From assembly GCF_032884065.1 (NCBI RefSeq), contig NW_027066312.1, forward strand, positions 124,001-188,000: a DNA stretch of 64,000 bases, written 5' to 3'. Positions 1 through 64,000 of this stretch are shown in pieces (position 1 is the stretch's first letter; each line of letters starts with the position of its first letter). A program made the position numbers and the translations under genes. The stretch comes from Artemia franciscana (lineage: Eukaryota > Arthropoda > Branchiopoda > Anostraca > Artemiidae). The notes under the pieces were generated by a model, which was not told where the DNA came from, did no database searches, and was given only the letters and a program-made list of their open reading frames with translations.

Positions 1-1
1 C

Positions 2-1418
2 CATGATTCGATTAGCGAAAAAGATTGGGAATCATACTTTTACAACGAATTCAGTGCCCCCGACCCAAATACGTCTAATCCCTTCGCAAACCGGCTAGAA
101 TCGGTATTATCCAGCCAGTGTATCCCTGATTTTGTCGTTACTTACGGAAGCGTACATGAAGCTATTTTAAAGCTGAAGAAAAAACATTCCCGTGGTGTAG
201 ACGAACTGTGCGCGCTAAATCTGCTACACGGTACTACTATGCTTATTGAATATGACGCTGCTATTCCAGATTATTTTCACCACTTGTATAGTGCCTAACT
301 CTTTTTGTGTCGGTTTGCTCTCGCCCATCCTTAAACAAGGGAAACCAACAGACCAATGCTCTTCGTACAGGCCAATCACTGTTGCTCCACTGCTCTGTAA
401 AGTTCTAGAGATCTTAGTCTCAAAAGAAATTCAATATTCGTGCCGAATGGCTGACCACCAGTTCGGTTTCCGACCGGGTCTGGGTTGTGCACACGCTCTC
501 ATCAGTCCTGCCGCTATTCTAGCAGATTCTCACGAATCTGGTGACCCTATAGTGATTGGTGCTTTTGATGTGAGTAGAGCGTTTGATTCGTCGATTCACG
601 CTCAGGCCCTTTTAGCCACTTACCAGCAAGGTGTAAACCTCCGTGTCACTAGCGTACTGTACGATATGTATTGCCGTTTAAACGCGCGTATAAAAATAGG
701 TAACCGCATCACATCAGTGGTTGTTCCAGTAAAGAAAGGTGTCCGCCAGGGTTCATTATTATCCCCAAGTTTGTACAATAACAGTGTTTTAAATGCCCAG
801 GCATGTGTAAATGTTTCATGTATCTCCAAGGATATAAATGTGTCGCTACTTACATACGCGGACGATCTATTAAATCTAAGTCGGTCTATTAGGGGTCTGC
901 AATCGAATTTCTCGATCCTGCGTGATGAATACCGAAAAATCGGCCTGGCTTTCAATACTTCTAAATCTGAACACCTCCTACTGGGTAGCGAGTCAATTAC
1001 CGTTTCATCTCACGTCGTGTACCTGGGTTTACCCATAGGCCGTAACCTTAATGAAACTCGTCTACTGCTCGTCAAACACGTCGAGAAAAAACTCCGCACC
1101 GCGTATGGGTCTATCGTCGCCAGCAGACTCCTCTTATGCCGAAAGTATCTCACGAATATGTATAACGCTGTCGCACTGCCGCATATTCTATATATCGCGC
1201 CATTTTGGAATTTATTAACTGACACCCAAAAACGCAAGCTCCGGTCCCTTTATTTTAGGTTCGCGAAGTTCCTGCTGCGATGCCCCTTGTGGACGAGAAA
1301 TGCTTATATGATTGATGAACACAGGATTGCAGACCCCAGTATCGCGGTAAACCGGTTGATTTCTAATTTCCAGGCAAAACGGAACCACCCCTGGCTTAAA
1401 CATTTCTACAGTTCTTGA
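2..1418 (+). pseudogene. LINE-A: reverse transcriptase fragment of a CR1/Jockey-type non-LTR retrotransposon
   Basis: The 3' part of a LINE ORF2, cut at the window's left edge. Two frames join. Bases 2-~245 read in frame 2 (ending near VDELCALNLLHG) and the rest in frame 3, so there is a frameshift near 240-262. The later part shows fingers motif SSYRPITVAP, then QFGFRPGLGC, motif A FDVSRAFDSS, motif B GVRQGSLLSPS, motif C YADDLLNLS, and a basic C-terminal tail with no RNase H domain. In the family this enzyme performs target-primed reverse transcription. The YADD core is intact, but this copy lacks its 5' end and is shifted, so it is a dead fragment. It is related to but distinct from LINE-B at 2.8-6.8 kb. 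The exact clade (CR1, Jockey or L2) is not resolved. Confidence 0.9.
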
Positions 1419-1556
1419 CTATGTATTTTTCCATGTTGTGTTTTAAATTTCTCTCCGTTTTTCTTCTCTTTTTTTTATTTTTTTTTCATTGTACTCCGTT
1501 TTGTTCCATGTGAAAAATACGGGTAATAAATATTTTACTTACTTACTTACTTACAT
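1419..1556 (+). repeat. LINE-A 3' UTR with (ACTT)n tail
   Basis: A T-rich untranslated segment follows the stop of LINE-A and ends in 'gggtaataaatatttt' followed by four ACTT units, near 1530-1553. A short tandem tail instead of poly-A is typical of several LINE clades. LINE-B ends in a comparable 'aaataaatattatt' tail, and the SINE at 49.1-49.4 kb also ends in ACTT units. Confidence 0.7.
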
Positions 1557-1560
1557 AGTA

Positions 1561-1920
1561 TGATTAAGCTTTTTAGACTTAGAGATGCTGCAGATAAAGT
1601 TAAAGATGCTAAAAATAGGTTGGATGTGCCAGTTATTTTTTTATTTAATTACCAATGGTATTATTGAAAAAAAAACACTTTGTACATATTTTTTGCCTTG
1701 TTTAGGAGTATATACATGGAATTTCTCACACAAAAAAATACAAATACCTGAGAAAGATATAGACCATCGTTTATGATAGGAAAATAGCATTATACCAAAA
1801 CGGAGTAGATCAGCCTTAAGAGAAGAACAGTGTGGGTTTAGGAAGGGTAGAGGTGTGGCAACCAAATTTTCACTCTTAGATTAAAAATTGTATACCACAT
1901 GAGAAAAATAAGTGCATAAC
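1561..1920 (+). pseudogene. RTE-like LINE scraps
   Basis: Two short stretches match the RTE-like reverse transcriptase seen better at 42.2 kb. Bases 1561-1606 give RLRDAADKV. Bases ~1800-1920 give LREEQCGFRKGRG and then, after a shift, NQIFTLRLKIV. In between is AT-rich sequence with stops. The order matches the fingers and early palm of the family, so this is one internally decayed copy. It adjoins the LINE-A tail directly, so LINE-A may have inserted into it. Confidence 0.6.
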
Positions 1921-2788
1921 TCAATTCATCCCCAAATGGAGTGTAGGATTATGGTAGCCTAGTAGTCACAGGCATTTTGAAACTGTGATATTAGTTTTGT
2001 CGAAACCTAATTTCCAAAATAAAAAGAGAATAGATGCTACAATACAAGGTGGCTGCTTTAGGCTACTGAGTCTCTACATTCCAGCTTTCCCATTACCTGC
2101 TTCAACTGTATGAACACCTTAATAGCTAGCTTCCCTTTTAAGATTCTTTCAACTGACGAATAAACAGTTTTGAGAGAATTTGGCTATTTGTGCAAGATTT
2201 TGACAAACATTCACATTTAATTGATGAAAAGTGGATTAAGTAAAAAACTTGTCCACATGGACAAAGGATAAAAACGACTTAAATGTAAATTTTCACAAAG
2301 TGACATTTAAACTCAATGAGCTTTTTAGTTTGAAAAAGTTTTAAAAAGCAGCAGCGTGAGAAACAATACATTTCTTCTTGCAGAAGAGATGAGATACATT
2401 CAGTATCTCAGTCGTTGATTCAGTCGTTGAACAGTTAAGATCTATCTATTCTTTTATAAAGGATTTATCTCAGTTTCAAACCAGTTATTGGTAAAGGACT
2501 TTTATTCTGATTTAATTAGACACTGAATTGTTTCAGTAGTTATGAAATAGTAAGAACATTTTTACGTCTTATAAATTATTAAATATATTCGTTCAGTATC
2601 TATAACCAAGTGGAATATCTGACGTCACTGAATAACTTGGATTAATTGAAGTTTTTGTCCGCTGCATAAATTGAACTTTCGGCCTTATTAAATTAAGACA
2701 TTTTCATATAAAATTAAAGAGCGGTATGCCAGTTTGGCAATAATAAGGATTATAGTGGCACAAAATTGTATCTATATTGGCATGACCT
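1921..2788. other. AT-rich stretch; probably includes the LINE-B 5' UTR
   Basis: No coding pattern is visible. The right part must contain the 5' untranslated region and promoter of LINE-B if that copy is full length. The 5' boundary could not be placed because no target-site duplication matching the 3' flank at about 6770 was found by eye. Confidence 0.4.
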
Positions 2789-2878
2789 GTGAAAAGTATA
2801 GCTTTGAATTTGTTCAGTTCATTCCAAGGAATGTTTACACAAGGCCAGAATTCAGGGGATAGCCATATATATAACATA

Positions 2879-3958
2879 ATGGATAACAGCGAGTATGTGC
2901 ATTGCCCGGTAATGAACTTTTTGCAAAACAACTGGGAAGAAGGTATTGAAGACGCTATTATTATTCAGCACGCAATAGACTTTTTTGAATGCGGTGTTAT
3001 TGCTGATGCGAAAAGCGAATTTTGGGCGAAGGTTGCGCCTAATGATAATTGCCCCCGGCGCATCGGTGCGAAAGCTTCTGCGAATAATGTGAAAGATATT
3101 CTTGATTTTATTAAGAAATTGGACTCTGAGGAGGTATCAACTCATGTGATCAAGTCTCCAACCGAGGTCCCGGTTTTGCCTGCAGTCGCGTATTCTAGGC
3201 TGTCAACAAAGGTGAATCCTGTGGAACAACTACTCAAGGTTGTTGCCACCAAGCTGGATGCTTATGAACTGAATTACCCGCAACTGCCGAAACCTGCAAT
3301 TCCCGACTCGCATGCTACTATTGTTGTGTCGAACCTTCCATCTACCCTTTCGGACCCAATAAAACGAAAAGATCTGATAGATCAGATTGATGGACACGAA
3401 TCAATCACTAGCATTCGTCCCGTTCGTGACAAACTGTTTATCAATATAGATAAGTCAGTTGCTGAAGATTTCCGCTTATCGGTGACTGGTGCGTTTACTG
3501 GCTCTTCTGCGAAAGTTCTAACCAAGAAGTTTTACGGACTCCTGAAGGGAATCCCGCCTGATTTTGAACTGTCCCACCTGATATCGTGCCCTGGTGTTTC
3601 TGGTGCCTCTAGGCTAGGGAAATCGCTTGCAGTAAAACTTGAATTCTCCGATGCAACATCAAGAGTCGAAGCATTTAGATATGGTCTCAAAGTAGGATAC
3701 GAAATCCTAATTGTTTATGAGTTCAAAGCGATTCCCCGGTGTTGTAACAATTGCCGATCCCCTGACCATCTCCAGTCGTCTTGTCCCAGTGTTACACCAA
3801 AAAGTGCGCGATATGCCGGTCCTCATGTTTCAGATAGAGACTCGCCTTGCAATTTGTCACCTAAGTGCGCAAACTGTGGAGGTGATCATGTTTCGTTTAG
3901 CCTCACTTGCCCTAAATTGAAAGCAATTGTCAGTCGCAAGTTACCAAAAACAAACTAA
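2879..3958 (+). CDS. LINE-B ORF1, zinc-knuckle nucleic-acid-binding protein
   Basis: An uninterrupted ORF of about 359 codons. Two ATGs are possible, at 2831 and 2879. I chose 2879 because A at -3 and G at +4 fit the animal start context. The C-terminal part carries two cysteine knuckles: CNNCRSPDHLQSSC (CX2CX4HX4C) and CANCGGDHVSFSLTC (CX2CX3HX6C), the arrangement found in ORF1 of Jockey/CR1-group LINEs, where ORF1 binds the element RNA as a chaperone. The N-terminal half is not recognised. The stop codon TAA at 3956-3958 shares its last A with the ATG of ORF2 (TAATG), suggesting that ORF2 is translated by termination-reinitiation. This ORF appears intact although ORF2 is broken. A decayed relative lies at 54.8-55.2 kb. 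Confidence 0.85.
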   Translation: MDNSEYVHCPVMNFLQNNWEEGIEDAIIIQHAIDFFECGVIADAKSEFWAKVAPNDNCPRRIGAKASANNVKDILDFIKKLDSEEVSTHVIKSPTEVPVLPAVAYSRLSTKVNPVEQLLKVVATKLDAYELNYPQLPKPAIPDSHATIVVSNLPSTLSDPIKRKDLIDQIDGHESITSIRPVRDKLFINIDKSVAEDFRLSVTGAFTGSSAKVLTKKFYGLLKGIPPDFELSHLISCPGVSGASRLGKSLAVKLEFSDATSRVEAFRYGLKVGYEILIVYEFKAIPRCCNNCRSPDHLQSSCPSVTPKSARYAGPHVSDRDSPCNLSPKCANCGGDHVSFSLTCPKLKAIVSRKLPKTN

Positions 3959-6575
3959 TGTCTGAATCAGTATCACTCGTGTCCTTCAATATTAATGGGA
4001 CGAAAAACAAGGACCTGACCATTGATGAACTGTACAGTAAGTTTGACATTGTATGCTTTCAGGAACATCTTTTGTCCGCAACGAGTGTTAATTTCCTGCG
4101 TCGCAGTTCCGCCCACTTTGTTTTCACAACAAATGCTAAATCTACTTTTGGAAGGCCTTCAGGGGGTTTAGCATGTATTATAAAACAAAAGCTCAGTTTT
4201 CTGTCTCCGTCATGCTATTTCTCTGAAGAACATTTATTGGCTATAAGACTTGGTAAAACCGTATTAATAAACACTTACCTGCCTCACGATGGGAAGAATA
4301 TGACATCGCTTAATAAATTCTCCAAAGCATGCTCTAGTTTGAAAACTCTCCTTCAAAGTATAAGCAAAAATGGGTACGAATTTATTATTATTGGAGATAT
4401 GAACGCTGATGTAAAACGTGATTCTGCTCGTACTGTGAACCTACTTGATTGTCTCCCTGATTACAGAATAATTGCGAAGGATCTACCTTTCTCGTATGTG
4501 CATAATTCCGGCAGCTTATCGGATATTGATCACGTGATTTGTTCCCCCTTCATTACATCTTCAACAGTGCATGTCCACGAAGATGAGCAAGATATTGATC
4601 ACCTTCCTTTATCGCTATGCTTTTCGATTGGAAAAGATAGTACTGACCAGGCTTGTGCTCCTGCTTCTAAATGGTTTGTGCGGAGTAATTGGAAAAATGT
4701 TATTTTGCCATTATATATTTCAACCCTGGTTCAACCCTGGCCATTCTCCTTGGTTCTTTACGTGTACCTTTTCATCTACTCCAGCTGAGTGTTAGTCCTA
4801 CTAAAAGTAATTATGATCTGAATCATTATTACAACCAAATCGTGTGGTGTTTAAAACGCGCTGAGGAGGTTGCTGTCCCTCAGGAGCGAGTGAGGAAAAG
4901 TACAAGGAAACCAATCTGGTCGTGTGACCCTGAGCTGAAAAGTGTGAAAAATAAAGCCAAATTGTGGCTGCGTATATGGGTTGCTAACGGTCGACCATTA
5001 GCTGGGAATGTGTTTGAAATAAAACAAAAAACTAAGCGTGAGTTTAAGAAATGTCTGCGATCGAGCCGTTACAAAGGGTTAGACTGTCCTACCAATAAGA
5101 AAGAATGGGACAAAGTGATTAATTCAGCTAAATTAAATAACTCGGCAAATCCTAATTGCCCCATTACGCCTTCCGGATGGTCTGACCACTATTCAGTTAT
5201 ATTTTCCAAAGTGAATTATGCAGTGCACGCGCTTTATTCGAAACTGCTTGATTCGGTTCTCCCGCCTTCCCTGACTCAGGCACAAGTTATTCCCGTTTCA
5301 GTTGACGCTGTAATTGCATCTGTTAAGAAATTGAAATCAAGTTCTCTTGATATTGACGGTATCAGTGCTTATCATCTAAAAATAAATTGCCCGTCTTTGT
5401 TTTTCCATTTACAGTTGTTTTTCCAAATGTGCCTTTGTTGTTCCCTCGTTCCTGACAGCTTTTTGTGTGGAACTGTCACTTCTGTACTTAAACGAGGTAA
5501 GACTCCTTTGGATTGTTCTTCTTACAGGCCTATCACGGTTGCTTGTAATTTTAGTAAAATCCTTGAATACATCCTACTTCCTTTCATAAGTATGAATGCT
5601 AATTTCGGGGAGAATCAGTTTGGTTTTCAGTCTGGCATCGGGTGCCAGCACGCTCACCGTGCTCTTGCTTTCCTTCTTAAAGATGCTTCGGCTAAAGGGT
5701 ATGGTCTTCATATTTGTGCTCTTGATCTTTCTAAGGCTTTCGATAGTGTTGTACATAGTCAGGCTCTTTACTCTCTTTATAGTCACGGTATTAACCTTTC
5801 AGTTATTTTTCTTCTAAAGTTTTGGTATAGTAATTCTTATCTTCGAATTAAAACTAATGGTGCCCTTTCATTTTCTAATGTTCTTGTTCGTCGGGGCGTA
5901 CGGCAGGGTGGAGTGTTATCTCCTAGTATTTTCAAATTTTGTATCTCTGGTATTCTTGAGAATATTTTTTCTATGTGTTTTGTTGGTTTGAGTGATATTT
6001 CTTACCTTGCTTATGCTGATGACATTCTTCTAATTAGCCGGTCTAAACTCAGTCTATCGGAGATGGTTCATAAAGTTTCTTCTTCTTTTACTAAAATCGG
6101 TCTTTCGCTTAATGTTGATAAATGTGAGTATCTTTCTTTCAATGTTCCCTCTTCTCCTAGGCCTCTAATTTTTCAAAATTTTTCTATCCCTCATGTAGAT
6201 TCGATCCGGTGGTAGGGTATTACACTTACAAAAAATCTTAAAACTCTTCGGGAGCGTGCTGTCTGGGATGCTAGAGTGAAAATCCAGATTGGTTACTCTA
6301 AAATTATTGCCAATCGAGGGAAATACAATCGTATTGCCCTTGGTAAGCTTTATTCTACTTTTTCCGATCATTCTGTTCTTTACCTTTCTGGGCTTTACCC
6401 TATATTTAAGAAAAAAGATATTAACGATATTCGATCCTCTTATTTCCGTTTCTGTAAATTTCTTCTCTATCTTCCTCTGTGGTATAGGAATCGAAAGATA
6501 ATGAAAAAGTTCCATCTTCCGAACATTACTGAGAAGCTGACTGATCTACACAAAAAGCTCTCAGAAACGGCGTAA
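3958..6575 (+). pseudogene. LINE-B ORF2, endonuclease plus reverse transcriptase, disabled
   Basis: The N-terminal domain is an APE-type endonuclease: SFNINGTKN, FQEHLL, IIGDMNAD, SDIDHV and DIDHLPLS are all present. The reverse transcriptase follows: SSYRPITVAC, QFGFQSGIGC, motif A LDLSKAFDSV, motif B GVRQGGVLSPS, motif C YADDILLIS, and a C-terminal tail ending near 6575 without RNase H. Two lesions are visible. First, an 11-bp tandem duplication (4719-4729 repeated at 4730-4740) shifts the frame between the two domains; the relative at ~55.97 kb has the segment once. Second, TAG at 6213-6215 interrupts the frame, which stays open on both sides. With so few lesions the copy is probably a recent insertion. 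The family role is nicking the target and copying the RNA in place. Confidence 0.93.
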
Positions 6576-6770
6576 CGGCGTTTGTCGCCTCACCACGGTC
6601 AGATCCGTTTGTTTGATTAATGTCTATTGTTGACTCTCGTTTTTTTTTGTATCACATTTTTTTTTTTTTTTTTTTTTTTCGTTTTTCTTCAAGTCTTTAC
6701 TCCACTATTTATCTTTTTGATGTATGTGGGTTACAAATAAATATTATTATTATTATTATATACAGCTCAT
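6576..6770 (+). repeat. LINE-B 3' UTR with (ATT)n tail
   Basis: A T-rich 3' UTR including a run of about 20 T, ending in 'gttacaaataaat' and an ATT repeat near 6738-6760. The sequence before the tail resembles the LINE-A end, so the two elements share a 3' end type. Confidence 0.7.
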
Positions 6771-6954
6771 GAGAAGAAAAGGGATACATCACCAGGTAAA
6801 AAAAAAATATCAAAAACTTTTTTTTTGTTTTGTAGTCGCTCTTTTTGTTTCTGTAGTTGCTTCCTGTTGGGTCCAGTTACTTACAGCTCATTACCACATA
6901 CTATTTTATCAATCTTTAAACACAGATATCAGGTACCGGAGTAAGAAATAACGA

Positions 6955-7061
6955 CCAATCGTTTGTAAAAAAAAAAAAAAAGTCTGAAAATGATATAAAA
7001 CTTCACAAGAAAACAATCTGGAAATAATAACCGAATTTTTACTTTCGGGTATAATATAAAA
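6955..7061. repeat. Direct repeat flanking HL copy a, copy 1
   Basis: This ~105-bp segment (A-run, then 'gtctgaaaatgatataaaac') recurs at 8256-8361 with few differences. The downstream copy continues without the HL element, so it preserves the empty insertion site 'ataatataaaa|tttcgtata'. The repeat is part of a local duplication, not a target-site duplication. Confidence 0.7.
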
Positions 7062-8123
7062 TTAAATGAATAAAAACAAGTTTTTTAAATGAAAGTAAGG
7101 AGCAACATTAAAACTTAAAACGAACAGAAATTACTCCGTATATGATATATGAAAGGGGCTTTTCCTCCTCAACGCCTCGCTCTTTACGCTAAAATTTGAC
7201 TCTTTCTCTAAACTCTACTTTTTAAAACGGTAAGAAACTTTAGCGTAAAGAGCGGGGTGTTGAGGAGGAAAAGCCCCTTTCATATACGGAGTAATTTCTG
7301 TTCGTTTTAAGTTTTAATGTTGCTCCTTACTTTCATTTAAAAAACTTGTTTTTTTTCATTTAATTTCTGGGCGTTTTTGAATTAATGCAAGTTTTGATCT
7401 TGGCTCTCCGCACATAAGTAATTAAAAAAAAAATTCATATTAATTAATTGCAATTAATCGGAAGATTTTGAGAAAAAAGGAGTGAGGGAGGAGGCCTAGT
7501 TCCCCTCAATCTTTTGATTACTTTTGAAAACCTAGTTAATAGGTTTTTCGACTATGGTGAATAAAATGGCTATCTCAGAATTTTGATCTGGTGACTTTTG
7601 GGAAAAATGAGCGTGGGAGGGGGGCTGGGTGCCCTCCAATTTCTTGTCACTTAAAAAGAGCACTAGAACTTCTAATTTCCGTTAGAATGAGCCCTTTCGC
7701 GACATTCTAGGACCACTCTGTCGATACGATCACCCCTGGGAAAAAATAAACAAAAAAACAAATAAACACGCAACCACGATTTGTCTTCTGGCAAAATATG
7801 CGAAATTCCACATTTGTGTAGATAGGCGCTTGAAACTTCTACAATAAGGTTCTCTGATACGCTAAATCTGATGGTGTGATTTTCGTTAACATTGTATGAC
7901 TTTTAGGGGGTGTTTCCGCCTATTTTCTAAAATGAGGCAAATTTTCTCAGGCTCGTAACTTTTGATGGGTACAATTGATCTTGATGAAACTTATATATTT
8001 AAAATCAGCATTAAAATGCGATTCTTTTGATGTAACTATCGGTATCAAAATTTCATTTTTTAGAGTTTTGGTTACTATTGAGCCGGGTCGCTCCTTACTA
8101 GTTCGTTATCACAAACTGTTTGA
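7062..8123 (-). mobile_element. HL copy a: palindrome-bearing Helitron-like element
   Basis: The left end is a near-perfect inverted repeat: arms ~7074-7191 and ~7230-7353 around a ~40-bp spacer. The right end carries a small imperfect hairpin (near 8100-8120) before the terminal 'gtttga'. Read on the minus strand the element begins TC and ends TTTAA, and it sits between host A and T. No coding region is present. It lacks about 600 bp of the middle found in copies b and c. The palindrome makes this one of the strongest secondary structures in the window. Helitron affinity is an inference; the canonical CTRR end is not present. Confidence 0.7.
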
Positions 8124-8520
8124 TTTCGTATGAATCATGTTTTGGGGTCGTGTCCGTTTTAATCAACTATTCCCAGAATTTGAATATAATCTATAACTTA
8201 ATTTTGTCCATTAAGAGGGGCAGAGAGGAGGGGCTGCAATTTTTACAGTAAAAACTTGTAAAAAAAAAAAAAAAAAAAAAAGTCTGAAAATGATATAAAA
8301 CTTCACAAGAAAACAATTTGAAAATAATAACCGAATTTTTACTTTCGGCTATAATATAAAATTTCGTATAAATCAGGTTTTGGGGTCACGTCCATTTTAA
8401 TCAACTATTCCCAGAACTTGAATATAATCTATAACTTAATTTTGTCTCATTAAGAGGGGCAGAGAGGAGGGGCTACAATTTTTACAGTAAAAAGATAATA
8501 TTTGAGAAAAGTTTTGAATG
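8124..8520. repeat. Tandem duplication, ~238-bp unit
   Basis: The segment starting near 8126 ('cgtatgaatcatgttttggggtc') is repeated from near 8364, including the 'attaagaggggcagagaggaggggct' stretch. Units differ at scattered positions. No coding content. Confidence 0.65.
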
Positions 8521-8619
8521 ACAAATCCAATTCTACCCCAATTTTTTTCTATAGTTTTTATCTAGGGATTAGCCTTCATCCGGGTTAATAATTGCTCAAG
8601 CATTAGAAGAAGGCCTAGG

Positions 8620-8653
<34 letters not shown>

Positions 8654-11340
8654 AATGCCCTAATTTGAGCAGAATATCAATTCCGTAAAATTCCATTCGC
8701 GTGCTTAACAGCTTTCCTAGACCTTAAAAAGATCATAGACGGCAGATGAACCACTCAATCAAGCATGGACGCCCTCCAAAAATAATAGAGGGAGAGGGCA
8801 CCCAAGTGAGTAGTGGTGAAAGAAGGAGGAGAAAGGGAATATATTTGAAGATAAAAGCTTATATGCAAAATAAAATTCTCAAGGAAAAGAGAAAAGTACT
8901 TAATTCTTACATATCAAATGAAGCGAAATTCAACAAATTTTTTCATGATGAAGATTCCTGGCAAAAAGATCAGTTCCTTTGAACGGTACTTATGTATTAT
9001 ACCGCCAACACTCAAGAAGTGAAGTTAGGTTAACCCTAATAAAAAATACCAAAACATGATGAAAATATAATACTTTGGAAACAAATTTAGGAAGTATATT
9101 TGCACATTAAGGGGGAGGGGGTAGCCTGACCGAAACTAACCTACCTCCTCCCCCTAGTGTGCAAATATTTAGCCCCAATTATGTAACTCTAATGTATTCT
9201 TTCATATATCTCTTGTTTTCCACTGAGCGTAAGCTAATTGTTTCTTAATACTGACAGATAAAACCGATTTATTCTCGAGTTTTACATAGCCTAAACTTGA
9301 GTGATGGAGGCATGATACATAAGCATCCTTTAATCTATAAGATTAATATAATCTGCCTAAAACCTTAGAAAAAAGAAAATCAGACTCAAAACTAAATTGC
9401 AGAAAATAAGAGAAAGTGGTATCATCTTAAAGGGTCCATTTAATCTTTGAACAAAACGACGGTTATATTCTAAAAGAGTATAAAAAAAAGAGCATGTTCA
9501 TATAATTTATAGCTCGATAATAAAAATATCTCCAAATTTATCACGAAATTCCCTTCCCCCTCTCTGCATAGGTACTATGCTTTCCCTTTTTCATTTTAGA
9601 ATATTGTTTTCAATCCTGGCTAAATCTCTTATGTTTTCAGACCTTTGAAAATTCAAGAAAATAGCAAAAGAAAACAAAATTTAAACTCACGGTTCAACTT
9701 TCTAAAATAACCCTCTTTGCATCGGTAGTAAGAACAGGGTTGCCACTCAGCTGGTTTTTTGGCGCCACTTTGGGTGGGAAAATGATGTTACTTTTGTATA
9801 AAAATTTTCATTTTCCAAAAATTTGTCACTTGCAATGCTTTGCATCGCTCGCGCTTGTACCAACAAGCTTTTCGAATTTAAAATCTTTGTCAATCCGCTT
9901 GGGATCACCTTTGCACGGTTTTCCTCATCTTTAAATTTCAAACATGAAAAAATTGGCTTTAATTCCATCTATCAACTACAAAAAAGTAATATTGATTTTA
10001 CTGAGGAATCAGAATCAGGAATCATTCACTTATAGAATCAGGTAGTGCTGATTCTCCGCTTTGCGCAACACTTCCACTCTAGTCAACTTTCAAGCCCCCC
10101 CCCCCCCACTTAAATCCCTCTAAAGTGCAAATGGTGCTTACTGTATAAAACAAGAATTCGTCCCACAGAGTACTTTTTTCTCTTTCTTTTTTCTGAAGAG
10201 TCTTTGCTCATAGCGCAAAAAAGAAACGAAAAAATAAAAAGCCTTCCGTTTTTTTTCTCTTGAGAAAAAGGAAAAAAGGGACAGTAATACTCGTCTACGC
10301 TGAGGGCTTTTCATCCAGTTTTCCACAAAATGGAGTCACTGGATTATTACAGTGCGTTCGGTTACTTGAAACTTTTCTTCTCTCTGATAATACTGAACAG
10401 AGTGCCACGATCATAGATCGCAGCTATTGATGGCCCTATGATAAGTACATCTAATAGTCGATCAGATATTAACCATTTCAAATAATTTATTTGGCAAACA
10501 TTAGGATATCCTTCTACTGAGGTATATGAGAGACAAAACTTGAGAAAATTATGAATTATTACACTCAAAACTTTGTGACCAGGAAATAGCTAAAAGGAGG
10601 AAGTACGTCCAATCCTTTTTTGGTGACAATTAACCTACAGGTTTCCAAAGTGGCTGTTATTTATGATTAATGTGATAATGATGAAGCATAAGGTTTATGG
10701 TTAATATGAAGGAGCATAAACAAAGCAATATAGCGTTTCCGAATCTGAAAACAGAGAGACGGAAAAATGAAAGAAAAGGAACATGATGCTTCTGCATTCA
10801 AAGTTTTCCTTCCGTTTTTTATTTATTTATTTTCTTTTTTTGAAAAAATTTCTTTTTGAAAAGCGCTTTTTTGAAAAAAATCCTAGTTTTGCTAAAAAGT
10901 GTCATGTTTCCCGACAAGTGCCACTTAAAAAAAAAGAGCCAAAGTGGCACGAAAGTGTCAGCCATGGTAACCCTGGGTTAGAATTACACTGAACGTAAAC
11001 CTGTTCAAATAAAATTCTTTACCAGGAGTCACAAGAGAATCTTTGATGAAATGGTATAATCTTATAAACATTATGCTTTTACTAGCATAGGAAGAAAGGT
11101 TAGTAATTCGAAGATCTATGTCTGGTTTTTGATGTGTAGTAAATAATTGAGACAAAAGTTTGGAAAGAAGTAAAAAACTGGTGTCAAATTAACTCAGATT
11201 AAGAGTTACTAGGGATGGATTGTCACTTATGATAAATCCCTAGGGGTGGCAGTAGTGAACGAAAGGAAATTTTTGAGGAGCCAATCTTTTTTTCGAGAAG
11301 ACAGATTTCTTGGGAAATCCTAAAAAATTCGGGAATAGTG
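8521..11340. other. Unassigned, probably intronic
   Basis: Poly-A runs near 8622-8650 and a C-run near 10096. A 78-codon ORF at 8746-8982 and an antisense one at 9747-9968 show no recognisable domain. If the kinesin gene continues leftward, this is part of its second intron. I searched by eye for a third motor exon on the minus strand and found none. Confidence 0.4.
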
Positions 11341-11349
11341 GAAGCACTG

Positions 11350-11630
11350 GTGTTTTCAGATAAAATCTGCCAAAAAATTTTAGTAGGCCATGAAAACTGT
11401 CAAGTAGCATTACTACTATGCCACCCCACCTTTTTCGTGGCGGAACACAGCTTGTGGTTTGACAGCATTTCTTTTAACAAAAATTATTTTTATATGTAAA
11501 AAATGGTATTTTCAGACAAAATCTTGCAACAAATTTTAGTAGGCCTTGAAAACTGCAAAGTAGCATTGCTACTTTGCTACCCAATTTTTTGCACGGTGGA
11601 GCACAACTTGTGTTGTGCTCCACAACAAGT
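11350..11630. repeat. Imperfect tandem duplication, ~160-bp unit
   Basis: A unit containing 'ttttagtaggcc' and 'gaaaactg', followed by a run rich in 'agcattgctac', occurs near 11350-11470 and again near 11508-11620. No gene is visible. Confidence 0.5.
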
Positions 11631-12065
11631 AATTATGAATATATTTAATCTAAAACCAACAAAATTTTCTGAAAAATAACAATGGTCAAACCAGGTTTTG
11701 TTCGTCAAGAGTCTAGTAATTTATGAGTACTTCAACAAGTACATCATACATATATTAAGGTTAACGTAAGGAGAGCGCCAATAAGAAACAAAAAATCACT
11801 AAGATACAAAATGAAAGAAGAATATGTTTGAAAACAATCATGTGTATAAAAGCAGTCAGAATTCTAGAATAAATGGTTATCTGAATAATTTCGTAGGTCT
11901 GTCCTTTGTCAGAAAAAAAAACATGTCAAAAACAAGGAAGTTTTCTTTTCCCAACCTCTTTTGTCCCTTCAAAGAGGCTAAAAAACATTAATAATGATAA
12001 TAAATCAACTGTTACTTAATTGCTATAACATAAACTACTGTCAAAGTCTAACTACTTAAAGTGTA

Positions 12066-12500
12066 CTGTAACTACAAATGTCAAACAGTTACAACTGATG
12101 GCTCACAAAATAAATATTTTGACCTATCCTGGCATTAATCTTGGCAACTACAAATGTCAAAGAGTTATAACATATGGCTCACAAAATAAAATATTGACCT
12201 ATCCTGGCAACTACAAATGCCAAAGAGTTACGAAATATGGCTCACAAAATAGAATATTGACCTATCCTGGCTTTAATCCTGGCAACTAAAAATGTCAAAG
12301 AGTTACAACGTATAGTTCACAAAATAGAATATTGACTTAACCTGGCATTAATCCTGGCAACTACAAATGTCGAAGAGTTACAACATATGGCTTACAAAAT
12401 AAACGTATTGACCTATCCTGGCAACTACAAATGCCAAAGAGTCACAATATACGGCTCACAAAATAAACATATTGGCTTAACTTGGCATTAATGCAAAATG
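12066..12500 (+). repeat. Minisatellite with alternating unit lengths
   Basis: Six or seven units built on 'caaagagttacaacatatgg', 'ctcacaaaata' and 'attgacctatcctggc'. Units occur with or without a ~12-bp insert, 'attaatcctggc', so lengths alternate between about 65 and 80 bp. The short ORF here is simply the repeat read through. Confidence 0.8.
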
Positions 12501-12682
12501 GAGATTTAATATCCCTTTTGTCTGACTCTTTCTAGCCATTTCTCTCTTTATTGGGATTAAATTTCGTTCCTCTTCTTCTCTCTCTGTCACTCAGCTAAGT
12601 GTGACATCAACATAAAAATAGAATTTTTTTTCTTTATCCCTCCCCATACTCTATCCCTTTAAATGAGGTTAAATTTAATTAC

Positions 12683-12940
12683 CAGCATTGTAAACGTCTT
12701 TCCAGCACTAGTTGCTCCATATGTGAATATCAATGCATCCTCTCCGTGTAAAAAATCGGTCACAGGCTCTAAAACGGCCTTGTCAAATACTTCCTTCTGC
12801 TTGGTCGTTTCTAGAAGCACTTCACTGAAGTTGAACCGATTTATTCTTTGATTGCCTAGTGACTGAATCGAAATTCCATTCCCTTGTATTTGAAGGCACT
12901 TTGATTTGATTTCATTGGTTGGCCTGATTCTGACGAATAC
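12683..12940 (-). CDS. Kinesin-6/KIF20-like motor, exon 2 (P-loop exon)
   Basis: An 86-codon exon. It starts VFVRIRP, the first beta-strand motif of kinesin motors, and ends with the ATP-binding P-loop FTYGATSAGKTFTM. The acceptor is 'ttatag|GTATTC' (AG at 12942-12941) and the donor 'CTG|gtaatt' (GT at 12682-12681). Both borders are phase 0, matching the donor of the proposed exon 1 at 24960. The segment FSEVLLETTKQKEVFDKAV resembles the loop before the P-loop in kinesin-6 proteins (KIF20/MKLP2 group), microtubule motors used in late mitosis and cytokinesis. The subfamily call is tentative. The rest of the motor was not found and probably lies left of this window or in a missed exon. Reading frame and splice signals look healthy. 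Confidence 0.85.
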
Positions 12941-13649
12941 CTATAAGCATAGTAAAAATACACATCAATTTTTATGCTACCATTTTTCTAAAGATGAACT
13001 TGAGGGTTGAATCGGATTAAAACTGAGGGAAAGAGTGTACAAACTATCCAACATTTGTAAATTAAATCAGTCAAGAGCAGGAAAGAGCGATTAATACCAG
13101 GTTTTTGTCATTGAACCAGCTTAAAATTGAACAGAGTTACATACAAACCATATAACATACACAAATAAAGCGACTTAGAAGTAGGGAAAAGTCGTTAATA
13201 GCAGGTCTGATTTTTGAATCAATTCTAACTTGAATGTAGGAATGTACAAACCATCCAAAATTTAAATTAAAAGGATCTAGAAGTAGGGGAGGTCGCCCAT
13301 TACTTATAGCATATTTAATTCTTGAATCGGTTTAAAAATGAACACAGATAGGTAAAAACTATCCAAAATATCAAATTAATACGACTGGTCACTTTTCAGA
13401 AAAGTTGATTGTCTACCAAAGTGGAATAGACTACAATGGTTGTTCACAAAGGAGCATGAGTTTTAGAACAGAAAAGAAAAACAAAGCGAAGGAAAGTGTT
13501 CTATTTCATTGATTAAGAAAATTCTTACACACTATCACTAAAATAGCATGGCTCCTCATCTAATAGCATCATGATAGTATTTCCAATATGCCTTCCTATT
13601 TGTCAGTCCTTTGCAGTACTGTAAAGGGGTAGTCAGAATTGTTTTTTCC

Positions 13650-14730
13650 ACTAGTGCTTGGGAGGTCAGCCTCTTGGACGAGTCTTATTAATTCTTCCTT
13701 CAAATGCAATTTTGGGTAGTAGGGCCGGGGACACAAACCGGATGTGTCCTAACCATCGAGTGGGATGCTTTCATCCCGATCTCTACATTCTAAGCGTTTT
13801 CCAAGATTTCTGGTTTCCCTCTCCAATTCTACCAATATCACCGGATACGGTCAAGATAAACATAAGAGCTCTGAAACACGAGATCCTTCTAAATATCAAA
13901 TTTCATTAAAATCTGATCACCCATTCGCAAGTCAAAAATGCATAATTTTTTCCATTTTTTTCCGAATTACCAACGCCCCCAAAGAGAGCCAATCCAGTAA
14001 GGTTATGTCAATCACGTATCTAGGACTTGTGCTTATTCTTCCCACCAGGTATCATCATGATCTCTCTAGGCTACTCTAAGCACTTTCCAAAATTTCCGGT
14101 TTCCACCTCCAACTCCCCCAATGTCACCGGATCCAGTCAGGATTTAAAACAAGAGCTCTGAGACACGAGGTCCTTCTAAATATCAAGTTTCATTAAGATC
14201 CAATCACCCGTTCGTAAGTAAAAATACCTCATTTTTTCTCATTTTCCGAATTATCAAATTAGGTCCCCCCACCAACTCCATCAAAGAGAGTGGATCCGTT
14301 CTGGTTATGTCAATCACGTATCTAGTACTTGTGGTTAATCTTCCCACTAAGTTTCATCCCGATCTCTCCACTCTAAGCGTTTTCCAAGATTTCTGGCCCC
14401 CACCCCAAATCCCCCCAATGATACTGGATCCGGTCAGGATTTAAAATAAGAGGTCTTAGTTACGAGGTACTTTAAAATATCAAATTTCATTAAGATCCAA
14501 TCACTCGTTTGTAAGTTAAAAATACCTTATTTTTTTAATTATTTGAATTAATCCTCCCCCAGCTCCCCCAAAGAGAGCAGATCGGTTCCAGTTATATCAA
14601 TCACATATCTAGGACTTGTGCTTATTTTTCCCACCAAGTTTCATTGATCTCTCCACTCTCAGCGTTTTGAAAGATTTCAGGTTTCCCCTTCAACTCCCCC
14701 CAATGTCACCGGATCCGGTCTCAACATTTC
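13650..14730 (-). repeat. Fragment of the ~290-bp-unit minisatellite element (family MS)
   Basis: At least three units with anchors 'tcaatcacgtatctag' near 14007, 14305 and 14595, spacing about 290-297 bp. Each unit contains 'aagcgttttccaagattt', a C-rich block, 'caccggatccggtc' and 'gagctctga'. These are reverse complements of the units at 15.9-17.5 kb. Neither terminal hairpin is present, so this is an internal fragment. The first ~100 bp (13650-13760) before the array are unassigned. Confidence 0.8.
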
Positions 14731-15793
14731 CCAAAGTTTAACCTTAATATTCTTAGCTTTTTAAAATGTACCTGGAATCAAACACCCCCTACTTTCCTGG
14801 TGATGAATCCTGCATTGAAAAAGAGCAAACTGCATAATTTACAATCCTTACCATGGGGGCTGTGAGGAACATTGCATCCATGATGATAAATTTGCGAGAC
14901 CTTTGGACAGTTTTGAACAAAATTGCCTTTTCAAAATTTTGATAAGTGATGAGAGAAGAAAGCATTTAGAAAGAGCGGTGGACTGGTAGCCCTCTGACAG
15001 TTCAATATCCCCTGGAATTGTCAGCTTAATACACTTTGCTCTTCCTCAGACATTGATGATATGTCTTTCTGACAATCAGCACGAACACATCGTACTTTAT
15101 TACGTTTGGCATCCCTCTTCAGAGCTGTGGGGGTTTATGTCATCCCAATAGGGTTTGTTAGTTCAAAATTGAGTATTTTGAACAGCATACCTAATTCAAA
15201 TTTTGATCAAATATTTTGGATAAGGGGCAACTAAAAAGGGCATGGAAGGGACTTGGCGGCCCTCAAAGCAATTTCCAGCATCCCCCTCAACATGTCCTGA
15301 GAGTTTCAAATCAACACCCTTCGTCATTCTTCAAATATTGTAGATCCTCCTTTTTGATAAAGTGGATGCACATACTGCCTTTTGAACTAATATGACATGC
15401 CCCTCAACATTGTTCTCAAACTGATAGTCGACAAATTGTTGTGACAGCTGAATCGTGAGTTTGCTGAATTCCGTTTTCTTTTGCTAATTTCAAAAACATT
15501 TTCTTAATGTTTAATCCACAATTATTGAACACCTGGTAGATTAAAGGAAATACAATCTTCTTTCCAAAAAATTACATCACCTCCCAAAAAACCCTCCTAT
15601 AGACAAAATTTTGCTATGAACTATGTACAAGTTTGAGGAATTGAAGATTAAAACAGTAGTGACCCCAAAATATGATACATAAGAAATTGTACATTACTGC
15701 ATATAGGGGGGGGGGGGGTGTAGTGGGCTATCACTTTAAATGAAAATACATCAATTTTCTTAATTGAAAGCAGGTGTGTCGAAAAGTTGATTT
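14731..15793. other. Intronic stretch without a gene
   Basis: No coding pattern. A G-run near 15706 begins a short segment ('ggctatcacttt', then 'ttgaaagcagg') related to the 132-bp tandem unit at 18.1-18.5 kb. Confidence 0.4.
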
Positions 15794-17768
15794 TTTATGG
15801 CACTTGGTATTAACCAAGTGACATATAGCAGTCGCCAATTCTGTCGGTCTGTCTGTCTGTCGGTCTGTCCCGGTTTTGCTACTTTAGGCACTTCCAGGTA
15901 AGCTAGGACGATGAAATTTGGCAAGCGTATCAGGGACCGCACCAGATTAAATTAGAAATAGTCGTTTTCCCGATTTGACCATCTGGGGGGGAGTGGGGGC
16001 CCGGTTAATTCGCAAAAAATAGAAAAAATGAAGTATTTTTAACTTATCAGCGGGTATTTGGATCTTAATGAAATTTCATGTTTGGAATGATATTGTGTCT
16101 TAGAGCTCTTATTTTAAATCCCGACCGGATCTGATGACATTGGGGGGAGTCGGAGGGGGAAAACCTAAAGTCCCGGTTTTGCTACTTTAGGCACTTCCAG
16201 GTAAGCTAGGACGATGAAATTTGGCAAGCGTATCAGGGACCGGACCAGATTAAATTAGAAATAGTCGTTTTCCCGATTTGACCATCTGGGGGGGGGGGGA
16301 GTAGGGGCCGGTTAATTCGGAAAAATAGAAAAAATGAAGTATTTTTAACTTATGAGCGGGTGATTGGATCTTAATGAAATTTGATGTTTGGAATGATATT
16401 GTGTCTCAGAGCTCTTATTTTAAATCCCGACTGGGTCTGATGACATTGGGGGGAGTTGGAGGGGGGAAACCTAAAATCTTGGAAAACACTTAGAGTAGAG
16501 GGATCGGGATGAAACTTGATGGGAAAAATAAGCGCAAGTCCTAGATACATGATTGACATAATCGGAACTTATTTGTTCTCTTTGGGGTAGTTGGGGGGGG
16601 AGTAAGTCTTAAAAATTAGAAAAATGAGGTATTTTCAACTTGCAAACGGGTGATCGGATCTCAATGAAATTTGATGTTTAGAAGGATATCGTGTCTTAGA
16701 GCTCTTATTTTAAATCCCGACCAGATCTTGTGATGGGGGCGGGGAGTTGGGAGGGGGAACCTAAAACTTGGAAAACACTTAGAGTGGAGGGATCGGGATG
16801 AAACATGGTGGGAAAAATAAACACAAGTCCTAGATAGATGATTGACATAAACGGAACGGATCCGCTCTCTTTTGGGTAGTTGGGGGGGGGGGGGGGTTAA
16901 TTCTGAAAAATTAGAAAAAATGAGGTATTTTTAACTTACGAACGGGTGATTGGATCTCCATGAAATTTGATTTTTAGAAGGATATCGTGGCTCAAAGCTC
17001 TTATTTTAAATCCTGACCGGATCTGGTGACATTGGGGGAAGTTTGGGGTGGGGAGACCTAAAATGATGGGAAACGCTTAGATTGGAGGGATTGGGATGAA
17101 ACTTGGTTGGAAAAATAAGCAAAAGTCTTGCATACGTAATTTACATAATTGGAACGGATCCGCTCAATTGCGGGGGGGGGGGGGGTAATTCTGAAAAATA
17201 AGAAAAATAACGTATTTTTAACTTACGAAGGAGTGATCGGATCTTCATGAAACTTCATATTTAGAAGGACCTCGTAACTCTGATATCTTATTTTAAATCT
17301 CAACCGGATCAAACGTAATTGGGGGGGGGGGGCAGTTGGGGGGACCGGAAATCTTAGAAAATACTTAAAGCGGTGAGATCAGGATGAAACTGGATGGGAA
17401 GAATAGAAACCTGTCTAAGATACGTGACTGACATAACTGGACCGGATCTGCTCTCTTTGGTGGAATTGGGAGGGGGGAGGTAATTTTGAAAATTGAGGTA
17501 TTTGTAACTTACGAAAGGGTGACCAGATCTTAATGAAATTTGATATTTAGAAGGATCTTGTGCTATAAAGTTTAACTTTAGGTTCTGACCTTCTCACAAG
17601 TGCCAAATGAGCTCTTGGCTCTTGGCTCTTCCGACCTCGTACCATATGAGCTCTCGGCTCTTCTGACCTCGTCCAAATGAGCTCTTGGCTCTTCCGACCT
17701 CGTACCATATGAGCTCTCGGCTCTTCCGACCTCGTCACAAGTGCCATATGAGCTCTTAGCTCTTGTTT
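15794..17768 (+). mobile_element. MS copy 1: minisatellite-carrying element with terminal hairpins
   Basis: The left end is a hairpin, 'tatggcacttggt'-'atta'-'accaagtgacata' (13-bp stem with one mismatch). Then come a TCTGTC-type microsatellite (~15840-15868), a unique block and an array of about six units. Anchors 'gtatttttaactta' lie at 16033, 16339, 16629, 16925, 17212 and 17498 (spacing 286-306 bp). The right end, 17587-17762, is a short-unit array of 'gagctcttggctcttccgac' type, closed by a hairpin GAGCT-CTT-AGCTC at 17750-17762. No ORF is shared between units. Hairpins at both ends around a tandem core resemble the non-autonomous Helentron-type elements of molluscs and insects; that is an inference. 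Confidence 0.75.
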
Positions 17769-18089
17769 TCAATTGAGGTGGAGGAAGAAAAAAATAATAT
17801 CGAATTCCCTGGAAAACCATAGACAACATTTGGTAGACCTAGGGCCGCCCATTGGGACTAGTTCATTGTCTTGGGTATTTTTGGATTTATCATAGGCTAC
17901 TGGCCTTTGTGGCTGGCTGTGTTCCTCATTTGGCTTTTGTATGTGCTCCCTTTTACTAGATTCCTTGGATCTCATTGAAAGCCACGATGAATCTATGACT
18001 CAGTTTTCAAATAAATTGAGTATATCTGAATAATTTCGAAATTTTTGTTGAGGGTATTGTAACCTTTATTATTATTATTTTTTTTTTTA

Positions 18090-18470
18090 TGTAAAGCTTA
18101 GACGGTATCATATCAAGGTGGTATCCAGGGAGGGGAGGTGTAGGGAGTATTATGTTTAAGTGATAATACCTTAATTTTTGTTGAAAGCAAAGATACCAAA
18201 AATGTAATTATTATTTTGTATTTAATGCAAAGACAGTATCCTATCAAGGTGGTATCCAGAGCAACGAGATATGAGATATGGTAGGGAGTGGCCGTATTTA
18301 TATGATATTTTTTTTTTAATTGAAACCCAGAATGTTAAAAAGTTAATTATTTAATGTAAAGCTGAAACGGAATCCTATCAAGGTGGTATCCAGAAAGGGG
18401 TCAGGGGGGGGCTATCATTTTTAAATGATAATGTCTTTAAATGATAATAACTAGTAGCTATTAGGTGGAG
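18090..18470 (+). repeat. Tandem repeat, ~132-bp unit
   Basis: Three units, each with 'atcaaggtggtatccag' preceded by 'taaagc', near 18092, 18225 and 18355, followed by a G-rich block and an AT-rich end. A diverged unit lies at 15.66-15.78 kb beside MS copy 1. Confidence 0.7.
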
Positions 18471-18744
18471 TATCCTATGGAAGCACACTGTCAATGAGTA
18501 GAAAAAGTTTCCTTTCAAGTTAGCCCACGCCAAAAATTCTTGTATTTTTTTTTTGTCTCATTTGTAAAACCTCTGTCTTCTATTCTAGCAGCAAACTACC
18601 CTAAAATTTGTTACTCTGGGAGCAAGATAGCCTATGTAAATTAAAGTATAGAGTAAACATGCCTTAATCCAGAAATATGGTCAGCAGTTAGGGTGTTTCT
18701 CTTCTCTGTGCTTATTCTAGATGGCTCCTTAGTGAGAAATTGGC

Positions 18745-20294
18745 TGTGCCTGTTATAACGCAGAAAATAAGTACTGCGTTTCCTGTGTGTTTCCTTTAAA
18801 AAAGAAATACTTGTCATCTAGCACAACAAACCTGAGGATACATTTCAATACATATCATGCGGGGAATCATGAGGTCAAGTCAATTCTTGCACAAAAACTT
18901 CAGGGTCCAGTCAGAGCAGTCAGTTGCTAAATTATTCTCCACTTCAGCAGCCAGAAGAGGAAATATTTCTCTTAGCCACAAGAATAAACACTGGTTCGTC
19001 AGAGACATAGCCCTTTAGTGTTCCAGAGACTGTCTGCTATTTTCCTTCCTTGAAGGACCAGGTTATGGGACTTTGCAGTCAGTATGACATGGTTGCTGAC
19101 AGAAAAGACCTCCTTAATTCTCGAAATACTGCCAAGGGTGGTATTGATGACGTTTATGCGTCATTGCATTCTGCTGTTCTTGAGGATATAAAAAACGCCA
19201 TAGGGGGGCATGATAATCTGGCATTTAACATTTGGACAGATCAGTACTGAAAGCTTTCATATCAAGGATATAGACTACTGTTTTTGACAGCTGAGTTTGA
19301 GATGAAAATTTACACTTTTTTAACTATATGTTTTGGAGCTGACCAGCATACAGCTGAAAACATCAGGGAAGAATACAGGCAGGTAGTAAAGACATTCAAA
19401 CTTTCTGACAAGACCATTGAGGTGGTTTGAGATAAAGGAGCAAATGTGAAGAAAGCTTGCCAACTTTAAAGGGTTTCTTTAGGGACTGTTTAGGCCATGG
19501 CTTACACAACCTACTGATGGTTGATGGATTTCCAAATGTACAGAAGATTGATTATTTGATCACAAGATACTGTCAGATCACAAGTGCACTGAGATATAGA
19601 GGACTAAAACAGGCAAGGGAGTATGAACTCAAGAACGAAATATCAAAAGAACAACTCTCTGAATGAAGTGATAGATGTGTGCAACTAAAGCTTTCCTGGA
19701 TAGTGTTATTGCCAATAAAGCTGGAATATGCAGAGTTCCAAAAAGAATAGACAAGACTGTTGGTCCAAGATGACTAGGAATGGAAGTAGCTAGGTGAACT
19801 TGCCACATTTCTAAGCGTTTTCAGCAAAGCTATGGAGGTCATGGAAGGCGAACTGTACCCTATACTTGGAGTAGCTATGCTTTGTAGAACAGAATTTGAA
19901 GAGCATCTTGTGTACAATGTGTCAGATTCCACAGCAATCAAGATCCTTAAGCAAAGCTGGAAGGAGAAGCTAAACTTCAGCTTTCCTATTGAAGATTACA
20001 TGATCAGTGCTGGATTACTTGACTGAAAAATTTCAATTGACAGGGATCCAAGTGAATTTTTTGGTCAAGCTTACCCAGCTTCATGTCAATAAAGAAGATT
20101 CTTTGGTTTTCATGCAACTGCCAGCAAACAGCAGTGCAAAATGTGCACTGGAGGAGACCTCCTGTTTCTGTATAATTCCAACAAAAGAGAAACCAGATGC
20201 TGATATGGACATGGAAGCTGCTGAGACAACTACAATTGATTCAAAGTCTAGTTCTGCCAATATTGAAGTTTTTTTCTCACTCCTAAAACATTAG
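18745..20294 (+). pseudogene. hAT-superfamily (ZBED-type) transposase relic
   Basis: Several frames together spell a hAT transposase. Near 18780-18870 there are BED-finger remains with the histidine-containing NLRIHFNTYH. Bases 19050-19250 give LAFNIWTDQY, the conserved (F)xxDxW(T)-type start of the catalytic core. Bases 19320-19440 give FGADQHTAENI and KTIEVV before a stop. Bases 19457-19666 give GHGLHNLLMVDGFPN and ITSALRYRG. Bases 19832-20026 give the later core, and 20007-20294 end near VFFSLLKH. Several stops and frame changes make it inactive. No terminal inverted repeats were identified. It lies in sense orientation opposite to the kinesin gene, inside its first intron. This family is often domesticated in animals, but nothing here suggests a retained frame. 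Confidence 0.8.
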
Positions 20295-22818
20295 CATAAA
20301 ACACCAATCTGGATTTACCAACTGCTTTCATTTTGATTGCTTTCAAATCAAGGCACAGCAATTGAAGGGATCCCATGTGGTTCTGAAGAATTTTCTTTTG
20401 AGGGTATTTGTTTTTTGATTATTTTTTTGTGAGAGCCCTTCATAAATGGGAATGTAAGCCAAGGAACATAAAATGTGATTTTACATTCTGATTCACATCA
20501 ATTTATGAAAATGTCAATTTGTTACCTTTTCAAGCTTTTCAGATAACTCAAATCTCAAATTCCCTTGGTTTGCATTGCCATATCCAAAACCCCCCAACCT
20601 AGCCTGCTGCTAAAGTAAGCTGCTTTATTTGAATTTTTCAAAGTTTAACCTCTCAGTCTTAAGAAGCAGCTTACATATTCAAGATTTGTCCTAAACTAGA
20701 CCCCAGGAATCTATGGTATCAAGTTTTTTATAGAAAACTAAATTACCTTTTCAAGCTGTTGAAACATTACAGCCCCTTTCTCTAGCCTTAATGTTTTAGC
20801 AATAATGCAAATATTTGAACTCAAAATTACTTTTGACACAAGGAACCTACACATTAAGTTTCATTAAAAGATCTTTTCTCCTTTTGAAGTTATCCAAAAC
20901 CCAGTTTTCAAGACTCTGATTGGATTCTCAATAAGTCATGAATCCAACATGAAAATATGTGATATTTCAACTCAACATAAACAAGGACCCATCAAACAGT
21001 CCTCAGACACTGTAAATTGCTTTATTGTAATATTCACAATTCCATCAGCCTCCTCTACTGTACAATTCTAAGCAATGATGCCTAAATTCAAGCATGACAT
21101 TATCTTTGATTCAAGTAATCTCCATTGCAGTATTAATTGCACATAAAATGTTGCAAGAATACTGGTCCAAAGTCAATATGTTACAGAAACTGCTGATATC
21201 TGCAACCTTGAAGAACAGTTGAATTATGACATGCTCTTGCTGATGATACTTAGGCTCCTTATTTTTATTTTTCAAGTGATGACTTTCTTTGACATTTTTC
21301 CTGGCTGAAGGAACATTGCCAAACAATGAAGGCTGAAAAGTGGCCAAGGGGGCTATTTAAAAAAGGAGAAGGAAGTTGAGAAGAGCTGGAAACAATCAGG
21401 AATCAAATTGCACTATACTTTACCATTTAAAAACATGGGAAGAAACTGGAGATGGTAGTGACTGCAACACTCTTCAGTTTGGAAGAAAATTGTAATAAAA
21501 TCATGTACATTGCCACACTTGCCAGAAAGTTATTGTCTATTAGTCACATAGTTACATAATTATAGCCATATCCCAAAGTTCTAATAGACTTCCAAAGTTT
21601 GCCTGAAGGAGTTTTTTTCAACTTGCATTAATATTCAAAGTTTTTACCCAGATAATTGACAAATTTTGTTATATGGTATTTGAAGTTTTGTAGGCAGTAA
21701 TGCTTGATGAAAAAATACTAATTTAAATAATTATTTATGTTAAAAATAGATAGATAGTCGATACTTGAACTATTATGCAAGGGTTCTGAAATGCCACAAC
21801 CATTTTGTTTCTACCAGATTTCTACTTCTAATGATAAATAACAAAGAAAACCAGTGTCCAGACAGTGACTTACAAAGTTTTTAACTCATGAATAGGCCTG
21901 AGTTTCTTATAAATTAAAGCTGGGATTTGAGAAAGACTGATAAAAACATTAATGTGTATGTTCAACATTGATTGCACCAGCAGCATGCCACAGACATCTC
22001 ACCAGCAGCAACTGTGTGCCACTGCTGCTATTTTTGGTCCTGCTGCCACCAGTCTTCTCTTATTTACATGGTACTGGGGTCTAATTACAGCCATATAAAA
22101 CACAAACCCCATTTTTGTGCCAATTAACTGTTTAAGATACAGTCAGGTCAGGAATTGTCCAAATTGACTATTCCCTCTTATTTTATTAAGATACCAGTAG
22201 GCCTACAATATTGTACTATTATACTGTCTGGCTGCATCTATTATCTATGACCTCTACTTTGTATTCCTTAATTTGCGTTTTAATGCTTTCTCTACTTTCT
22301 TTACATTCCTCTTATTTTATATAATCTATTGCTAAAATAATTCTTGTGCAAGCTCCCCCTCTCTAATATGCAAAAACCCATTAAATACTTCTAAGGTATT
22401 TTATCATATGGTATTCTATCAACTTTACTCCTATAAATGACTAGAAAATACATCTTGGATTGTGGTAGCCTATAGATATAAAGGAAATGATCCTTACTTT
22501 TTGTCATCACAGAATGTATCTTACAAATAGAAGAAAGACTACATTCTAATTTTATAATTGTGATTTCAAATGATATTACTCTCTTTTGTTATTAGATCTA
22601 GCTTATAAATCTTCTTTCCCAGGGAGAATTGTAGTGCATAGGCTAGCCTAATTGTCTTTTTCTTTTTATAGATATTTTCTTGAGTAGTGTTTATATTAAC
22701 AGATTACTCAGATAGCTAAGAAACAAACTTATCTCTATAGTCAGAATTGCATCTTGAATCGAAATTTAACATTATTTGTGTTAGAAATGAACTTTTATCT
22801 CATCCCTGTATATACCAA
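20295..22818. other. Intronic stretch without a recognised gene
   Basis: AT-rich. An antisense ORF at 21111-21347 (78 codons, containing KYHQQEHVIIQLFFKV) has no domain I recognise; it could be further transposon-derived sequence. Nothing else is supported. Confidence 0.35.
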
Positions 22819-24530
22819 TTAAATAAAAAAAAACAATTTTTTTCTGAAAGTAAGGAGCAACATTAAAACTTAAAACTAGCAGATATTACTCCGTGTATGA
22901 AAGGGGCTGTTCCTCCCTCAACTTCCCACTCTTTACACTAAAATTTTACTCTTACTCTCAATTCTACTTTATTAAACAGTAAGTAACTTAAACATAAAGA
23001 GCAGGATGTTGAGGGAGGAACAGCCCCTTTCATACACAGAGTAATTTCTGTTTGTTTTAAGTTTTAATGTTGCTCCTTACTTTCAGTTTAAAAAAAACTT
23101 GTTTTTTTTAATTTAATTTCTGAACATTTTTGAATTAATGCATGTTTTTATTTTGGCTCTCTGCAGATGAATAATTAAAACGAAATTTGCATATTATTTT
23201 TTTTTTGCTAAATGGCTTTCTCCTAGTTTTGATGAGATGATTTAGAGAAAAGGGGTGGGAGAGGAGGCCTAGTTGCCCTCCAATTTTTTGGTTACTTAAA
23301 AAGGCAACTATAATTTTTAATTTTTAATGAACATTTTTATTAGTAAAAAATATACATAACTTACAAATTAACTTACATAACAAACTTCTATATTTGTATA
23401 TTTTTATTATGTATATGAGGGGGTTTGCCCCCTCATTAATACCTCACTTTTTACACTAAAGCTTTAATTTTGTCTTAATTCTTTAAGATTGACCCATGAA
23501 TCACAAAGGCTGTAGAACAAATAGTTGAAATTACTAAAAAATACTTTAGCATAAAGAGCAAGCTATTTAGGAAGAGATGGATCCCCCAAATGCATAGTAA
23601 TCTCTGTTCATTTTAAGTTTTAATGCTGGTCCTTATGTTTAGCTGAAAAAACTTTTTCATATTTATTTTTTCATTGTTTTTTTTTACAATAATGCTAGAA
23701 AATCCTGCACCCACTTCATTGAATTTCTCTTCTCCCATGACAAATTCCTCCAAGGGAAATCATCCCATGTAGCCCTCTCCCCTCAACCCCCCCCCCCCCT
23801 CCAAACAAATAAATCATCCTGAAAAGGTCTGTACACTTCCTAATAATCATTACTGTATATAAATGCTGGTCAAAGTTTGTAACTTGCAGCCCCCCCCCTG
23901 GGGACTGTGGGGGAGTAAGTCAGCCCCAAAGACATAGTTATTATGTTTTTTGACTATGTTGAACAAGATGGCTATCTCAAAATTTTGATCTGTTGGCTTT
24001 GGGGGGAAAATGAGCATGGAAGGGGGCCTAGGTGCCCTCTAATTTTTTTGGTCACTTAAAAAGGCCACTAGAACTTTTAATTTTCACTAGAATGAGCCCT
24101 CCCTCAAGAATTCTAGGACCACTTGGTCAGTACAATCACCCCTCGAGAAAAAAAATAAACAAATAAACATGTACCCATGATTGGTCTTCTGGCAAAAAAT
24201 ATTAAGTTTGATATTTTTGTAGATAAGAGCTTGAAACTTCTACAGTAGGGTTCTCTGATATGCAGAATGCAATGGTGTGATTTTGTTAAGATTGTATGAC
24301 TTTTAGTGGGTGTTTCCCCCTATTTTCCAAAACAACGCAAATTTTCTCAGGCTCATAACTCTTAATGAGTAAGAATAAATTTGATAAAAACTTGTATATT
24401 TAAAATTTTCATAAAAACTCAATTCTTTTGATAGGCTATATCTATTGGTATCAAAATTCTGTTTTTAGAGTTTTATTTACTATTGAGCTGGGTTGCTCCT
24501 TACTAAAGTTTGTTACCATGAACTGTTTGA
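22819..24530 (-). mobile_element. HL copy b: the longest uninterrupted HL element
   Basis: Starts 'ttaaataaaaaa', then a palindrome with arms ~22850-22960 and ~22985-23095. Next comes a middle region with a second partly inverted module near 23400-23610 ('gtatatgagggggtttgcc' ... 'agtaatctctgttc'). It ends 'gaactgtttga' at 24530, preceded by a subterminal hairpin partly held by wobble pairs (24509-24527). The flanks close to 'tacca|ttcata'. At 1712 bp it matches copy c after removal of c's nested insertion (1641 bp). CpG sites seen in other copies are often TG/CA here, consistent with an older, methylated copy. Confidence 0.7.
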
Positions 24531-24959
24531 TTCATAATATAGGCCTATTCTGATTATTGATAGCCTATATAAGCATATTTTCACATTAAGGGCAGGGTTA
24601 GGTGGCAAAGCTCATTCCTAATGTAAATGAATGTTAAGATTGGATTTAGGATGCAATTCTGACTACAGAGGTGAGGGTGGACATCACCCCACCACCTAAT
24701 GTGCTACCTAATAGACTTATGACCCCTGAATTGGAATATACCTATAGAGGTGGGAGTGAAGTTCCTTTTTAACCCAATTGAATGTTAAATTTGGATTTGG
24801 GATACAATTCTGACAAGCCTGTAGAGGTTATTTTTGTTTCTTAGCTATCTGAATAATCCATTAGTATAAATATTATTACACCCCTTGGAATCTGGCAATA
24901 GGTCTAGGCTCCATAAGAAATAATATTTCAACAATTAAAAGCACTGGAATTTGACTTAC

Positions 24960-25079
24960 CTTAATTTTTTCAGCCTCTTCAAAAGCTTCTTTCATGTTTC
25001 TTTTTGGGTTCCCTTTAAAAATGCTAGAGAATGTAATCTCAGAGGTAGCATGTTTTTGCTCCAAATATGTTTTTTCCAT
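24960..25079 (-). CDS. Kinesin-6/KIF20-like motor, proposed exon 1
   Basis: A 40-codon exon from ATG at 25079 to the donor 'AAG|gtaagtc' (GT at 24959-24958), an excellent splice site. An in-frame TGA directly precedes the ATG, so this is the first codon of the frame. It ends EAEKIK in phase 0. Exon 2, 12 kb away, starts VFVRIRP in phase 0, so the splice would read EKIK-VFVRIRP, matching the usual K-V-x-V-R-x-R-P entry of kinesin motors. The N-terminal segment is charged and not a domain by itself. The link between the exons rests on phase and on the junction sequence; a transcript would settle it. Confidence 0.65.
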
Positions 25080-25133
25080 TTCAAGTCAGCCTACAATTTT
25101 CTGTAAATGATATACTTCTCTGTGTATTAACGA

Positions 25134-27409
25134 TATACACTTAAAGCAATAGTTACAATTGACTTAACGTCTACTATTTTTAAACATTAATTTTTTGCCG
25201 TTGAATGTCTAATAGTCCTTTGCCGTTGAATTATTTAAATTCATTTAAAAGTTAACATTCTCTGCTACGCTGCCAATTATGTCCAAATACCATGAGAAAC
25301 ATCGAAAAACTCAGACAAGCGCGGAAATAAAGAAAAACGAAACCTGGCACTGACTAGATTGTCGCCGCGGATTTGGTAAATAATTACCCTTTTTCTTAAA
25401 TGAAAGCAGAGCGAATTCAACTGTTATGTCGAATGCATATTGTTTTTTCGTCCTGTGCACAATTACACAGGAAATCTGCTTAATTTACTTAACATAAATT
25501 GCACGTGAGTATTGCTACTTAGGAAGTATCCGTAACGAGCATCCTAATGCTACTTAGAAAGTTGAGTATTTTTCGGCTTAGCGATGATAACAGATGGCTC
25601 CCTTTTTTTCTATGTATTTAATTATTGTATTTTTTCTTATTGTATTTTTCTATTATTATTATCGGCAAACTATAGTGATATACTCAAAGTTTTTAAGAGG
25701 GTTTTCGTGTTTACTGATAGGCTCTAAATAAAACTATAGAGGCCAAATTCTACAACAATTTGTGGTAAGGTTTTGACAAATACGAGAAGTTTTGCCAAGT
25801 TTCAGGATAGAATAAATAGTAGCAATAGGAAGAATTTGACCTTCTATACGTCTCACTAATTTTAATAGACCGTAGGTAAGGCTAATCTCGCTTCATTTAT
25901 TAAAAAAAAAACTATATTTTTAGGTACTAGTCATCGTTACATTATGAAATTGTAACATTAAAAATTAGTATGGAGTTTTTTAATTGTATGAGGTGAAACT
26001 TGTGTCACTATAATTGTAAACAGGGGCAGCAATTGATATAAAAGTGTTGGCTACGGGGATGTAGCCAGTATGCATTTTTTTTTCTTTTGTCTAGCCGAGA
26101 GGCATTTTTTCTTTTATTGACTTTTTAAACAAAATTCAAAATGTTTGCTAATTCGTAAAAGTTATTTTTAGAATAATGAGGATAGTACTTATGTTTGAAT
26201 GTGAACGGGAAAATATCGATTGGAATAGACCCTAGCAAAATCACGTAATTTACGCTATTTAATACTTACGATAATGAATATCCGGATAAATTAGTTGTAC
26301 TTTTATATTGATGGAGCCACTGTGATTACTATTTGAAAGTTTTTGCTTTTTCATAATATGATGTTCTTCGCTTTTTAATTCATGTAACACCTATTTAACT
26401 CTAGACAGATCAAAGACAACGATGCTAACTACGTCTCAACGAGCAATGTCATTTAAGAAGTGTTCATTCTCACTGATATAATATGATCTACGGTTCAGAG
26501 TTCTGAAAATAATTTGACAGTCCCAAACCCACAACAGTTTCAAACCCATATGAAAATATATATTACATAGAATTAAATATCCATTAGTGACACGTAAGAA
26601 ATGTTTTTAGTGGAAATGCTCAGACAATTATTCAATAAAACCTTAAGCTGTTTTTTAGAAAATAAATTTTGCTACTTATTCTTCCACGGGATAAAGGGCC
26701 CCAAAACCCCTTTGGTATCTTTAACTAAGAATTTTTTGAAAGTATTTTACGTTTCTGAAAGTATTATTTCAAATATTAAGAAGCGTTTTGTTTACCAGCT
26801 GACTTCCAAGACAGTTTTAGTCAAAACATATGTTAAAGCTTAATAAACTCAGAAAAAGGCCAAACCATTGCAAACAAATCAAAACAAAGAACAAGAGCTA
26901 TACACACCATAAATATTTCGAAGTTTGGCGTAAGAAATTGATTAAAAAAAACCATTGTTGATTGTATAAAAATCTATTGACTGCAAAAGAAATTTATTTT
27001 TTTTTTACTAAAAAGATATTCCAGCTAATCAGTATTTTATACTTTCTGAAAATAGTAATTGTTTTGCAGGTCGCATAATTTGATTTGCAGTTTCCGGGCT
27101 CGAACCATTCTACTAAAAGCATGTTAACTATTTATTATATCATCGATAAGGCTGTTTTTTTATCAGAAAGCAGTAGTATGAAAATGTCAAACTTTGGTGA
27201 GAAGAGAAAAAAATAAGAAATTCGGGCGGCCACAAAAGAGCAAGGGACCATGTCCCTTGAAAATTGGTATACAAGGTACTCTTCAGAAAACCACAGCCAT
27301 TGTTTTCTATACGATGAATTTGGAAGAAAAGAAAAAAAATTAAGTTGTTCATAATAGTGAGTGGTAAGTGAAGATTGAACCATGTTAAAATCCATTAATA
27401 CTACTATTG
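25134..27409. other. Upstream of the kinesin gene; no gene recognised
   Basis: The kinesin promoter and 5' UTR should lie just right of 25079. No core promoter motif could be assigned by eye. A G+C-rich island 'gtcgccgcggattt' occurs near 25361. An 80-codon ORF at 26601-26843 is unrecognised. Confidence 0.35.
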
Positions 27410-28150
27410 CTACTAATAACTATGTGCAACACCAATCCACCTGATGTTAGCACAGCTACACAAACACTCCTACATCGTAGTCTTTTCAAATCATCCCTCT
27501 TTACACCCTCCTAAGAAATTTATATTTTCGCTGAATCCCTCCTAACTAACTTATCCAGGGATTATCTGCTTTTTGTGCCTAGATTATTGGCGTAAAGGGA
27601 CGATCTTTGGTAATCTGTTATTTGTCATCCCCAGAGTATTGCCCAACCATTTCAACCTTTCTTTCATCATTTCTAGAAATTGAAAATTCATCAACCGTTC
27701 TAGAAATTGGAATGCATCCACTTTTTTTTTATCACGGTCTATTGTTTGAAATATGGTCAGTTAGACGGGTGCACAAAATGATCTTTAGGCAATTCCTTTG
27801 GAAAGTATTTAACAAATCCTCTTTTGTGATTCGGAGTGCTACCTTTCAGAGCCATACTGACCACTGTTATCGCTGTAGCTTCCAATATTATAATATAAGT
27901 TCACCGACTTACGTTCATGATCTATCAAACTTTTTTGAATTGTGAAGAAGAAATTTGGGCTTTTGCTATTCTGTTTTTGACATTTTCATTTTATCTATGA
28001 AATCTTTTCTAATAATTCCATCTAGGTAAGTTAAGTTGTCAATTTGATCAATCTTACTTCTACGCAGCACCGCCTCTACGCCGTCAGTTATGAAGCGAAC
28101 TGTTCTTCGCTCCAAGCTTTGTAAACTGCATCTCAGAGTCTAAAAAGTAT
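27410..28150 (-). pseudogene. RTE-like LINE, C-terminal relic, antisense
   Basis: On the minus strand the 28.1-28.0 kb segment gives KIDQIDNLTYLDGIIRKD, the characteristic block after the RTE palm. 27.9 kb gives the diverged 'ILEATAITVVSMAL'. 27.66-27.58 kb gives RLKWLGNTLGMTNNRLPKI, and 27.5-27.42 kb gives EEGVKRDDLKRL and RCRSVCVAVL. The order is that of the family C-terminus seen at 36.6 and 47.5 kb. Several shifts and stops are present. The plus-strand ORF at 27607-27945 is a shadow of this. Confidence 0.75.
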
Positions 28151-31100
28151 ATAATGCTAAGTAATTTCATTCCCTTTTAGCCTAAAATGTCTTCTCTTAC
28201 CCCTTACTTGAAGTTTCTTTTATTTTGTATGAAAATTTTTTTTTCATTGATATGTTTTTTCTTCTTTTTAGCCTAAAATTTGTTCTCTTACCCCTTACCT
28301 TTCACAAAAATCTTAGGAGTGCCCTTTCTGTTTTTTTTTACCTTGGTATTTTTCCTTTCTCATTATTCACTACTGAGTTTTTTCAGTTACAACAGATTAT
28401 CCAATATTTATGCCTGATATCAGGTTTTTTCAACTACTCTACATGGTACAGTAGTGCCAGTGGCTGATCAAGGGGGGGGGTCCCATGATATGGATAGAGT
28501 TTGACCGAGCATTTATATAAAAAACAACTTCTGACGAAACTTCTTGGTACCCTCTCCACCCCATCAATATAAATCCTCTATTCCCCAGTAGGAAGCATCA
28601 AAAGACGCTGTATCTAAAACAATTAGGAAAATTCTGTCTAATATCCTAATTCTACACGTTGAAATTTCAAAATATCTAGCCATCAAGCTCTGGCCTACTT
28701 ATGCTTCACGTTTGGGAGAACGCGCCTTCAACTGTTAATGCAGGTAGCTTTTTTCTAGCAATAGCTTTTCTATCTTGTCGCTTAGAGGTTACCCGAGCAA
28801 TGCATACTTAACCAACTGAACTAAATGCCAATTTAAAATTTTCAGCAAAAAAAGGAAACTCCTTGTGAAGGCGGTTTCTTGGCAAGTAATTCCCTACGGT
28901 ATTTTCTAACATGAAACCAACAAATTAAAGCATACTTGTTGAGATTACTCTCCTTTTCAAGTAAAGTTGGCCTTCTTAATTGAGCGTGACTACTATCGTC
29001 CTTTGGATAATAAAAAACACGTATTGTTATGAATCAGTCAACCTGTTAACGCTTTGTGATTTGACAGTGTAAAATTGGTTTGTTTAAAAAATGAAGAGAC
29101 AAAGACTAGTCTCCCCTGACTGTAGATTAAGAGTTTTTTCCAGTTCCTTCAGAAGTGAAAGTTGCAATTTTGTTATCCATACATGAGCTGAAGAGTATGC
29201 TCGAACTAAGACAATCAATTAGGTTAAAAGTTGTTTGTGCCCAGACTAATCCTCTAAGGATACATCAACCATGAAGGAAAACTTTTGAAAATCACTTGTT
29301 TGATCTTCTTTATCCATCCCCGTTGTTCAGATGCTAGGTTTGAGATACTTTGTATCTCCTGTGAAAACAAAATCGAACCTCCTTTTACTGAGGATGAATT
29401 TTACGTACCCTACTTTTAAAGATCAAGGGACTTTTTGGGTTTGTACCATGCATTTATTGGATTGTTATTGGTTATAAACGTGTATCATCTTATCTGGCAT
29501 GAATAGATGCTCCTCTTTCATGAATGTGTGGGTCAGGCTGAAGGTAGGGCCTTTATTTTGGTAAACCCCCTTTTTATTCTAAGCAATACCCATGAAAACT
29601 TGCACCGTACAAAAACCTATTTTTGCTAACCAACTGAGATTCCATCCAAAAAATTCAAAAATATGAAACCATTTGTGACTTTGAATTTACTTTTGTAACT
29701 TGAATTGAAATTATTTAGCTATATTTCTAAAACTATTTTCAGTCCATAGTTTACGTAACAAATTTTGAAATTCCCAATTAGTTGAACACTATAAATGAAC
29801 AAGATTATCCCTAATGACATCCTTTGTTCCTTTCAAAGTAAGAACAAGGATCCAAAATAACTCTGAATGTCACCTTTATAAAGAAATTAATTCAGAAGCA
29901 GCTAATCTGGTATTATGAATAACTAATCCTTGTTTATCTAAGATTATTGGCTAAATTCAATAGTTGAAAAACCACAACGATGAAAAAGCTACTGACCATA
30001 CCTGTCAAAGTAAAAATCTGTAGAAATATTCAAGATTTCTGAACATAAAGGTTTTTCAAAAAATACAATGGCTTCTAATATTGTCAGGTTAATACAACAG
30101 ACCAGTACTAAAGGTGAAAACCTTCATAAGAGTGTAAACAATTTTCAACTGGTCATCATGAATCCAGTCTTTGTAGTTTTTCTTACATTTATGTAAATTA
30201 TACAAGTCAGAAATATATTTGAAACTCAGGTGAAACTTTGACCGAATTAAGATTTTTACCATTTTTTCAATGACCAATGTTTTGGTTACGTACAACTATC
30301 GTTTTTACTCATTAATAACAACCCTTTTTTGAGAATTTTGTCACTCTATCCGATGTTTACCTTTTCCCGAAAAAAATTAACTGCCTCTTTTCATCAAATA
30401 AATGAAAAGTGGGCATATGTTCGGATCATTATTCTGATCTCCACCCAGTGCACAATGGAGAAAATAAAGTAGTCTTGTAGATTTTTTTTTTCAATTTTGA
30501 TTAAAAGCCTCGGAATTTTTTGCCAGATTAAAGTTTTTCGACAACTAAACAGGTTGAAACCTGCTATGAACAAAGAATGACAAACCCTATTAGCACTGTC
30601 AAATTCACTCAACAAACAAAAAAATGAAAGCCAGCACTTTCGAATCCACCATATTACTAATAAATTTCTTTAGATCCTAGCTCTCTTTTACTTTATTTTA
30701 ACCCTCTTGAAATTCTTGTGTCCTCCTTGGAGTTACTTTGTTAATGTAAAAAACATCATTTGGACAGCTAATGCTGGTATTTCCGAGTTTAAGCTCTTCA
30801 ATAAATTTTGTATTTCTCTTCTAATTCTTAAACTGTATTGCTTTGGAATCGACTAAATTTTATCCTTCTAGTTTCAACCTTGTGTTTCATGGAAACCCTG
30901 TGGATATTCTTTAGAGATAGTACAGTCACATACACTCTGCTTTTATAGAAAGCTCAGAATAAAACGCTTGTCCACAGGAAAATGCGTTGTGACTCGGTTT
31001 TCCTAAAAAAATCAGCACTTAACTTTCACAAAGGAAACATTTTCTTGTTTTTTTCGCCAAGTATCTACCTTTTTTCCCATGGATTATTTACTTCATTTAC

Positions 31101-32333
31101 GAAAACTATTTCATCTACAAGTCTATTTTCATTCTATGAAAATAGTCTATTTCATTTTATGAGTGTTTTAATTTTGAAAAACGATTTCGGCTCTTTTGAG
31201 CTTCGGCTCTTCAGAGTTGATTTTCTCGTCCTGAAACCATAAGCTGCAGCAAATGGAAAATTCAAAGTATCTTTCATGTGATCTATATTTCAAAAATGAA
31301 TAAAAAGAAACAAATTAAACATGTTTACCTAGTCAGTCCCTTCGACTATGAATGGTAAAGCATGTCTATGGCATATACTTCTTTTGCATGCTTATTAAGA
31401 TCATGATTCTTTTTAATTGGCCAGCGATAAGGTAAACATGCTGGCAAGAAATTAGCTTGAGGGTGGAGCAAAGTATTGAAAAAGTTAGGATACCTTTTCT
31501 GTATTCTAGGGGTATACCCACCCTCCACTTTAATGATCCCTGATATTGTCCTATGTTGTATAAAAAAATTTAAGAAAATAGGCCTATTAGAATTTTTATT
31601 TAATACCCAAATAGTTTTCAGGCTATTAAAAAGAATTTTTATGTTTGCTTTCATTTTTATCCACATAATAGATTAACTTTTACCCTGCATATTTGTCCAA
31701 CTGATCTAAATTTTTTTTGCAGTGATGTGATCATATTGGCTGATTTAGAATGAATGTTTGTAATTGTTTAGTTTCATCACAAGTTGGAAACTATGCTTCA
31801 AAGCAACATAGTTTCCAGTTTAAAGCACTTAGAAATGCTAATTCTAGAAGTGCATCTATTTCTGGTTGACCCTCCTCCTCCATGGGGCCAACTAAATATG
31901 TGTAAAGTGGGCAGGGTTTTGAAGTTGAGGGAAAAGTTAGGGTTGTACAATATGAATGGTGTTATATTTAAATGCTAATTCCAACCATCACTGGTAATTT
32001 CTTTTAATTGGAAATTGAAAGATAATTAAAAACTTACACATCCATTAATGCTAATATCCACTTTCACTTTCAAGTTTAAACTAGCCAGCTGTCTAAAGAA
32101 AACAAACATCCAATTTTGCTTTTATGTTACAGTACCTATAGGGCAAAGCAAATTAGTCCATGAGCCCTTTGGGCATTGGGCAAGGTCTGTATTCTGATTG
32201 GTTGACTTGTTAGTTGATGTTTATGACCTGCTTCATGCTTACTCTTTCAGGCTTCAGGCCAAATAATTATTCAATAAATATAGGCCCCATAGGTGCACAA
32301 TACAACAGTTCAAAGCTGTGATGGTTTGATACA
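28151..32333. other. No gene recognised
   Basis: AT-rich sequence with several short ORFs (28225-28467, 30394-30615, 30982-31242, 31346-31666), none with a domain, repeat or paired splice signals that I could support. Confidence 0.35.
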
Positions 32334-33930
32334 ATGGGCTTTGAAGACTTTAGAAAATCTGTTGCTTTCCACAAAAGAAAATGGACAGAAAGAAGGCCAT
32401 TATTTCCAGTAACTTTTCATCACACATCATTGTATATGTTCCAAAAACATGCAAAAAGAAAACATTTGTTTTGTCTTGCTGCCACCCAACTCAAGCCAGT
32501 TAACACAGCTACTGGACTTTGCTTACTTCTGTCCAATGAAAATAGCATGGTGAAAGATTCTGCTTAGATTTGAATCTTGTAAAGGCTCCAGGAGTACAGA
32601 CCTTTCCAAAAGTGACTTTCTGAAGTTATTGAAGAAACTTTTGGATGCTCTTGATGAAGATAATGGATCAGTAGATATGATATCAGGATTTTGAAAAGCT
32701 GGATTATCCTGTTTAACCCAAGAAGGTACTAAACCAGCTACCAAGTTGTACAACTATAACATCACATGCTGTTTTAAACAAGACAATAGTTGAGTATTTG
32801 AAAGAGCTTCAGAGGGGCAACAACACTTGCAAACTACTAGAAAACAACTTCTCAAGTCGGGTATACTTATCATCCCTTGCAAGTGCAACAAGAGGTCAAA
32901 CACAGAAGCAGCAAGTCCCCCATTGCCATCAATGTGAGCACCAGCAATTTTTCTCTGTACCTGCTGTCCCTTACTAGAACAGCCTCTCCAATGCCACCAT
33001 CCAGTCCAAAACCACAAATGCATTTGAGAAAGGAGTTGATCAGGACTAGGTCAATGCAGGGTGTAGATTAACCTGGGATGCCAGACCATAGTCATGTCAC
33101 ACCACCAGTGGGATGTTTCAAAGGAGGCTCATCATCACCTTATCTTGCTGGACATGTGATTTTAGTAAATTTTAAGAAAAAGTGAAAGGCCCCATTGACA
33201 GAAGAGAATCAACATCCTACCTGGAAAAAAACTACTGTGTAGATGATGTGAAGCCTGTAGGTGAACCACAGCTGAGTGAAGAGGAAGAGACACATGTTGA
33301 AAAGATTAACTTTCCAAAGAGTTCCCAATAGTAAGTAAATAATACAAAGAGATATTATCCTAAATGTCATGAAAAAAGGTCCCCCATATGTTCTACATTC
33401 AAGAAAAAGCAAGCCAAGAAAAGAACAGAAAAAAAAGATTGAGTCATCCAAAGACAACCATAGCTCAATTGAAGACACACACATGTCATCCAAGAGAAGA
33501 AATGTGACAAAGAAGAATCCCACAGTTGATGCAAAAGCCAAATGTTGCTGATGATCTCAAACTTCACAAATGAACTTTTGTGCAGTTCTTATACAAAGAA
33601 AAAACATTTGCTGGAATTTCTAGGCCAAATTAATGTCAATAAGTTAGTTCCTGCATTTGAACTATTGCAAACTTGTTTGGGTTTTATCTTTTGTGTTTAT
33701 GTTTTGCATTGAAGAAACCAAAGTGTACTGTTTTGTTCCTAGACAGATACAACATAATAGCATTCTTAGCAAAACCAAAGACCAAGGAACCAGGGTCATG
33801 ATTCCTGATTGGAAGAAACACTGCTGGGAGCCTGTACATGTTCTTGCTGAGAGTTTCCACTACCCTGGATGGCCCTTGAACACCATGTTATTGTTATATC
33901 ACATTAGAAGAGTGAGTAGCCTAGGTTAAG
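32334..33930 (+). other. Decayed coding-like region of unknown family
   Basis: Composition is less AT-rich than the neighbours, and there are ORF pieces at 32334-32567, 32877-33071, 33369-33551 and 33657-33929. Frames change between pieces. One reading near 33220-33320 gives an acidic run, DDVKPVGEPQLSEEEETH, followed by a lysine-rich segment. That acidic-to-basic layout is common in C-terminal tails of transposases and nuclear proteins, but I do not recognise the family and assign no function. It could be an old DNA transposon or a retrocopy. Confidence 0.3.
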
Positions 33931-34935
33931 TTAGTAGTGGCAGCTTGACTTGTTTTATTCTGCTGTCTTCATTGATAAACATAATCATGGGCCTCTTCCA
34001 CTGCCTTGTCTGAGGAATGTTATTTCTGTCACATGTACTCAAGATCTAGGGTTACTGTGTACATCTAAAGAACAAATCATACTGGCGTCTACCTCTTCTT
34101 TGTAAGTTTCAACTTCTATGACATCCTCTTCAATCTGGAAATTAGGACCCCTATTGCAACCTTCATTTGTTTAATTTGGTCAATCTTCTTAAGTTTCAAG
34201 GAGCTCCATGAGTTAGATTTTTTATGGCTACTTATGTAGACTTCCTGAAAAAGTAAAGAGTAAAATGTAAAGGGAACAAAGGGTAAAAATATTCACCTTC
34301 TTGGAAACAAAAACTTTTTGACCTGTGGGTATGCTGTACTTCCTCATGTAAAGGTTGGAAGTCCATCAATATCTGTATAAAAGAAAAGATAAACTATGGA
34401 AGCAGTGTAACTATAGTTTTCCTATTGATTGTTGGCTATTTGTACATCTAACTATTTTTCAAAATATTTGACCCTGACAGTTTTTTTTTATTATGTAAGC
34501 AGTCAGGTAGGGTAACAACCTCCCTTAGCTCCTTTCTGGATAGATGCTGAAATTTGACTGACTCACTGAAGATTCTTTGTGTGGTTTTTTATCATTATGT
34601 AGTACAACAATGGTGTAGCCCCAAGGGTTGTTGAGAAATACCAAAAATGTACATGGGGTAATTTTCTACCCCACCCAACCAGTTAATGGCAAATTTTCCA
34701 TGGAATTTTAGTACAATGGTCCCTGGATAAACTGAAACTCCTATCAGTGATAAATACTAATTCATGAGGTACACTTAGATCCCAAACGGCTGTAATCTCT
34801 GTGTTAATTTTAGCAATCTAATACACAGCAATTAAGTAACTACATAATTGCTTGATGACAAAAATATATTTAAGCCAAAACGTTGAATCATCAGTTATCT
34901 TAAATCACACTTGCTATAAATAGGACAAATCCAAT
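33931..34935. other. No gene recognised
   Basis: AT-rich sequence between the coding-like region and the LRR exon. No repeat or ORF of note. Confidence 0.35.
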
Positions 34936-35354
34936 GTCCACAAGAGATGATCAAATCAGAAATGCTTCCAAGGTTGCTGTTTTCAATATGTTTATAGGGA
35001 ATTTTATACTTCCAAGGATTATGCAAACTATTTTTTTTATGAGGGGTATGTTAATGGAACTTCTATGGGTTGTACATTGTAAAACAAAAATCATTTGTGG
35101 AAATGACCCTATATAATTAATTCTACTAATACTATTATTTGTGAAGTATAGTTGTAGGATACTGTTCGGTAGGTTTTTAGGTACTTCAGTAGATAAATTA
35201 TCAGAAATATCCAGGTAATCTAGGGATTGGTTTGAGGGAAAGGTATTTTCTACAATGAAAAACATGCCTTTGTCATTGCTAGGGATCAAAAAGTTAACGC
35301 CATGACAGTTGAAATTCAGAAATTTCTCAAGAACTTCCATGCTATTGTTAGTTG
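34936..35354 (-). CDS. Leucine-rich-repeat protein, single exon or fragment
   Basis: The minus-strand frame follows a good acceptor, 'aaactttgcag|TCAACTAAC', near 35355. It contains CHGVNFLIPSN, then a repeat SLDYLDISDNLSTEVPKNLP, and next NSILQLYFTNNSISRI. This is the xLxxLxLxxN pattern of extracellular LRR proteins (Toll or chaoptin type), which bind ligands outside the cell. The frame continues to a stop at 34951 through the less typical FPINILKTATLEAFLI. No signal peptide or transmembrane segment is in this piece, and neighbouring exons were not found. It may be one exon of a longer gene, or an isolated pseudo-exon. Confidence 0.5.
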
Positions 35355-35609
35355 ACTGCAAAGTTTATTGCAGAGAAAACGCACACCTAAATATAAATGT
35401 TATGAAAATGTCTTGTATTAGAATTACTTATTGAATGTAAAAATTTATTGTTATATGTAGGTAATTACTTTTGAACAACTGATTTAACCACTTTCCAAAA
35501 CATTTAGCCTACTAGTGTTGATAATTTTTTTGTGTGATTACAAAAAAGAAGATACATGGGCCTGTCTAAGGGCCCTCATATGCAATTTCCCCTTGAAGCA
35601 GTTATTGAA

Positions 35610-36460
35610 TTGCGAAAAAGCATAAAAAAGGCATTAAGTTATATATTAACTTTCATCCTAGTTAAATTGTGTTGTAAACTGCAAATTTACCCTTTAAACT
35701 GTGTTGATAAGATATTCATTTCAATAAATTACTATCTCAAGCCTCAAAGGGCCAAATTCAAAGTTTCAAGTGAAAATATTCAAAATAAAATACAAAAACC
35801 AGAAAACTGGCAAAATTGTCAAATTGAAAACAAATAAGATCATTTTTAGTCCAGTATTGAACTGAGAATGTCAGTTAAAAACTTAAAAACTGAAACCAAA
35901 AGTATGTACATATAATATTTTTTAAGGGATATTAGAAAAAAGGGTAGCACCAGTTTCCAAAAATAAAAGAGAGAGAAACTAGTGGAATATTTGTTTGTTT
36001 ATTCTGTAAGGAAAGGAACTAAGATGTTTCTTGTGTCTGGAGATAAAGCAGAAAATAAGGAATAAGATAGGAACAGCTTGAGGTGCTCAGTTTGGGAAGC
36101 AGCATCAAGTTATATGTTCACTTTCACCCCTAGCTAAATTGTGTTGTAAACTGAAAATTTACCTTTTAAACTGTGCATATAAGATATTTATTTCAGTAAA
36201 TTACTATCACCTGCCTCAAAGGGCCAAATTCAAAGTTTCAATCGAAAATATTCAAATAAAACACAAAAACTAGAAAACTGGCTAAAAGGGATATTCAATA
36301 AAAGGTAGCACCAGTTTCCAAAAAAAAAGAAAGAGAAACTGGTCGGATATTTTGTTTATTTCTTCTGTAAGGAAAGGCACTAAGGTTTTTCTTGTGTCTG
36401 GAGATAAAGCAGCAAATGGGGGACAAGATAGGAGCAGGTTGAGAAACAGCTTGAGATGAC
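35610..36460. repeat. Imperfect tandem duplication, unit of about 400-490 bp
   Basis: Bases 35630-36085 and 36105-36440 share 'aaattgtgttgtaaactg', 'cctcaaagggccaaattcaa', 'gtagcaccagtttccaaa' and 'cttgtgtctggagataaagc' in the same order. The second unit is shorter by internal deletions. No gene. Confidence 0.7.
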
Positions 36461-36589
36461 ACATAATCCAGATGGGCAGTGATGTTTTGGGAAAATGTTT
36501 TTTGTGCAAGGGTTTGTTTTTCAAAACGAAGCACAACATAACTCTTATATACTCAGGTGTTTCCAACCTAGCTTTTTTAGAAGTAGAGT

Positions 36590-36915
36590 ATGGAAGCACA
36601 GAAAATGTGGTTCAATCCTGCTTTCTAGGACTATAATGAAAGAAAGGCTGAGATGGCTAGGGCACATTCTGTGGATGAAGGGTGACAGATTGCCAAAGAT
36701 TTTCCTTTTCGGCCAACCATCTGGGGCTAAAATGAAAGCAGCTCGTCCTCGTCTGGGGTGAGAGGATGTCATAAGGAAAGATTTAAGGGAAATGGGAGCT
36801 TCCTGGGAGAGTGTAAAGAGAGAGGATTTAAATAGGTTGGGATGTAGGAGGAGCGTGCGTAGCTGTGTTGACCTCAGGCGGCTTGGTGCTGTGGTGAGAT
36901 GTTTGTAGTTGTAGA
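36590..36915 (+). pseudogene. RTE-like LINE, C-terminal end
   Basis: Translation gives RKCGSILLSRTIMKERLRWL, then GHILWMKGDRLPKIFLFGQP, then SGAKMKAARPRLG before a TGA. It continues as EDVIRKDLREMGASWE and RRSVRSCVDLRRLGAVV. This is the C-terminal end of the same family as the 42.2/47.1 kb copy. One stop interrupts it. The role of this tail in the family is not established. Confidence 0.8.
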
Positions 36916-36970
36916 GAGTATAGAACCATATTTTCATCAAAATGATTCACATGGCTCTTTTTGGATGTAT

Positions 36971-37740
36971 TCAATTTTTCCTGATTTGTAATAGATGTCT
37001 GAGTGCAAAAAATGACAAAAATATTGAAGATGCTGGCAGATAAAGAAGTATAGATCTTTCAAGAATGGGAAGGGAGATGCTAAATTTATTTAAAAGCTTA
37101 AGCAGTGAGATAGATGCATTAGTTCTATGGAATATATCTTTAACATACATATTTCGGTTCCAATTGATATAAATTATGAAAAAAGGCAATTTAAAGGAGG
37201 ACACAGAAATTTCAAGAGGGATAGGGTTAAGAAAATTGGGCAAGGATTTTTGGAAACATATTGGCATTATCATAGATTTAGAGGGGTTTCCTCTCATGTC
37301 TAAGTCCAGGGCATCATCTACAATGTCATTGAGGATGCTCATTAGGCTGCTTATTGAATTTCTGAAGTAGGTTTCAACTACCATCAGGTGGTGAGATGTT
37401 TGTAGTAGTAGAGAGTGTGGAACCCTATCTTCATCAAAAATTCTTCACATGGCTTTTTTTGGATATATTCAATTTTTCCTGATTTGTAATAGATGTCAGG
37501 GTACAAAAATTGACAAGAATATTGAAGATGAAGGAAGTGCAAGGAATCCTTCATATGCGTTCAAAACCAGGTTTTCCATCATTCTTTTTTGAGGGGGTTA
37601 TAATACCAAGTTTCCATATTTGTGGAATTTGCCCAAACTTGATGATCTCACTGAAAAGAACAGACAAGGGCTATAAAAGGAAAGCACTAATAAGAAGAAA
37701 TGGGATATCCAAAGGATAAGCACTGACCTACATTTGACAG
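36971..37740 (-). pseudogene. LINE-C: reverse transcriptase relic with internal duplication
   Basis: On the minus strand, 37720-37550 gives EIIKFGQIPQIWKLGIITP, the fingers motif before the palm of CR1-like enzymes. 37384-36971 gives an open 137-codon frame with GNPSKSMIMPICFQKSLPNF (after the catalytic motif), INWNRNMYVKDIFHRTN and SISLLKLLNKFSISLP. The palm with its catalytic aspartates is missing between the two. Part of the neighbourhood, 36890-37030, is repeated at 37385-37530 ('gatgtttgtagt', 'cacatggct', 'caatttttcctgatttgtaa'), so a ~490-bp duplication accompanied the loss. Confidence 0.65.
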
Positions 37741-38239
37741 TATAGAAAATTGTTTCTTTATATTGTGTGGTATCATAATGGCAGTTTGTTCAATGAAGTC
37801 ATATAGATGGCTTCTATACTATATTCTGTGATGAAGCAGAGTCAATAATGTCACACACTTTTTTTTTACCTTATTGTGTAATTTTAAGAAAGCATCAATA
37901 AAGTCAGATGATTTTTTGCTCTTTGGTATACTAACAACAAAAGAAATGTTAAGGATGGGCTGGATTGAGGGACGGTCCTTACAGTTCACCTTTATGTGGA
38001 AAGATGGATGTGTCTTCGTATCATTTCTTAGAGGAATTAAGGAATTAAAAGAATTGTGGGTTGAAATTTTGGTAGGGAGGCTGGGGTGAAAGATTAGATG
38101 TTTGAAGATTTGAAAAGTAGATGTTGTTCAGATATAAATAATAATTGAAGGTTTACTGGGTAGGTATAAACTATTTTAAAGATTTTCTTGAAAAATCAGT
38201 TCTAGCATTTTGTCAGTTTATGTTTTGATGTGTATTTTT

Positions 38240-38690
38240 TGCTTGTTTTTCATGTGTCACCGTGTCCCAACAGGGCTTTCTGTGCAAATAAATCTATCCA
38301 TCCAAGGAGGCATCAATAACATCTTATAAATGACTTTTTTTATTCAGTTATCCCAGGGACTGCATAAGTACAGGGCAAAGTGGGCTATATGTTTTTCATG
38401 TGTTCCACCATGTCCCAACAGGGCTTTCTGTGCAAATAAATCTATCCATCCAAGGAGGCATCAATAACATCTTATAAATGACATTTTTTTATTCAGTTAT
38501 CCCAGGGACTGCATAAGTACAGGGCAAAGTGGGCTATATGTTTTTCATGTGTCACCATTTCCCAACAGGGCTTTCTGTGCAAATAAATCCATCCATCCAA
38601 GGAGGCATCAATAACATCTTATAAATGACTTTTTTTTATTCAGTTATCCCAGGGACTGCGTAAGGAAAGGGCAAAGTGGGCTATATGTAT
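38240..38690 (+). repeat. Tandem repeat, ~147-bp unit, three copies
   Basis: Units start near 38247, 38392 and 38540 and contain 'cccaacagggctttctgtgc', 'aaataaatctatccatcc', 'ggcatcaataacatcttata' and 'ttatcccagggactgc'. Identity between units is very high, so the array is young. The phrase 'gtgcaaataaatctatccatcc' looks like a retrotransposon 3' end with a short tail. Confidence 0.85.
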
Positions 38691-38733
38691 CATGTATTTT
38701 CTTTTCTCACCCAGCCACTTTGTATAGAAGTTA

Positions 38734-39099
38734 TCATGTATACTTTGGAAGAGGCTTCTTCAGTTGGAAATTCAATATCCTAGCAGCTTTTTTAAGTAAC
38801 AAAAGTGATTGGAGTGCAACCAGCCCTTTCCTGGTCCTGTTTTGCTGCCCTCTTCTCAAGACTTCTGATAAAAAAATTTTGAGATAGGCATTTTGTTCAG
38901 AATAGTTAAAAGGTCCAGTAACTATGTCTCTGGGGATGACATAACCCTGCAGAGTCCTTCTATAGTATTTTCTATTTAAAAAATGGGGCATGTTTGATTC
39001 TGGATCTCTAAAAGTGCTAAGGGTATTAAGGTCAAACTCAAGGTCAACTAAATCAAAACACACTATATACATGCTGGTTGCAAAAGGGCATATTAGCAA
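38734..39099 (-). other. Unrecognised 121-codon ORF
   Basis: An open frame containing RDPESNMPHFLNRKYYRRTL and YVIPRDIVTGPFNYSEQN. It is hydrophilic with no domain I can name, and could be part of an old LINE. It starts right after the 147-bp array. No splice sites were noted. Confidence 0.25.
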
Positions 39100-41080
39100 T
39101 ATCTCAGATACAGCTTTTTGTATTAAGTTGAAATTTTTTGGGCATGCTGATAGGAATCTTCAACCAGCCAAAATGCAATATTTGCAAACTACCTACAAAC
39201 AACTGCAAAAAAAAGCCAATGAAGTCAAAATAATAATAAAATGGAAACAACTTTGAAGAGCTATCAGATACACAGCTATACACCACGTAACTAATTCTAT
39301 GGAGCTTCAAAATGAATAAACTCAGTATATTAAAGTTAAAAATAAGGTTTAATTAATGTTTGGGAAGAAAGAAAAGCTAAATTGGCTCAGCAATTATTTT
39401 TTTGCCCTGAATTAATACCTTTTTAATAGTGTTGGCCCATGAGTTTCCTTTAGATAAGCCTTACAACTAAGGCTAGAGAAGAGAAGAATGAGGATAGAGA
39501 AGAAGAAAAATAGATAGAGAAAAGGAGGATAGGGAAGAAGTGGACCTGCTGTACCAGGGAAGGTTCTAAGAGTGGTTGTAATATTATCAGAGAGTAGTAA
39601 TATGAATAGAATGTTAGAGCACTAAAATTCTTCAAACCTAAATATCTTCTCTAGTGCTCAAATCTTGACATTTCCCCCCTTTTTAAGTACTGTATCTCCC
39701 AGTTCTAGTTTTCACTCTGATATAAATTACACTTACTATTATATTAAGATGATTTAGCAAGAATTCTGTATTCAAGGTGGGGATGGCTAAGAGCAGTATA
39801 AAGTCTGGGTTATTGTGGGTTTTCTAGAAGCGGTGGTTATTTTAACAAGACTTTAAGATTTATTAGCTTTTACAAGTTGTACTTGTGGTACTTGACTTGA
39901 TTGTCCATTTTAACTGCAAACCTCAGTCTTGGCATCCCCTTGTCTAAGAATTCCACCCAGATGTCTTTGACAAGAATTTGGTAGGCTAATGATAGTGAGG
40001 TTATTTGGACTTAAGTTTCACATTTTAAGGGGTCAAATTCAAACATCCGGGGTTTAGCTTACTGAGACAACAAATCAAAACAAGGCTAGAGTGTATAATG
40101 AGCCAAGGAATAAATAACTTCGGAGTTTTCACTACACATGGTTAAATAATTCTGGATTTTGGTTTGGACAAACATTAAACAGCCCGTCATACGAAACTCT
40201 AACTAAGGAGTAAGTTTTGCGCACAGTAACCAAAGCTATAAAAGAAAAAAAAAGTGAAATTACAGTAACAATAACATACAAAGATGTGGCTGTTTAACAT
40301 GAATCAAAATAAATAAAATTCTTCAAGTTTTCAAAGTTACTCATCAAATGCTATCAGCCCGAGAAAAGTTGCACAATTTTGAAAAGCCAGAGAATACCTT
40401 CAACAAGTGGATTAATATTAATGAAAGGTCTCAAGCCCCTATGTACAAAAATGCGAAATCTTATGTTTCTCAGAGACATTTTACTTGTGGACCCAGAGAC
40501 ATTTGTACTTATTACAACATTGAAAATAAAATGAAAATTGCAGTGAATCCAGACAAGGATTTACCTATTGGGCCACTATGCCCTGCGGCTTTCACTATTC
40601 CTGAATTTCACTATCCACTTCTTTCCGTTATCTCATGTTTTAAAAATTTATTATTTTAGACTTCTTACGTAATGTAATGTATATAATGTAATAAAATGTA
40701 ATATAATATAATGTAACATATAATGCAATGTAAATGTTAACACCAAGTTTGCATGTGTAAGTATATTTCTGATGTCATGCCTGAACACAGAAAAGGCTTG
40801 AATTATTTTCACAAAAATTGGACCAAAGGATCACCCCTCTCTCTCGTGACAGTTAAAAAATTGTGCCCCAGTAAATGCTTTTTACTATTTTTGACCCACT
40901 ACATTCCAAGAAAGATTACTCATATCCCCAAAAGTCATTCGCATCATGCGTGCCCTCGTTTTGCCCCACATTCAAAGAAAGGTGTATGCTTCTTTGCCGT
41001 TTTTTGTTGCCTCAGGGGGATGATTATGTCGAATCAGTCATCATAGAATATTGGAAAAGTGCTCATTGAAATGAAAATTG
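39100..41080. other. No gene recognised; AT-rich simple repeat at 40660-40735
   Basis: Contains a purine-rich block (39470-39545), an unrecognised 103-codon ORF at 40348-40659, and a 'taatgtaatgtatataatgt' simple repeat just after it. Confidence 0.35.
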
Positions 41081-41290
41081 AAAGTCGGAAAAACTTCTAA
41101 TTTTCGTCAGAATGAGCCCTCTCGTTATAATCTAGGACCACTGGGTCGGTACGATAACCCCTGGAAAAAAGTAAATAAAAATAAATAAACAAGCATCCGT
41201 GATCAGTCTTGTGGCAAAAAATGCAAAAGTCCATATTTTTGTAGATAGGAGCTTCAACCTTCATCTGCAGGGTTCTTTTTTAAGTAGGAA
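41080..41290 (-). mobile_element. HL fragment e
   Basis: Matches the right-central part of HL copies: 'cagaatgagccctctcg', 'taggaccactgggtcg', 'aaaataaataaacaagcatc' and 'tttttgtagataggagctt'. Both ends are missing. Confidence 0.7.
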
Positions 41291-42235
41291 AAGAGTTTGA
41301 GCCACAACGAAGTGGCAGTTTCTGCACTTTGTGAAACAAACAACAATTTTGACAGAAGATGTCCATCAATTGAAAACTTTGAGCTACACATTTAATTTAG
41401 TTACCAGGAAAGCTACTCGTCGGGCTTATCAGTTTTTGATGCTATAATACCCCGTGGTGGTACACTTGCTCCTAAAAATACATGTAATACATAGAAAATA
41501 GGCAGGTAGTCTATACGGCTAATTATTTCTTTTTAGCTTCCTTTAACTGGGTTGGTTCTTTGAAGACTTCATAAAATTATGTACTGTAGTTTACAGTGGA
41601 ATGGAAATTAAATTAATTGTCATACGAATTCATTGGAATGAAATCAAATTCATTCCAGGCAAATGGAATGGAATTAATCCCAAAGCTATTAAAAATGAAC
41701 AGAGAAATGAAATAAAATTAGTGTTTTCAACTTAAAGTAAAGAGCAACATTGGAACTGACAAAGAACAGTGAATCACTGTTGAAGACTCTTTCTATTGTA
41801 TCACAATATATCATAGTTTGCCCAAAAATCACATTTTTTCCTATCTTCGTCAATCTAGAGGTGTCAGTGATATTGGTCATAAAATTTGCTTTTTATATTT
41901 TCTGTTTCTGCTTCTGTTCAAGATGATGCACAAGATTTTGATCATATACTTTTTTGAGCATCATTCACATTAAATATTGATCCATTAAAAACAAAAATGT
42001 TTTTGTGCGTTTTGTGTTTTTTTGTGTGTTTTTCTACATTTTTGTTTTCACTATGATTCTTTCTACTATACGTATTCGTGTATGTGGCACTTGTACGTCT
42101 ACTATAAAGCAGCACGTGCATAGAAAAACATGAAAATCCATCTTGTCTACACACCCTTATTTTTTAATGTGGTCAACCTAGATGTGTGATTCATCTTAAT
42201 ATAAAACTAAAAACGAATATAGATGTTAATTAAGG
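41291..42235. other. No gene recognised
   Basis: A degenerate GGAATG-like segment at 41600-41690, otherwise AT-rich. No ORF of note. Confidence 0.35.
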
Positions 42236-42594
42236 TCAGCACTGTATAAGAAAGGTGATCAGAGTGAGTATGGTAATTATCAAGGGATTAGTCTGGTCTC
42301 AGTAGGTAGCAAATCACTTAGTAATATGATACTTGTTAGACTGAAAGATGCTGTAGACAAAGTTATAAGAGAAGATCAGTGCGGTTCTAGAAAAGATAGA
42401 GAATATGTTGACCAAAATTTCCCTCTAAGGCTAATAATTGAGAAGCGCCTGAGTTATCAAACGCCTTTGTTCCTCAGTTTTACAGATTTTGAGCAAGTGT
42501 TCGATTTTGTTGATAGAAGATCTTTAGCGAAGTTCTTATCCTTGTATGGTATACCAGACAAATATATTAAAGTGATTAGTGCTATGTAAGAGAA
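42236..42594 (+). pseudogene. RTE-like LINE, left part (split by nested insertions)
   Basis: The frame gives EYGNYQGISLVSVGSKSL, MILVRLKDAVDKVIREDQCG, then PLRLIIEKRLSYQTPLFLSF, the motif A region DFEQVFDFVDRRSLAK (first D replaced in context) and LYGIPDKYIKVISAM. It stops abruptly at 42594, where the HL element begins. The reading resumes at 47084 as NTAV after a junction codon, so these are two halves of one copy. In the family the protein has an endonuclease and reverse transcriptase and spreads by target-primed reverse transcription. Confidence 0.9.
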
Positions 42595-43166
42595 TTAAAT
42601 AAAAAAAACAAGTTTTTTTAAATGAAAGTAAGGAGCAACATTAAAACTTAAAGCGAACAGAAATTACTCCGTATATGAAAGGGGCTTTTCCTCCTCAACG
42701 CCCCGCTCTTTACGCGAAAGTTTGACTCTTTCTCTTAACTGTATTTTTAAAACAGTAAAAAACTTTAGCGTAAAGAGCGGGGCGTTGAGAAAGAAAAGCC
42801 CTTTCGTATACGGAGTAATTTCTGTTCGTTTTAAGTTTTAATGTTGCTCCTTACTTTCATTTAAAAAAAACTTGTTTTTTTTATCTAATTTCTGGACGTT
42901 TTTGAATTAATGCATGTTTTGATCTTGGCTCTCCGCACATAAATAATTAAAACGAAATTTGCATGTTAATTAATTGCAATTAATCGGAAGATTTTGAGAA
43001 AAAAGGAGCAAGGGAGGAGGCCTAGTTGCCCTCCAAGTTTTTGATCACTTAAAAAAGCAACTAGAACTTTTAATTTTTTACAAACGTTTTCATTGGTAAA
43101 AAATATACATAACTTACGAATTAACTTACGCAACGAACTTTTATATTTATATGTTTTTATTGCGTA
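42595..43166 (-). mobile_element. HL copy c, left part with terminal palindrome
   Basis: Begins 'ttaaataaaaaaaaca' immediately after host A42594. The palindrome arms are ~42610-42722 and ~42760-42875, nearly perfect, with spacer at 42723-42760. The rest reads like copy b up to 'tttttattgcgta', where the Helitron nest is inserted. The remainder of the same copy continues at 46015. Confidence 0.85.
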
Positions 43167-43313
43167 CTAGCTGTTGGAGTGGCGCTTCGCGCCACCCCAC
43201 TCCTAGTTGGTGGGGGCGCTTCGCGCCCCCCAAGCCCCCCCCGCGCGCGTAAGTCGTTACGCGCCATATTAGTTACGCGCCATTGTAGTTGTGTCCCTGT
43301 GTCCCACCTGTGA

Positions 43314-43424
<111 letters not shown>

Positions 43425-43436
43425 TTTAACTACGTA

Positions 43437-43621
43437 AAACTTGCGAATATACAACATTTCTTCGATGTCCCATTGACTGTGCATATAAATAGATTGTCAG
43501 GTTTACCGACTCTTGAACATGCAACATAAAATTGTCCATGGGAAAAATAATCCGTATTCAGATCTATACCTGATTATTCTAATAACTGCCCTTGAGCTTT
43601 GTTGATGGTGATTGCTAATCG
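43437..43621 (-). pseudogene. Helitron helicase C-terminus (PIF1-like)
   Basis: The minus-strand reading gives RLAITINKAQGQLLE, the PIF1/RecD-type motif V. After a stop it gives GIDLNTDYFSHGQ and [15 protein letters not shown], motif VI with the arginine finger. One in-frame stop and an extra A near the end break it. Everything upstream of motif V is lost and replaced by the ~30-bp minisatellite at 43625. The full protein (Rep nuclease plus helicase) drives rolling-circle transposition; this copy cannot. Confidence 0.85.
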
Positions 43622-43624
43622 AAC

Positions 43625-43885
43625 GTTCCCTGTGTCCCCGTCGTCATTTATATATCCCCCTGTGCCCCCCGGCATCCCCCTTGTAGTTGTGTCCCTGTGT
43701 CCCGGTCGTCATTTATATTCCCAGTATCTCGTTCGTCATTTGTGTCCCAGTCTGTCATTTCTCTTTGAGCGTCCCGGTCGTCATTTATATCTCCCGGTCG
43801 TTATTTGTGTCCCAGTGTCCCAGTCTGTAATTTCTCTTTGAGTGTCCTGGTCGTCATTTATATTCCCTGTGTCCCGGTTTTTAGT
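43625..43885. repeat. Minisatellite 'cccggtcgtcatttatattccctgtgt'
   Basis: Degenerate units of about 25-35 bp containing 'tcccggtcgtcattt'. The same repeat in reverse orientation fills 44535-44865, and a few units lie at 45413-45465. It is internal to the Helitrons and directly abuts the truncated helicase frame in both orientations. Confidence 0.8.
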
Positions 43886-44160
43886 TTTCTTTTTCTCCTT
43901 TATTTTTCAGTTTTTTTCTTTTTTTCTTTTTTTTTTCTTTTTCAGTTTTTAGTTTTTTTATTAGTTTTTAGTTTTTTTTCTTTTTAGTTTTTTTGTAGTT
44001 TTTACCTTTTTTTTTAGTTTTTTTCTTTTTTAGTTTCTAGTTTTTTACCTTTTTTTTATTTTTTTTTAGTTTTTTAGCTTTTTTAGTTTTTTTAGTATTT
44101 TCTTTTTAGTTTTTTTGTAGTTTTTACCTTTTTTAGTTTTTTTTCTTCTTTTGTATTAAT
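43886..44160 (-). repeat. T-rich low-complexity tract ('ttttagttttt' units)
   Basis: Read on the minus strand it is an A-rich (ACTAAAAA)-like tract directly after the tRNA-like box B. That is where the tail of a SINE would stand. A second copy lies at 45553-45765 with almost the same sequence. Confidence 0.75.
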
Positions 44161-44164
44161 GCTA

Positions 44165-44242
44165 AAGCCAAGGTTCGAACCTGGAACCTCTCGGACCTGG
44201 AACCTGGAACATAACGCTTTACCAACTCAGCTACTTCGGCTT
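44165..44242 (-). other. tRNA-like sequence with Pol III A and B boxes, copy 1
   Basis: On the minus strand: 'agccgaag', then 'tagctgagttgg' (A box), and later 'ggttcgaacc' (perfect B box) followed by 'ttggctt', which pairs with the 5' end apart from one extra G. The part between the D arm and the T arm is a duplicated 'ccaggttccagg', with no proper anticodon arm. It is therefore a tRNA-derived promoter-like unit, not a working tRNA gene. Confidence 0.65.
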
Positions 44243-44367
44243 GAATACATTCGTTTTTGAATTGGTATATGATGAAATAATTCAGACGTCATATAATGAC
44301 GTCAGTCGACACACAAACATGACGTCAGTCGACACACAGACACACAGACAACTTATCTATTCTATCT

Positions 44368-45404
<1,037 letters not shown>

Positions 45405-45771
45405 TAGATAGATGTCCCGGTGTCCCGGTCGTCATTTGTGTCCCGACGTCCCGGTCTGTAATTTCGTCAGTCGACAAACATGACGTCAGTCGACACACAA
45501 ACATGACGTCACTCGACACACAGACACACAGACAACTTATTTTTATATATATTTTTTAGTTTTTTATTAGTTTTTAGTTTTTTTTTCTTTTTAGTTTTTT
45601 TTGTAGTTTTTACCTTTTTTTTTAGTTTTGTTCTTTTTTAGCTTTTAGTTTTTTACCTTTTTTTTATTTTTTTTTAGTTTTTTAGCTTTTTTAGTTTTTT
45701 TAGTATTTTCTTTTTAGTTTTTTTGTAGTTTTTATCTTTTTTAGTTTTTTTCTTCTTTTGTATTAATGCTA

Positions 45772-45833
45772 AAGCCAAGGTTCGAACCTGGAACCTGGAA
45801 CATAACGCTTTACCAACTCAGCTACTTCGGCTT
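45772..45833 (-). other. tRNA-like sequence with Pol III A and B boxes, copy 2
   Basis: Same as copy 1 but without the inserted 'ggtccgagaggttcc' block: A box 'tagctgagttgg' and B box 'ggttcgaacc'. It lies downstream of the Helitron 5' leader (45834-45945) and upstream of an A-rich tract, so leader, tRNA-like unit and A-rich tract form a repeated module. Confidence 0.65.
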
Positions 45834-45941
45834 GAATACATTCGTTTTTGAATTGGTATATGATGAAATAATTCAGACGTCATATAATGACGTCAGTCGA
45901 CACACAAACATGACGTCACTCGACACACAAACACAGACAAC

Positions 45942-45948
<7 letters not shown>

Positions 45949-46012
<64 letters not shown>
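45949..46012. repeat. (TA)n microsatellite within the Helitron 5' terminus
   Basis: Thirty-two TA units between 'acaacttattttta' and the terminal GA of the outer Helitron. Compare 'tctatatatataaaaataag' at 44369, where the same position has only four. Confidence 0.9.
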
Positions 46013-46014
<2 letters not shown>

Positions 46015-47083
46015 TATGAGGGTGTTCAACCCTTGTTGATACCTCGCTCTTTACTCTAAAGCTTAGATTTATGATTGATCTCTGAATCACAATGGCCTTA
46101 GAATAAATAGTTGAAATTAGTAAAAATACTTTAGCGTAAAGAGTGAGGTATAACGAGGAGGTAAACCTGTCATATGCGTAATAATTTTTGTTCGTTTTAA
46201 TGCTGCTCCTTAATTTCAGTAGAAAAAACTTTTCATATTGTTTTTTCATTGTTTTTTCAAATAATGCTAGCAAATCCTGCGCCCCCTTCATTGAAATTAT
46301 CTTCCCCCATGGAAAGTTTCTCCATGGAAATATCCTCCCACGTAACCCCCCTCCTCAATCCCCCCTAAACCAAAAAATCCCCCTGAAAACGTCTGTACAC
46401 TTCCCAGTAACCATTACTATATGTAAACACAGGTCAAAGTTTGTAACTTGCAGCCCCTCCCACGGGGACTGCAGGGGAGTAAGTCGTCCCTAAAGACATA
46501 GTTATTAGGTTATTCGACTATGGTGAATAAAATGGTTGTGTCAGAATTTTGATCCGGTGACTTTTGGGAAAAAATGAGCGTGGAAGGGGGCCTAGGCGCC
46601 CTCCAATTTTTGGTCACCTAAAAAGACACTAGAACTTTTAATTTCCGTTAGAATGAGCCCTCTCGCGACATTCTAGGACCACTCAGTCGATACGATCACC
46701 CCTGGGAAAAAAAACAACAACAAATAAACACGCATCCATGATCTGTCTTCTGGCAAAAAACGTGAAATTCCACATTTTTGTAGATAGGAGCTTGAAACTT
46801 GTACAACAGGGTTCTCTGATACGCTGAATCTAATGATGGGATTCGTTAAGATTCTATGACTTTTACGGGGTGTTTCCCCCTATTTTCTAAAATGAGGCAA
46901 ATTTTCTCAGGCTTGTAACTTTTAATGGGTATAACTGATCTTGATGAAACTTATATATTTAAAATCAGCATTAAAATGCGATTTTTTTGATGTAACTATT
47001 GTAACTATTTCCGTTTTTTAGAGTTTCGGTTACTATTGAATAGGGTCGCACCTTACTACAGTTCGTTACCACGAACTGTTTGA
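46015..47083 (-). mobile_element. HL copy c, right part with terminal hairpin
   Basis: Resumes 'tatgagggtg' where the left part stopped at 43166. It contains the second partly inverted module, and ends in a perfect 9-bp hairpin ACAGTTCGT-TACC-ACGAACTGT near 47058-47079, followed by 'ttga'. Host T follows at 47084. Left and right parts total 1641 bp. Confidence 0.85.
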
Positions 47084-47960
47084 TAACACTGCTGTTTGTA
47101 TGTTATATGATAGCACTAGCTGGTATTATATTAAATCAGGAGTTAAGCAGGTTTTTTTTGTATCCCACTTATATGGATCATTTTGTTAGACTTTGTCTTA
47201 AGGAGCACAGGAAAGGCAATGGGAGACCACAGAAACAAATGGGTAGGAAAAACTCTCCTGGACTTAGATTATGCCAATGATTTATGGATCCTAAATGAAA
47301 TTTTGGGCAAATGAATGAACTTTTAGATGTTTTGTCAGTTAATGGTGGTAGAGCAGGTTTAAAAATTAATGTTAAGAATACTAAGTCACTAAGGCTAGGA
47401 ATAAGTGAAGATGGAAAGGTGACGTAGGATAACAAAAAGATGGAAAAATAGGAAGATAAGTCTGCAAACCAATATTAGGATATGGGAAGCTACATTGATG
47501 ACAGCGGTCAAATATGGCTCTGAAGCATAGGCGCTCCGGAATGCATATGAACATTTACGAGGTGTTTTCCAGAGAAATAGCCTACGGATTGTTCTGGGTA
47601 CCCGGCTGACTGACCGTATTTCAAACTGTAGGCTGTACGAAAAGTGTAGTTCAATCTTGCTTTCTAAGGAGATAAATGAGATAAAGGGCCGCTAATGAGA
47701 TAAAGTTTGAGATGACTAAGGTATGTTCTGGAGATGAAGGATTACAGATTGCCGAAGACTGTCCTTTTCGGCCAACCGTCTAGGGCTAAATGGAAAGCAG
47801 GTTGTCCGTGGTTGGCTTGGGAGGATGTAATAAAGAAAGATTTAAAGGAAATGGGAACCTCATGGGATGGTGTAAAGAGGGAATAGATTTGGATGGAGGA
47901 GGAGCGTGTGTAGCTTTGTTGGCCTCTGGTGACTTTGCTCTGCCTTGAGTTGTTAGTAGA
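47084..47960 (+). pseudogene. RTE-like LINE, right part
   Basis: Begins in frame with the left half: NTAV, then WYYIKSGVKQ (motif B region), GKTLLDLDYANDLWILNE (motif C, with YADD changed to YAND), NGGRAGLKINVKNTKSLRL, LTDRISNCRLYEKCSSI, DYRLPKTVLFGQPSRA and KEMGTSWDGVKR. Several stops and shifts are present. The D-to-N change in the catalytic box would itself abolish polymerase activity. Confidence 0.88.
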
Positions 47961-48969
47961 AGCTGTAGTAGTAGCATTCATAGCAGGATGGATTTTCCTG
48001 TTAATGGGACTGATTGGCAACAAGTATTTTATTGTGATAAGTTGAACTGTGTTATCATAAATAGTAACTTTATTTTGTTGTCTTTTTGAGTACTTTTACT
48101 GGAATATCATTATAGCGCATGTACATTTTAGACTTGTGATGAAAAAAGAGTTTTAGCATATTTCCAATTTTTTCTTAAATGAGAAAGGTTTTGAATCTTA
48201 TATGATAAACTTTAGAACCTAGCACAGATCACAACACAAATTTAAAATCTTGGGGAGGGATGAACACCCCAGAAGGATCTATTTGAGTTTTCTTCACCAT
48301 GGTGTATATATGTTTTGCTAAAAAATGTGAATTTAAGTTCTATTTCAGTATGTGAAAGTGGTACATTCCATGTTTTTGGTGGTGTGAAATGAATTACATG
48401 AGAGGAAAACCTGATCTTCATAATAGCTTCCAAATTTCAGACGTTGTTGAGATGTTAAGTAAAATATTAACATTGGGGTATTGATCATATTTTTGGACAG
48501 GAAGATACAGCTGCCTTGTATTTGAATAAAATATCAGCTTGTTTGTATAATAGCTCATGAGTAATAAATGGCAATATAATACATTAAATTATAATTGACG
48601 AAAAATTTCAATTTGTTTTTGTTTAAGCAGTCTTATAAGGAAAAGTCGAGGTTATTTGACCTTTTTCTAAAACCAAAAAGTGTATCTCACAATTTATTTT
48701 TCTGAACATGAATTCTTTTGCTCCTAAAGTCCCTCCATAAGGTTTTGCTGATTTAATCCATTTTCAGGGGAATATTCCATTCATAGAAGGAAATCAGCCT
48801 GGGGAATTTTTGAACAAGATGCAACCAGTTATTAAAAATTGTTCTTGATGAAGGCTAAAAGAAAATTGGCTAAAAATCTTATTCTTGTTTTTTTTTTTTG
48901 AAATTGTTAATTAGTCTAAATATTTACTTCTTCAAGTTTCAACTTATCCAGTAATAATTTTTTTTTTAG
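47961..48969. other. No gene recognised; upstream flank of a candidate exon
   Basis: AT-rich. An acceptor-like 'ccattttcag' near 48760 is not followed by an exon with a usable donor. Confidence 0.3.
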
Positions 48970-49020
48970 GCCAGCATTCTCAATAACTGAAGAAAATGCA
49001 GTCCTTGAGACTTTGAAAAG
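48970..49020 (+). CDS. Candidate exon of an unidentified plus-strand gene (exon i)
   Basis: 51 nt between a strong acceptor (eleven T, then AG at 48968-48969) and a strong donor, 'AAAAG|gtaagttg'. Only one frame is open: PAFSITEENAVLETLK, entered with one base and left with two (phase 2 at both borders). The exons at 52959, 53323 and 53636 have the same phase, so they can be joined in one frame. No family is recognised. Confidence 0.5.
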
Positions 49021-49109
49021 GTAAGTTGAGACTAGGTTATGTTTCTTTGGTATCGTAGCAATTTTAGCTGCTGCAATACAAATATAATAGTCAAAAGTTG
49101 CTACAATTT

Positions 49110-49410
49110 GAGAATTCTTTGTCTATGGGGAACTGGTTTGATCCCAGGCGTAACCGGCTATTTTGTTTGGGATGGGGGTCAGTGGCGTGATTCTGTGAGC
49201 TCAGGCAGAGTTGACCCAGCTCTTAATGGGTACCTGGAGAAATCTGGGGAAGGTAAACAGGAAAGGTGTGCGAAAGCACAGGATGGTAGGCCCCTAACCC
49301 CCCATTGCACTTCTTGGCTGAATGGCCACAAAACGGAGATCAGCACCGCCGGTTTGAACCTTAAGGGTCTAATGTCATCTTACTTACTTACTACTACTAC
49401 TACTAGCTAC
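49110..49410 (+). mobile_element. SINE with box-B-like promoter and (ACTT)/(ACT) tail
   Basis: Near the left end is 'ggtttgatccc', close to the Pol III B box GGTTCGANNCC. A body without coding sense follows, including 'taatgggtacctgg' and 'tctggggaaggtaaac'. It ends in 'cttacttacttactactact'. A tail of ACTT units matches the LINE-A 3' end at 1530 and suggests that this LINE group mobilised it. The left border is not exactly placed; the intact ORF across it is coincidental. Confidence 0.6.
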
Positions 49411-49609
49411 TTTAGTTGGATTATCCAATAGTGTTGGTGGAGCAACAGTTTGATATTATTTTTTTGCAATTGATTAAATAAATTAGTTATCGGTTTCTAG
49501 AACTTTTAAGATGGCGTATCTCAAGAAGAGCTGTTTCTTACAAAAATTAAATTCTTTCAAGGTTCCTAAATCCTGCTGTCTTCTTAAAACTAGCTTCATT
49601 TGTTATTCC

Positions 49610-49700
49610 CTGACACCGAAGGAGGAGTGTGAGTAGCTGTGTTCTCTCAGGGTGCTTGGTGCAGCAGTGAATTGTTAGTAGTTTCACATAACTATATATA
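49610..49700 (+). pseudogene. RTE-like LINE, extreme 3' end
   Basis: 'aaggaggagtgtgagtagctgtgttctctcagggtgcttggtgcagcagtg' in shorter pieces corresponds to the RRSV-SSCV-L-LGAAV ending seen at 36.85 and 47.9 kb. Only the tip remains. Confidence 0.6.
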
Positions 49701-50395
49701 CTCTTAACGTTTTAGTCATGCTATAATATTTCAAAGATAGTTTATCTTCAATATATATATCTACGTTCTTAAATGTTAGAACGTCGACGCTAAAAAAAGA
49801 TTTGTCTACTTCTCATTTTCAAGAAACGAATCAAGTGAGAAAAAAATTAACAAGAAAAATTTGCTTGGTTGGATAGACTATTGGTACGTATAACGTTACA
49901 CGATTGTTTCAGAGCTCAGATTTTATAAACTTAGCCAATTTTATGCTCCAGAAAATTCCAGAAAAGTGTTGGGATTCTAGAAAAGTAATTCCAGAAAAGT
50001 ATTGGGAAAATCGTAAAGATCAGAATTTTTTTGGGTCTCTGGCCGGAGTTTCAAGTTTCAAAATCTGTAGTTTAACAAATGATCTCAATATGATGTCTAT
50101 ATTTGATTGAATTTATACAACGAGAGGAATTTCATTGAAAAGAAACAATTTATTTCACATTCGTCTTCTTTGACTAGGATAAATGTTTGTGTATCTATTG
50201 CTGTCTGCAATGGCGCCAATTCACGAAAATTTAGGGGGAGGGGTAAAGATTTTTTTTCGATTTTTATGTGAACATAACAAAAAATATATTTTTCAAAATA
50301 TGGATTTATTTATTTTTGGTCTTTTGAAATGAAATTACAAGAAATGCATCATCTAAATATTTACTAAAAACCCTTTTCATCTTTTCATTGAAAAA

Positions 50396-52024
50396 AAGAA
50401 CAAGACCTAAGAGGTCATATGGCACTTGTGACGAGGCAAGAAGAGCTAAGAGCCAAGAGCTCATATGGCATGAGCTCTAAAAAAATTCCAAGAATCAATA
50501 GATTGATTTAAAAGGAAAATCAGAGGCTTAATGGAGCGAATCCAGTACGGTTACGTCAATCACGTTTCTAGGACATTTGCTTATTCTATCCACCAAGCTT
50601 TATCCCGATTCCTTCACTCTAAGCGTTTTCCAAGATTTCCGATTTCCCCTTCCAACTCCCCCCCAATGTCAACAGATCTGGTCGGAATTGGAAATAAGAG
50701 CTCTGAGACATGGATTCCTTCTAAATATCAAATTTCATCAAGATCCGGTCACCCGTTCTTAAGTTAAAAATACCTCAATTTTTCTATTTTTTCCAAATTA
50801 ACACCCCCCAGCTCCTCCAAAGTGAACGGATCCGTTCCAATTATGCCAATCACGTATCTAGAACTTGTGCTTATTCTTCCCATTAAGTTTCATCCCGATC
50901 TCTCCACTCTAAGCGTTTTCCAAGATTTTTGTTTCCCTCCTCCAACCCCTATATCCCCTGACCCAATTCGAGTCGAAAATGGAGCATCTGAGACATAAGA
51001 TCCTTCTATATATCAAGTTTCATTAAGATCCGATCACCTATTCGTAAGATAAAAATACCCCAATTTTCACGTTTTCCAAGAATTCCGGTTTCCCCCTCCA
51101 ACTTCCCCCAATGTCACAGGATCTGGTCAGAATCTAAAATAAGAGCTTTAAAGCACAAGATCCTTCTAAATATCAAATTTCATTAAAATCTGGACAGCGG
51201 TTCGTAAGTTACAAATACCTCATTTTTCGAATTACCCCCCCCCCCCAATCTACCAAAGAGAGCAGATCTGGCCCGGTTATGTCAGTCACGTATCTTAGAC
51301 TTGGTTTTATTCTTCCCATCCAGTTTCATCCTGATCTCTCCGCTTTAAGTATTTTCTAAGATTTCCGGCCCCCCAACTGCCCCCCCACCAATGACGCTGG
51401 ATCCGGTTGAGATTTAAAATAAGAGATCTGAGTTACGAGGTCCTTCTAAATATGAAGTTTCATGAAGTTCCGATCACTCCTTGGTAAGTTAAAAATACGT
51501 CACTTTTCTAATTTTTCAGAATTAAACCTTCCCCCTCCCCAATAGAGCGAATCCGTTTCAATTATTTCAATCACGTATCTAAGACTTCTGCTTATTCTTC
51601 CTACCAAGTTTCATCCGATCCCTCCACTCTAAGTGTTTTCCAAGATATTAGGTTTCCCCCTCCCTACTCCCCCCCCCAATGTCACCAGATCCGGTCAGGA
51701 TTTAAAATAAGAGCTCTGAGACACGATATTCTTCCAAACATCAAATTTCATTCAGATCTGATCAACCGTTCGTAATTACGTATACTTCATTTTTCTTTTT
51801 TTTCCGAATTAACCGGCCCCCCACTCCCCCCCCAGGTGATCAAATCGGGAAAATGGCTGATTCTAATTTAATCTGGTCCGGTCCCTGATACGCCTACCAA
51901 ATTTCGTCGTCCTAGCTTACTTGGAAGTGCCTAAAGTAGCAAAACCGGGACCGACAGACAGACAGATAGACCGACAGAATTTGTGATTGCTATATATGTC
52001 ACTTGGTTAATACCAAGTACCATA
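50396..52024 (-). mobile_element. MS copy 2: minisatellite-carrying element, inverted
   Basis: Reverse orientation to MS copy 1. The left end has the hairpin GACCT-AAG-AGGTC (50404-50416), which corresponds to GAGCT...AGCTC in copy 1 with both sides changed, keeping the pairing. Array anchors 'tcaatcacgt' near 50551, 50839, 51278 and 51560 (one partial unit between the second and third). Then the unique block 'aagtagcaaaaccggg', a GACA microsatellite, and the hairpin 'gtcacttggt'-'taat'-'accaagtac' at 51998-52022. Confidence 0.75.
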
Positions 52025-52854
52025 AAAACAACAAATGTATTCCCCCCTCCCCGTGGATTTCTTAAAACAAATCTACCTGAATGTCTATGAACTGACACCA
52101 CTGGAATAGGCTGAGATAATGTAAAAGAATCTCGGCTCGAGACAAAACACGCACTTAATTAAAAATATTCTCAATTCTAAGCAGAATAGTGAGTTCAGGT
52201 ATAATCGGACATTTTTTTTTTAGTTTCGGCATAGATTTGAAATTTACATCTTCTTTCCTATATTCAATGATTTTTTGCCGACAAGCGAATAAAACTGTAA
52301 AATTTATGAAGGGTTAAAGTTACCTTGATTGATTACCTTAAAATCATTTTCCGAGCTTTAATGTCGACTGATCATTATAAAGACAAAGTGCCTAGAAGCG
52401 AGCTATTCCAGACTGAGGACTAGCCATCATCGAGAGCTGTTAACAATTTGCGGCCGACTGCGAAATATGACTTACAAGACAGAAAAGTTTCACACCGGTT
52501 TTTCAACGAGCAAGTCAGTCAAAGCAAATTACACCACAGGAAATGTCCAAAGGGGCTGAATCGCTCAAGCGATATTTTTTAGAGTTGATTTTAAGGTTTT
52601 CCAAGCAGTCATGCTAGAATATTTTTAGGGATTGCCCTTTCCTGAAATTTAAAAAGAAAATTCTGCTCCATTTACACGAAAAAAATTTAATTCACACTCT
52701 TTGATGATGTAAGTTTCGTTAAAACTGATTATATCTATCTTCAGCTCAAAACATGAGAAGTTAAATGGTTTTTCTAAAACTCCTAGGAAAGCAGGTGTCG
52801 GCTTTTAGTTTTCTGTCATATATTTAGATCTCCTATCTCTACAGCTCTCCTAAT
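52025..52854. other. No gene recognised
   Basis: No repeat family or ORF could be assigned; the sequence is less extreme in A+T than its surroundings. Confidence 0.3.
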
Positions 52855-52958
52855 CTCCTAAGCTCTCTGGATCTCCAATTTGTACAAGCTACGACAAGGC
52901 TGCCCAATCAATTGACAACGGCTCTCATATCATATTTAAATCGCCATTGAGTTTGCAG

Positions 52959-53108
52959 AATATGTAAGAATAAGGTAAAATTCAACATTTGTAAAAAACT
53001 ACTTGTTGAGATTACTCTACATGAACTTGACGTTTATGCTGGAAATCAATTGCTAAATCCTGAGCCAGAGTTAAGTACGTTTCGCAATCTGATTCTATTA
53101 CTAATTGG
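52959..53108 (+). CDS. Candidate duplicated exon, copy 1 (exon iia)
   Basis: Acceptor 'gagtttgcag|A', donor 'ATTGG|gtaat'. The 150 nt are fully open in the required phase (1 + 49 codons + 2): KKLLVEITLHELDVYAGNQ and LLNPEPELSTFRNLILLL. It lies in a ~300-bp duplication (~52855-53145 versus ~53146-53520). Compared with copy 2 it is shorter by 2 + 1 bases, which leaves the frame equal at both ends but different in the middle. Function unknown. Confidence 0.5.
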
Positions 53109-53322
53109 GTAATACAATTTTAACAAAATGTAAAAATCTGGAAAAAAAAATCTCAAAGAATCTCCAAGCTGTACAGGCTACAACAAGGCTGCCCAATCAA
53201 TTTTTGATAGTTTTGCCACAAAAGCTGAAAAGTCGACCTGACAGGTGATCTTTAAGGGCGCCATATTAAGTTAAATTGACAATGGCTGTCATATCATATA
53301 TAAATCGCCAGAGATTTTGTAG

Positions 53323-53475
53323 AGTATATAAGAATAAGGCAAAAATTTCCACATTCGTAAAAAACTACTTGTTGAGATTATTCTACATGAACTTGAATAT
53401 TTATGCAGGAAATGAATTGCTAAATCCTGAGCCTGAGTTAAGTGCGTTTCGTAATCTGATTCGATTACTAATTGG
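53323..53475 (+). CDS. Candidate duplicated exon, copy 2 (exon iib)
   Basis: Acceptor 'ttttgtag|A', donor 'ATTGG|gtaat', 153 nt open: VYKNKAKISTFVKNYLLRLF, then IYAGNELLNPEPELSAFRNL. The last third matches copy 1 closely. The middle is read in another frame because of two compensating length differences. With phase 2 at both borders either copy can splice between exons i and iii. Copy 1 looks more like ordinary protein in the middle, so copy 2 may be the one that drifted. Confidence 0.5.
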
Positions 53476-53635
53476 GTAATACAATTTAACAAAAAGGATG
53501 AATCTGGAAGAAAAAAGAATTGCTTGAGAAAAGAGGAAACAACGAAATTATTCTGCTCCTCGGCATCTAATGAGTTTTTTGGTTCTTCTCGGACCCGTTT
53601 TTGCGTTGTGTTAAAAAAATATCTTTTATTTGCAG

Positions 53636-53794
53636 GCATTTAAGTGCTCTCCGACGGCCGAGTATCAACGTCCCACTTCCTAAAAACACACCTAAAGAAG
53701 AAAGAAGACAACGCCGTTGTCAACTCAAGGAAGAGATTTTGTCAAAGGAGGAACCAAATCACGAAGAATTGGAGTCCAAAAGAAAAGCATTAAG
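53636..53794 (+). CDS. Candidate exon iii of the same gene, highly charged
   Basis: Acceptor 'tttatttgcag|G', donor 'TTAAG|gtattt'. 159 nt, entered with one base and left with two. It reads HLSALRRPSINVPLPKN followed by TPKEERRQRRCQLKEEILSK and EEPNHEELESKRKALR. The second half is a charged, probably helical or coiled segment. Joined to exon ii it reads LLIG-HLSAL. No family recognised and no later exon found; LINE relics follow. Confidence 0.5.
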
Positions 53795-53849
53795 GTATTT
53801 TTCTTTACTATTTTACTATTAAGACCAAGTGAAATAGCAGTTAACATTT

Positions 53850-54340
53850 CTGAATCAGCTACAAATGGCAATTTTCTCCCTAGTCAGACTCTTTTAAAAT
53901 GTAATTTAACTTTTGGTTACAATGGATCGTGGTTCGTTTTCTATAAGGTAGTGGCTACCGCTGCAACAATGATAGTACACACACCTCCAGTCATTGGGCC
54001 AACTGCGATATAGTCATTTTGGATTCAGAAAATGTCAATTAACAAGCTATGCTACGCATCACTTAGTTGGTAGTATTAATAATGCCTCACAAATTGAGAA
54101 GATTCCGAACGCAGTCTTTATTGATTTTAAAAAGGCGTTTAGTATGTTAGATTTGTGTTACTGTTACGTAGACTTAGGAATTTGGGTATTAGAAGTAATT
54201 ATCTTCAGTCGTTTGTCATATTTACAAGGAAAGCCAACGCGAGTTGTGGTTAATAGTACTGCTGTAGCCCAAGCCAACTGTGTAGTCCCCACATCGTTCC
54301 GCTTTTGCAGAACTATTGTTTTTTGTGTATTCTGATGCTT
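53850..54340 (+). pseudogene. LINE-D: reverse transcriptase fragment
   Basis: HFGFRKCQLTSYATHHLVGS and INNASQIEKIP precede motif A, VFIDFKKAFSMLD. Later SRLSYLQGKPTRVVV and the diverged NCVVPTSF stand for motif B. The catalytic YADD part is missing. The family differs from LINE-A/B and RTE by the TSYA and INNA blocks and resembles CR1/L2-type enzymes. Confidence 0.65.
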
Positions 54341-54794
54341 AAATATTTTATCCCTTTGCTGAACAGAATTACGACGTTTTTTGACAACGCAGCGGACGAC
54401 AGGAGAAGCGAGCTTAAATGACAGTGGAAGAGAGCCTAAATGATCTTACAATTCGTACAAATGATGGCTCTTTCAAGTTTGAGTAAATTTACTATTTTGG
54501 TTTCATGGTTTTAATATTAGTAAAAACAGTGATGACTTTTAGTTATATATCATATGTTAGATGTTCATGTAATTGTTAATTCTTCGAAAAATATTGCTTG
54601 CAGTGGTTTTCTAATTAATCAAGTTTGTTTCACGGGGTGCCTGGAATTTGTTGTTGTTGTAATTTGAATTGGAAGAAGCCTTGGGAAGCTATATTGTGTA
54701 AGGTTGCGGGGGCCTAGGTTTGCTTCGACGAAGCCAATTGTTCCCGGTGTCTGTGTATAAAAGATTATTCAAAGTATGATTATTCAAGTTTATA

Positions 54795-56145
54795 TGCAAT
54801 TTTGAAGTATACCACCTGATATCCTGCCCTGGTAAAACCGCAGAGAAATTCACTGCGGTAAAACTTGAATTCTCTGATGCTATGTCAAGAGCCGATACAT
54901 TCAGATACAGTCTTAAAGTAGGATTACTTAAAGGAACGGTCTTAAACGTATTTACAAGTTCAAGGCGATTCCTCGTTGTTGTAAAATTGGCCGGTCGCCT
55001 GAGCATCTCCAGTCGTCTTGTTCCAGTGTAACACCAAAATATGCGCGATATGCCGGTTCCCATGTCTCAGATAGAGACTCGTCTTGCAAATTGTCACCTA
55101 AGTGTGCAAACTGTGGAGGCAATCATCGTTCGTTTAGCTTCACATGTCCTAAACTGAAAGCAATTTCAAGTCGCAATTAGCCAAAAACTTATGAGCCAGT
55201 CGTGTCTTTTAACATTCATGGGGCAAAAACAAGGATCTGACAATTGATGAACTTTACAGTAAGTTTGACATTGTATGCTTTCAGGAACATCTTTTGAGAG
55301 GAAAGAGTGTTAATTTCCTGCGCCGCAGTGCTAATCACTTTGCTTTCGCACGAAATGCTAGTTTAACTTCTGGAAGGCCTAAAGGGGCCTTAGCATGTAT
55401 TACAAAACCAAAGATCAGCTTTTTGTCTCCGTCATGCTATTTTTCTGGCGAGCACTTTCTAGCTATAAGATTCGGCAAAACTGTTTTATTAATACATATA
55501 TGCCTCATGATGAGAAGAATATGACTTATATGAAGAATATGGAATATGACTCTGAATAAATCCTCCAAAGCATGTGCAGGTTTGAAAACTCTCCTCCATA
55601 GAATAAGCAAGGATGGTTACGAATTTATTATTATTGGTGATACGAACACTGAAATAAGGCTTGATTCTATGCGTTCTATGAACCTTCTTGATAGTCTTCC
55701 TGATTATAGAGTAATTGCGAAAGATCTTTTTTCTCGTAGGTACATAATTCTGGCAGCCTATCGGATATTGATAATGTAATTTGTTGCCCTATATCGCATC
55801 TACAACAGTGCACGACCACGAAGATGAGAAGGATATTGATCACCTTCCACTATTGCTCTACTTTTCGATTAGAACAAATAGTACAGCCCAGGTAGATTCT
55901 CCTGCCTCTAAATAGTTTGCTTGGAGTAACTGGAAAAATGCTAATATGTTGCTATATATTTCAACCCTGGTCATACTCTTTGGCTCTTTAGATTTACCTT
56001 TTCATATACTCCAGCTAAGTGTTCGTTATACAAAAAGCAATTATGAACTGAATCAGTACTACAACCAAATTATGTGGTGACTAAAACGTGCTGAGGAGGT
56101 TGCCGTCCTCAGGAGCGAATGAGAAGAAGTATAAGGAAACCAATA
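54795..56145 (+). pseudogene. LINE-B relative: ORF1 end to ORF2 linker, decayed
   Basis: Bases 54800-55180 match the end of LINE-B ORF1, including knuckle residues in SPKCANCGGNHRSFSFTC. Bases 55195-55900 match the endonuclease: FQEHLLRGKSVNFLRRSA, IIIGDTNTEIRLDS (N and D of the GDxN motif kept) and KDIDHLPL after a shift. Bases 55930-56140 match the linker and stop where the reverse transcriptase would start. Both ends are truncated and there are several frameshifts. It keeps the single 'tttcaaccctgg' that is duplicated in the 3.9-6.6 kb copy. Confidence 0.85.
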
Positions 56146-56640
56146 TGAATCTACAGGCATGGTAAAAAGCGCTTGATTGATTTTCGGCTAGTCATGACGG
56201 TGTAGAGGCGCTGAAACACCAAGAGCTGTACTATGATGACCAAAGATGGCAAAGTGATTGATCAAGCTATGGGATGATGATCAGACAATTGACAATCAAA
56301 CATGACCTTTACTGTATTGGCTTGCAAATCACACGATACTGCAACATAAGCCAATTGGAAGTTCGCAAGGACCTGTAACATACGTAAAATCGCACGTTTA
56401 GTCCAAACAATCAAGAAAACGCTCAATATACCTTTTAACTAGTGTTTTTGGTGGTGACGCTTGAAAATTTGGCTACGTTCATCTGAAGACCCACCAAGAA
56501 TTAGAAACGTACTTTTTTGACACTTGAACACTCCTCCCCCAACTTACACAAAGAACTACCAACCCTTCTCCATAATAGCTGAAGCTCTATTATATTAAAC
56601 TGTACACAATTTTTTTAAGCTTCAATCGAATCATCTACTC
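56146..56640. other. No gene recognised
   Basis: Short unassigned stretch between the LINE relic and the tandem array. Confidence 0.3.
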
Positions 56641-57715
56641 ATAAGAAGTTTTAAAATAAATGTCCATGTTGCCGTTTATTTTGTAGCTCTACCCGCACCT
56701 TTAGAAACGAATGCGCTACTGTACGGCATTGCTGCCTCTGTAACGGGGGTTCTATGTTAATATAGTTTTTCGGTAGTTATAAATAAATTGACTATCTCAC
56801 ATTTTTCAACCAACAACATTTTGGCCTTCTTTGGGCTAGAATTTTTGTTTTGCACCACAAATCGCTTTGCTGGGGAGACTTTTGGGCTAAAATAATTGTC
56901 TATGTTAACTGTTTATTTTAAACGACTACCTGCAACTTTAGAAACCAGTGCGCCACCGGTCGGTATTGCTGCCTCTGAAACTGGAGGCTCAATATACGTG
57001 TGGTTTTTTTGGTAATTGTATATCAATTAACTATCTCAGAATATTCTAGCAATAACTTTTTGACCTTCTTTTGGCTAGAATTGTTTTGCACCACATAATA
57101 CTGAAAACGTCGCCTTGCCATGGGACAGTCTTTTTGGCTAAAATAAATGTCTATGTTAAGCGTTGTTTTGTAGGACTACCTGTTCCTTTAGAAACCAACA
57201 CGCCACTGTACAGCATTACTGCCTCTGAAACAGGAGGCTCAATGTGCGTATAGTTTTTTAGCCCAATTCTACTCAATTGACTATCTCAAAGTTTTCACAT
57301 ATCAGCGTTTTGGCTTTCTTTTGGCAAGAATTGTTTTGCACAAACAAAATGACTGAAAACGCCGCTTTGGTAGGGTACAGTCATTTTGGCTAAAATAAAT
57401 CTCTTATGTTAACCCTTATTTTTGTAGAACTACCCGCACCTTTAGAAACCAATCTGCCACTGTTAGGCATTGCTGCCGCTTAAACAGGAGGCTCTAGACG
57501 TGTATAGTTTTTTCAGTAATTCTAAATCAATTTACTATCTCAGAATTTCCACACAATAGCTTTTTGGCATTCTTTTGCCAAGAATCATTGTTTTGCATCA
57601 CAAAATGCTGGAAAACGTCACTTTGCTGTGGGACAGTCTTTTTGGCCAAAATAAATATCTATGTTAATCGTCTACAAAATAACGGTTAACACATACACGT
57701 ATTTTTGCATCACAA
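56640..57715 (+). repeat. Tandem repeat, ~250-bp unit, four to five copies
   Basis: Anchor 'taaaataaatgtctatgtta' recurs near 56660, 56892, 57143, 57403 and 57654 (spacing 232-260). Each unit holds 'cctttagaaac', 'gcattgctgcctctg', 'gaggctcaat', 'gactatctcag', 'ttttgg.cttcttttgg' and 'ttgttttgcac'. Units are diverged by roughly a tenth to a fifth by eye. The array runs straight into HL copy d. Confidence 0.8.
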
Positions 57716-57721
57716 AATGCA

Positions 57722-58995
57722 AAAGAGCGAGGTGTTGAGGAGGGGACAACCCCTTTCATGTACGGAGTAATTTCTGTTCGTTTTAAGTTTTAAAGTCGCT
57801 CCTTAGTTGCAGTAAAAAAAAATGTTTTTTATTTAATTTCTGAAGGTTTTTGAATTAATACATGTTTTGATTTTAACTCACCGAACATGAATATTTAAAA
57901 CACAATTTGCATATTAATATTTGTTTTGGCTAAATGGCTTCCTCATAGTTTTGATCGGACGATTTTGAAAAAAAGGGGTGGGGGAGGAGGCCTAGTTGCC
58001 CTCCGATTTTTGGTTACTTAAAAATACAACTAGAACTTTTTATTTTTTACGAACGTTTTTATTGGTAATAATTATACGTAACTTACGAATTAACTAACGT
58101 AGCGAATTTCTGTATTTGTATATTTTTATTACGTATATGAGGGGGTTAGCCCCCTCGTCAATACCTCGCTCTTTACACTAAAGTTTGAATTTCATCCCAA
58201 TTCTTTGAGAATGACCCCTGAATCACAAAGGTCGTAGAATAAATAGTTGAAATTACAAAAAATACTTTGGTGTAAAGATCAAGGTATTGTGGATGAGACG
58301 TACCCCCTCATATGCATAATATTTTTTGTTCGTTTTAAGTTTTAATCCTGCTCCTTACTTCCAGTTGAAATTTTCTTTTTATATTTATTTTCTCATTGTT
58401 TTTTTTTTAATAATACTAGAAAATCCTGCGCCCCCTTCATGTAAATTCTCTTCCCTCATGATAAATTTCTCCATGGAAAGATCCTCCAATGTAACCCCCT
58501 CCTCCAACCCATCCCCACCCCAACTCGAAAAAGTCCCTCTAAAAACGTCTGTACACTCCTCTATAGCCATTACTATATGTAAACATAATTTCCTTTAGAA
58601 TGAGCCCGTGACATTCTAGGACCACTGGGTCGATACGATCACCCCCGAAAAAAAACACGTATCTGTCTTATGGAAAAAAAACACAATGAAATTCCACATT
58701 TTTGTAGATAAGAGCTTGAAACTTCTGTAGCAGGGTTGTCAGATACGCTGAATCTGATGGTGTGGTTTTCGTTAAGATTCTATGACTTTAAGGGGGTGTT
58801 TCCCCCTCTTTTCCAAAATAAAGCAAATTTTCTCATGGATAAGACTAAACTTGATGAAACTTATATATTTAAAATCAGCATTAAAATTCGACTCTTTTAA
58901 TGTAACTATTGGTATCAAAATTCCGTTTTTTAGAGTTTCGGTTACTATTGAACCGGGTCGCTCCTTACTACAGTTCGTTACCACGAACTGTTTGA
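57722..58995 (-). mobile_element. HL copy d, truncated inside the palindrome
   Basis: Starts in the right arm of the palindrome ('gagcgaggtgttgaggagg') and so lacks the outer terminus. It continues through the undisturbed site 'acgtatatgaggg' (58131-58143) that corresponds to the Helitron insertion point in copy c, and ends with the perfect hairpin ACAGTTCGT-TACC-ACGAACTGT and 'ttga' at 58995. Confidence 0.8.
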
Positions 58996-59790
58996 TGGCT
59001 TTGCATATTAATACCTCTCAGAACATCTCAGAAATAACTCTTAAATTGGTTCCAATTTATCTCTAATAACAACCCTCCTCCCCTTCTGGGATTGGTTGCT
59101 AGGTCTTTCCCGTTGGAATTGCTCGCTAGGGGTTGGGTCAGCCATTGAGTGTCACAGTCTTGATTGAGAGAAAATAACAACAAGAAAAAATATAGAATTA
59201 ACTTATATGTCTTGTACCCCCATTTTCCTATATTTTGAGCAAACTTAGATCATTCTCTAAGAAAACATTTAAAGATTCTCTAAGAAGGAGAATTTTCCTA
59301 TGTTTTGAACGATTTTTTATCATTCTCTAAGAACACATCTCTAGAAATTCTTAAAGAAGGACACTCCAAAATGTTAGGATCATATCGCTAAGAAGTGAAG
59401 AATCGCTTTGTCTGGGTTTATAATACCCTTCTAAAGCATTACTTAGCAAGCAAGTACACTTCAAACATAATGAAACTCTAATAATCGATTTTCTCCTCAG
59501 CATCTCAGTTAGATAGTCATAGAAAACACGTAATCAATAGCTTATTCATTCTAGTAAGCAGGACATGGGAATTTTCCGCGTGTGGAATTAGCTATTTCGT
59601 AGAATCTATTTCCTGAACCATAATGTTAGAAATAGGTTGCTGGTCCAGCTGTCTAGCGCGCAGTTCCATTGGATAGCAATGGCCCTTTTGAATCCTAATG
59701 GCTATAAAAATCATTATAATATGAAGGTTCCCTGAAAAAACGCCTTGAAAGAAAAAGAAATCCCGAAGAAAGAAAAAATCTCTTGAAGTA
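58996..59790. other. No gene recognised
   Basis: Contains a short internal duplication around 'cattctctaagaa' (59250-59350). Nothing else is supported. Confidence 0.35.
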
Positions 59791-60085
59791 TTGTGTAACA
59801 CCGATGTATGTACCGTCATTACGCAACATCCGACGTGTGTGCTATCATTAATCAGCACACGCGTGTGCCCCCGTCACTACGTAACATCTTCGTGTAAGAT
59901 CTCGTCACATCCCACATTTGTACAGTCATTACATAATACCTCACTTGTGCGCTGCCATTATGTGACATCTCACGTGTGTGCCGCCATTACTGAACACCCA
60001 TGTATGCAGTGCCATTACCTAATACCCGCTTATGCACCGTCATTACGTAATACCCGCTTGTGCACCGTCATTACGTAACACCCAC
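59791..60085 (+). repeat. Minisatellite, 28-bp unit
   Basis: About ten units of type 'gtcattacgtaatacccgct' plus 'tgtgcacc'. The last two are identical in length (starts 60039 and 60067, spacing 28). CpG and ACGT are frequent, in contrast to the AT-rich surroundings. An ORF spans it because the unit has few stops. Confidence 0.85.
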
Positions 60086-60356
60086 GTGTGTGTCGTGCTC
60101 AGTTGCAAGCTGGGGCTCCCGACGGGCCCCTGAAGTCTAGCATGTCACGCGAGAATCCGTCACTCCTGCATTGCATAGAAAGCATTCCCTGTGACGTAAC
60201 AAGCAAACCCTATTATGTAGGTGTACAATATACTTGCTCCATAGTATTGTGGCAGTATTACTCTATATTATTGTGGCATAACGTCTTGAGGGACTAGTAG
60301 CTCTAATAATTTACCTTCTGAGTGTGCGTTTAAAATTATTGATAGGTCACTATAAA

Positions 60357-60740
60357 CGAGGATAATACCAGCTATTAAAACTAGAATAAAACTATGGATT
60401 TATTTCGGCCGAGACCTCGGTTCAACCGTCTTCAGTAGAGAATAACAATGTAGAAAAAAGTGTTCTATTGTATAGGAGGAGGGGAAAATTTTGTCTTTTT
60501 TCAATGAAATACCGAACAAAGACACTCTCAATGAGAATACCTCCCTCACCAGAAAAACATTCAAAATTAATGGGAGGAAAGACCCCTGTCCCCCCTTAAT
60601 TGACGCTAACGTGGTGTAAAAAAAAATCATAAAGAAGAAAAAGTGAGGATAATACCAGCCAGGAAAATTTGAAGAAAACTATGCACGTATTTCGGTAAGG
60701 CCCGCCACTCGATCGTCATCAGTGCAGATTAAACCAAGAA
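60357..60740 (-). repeat. Penelope-like terminal repeat pair (tentative)
   Basis: Bases 60357-60440 and 60649-60740 are diverged direct copies sharing 'gaggataataccagc', 'aaaactatg' and 'tatttcgg'. On the minus strand the second contains CTGATGA (60722-60716) and CGAAA (60694-60690), the two conserved boxes of hammerhead ribozymes, at the spacing seen in terminal repeats of Penelope-like retroelements. The first has the degenerate CTGAAGA and keeps CGAAA. A convincing helix III and helix I could not be drawn, so a working ribozyme is not claimed. No reverse transcriptase lies between them. Confidence 0.35.
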
Positions 60741-61734
60741 AAAAATAAGGTACAAGTCTACAAGACAATATAAAAAACCGAACCTTATAGTCAGAGCGCC
60801 AGATTCTGTATCGTGCACCCACCCATGCCGGAAGGTACAAAAATGCTGAGGACAGATCCTAGGGTAGTCGACCATGCTGAAAACGAATATCGTAGGGCAC
60901 ATGTTCGCCGTTGGGGTGTTTCTGAGATATAGGCCAAAAACGCAAAATTTAACCTATAACTAAGTGTGACGATTCAGGATTTTTTTTGCGACTCATTGGG
61001 TTGAGGAATCTGGCGTAATGTTATATCAATCGAAAGAAGAGATCTAGATCTACAAGAATTAGATTTTTAAATTAAAAAAAAAACACTATTTTTTTCTCTA
61101 TTTACTGCAGTTTCAAATAAGTGCTGTAAAATTGAACAAATATCTCAAAGAAAGGCTAAAAACTCGAAATTTCTTCAAGGTAACAATTTTTTTTTCATAT
61201 TCGAAAAGAAAGTGGATTCAATTCCGTACAATTTGAGCTAAAAACATATAAACTATTTTTATTTTTAAAAGGTCTGCGATTTTATTTTTGTAGTGTCACT
61301 GAAATGATCACTAACCGTATCGTGAAAAGGGACATAATATTTTTTTTTTCTTCAAAGGGTAGGAATACTTCAAACTTCCTAACTGTTTAAAATTTTTAAC
61401 TTTTACTTAAAAATAAAAATAGGTTTAAAAAAAATTGTTGACTAAAAAAAGGTTTTTTTTTGTTTTGTTTTTTTTATAGAATAGACGAATATGTTTTCTG
61501 GTGTACTAAGGCGTCAGCAATTACCTTTTTGGGACCTGATTTGCCAATAATACGACTGAGCTATTTACTACATAAAAGAATTCTGCTTCACAGATGGATT
61601 CAGTCGGCGCATTGGAGTTGTCTTACTCGCCCTGCCCGTAAAATTGGGTAATAGTAACTGATTAGGGACCTGTTGTAATTAAAAGTAAAAGGTATCAAAT
61701 AAAATTTTCACAAATATTCCTGATTTTCTTCTTT
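60741..61734. other. No gene recognised
   Basis: AT-rich with T-runs. A 63-codon ORF at 61460-61651 is unrecognised. Confidence 0.3.
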
Positions 61735-64000
61735 CTAAAATTCAGTTGGGGCAAGGTCAGACTCCTTGCATGCCCTCCTGGCTCCGTGGCAGGAGCATAA
61801 ACTGCAGCATCCTTTCATTTCTGAGCAGCTACAGTCTGTCCTGCATCTTCTACTTTTGCATCTGCAGTAAGATTCCAGGCTTGATGCTTCTTTAGAGTTT
61901 GAGACGACCGCATCTACCCCCCCTTCAGCAATCTTCCCTCCAAGAAGAAGTGGATCTGGAATGCTCGGCCGAGCCTGTACTGACGACAAGATTATCCATG
62001 TAGCGAATATGGCTCTTCATATGCTTGGTTCGAAGGTATCGTCAGAAGGTGGAAGTCTTTTCACATCTTGTTTCTGGCACCGAATGTAAGCCCTTACACT
62101 GGCCAGTGAATTGAATCTGGCCTGTTTACCGTATTGTTTGCAATGACCAGGAATTTTGATAGGTCGTAAAATTCTCTAAACGCGTCGACTGAAAGCTTCC
62201 CTTCTGCATCCTTGATCTGATCCGTCACAGACACCATTTTTGAGGCAAAAGTTGGAGACACCGCGGTGTTTAAGAAAGAAGCTTTCCCGACGCCGAAGAA
62301 AAAGTTCGTTGTGTCACAACCTGGCAGAAAGTGCACGAACGGTAACATAACCTGCTCATCTTTGGACAAGTGGACTCCATCCGCCGGCTCGTGTACTGGG
62401 ATAACGTAAGTTGGGAACTACAAGAAAAGTTCGCTCAGTCCTTCAGCTTGAAGCTCTTCAAAAAAATGAACACAGACTACTGCAACGTCTGTGTCGTTGG
62501 CATGCACGACGATGCCACGATGCTACAAGCGTAACGGCTAACGTACTTGGCATGTGTCATAAGGCGTTGGTCAGCCTCTTCGTGGCTGGAGGACAAGCAT
62601 TCCTCGTAGTAACAGTGTTCTGGTAAAGTTGGACAGCAGCCACGCTTGACCAGAGACACTTTGAATATCTGCTTGAACCCACCTGAGAGAAAAAGGTTGA
62701 GGGCGTTCGGAAGCTGATCACTCATCTGCTCCCAGGTTTCATACAAAATTTCGAGGAGCCGGCTTTTAGACGCTGAGCTTGCAAGTACGGCATCCCATTC
62801 TTCAATTGTGCTAAGAGCGGAAATCTGGAGGTTTTTCCCTTTCCCTCGTCGGAGTGTGCATGCTGATTTTAGGGAGATCAACTCTCCGGTGTCCGTGAGC
62901 TTCCCAAACAGCCCGTTGTATCGATGTGCGACAATGTGGACTAAGGAATACCCACTGGAAGATAACTCAGCAATGACAGAAGCAATCTTTCTGCGAAGGA
63001 TTTGACTGTTTCAAACCTGGCAGGCCGATATGACCTTATCTTGGACATTAGGTCAATGATGTGTACTGTAGCTGATGTTGTTTCTTTGGATTTCAAAGTG
63101 GCCAGCCAAGCTGAAAGTCCTCCTTTTTTTCTTAGCCAGTTCAACAGCACAGCTTTGTTCCCCGCCCTCATTTTTCAGCCAGAGGATGTCTTGTTTGATT
63201 GTTGTGGAATATGTTCAAAAGTGGATGGAGGGGAAGGAAGAATCTCTTTTGTGAGAATCATTACCGTAGGAAACGGCTTTCTCCTTTTCTTCGCCGTAGC
63301 TCAACTGAGCAGTAATGATTCTCTTCAAGGCTGTTACTTCAGAGCTCAGGAGATCGGTTTTAGGGACACCATTCACTTTCTGAGTTTTTCTCTCTGAAGG
63401 GAAAGTTCGGAGTACAACCTTTTTCACATCGTCTTTCCTGTTGCACAGAAAGTCCTCAACCACCTCTTTTCCTTTTGTGGCTACACAAGTAATATCAGAA
63501 ACGATCTTCTCATCGTCCACAAGTTCTAACGTCACAATATCCACTAGGTCGTAGTCCACTCTGCTGAACGGATTGCCACATGTAGTGAAAATGTCTCGAA
63601 CTCTATCTCGTGAAAGTTGTAATCGCGTCGTTGTCGACTGATTGTCTTCGAGATATTTCAATGTCTCTTTGGATACGTTGACTGCTTGCAGGAAACCATT
63701 GCTGATGACAGCGGAAATCGGCGAGGTAAGAATCCAAGCTTCAGTCTGTCTCTCATCCATTTGTTCTCCTATTATTCCGGCCGTCGTTGTTGCATCCCTG
63801 TTCACTGTACATTCCAGTATCTGATCGGAACAGGTGGCCGTAAACCTGGTGTGCGTTCTTTTCACTGCGAAGTATCCTTTCATGAGCCTTCTGTGTACAT
63901 CAGGAAAGGTTTGTGGTAAACTTCGCATGTCATATAGGTACTGTATGAGACATCTGGTATACTAAGGATTGTCAGCCACCACCAAGTATGGCAACATCCG
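61735..64000 (-). pseudogene. Decayed gene of an uncharacterised invertebrate family with PIN-like motifs and Cys-rich tail
   Basis: Minus-strand pieces in order, running off the right edge. 63928-63215: RSLPQTFPDVHRRLMKGYFA, CTVNRDATTTAGIIGEQ. 63171-62941: AVLLNWLRKKGG, VHIIDLMSKIRSY. 62881-62477: a segment ending SHEEADQRLMTHAK. 62369-62094: LPGCDTTNFFFGVGKAS. 61989-61735: CRCKSRRCRTDCSC followed by CCSLCSCHGARRACKE. Acidic motifs (IIDLM, HEEAD, GCDTT) in this order resemble a PIN/FEN-like nuclease fold. The tail resembles Cys-rich CXC motifs. Long proteins of this layout are widespread and multicopy in invertebrate genomes, probably mobile. Frames change at about 63220, 62960, 62420 and 62040 without clear splice sites, so I call it a pseudogene; introns are the alternative. 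Confidence 0.6.

What the first reader, a model, noticed from the sequence alone, without database searches (positions are those of the whole stretch)
7062..8123. HL family: a Helitron-like element with an oversized terminal hairpin
Two independent empty sites (the duplicate flank at 8351-8370 and the RTE reading frame at 42594/47084) show insertion exactly between A and T without added bases. On the minus strand the element starts TC, has a subterminal hairpin ACAGTTCGT-TACC-ACGAACTGT, and ends in a palindrome with arms of about 118 bp followed by ~12 nt and TTTAA. Helitrons insert in AT, start with TC and end hairpin-CTRR. Here the 3' hairpin is ten times larger and CTRR is replaced by TTAA. 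Five copies in 64 kb show the same plan. A 2-bp AT duplication would give the same sequence and cannot be excluded.
Basis: partly seen in the sequence, partly recalled or inferred. Interest (0 to 1): 0.85.

Follow-up and report, generated by a model that had tools for sequence, protein, structure and literature searches.

The report
Helitron-like element with giant palindromic end
A very abundant, protein-less jumping DNA in a genome that matches the brine shrimp starts like a rolling-circle transposon but ends in a roughly 300-base palindrome whose two halves tend to change together over evolution, which is unusual but looks like a variant of a known kind.

Summary
Window 7062-8123 (minus strand) is a real insertion unit: it starts TCAA + short hairpin and ends in a ~300-nt palindrome and TTTAA. 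Its family is huge: the exact 39-nt 5' terminus occurs 16,730 times in the window's own 1.27-Gb genome (reversed-pattern control 0), which two contig lengths tie to Artemia franciscana. A precedes TC in 30 of 41 5' junctions; T follows in 25 of 27 3' ends. Four empty sites show clean insertion; one, in a T run, excludes obligatory AT duplication. A 13-bp inverted repeat near both ends recalls Helitron2/Helentron, the A|T preference canonical Helitrons. New: the palindrome arms tend to evolve in concert (43 identical two-arm changes against ~4 expected naively, 34 copies), at lineage level, not at every jump. The palindrome is not invariable: of ten copies picked by 5' end, four have it, three lack most or all of the inner arm, three are interrupted. 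No autonomous partner was found, but only 30 of 7436 Rep candidates were examined. Best reading: a non-autonomous Helitron-like element with a new, oversized 3' end. Mobility is inferred.

The parts
7062..8123 (-). copy 1 of the HL element (1062 bp, deletion derivative of the ~1.7-kb form)
   Evidence: both ends, empty site in flank duplicate
8100..8123 (-). 5' terminus TCAA plus short hairpin (decayed in this copy)
8087..8099 (-). 5' subterminal repeat AGTAAGGAGCGAC
7094..7106 (-). 3' partner of the subterminal repeat (12 of 13), about 32 nt from the 3' end
7062..7363 (-). 3'-terminal palindrome, about 300 nt, ending TTTAA next to host T
8267..8493 (+). tandem duplicate of the target region without the element (empty site)
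22819..24530 (-). copy 2, long form with palindrome and second internal hairpin around 23420-23670
42595..47083 (-). copy 3, inserted in an RTE-type reverse-transcriptase frame; interrupted by a canonical Helitron at 43167-46014
57722..58995 (-). copy 4, intact 5' end, outer palindrome arm missing (breaks near the loop)
41090..41277 (-). internal fragment of the family
40175..40471 (+). old, diverged relative of the 5' half

Best explanation
HL is a non-autonomous Helitron-like (rolling-circle) element. Shown: a conserved TC 5' end with a short hairpin, a 13-bp inverted repeat inside both ends of many copies, a 3' end TTTAA formed by one arm of a ~300-nt palindrome in most copies examined, insertion before T (preferably A|T) without target duplication of 2 bp or more, and at least 16,730 exact 5' termini in the genome. 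Inferred: a Rep/helicase supplied by another element nicks at TC, unwinds one strand, stops at the 3' palindrome acting as terminator, and joins the strand to an (A/T)T target. The palindrome's inner arm is an inverted copy of the 3' end that still carries the A|TT junction, so it may have arisen by self-insertion or template switching. The arms are then kept alike by correction when they pair (hairpin repair, template switching or gene conversion); this acts over lineages and not at every jump.
For: Ends and flanks: 39 of 41 5' ends start TC, 30 of 41 have A before it (P 2e-7 against flank composition; a few of the 41 are duplicated loci), 25 of 27 3' ends are followed by T. Four empty sites join exactly (copy 1, copy 3, L020, L028). 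Palindrome passing the length and end criteria in 29 of 43 places (39 loci chosen by similarity to the inner arm + 4 window copies; three more set aside as duplicates), and in 4 of 10 loci chosen by 5' end. Subterminal 13-mer: 16 of 31 copies with 0-1 mismatch; shuffles reach the observed match in 2, 116 and 4 of 1000 for three copies. Concert: 23 identical two-arm changes against 1.3 expected naively in 29 copies, 43 against 4.1 in 34; the series L079, L082, L027 adds changes in both arms; the AU test rejects grouping by arm, p 0.003, and 0.013 with the A/T-rich end trimmed. 16,730 exact 5' ends genome-wide, reversed-pattern control 0.
Against: No Rep/helicase with HL ends found (30 of 7436 candidates looked at, 1.5-kb flanks). 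The 3' end is TTAA, not CTRR; A before TC fails in 11 of 41. The 13-bp repeat is only modestly beyond chance per copy (one copy 116 of 1000) and the copies are related. The two-arm changes are concentrated: 18 of the 23 in L027, copy 2 and L031, and L079, L082 and L027 share inherited changes, so they are not independent events; the naive expectation ignores relatedness. Trees of arms give 81-98% support for the copy-2 pair, 46-76% for the copy-3 pair and do not clearly unite the copy-1 pair. Mean arm identity is 0.914 within copies against 0.899 for outer-inner pairs across copies, only 3 of 29 outer arms have their own inner arm as best match, and L011, L012, L034, L042 share arm mismatches. 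Eight ~400-bp copies without inner arm at different sites suggest that the palindrome may be dispensable.
Confidence: 0.75

Rival explanations
1. A cut-and-paste (DDE) transposon with a very short target duplication (a single T) whose palindromic end is a fold-back terminal repeat.
For: A single T is shared by both sides at the clean junctions, so a 1-bp T duplication cannot be told from none; a long palindrome resembles fold-back MITEs; TCAAACA / TTAAATA agree at 5 of 7 positions (my reading).
Against: No terminal inverted repeat between the two ends was seen beyond that; a 2-bp AT duplication is excluded as a rule by 11 of 41 junctions and by the TTT|TT insertion in L020. The DDE class was not tested by any protein search.
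Confidence: 0.12
2. A derivative mobilised by the canonical Helitron machinery that is abundant and young in this genome, with TTAA standing in for CTRR and the palindrome replacing the short hairpin.
For: TC start and A|T preference are canonical; 7436 Rep candidates, the 30 fetched at least 95% identical to one of them; a canonical TC...CTAG element sits inside copy 3 at exactly A|T. In Helraiser the 3' end is not essential (PMC4778049, passages).
Against: HL end models and the whole-element model hit 0 of the 30 Rep loci, whose flanks of 1.5 kb may not reach the ends; the nested canonical element's ends do not resemble HL's; HL has a 5' hairpin and subterminal repeats that canonical Helitrons lack.
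Confidence: 0.25
3. The arm similarity reflects selection for base pairing (compensatory change) and not copying of one arm from the other.
For: Hairpin pairing may matter for termination; single-arm changes are common (82 outer-only, 53 inner-only).
Against: Shared changes include insertions (extra G in L027, L079, L082; an extra C in copy 2) and many sites within one lineage, with L027 arms 100% identical while carrying 10 changes; repeated identical double hits are unlikely.
Confidence: 0.2
4. The palindrome is a separate palindromic MITE that happened to land at the element's edge.
For: Both of its outer ends are TTTAA followed by T.
Against: The outer boundary is the insertion boundary in copies 1 and 3, L020 and L028 by empty sites and in many copies at unrelated sites.
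Confidence: 0.07

Closest known systems
Helitron2 (PMC3627910, passages seen)
   Same: short hairpin at the 5' end, short asymmetric inverted repeats, 3' hairpin, no target duplication as a rule
   Different: here the repeat lies beside and not within the 5' hairpin; target is A|T or TT|T, not TTTT|T/C; 3' palindrome ~300 nt
Helentron-derived HINE / DINE-1 (PMC4067079, passages and section 6)
   Same: non-autonomous, ~13-bp subterminal inverted repeats, 3' stem-loop, no target modification, high copy number
   Different: A preferred before the T; giant palindrome; no partner seen; the OTU domain carried by some Helentrons gave only two pieces on one contig here
Canonical Helitron / Helraiser (PMC4778049, passages)
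   Same: TC start, A|T preference, 3' hairpin
   Different: no CTRR, 5' hairpin present, 3' palindrome over ten times longer than the 19-bp one of Helraiser
Non-canonical FoHeli of Fusarium (PMC5148889, passages)
   Same: FoHeli1/2: TCAG start with 5' hairpin, inverted repeat tens of bp from the 3' end, insertion before T; self-insertion composites proposed
   Different: RepHel-encoding members known there; no giant palindrome in the passages seen

Membership tests
Canonical Helitron (Helitron1) | 5' TC | tested here: met
   39 of 41 ends (the two others TT; three ends without a readable start were left out)
Canonical Helitron (Helitron1) | 3' CTRR | tested here: not met
   27 distinct 3' ends read TTTAA or a one-base variant, 3 more are altered
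Canonical Helitron (Helitron1) | short hairpin 10-12 nt before the 3' end | tested here: not met
   ~300-nt palindrome reaching the end, plus a small A/T stem-loop
Canonical Helitron (Helitron1) | insertion between A and T without duplication | tested here: inconclusive
   A in 30 of 41, T in 25 of 27; four empty sites, three A|T and one T|T
Helitron2 / Helentron (HLE2) | hairpin at the 5' end | tested here: met
   9-bp stem starting at nt 5, intact in copies 3 and 4, decayed in copies 1 and 2; exact in 16,730 genome matches
Helitron2 / Helentron (HLE2) | short asymmetric or subterminal inverted repeats | tested here: met
   AGTAAGGAGCGAC/GT(T/C)GCTCCTTACT, 16 of 31 with at most 1 mismatch; modest per-copy significance
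Helitron2 / Helentron (HLE2) | TT-type target | tested here: not met
   T before TC in 8 of 41, A in 30, G in 3
Helitron2 / Helentron (HLE2) | autonomous partner with Rep/helicase (and endonuclease in Helentrons) | tested here: inconclusive
   30 of 7436 Rep candidates examined, none with HL ends within 1.5 kb
TIR (DDE) transposon | terminal inverted repeats at both ends | tested here: not met
   the two ends differ
TIR (DDE) transposon | target-site duplication | tested here: inconclusive
   2-bp AT excluded at L020; a 1-bp T duplication cannot be told from none
TIR (DDE) transposon | transposase of the DDE class with these ends | not tested
   no such search was made

The most novel reading that the evidence does not exclude
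A rolling-circle transposon whose 3' end is a self-correcting palindrome: during the single-stranded stage the end folds on itself and one arm is repaired or rebuilt from the other, so that the terminator renews itself in a way that recalls hairpin-ended viral genomes.
Probability: 0.15. Interest if true: 0.85.

Novelty: new variant of a known kind. Interest (0 to 1): 0.55.

Why it matters
The Helitron 3' hairpin acts as a termination signal in Helraiser (PMC4778049, passages). A family with more than ten thousand copies carrying a 300-nt version, with full, decayed and one-armed forms side by side, makes it possible to ask from sequence alone how much hairpin a rolling-circle element needs, and whether a long single-stranded hairpin leaves a copying signature in its arms. 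It may also account for part of the large Helitron share (8.81%) reported for Artemia franciscana (PMC11492255, passages); whether that annotation includes this family was not checked.

Tried and rejected
Looked for relatives outside the genome: plasmids and phages by distant blastn (no match), viral contigs by four exact patterns (none), genome contigs by one 20-mer (one match in a bacterial MAG, no further similarity to the window; taken as chance). Considered per-jump re-copying of one arm from the other: rejected as a rule, because only 3 of 29 outer arms match their own inner arm best and a few copies share arm mismatches. The concert test on the three window copies was too small, so it was repeated with 29 and 34 copies. 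In one search the site patterns summed over all pairs were 1030 by copy, 352 by arm, 328 crossed, but these include the ill-aligned A/T-rich end. L011 looked like an empty-site case, but the match is its own 3' end and a duplicate of the same insertion (L029); dropped. L019, L041 and L044 were dropped from the arm counts as duplicates sharing host flanks with L018, L040 and L016; ten further loci of 39 failed the length or end criteria (L013, L017, L023, L024, L025, L029, L033, L035, L036, L046). The L027 palindrome belongs to a second element in that locus. Three 5' ends without a readable start were left out of the 41, and the L016/L044 duplicates remain in it. The OTU search for Helentron relatives gave two pieces 11 kb apart on one contig (8 candidates scored). 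Whether the eight ~400-bp one-armed copies moved as such or lost the arm in place is open: their inner junctions differ by up to ~20 nt, the 3' end model matches in all eight but the terminus itself is altered in two (L090, L092), and the search that found seven of them was seeded with the eighth. The last printed number (46 mismatches) comes from a misregistered comparison and is not used. Literature: the listings of searches showed no title or abstract on a Helitron-like element with a palindrome of this size; the library holds open-licence papers only, and Repbase cannot be searched here.

Full report
What is there. The unit at 7062-8123 reads on the minus strand: host A, TCAA, a short hairpin, AGTAAGGAGCGAC, about 720 nt of sequence without long open frames in this window's list, then a palindrome of about 300 nt that ends TTTAA next to a host T. 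The palindrome folds as single-stranded DNA at -132.8 kcal/mol against a shuffle mean of -26.6 (0 of 100 shuffles as good). The target region is tandemly duplicated and the second copy (8267-8493) is empty; the join is exact.

Copies in the window. Besides the named copy there are full copies at 22819-24530 and 42595-47083, one at 57722-58995 that breaks off near the palindrome loop and so lacks the outer arm, an internal fragment at 41090-41277 and an old relative of the 5' half at 40175-40471. The long form is about 1.7 kb and has a second, smaller hairpin in its middle; the flanks of the two hairpins resemble each other, so the long form looks like two related modules in tandem (my reading). 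The named copy is a deletion derivative lacking the middle hairpin. The copy at 42595-47083 carries a canonical Helitron (43167-46014, TC...CTAG, at A|T, with the corresponding sites of copies 2 and 4 as empty sites; my reading): a built-in control showing what a canonical element looks like in this genome.

The genome. Six searches of the window's own assembly were answered: three by DNA, two by family and one by pattern. It has 1,270,528,402 bases in 6468 contigs. Contigs of 67,337,973 and 45,252,357 bases equal the longest scaffold and the N50 given for the A. franciscana assembly of PMC11492255 (passages); scaffold number and total differ slightly (6486; 1,270,721,445 in the paper), and one held contig (C1, 71,465,782) is longer than the paper's longest, so the held version is not identical to the one in the paper. 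I take the organism to be Artemia franciscana on this basis.

Family size and ends. The exact 39-nt 5' terminus occurs 8342 + 8388 times; the same pattern read backwards occurs 0 times. The 39 inner-arm loci and four window copies hold 10 exact copies of it, against 41 readable 5' ends, so the family may hold roughly 70,000 5' ends; this is a crude scaling from a non-random sample. Of 41 ends 39 start TC; the base before is A in 30, T in 8, G in 3 (P 2e-7 for A). Of 27 distinct 3' ends with a readable terminus the next base is T in 25 and A in 2; three more had altered termini. Among ten further copies picked by their 5' end, nine have A and one G before TC.

Empty sites. Besides the named copy: copy 3 against the paralogous RTE in L023; L028 inserted in another member of its own family (84% identical empty relative); L020 inserted in another member at CATTT|TTGTAG, where many empty relatives exist. 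All four join without added bases; the T run at L020 shows that A is not needed and that a 2-bp AT duplication is not the rule. A 1-bp T duplication cannot be told from none.

Palindrome. In 39 loci chosen by similarity to the inner arm plus four window copies, 29 palindromes passed the length and end criteria after three duplicates were set aside. Of ten loci chosen by the 5' end (10 of the 40 places listed besides the window's own), four have a palindrome (L079, L081, L082, and a shortened one in L087), three have a 3' end but lack most or all of the inner arm (L080, L085, L088), and three are interrupted before the 3' end: L083 by other sequence, L086 by a canonical Helitron, L084 by a second HL element in opposite orientation that has an old palindrome of its own. 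A search with the junction of L085 found seven more ~400-bp copies of that kind, with different flanks; their inner junctions differ, so independent deletion in place is as likely as a mobile one-armed subfamily. The inner arm ends TTTAA followed by TT, just like a real insertion end, which fits self-insertion of one element into another, as proposed for FoHeli composites (PMC5148889, passages).

Arms evolve together. For the three window copies no site groups arms by position (outer with outer), while 5, 6 and 8 sites in the three pairs group them by copy (four of the five between copies 1 and 3 come from one indel in an A run), and the AU test rejects grouping by arm (p 0.003; 0.013 with the A/T-rich end removed), although the unconstrained trees do not clearly unite the two arms of copy 1 and support the copy-3 pair only at 46-76%. 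With 29 palindromes, 23 changes from the majority sequence are identical in both arms where chance would naively give about 1.3; 82 are in the outer arm only and 53 in the inner only (the inner arm was the search query, which biases this last ratio). Eighteen of the 23 are in L027, copy 2 and L031; five are single changes in L014, L030, L032, L037 and L045. With five more palindromes the count is 43 against about 4.1. L079, L082 and L027 share two-arm changes and L082 and L027 carry further ones, again in both arms; L027's arms are identical. Shared ancestry means that these are fewer events than changes. Against per-jump copying: mean arm identity within copies is 0.914 against 0.899 for outer-inner pairs across copies, only 3 of 29 outer arms have their own partner as best match, and some copies share arm mismatches. 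So correction acts, but slowly: lineage-level, consistent with template switching (PMC8794818, abstract), hairpin repair or conversion.

Which machinery. No protein was recognised in HL; its frames were not searched one by one. The Helitron Rep family in this genome has 7436 first-look candidates; the 150 scored all lie at 197-205 bits, and the 30 fetched are at least 95% identical to one of them; none has HL ends within the flanks held (1.5 kb, less at one contig end), and 15 of 30 share sequence with the canonical element nested in copy 3. A divergent Helitron2-type Rep would score lower and would not have been listed. The OTU domain found in some Helentrons appears only as two pieces on one contig, perhaps one cellular gene. 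The partner is therefore unknown.

Verdict. What it works like: a rolling-circle element, most likely (0.75). What it is a member of: not a canonical Helitron (CTRR and hairpin tests failed); closest to the Helitron2/Helentron plan, but the TT-target test failed as a rule and no partner is known, so I file it as Helitron-like, an unplaced variant.

Noticed in passing
43167-46014: Canonical Helitron (TC...CTAG, A|T target) nested in copy 3, itself with internal Helitron-like ends and long AT runs; L086 carries a similar element at the same site of the internal hairpin.
   Followed up: partly
L049-L078: A very abundant, young Helitron Rep family: 7436 first-look candidates, 30 fetched Rep domains at least 95% identical to one of them, several with long open frames.
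   Followed up: partly
13769-17475 and 50514-51995: Arrays of ~290-bp tandem repeats in both orientations, shared between distant places in the window; one lies near a CACTTGGTATTAACCAAGTG inverted repeat and TCTGTCTG tracts.
   Followed up: no
219-1415 and 4689-6212: Retrotransposon frames with reverse transcriptase domains.
   Followed up: no
40303-40656: Short open frame with a weak THAP-domain match below Pfam's cut-off, overlapping the old HL relative.
   Followed up: no
57722: Copy 4 stops near the palindrome loop, as if the outer arm and its flank were lost by a break at the hairpin tip.
   Followed up: partly
L084: One HL element inserted in opposite orientation into the 5' part of another, a possible step of the self-insertion route to a palindrome.
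   Followed up: partly
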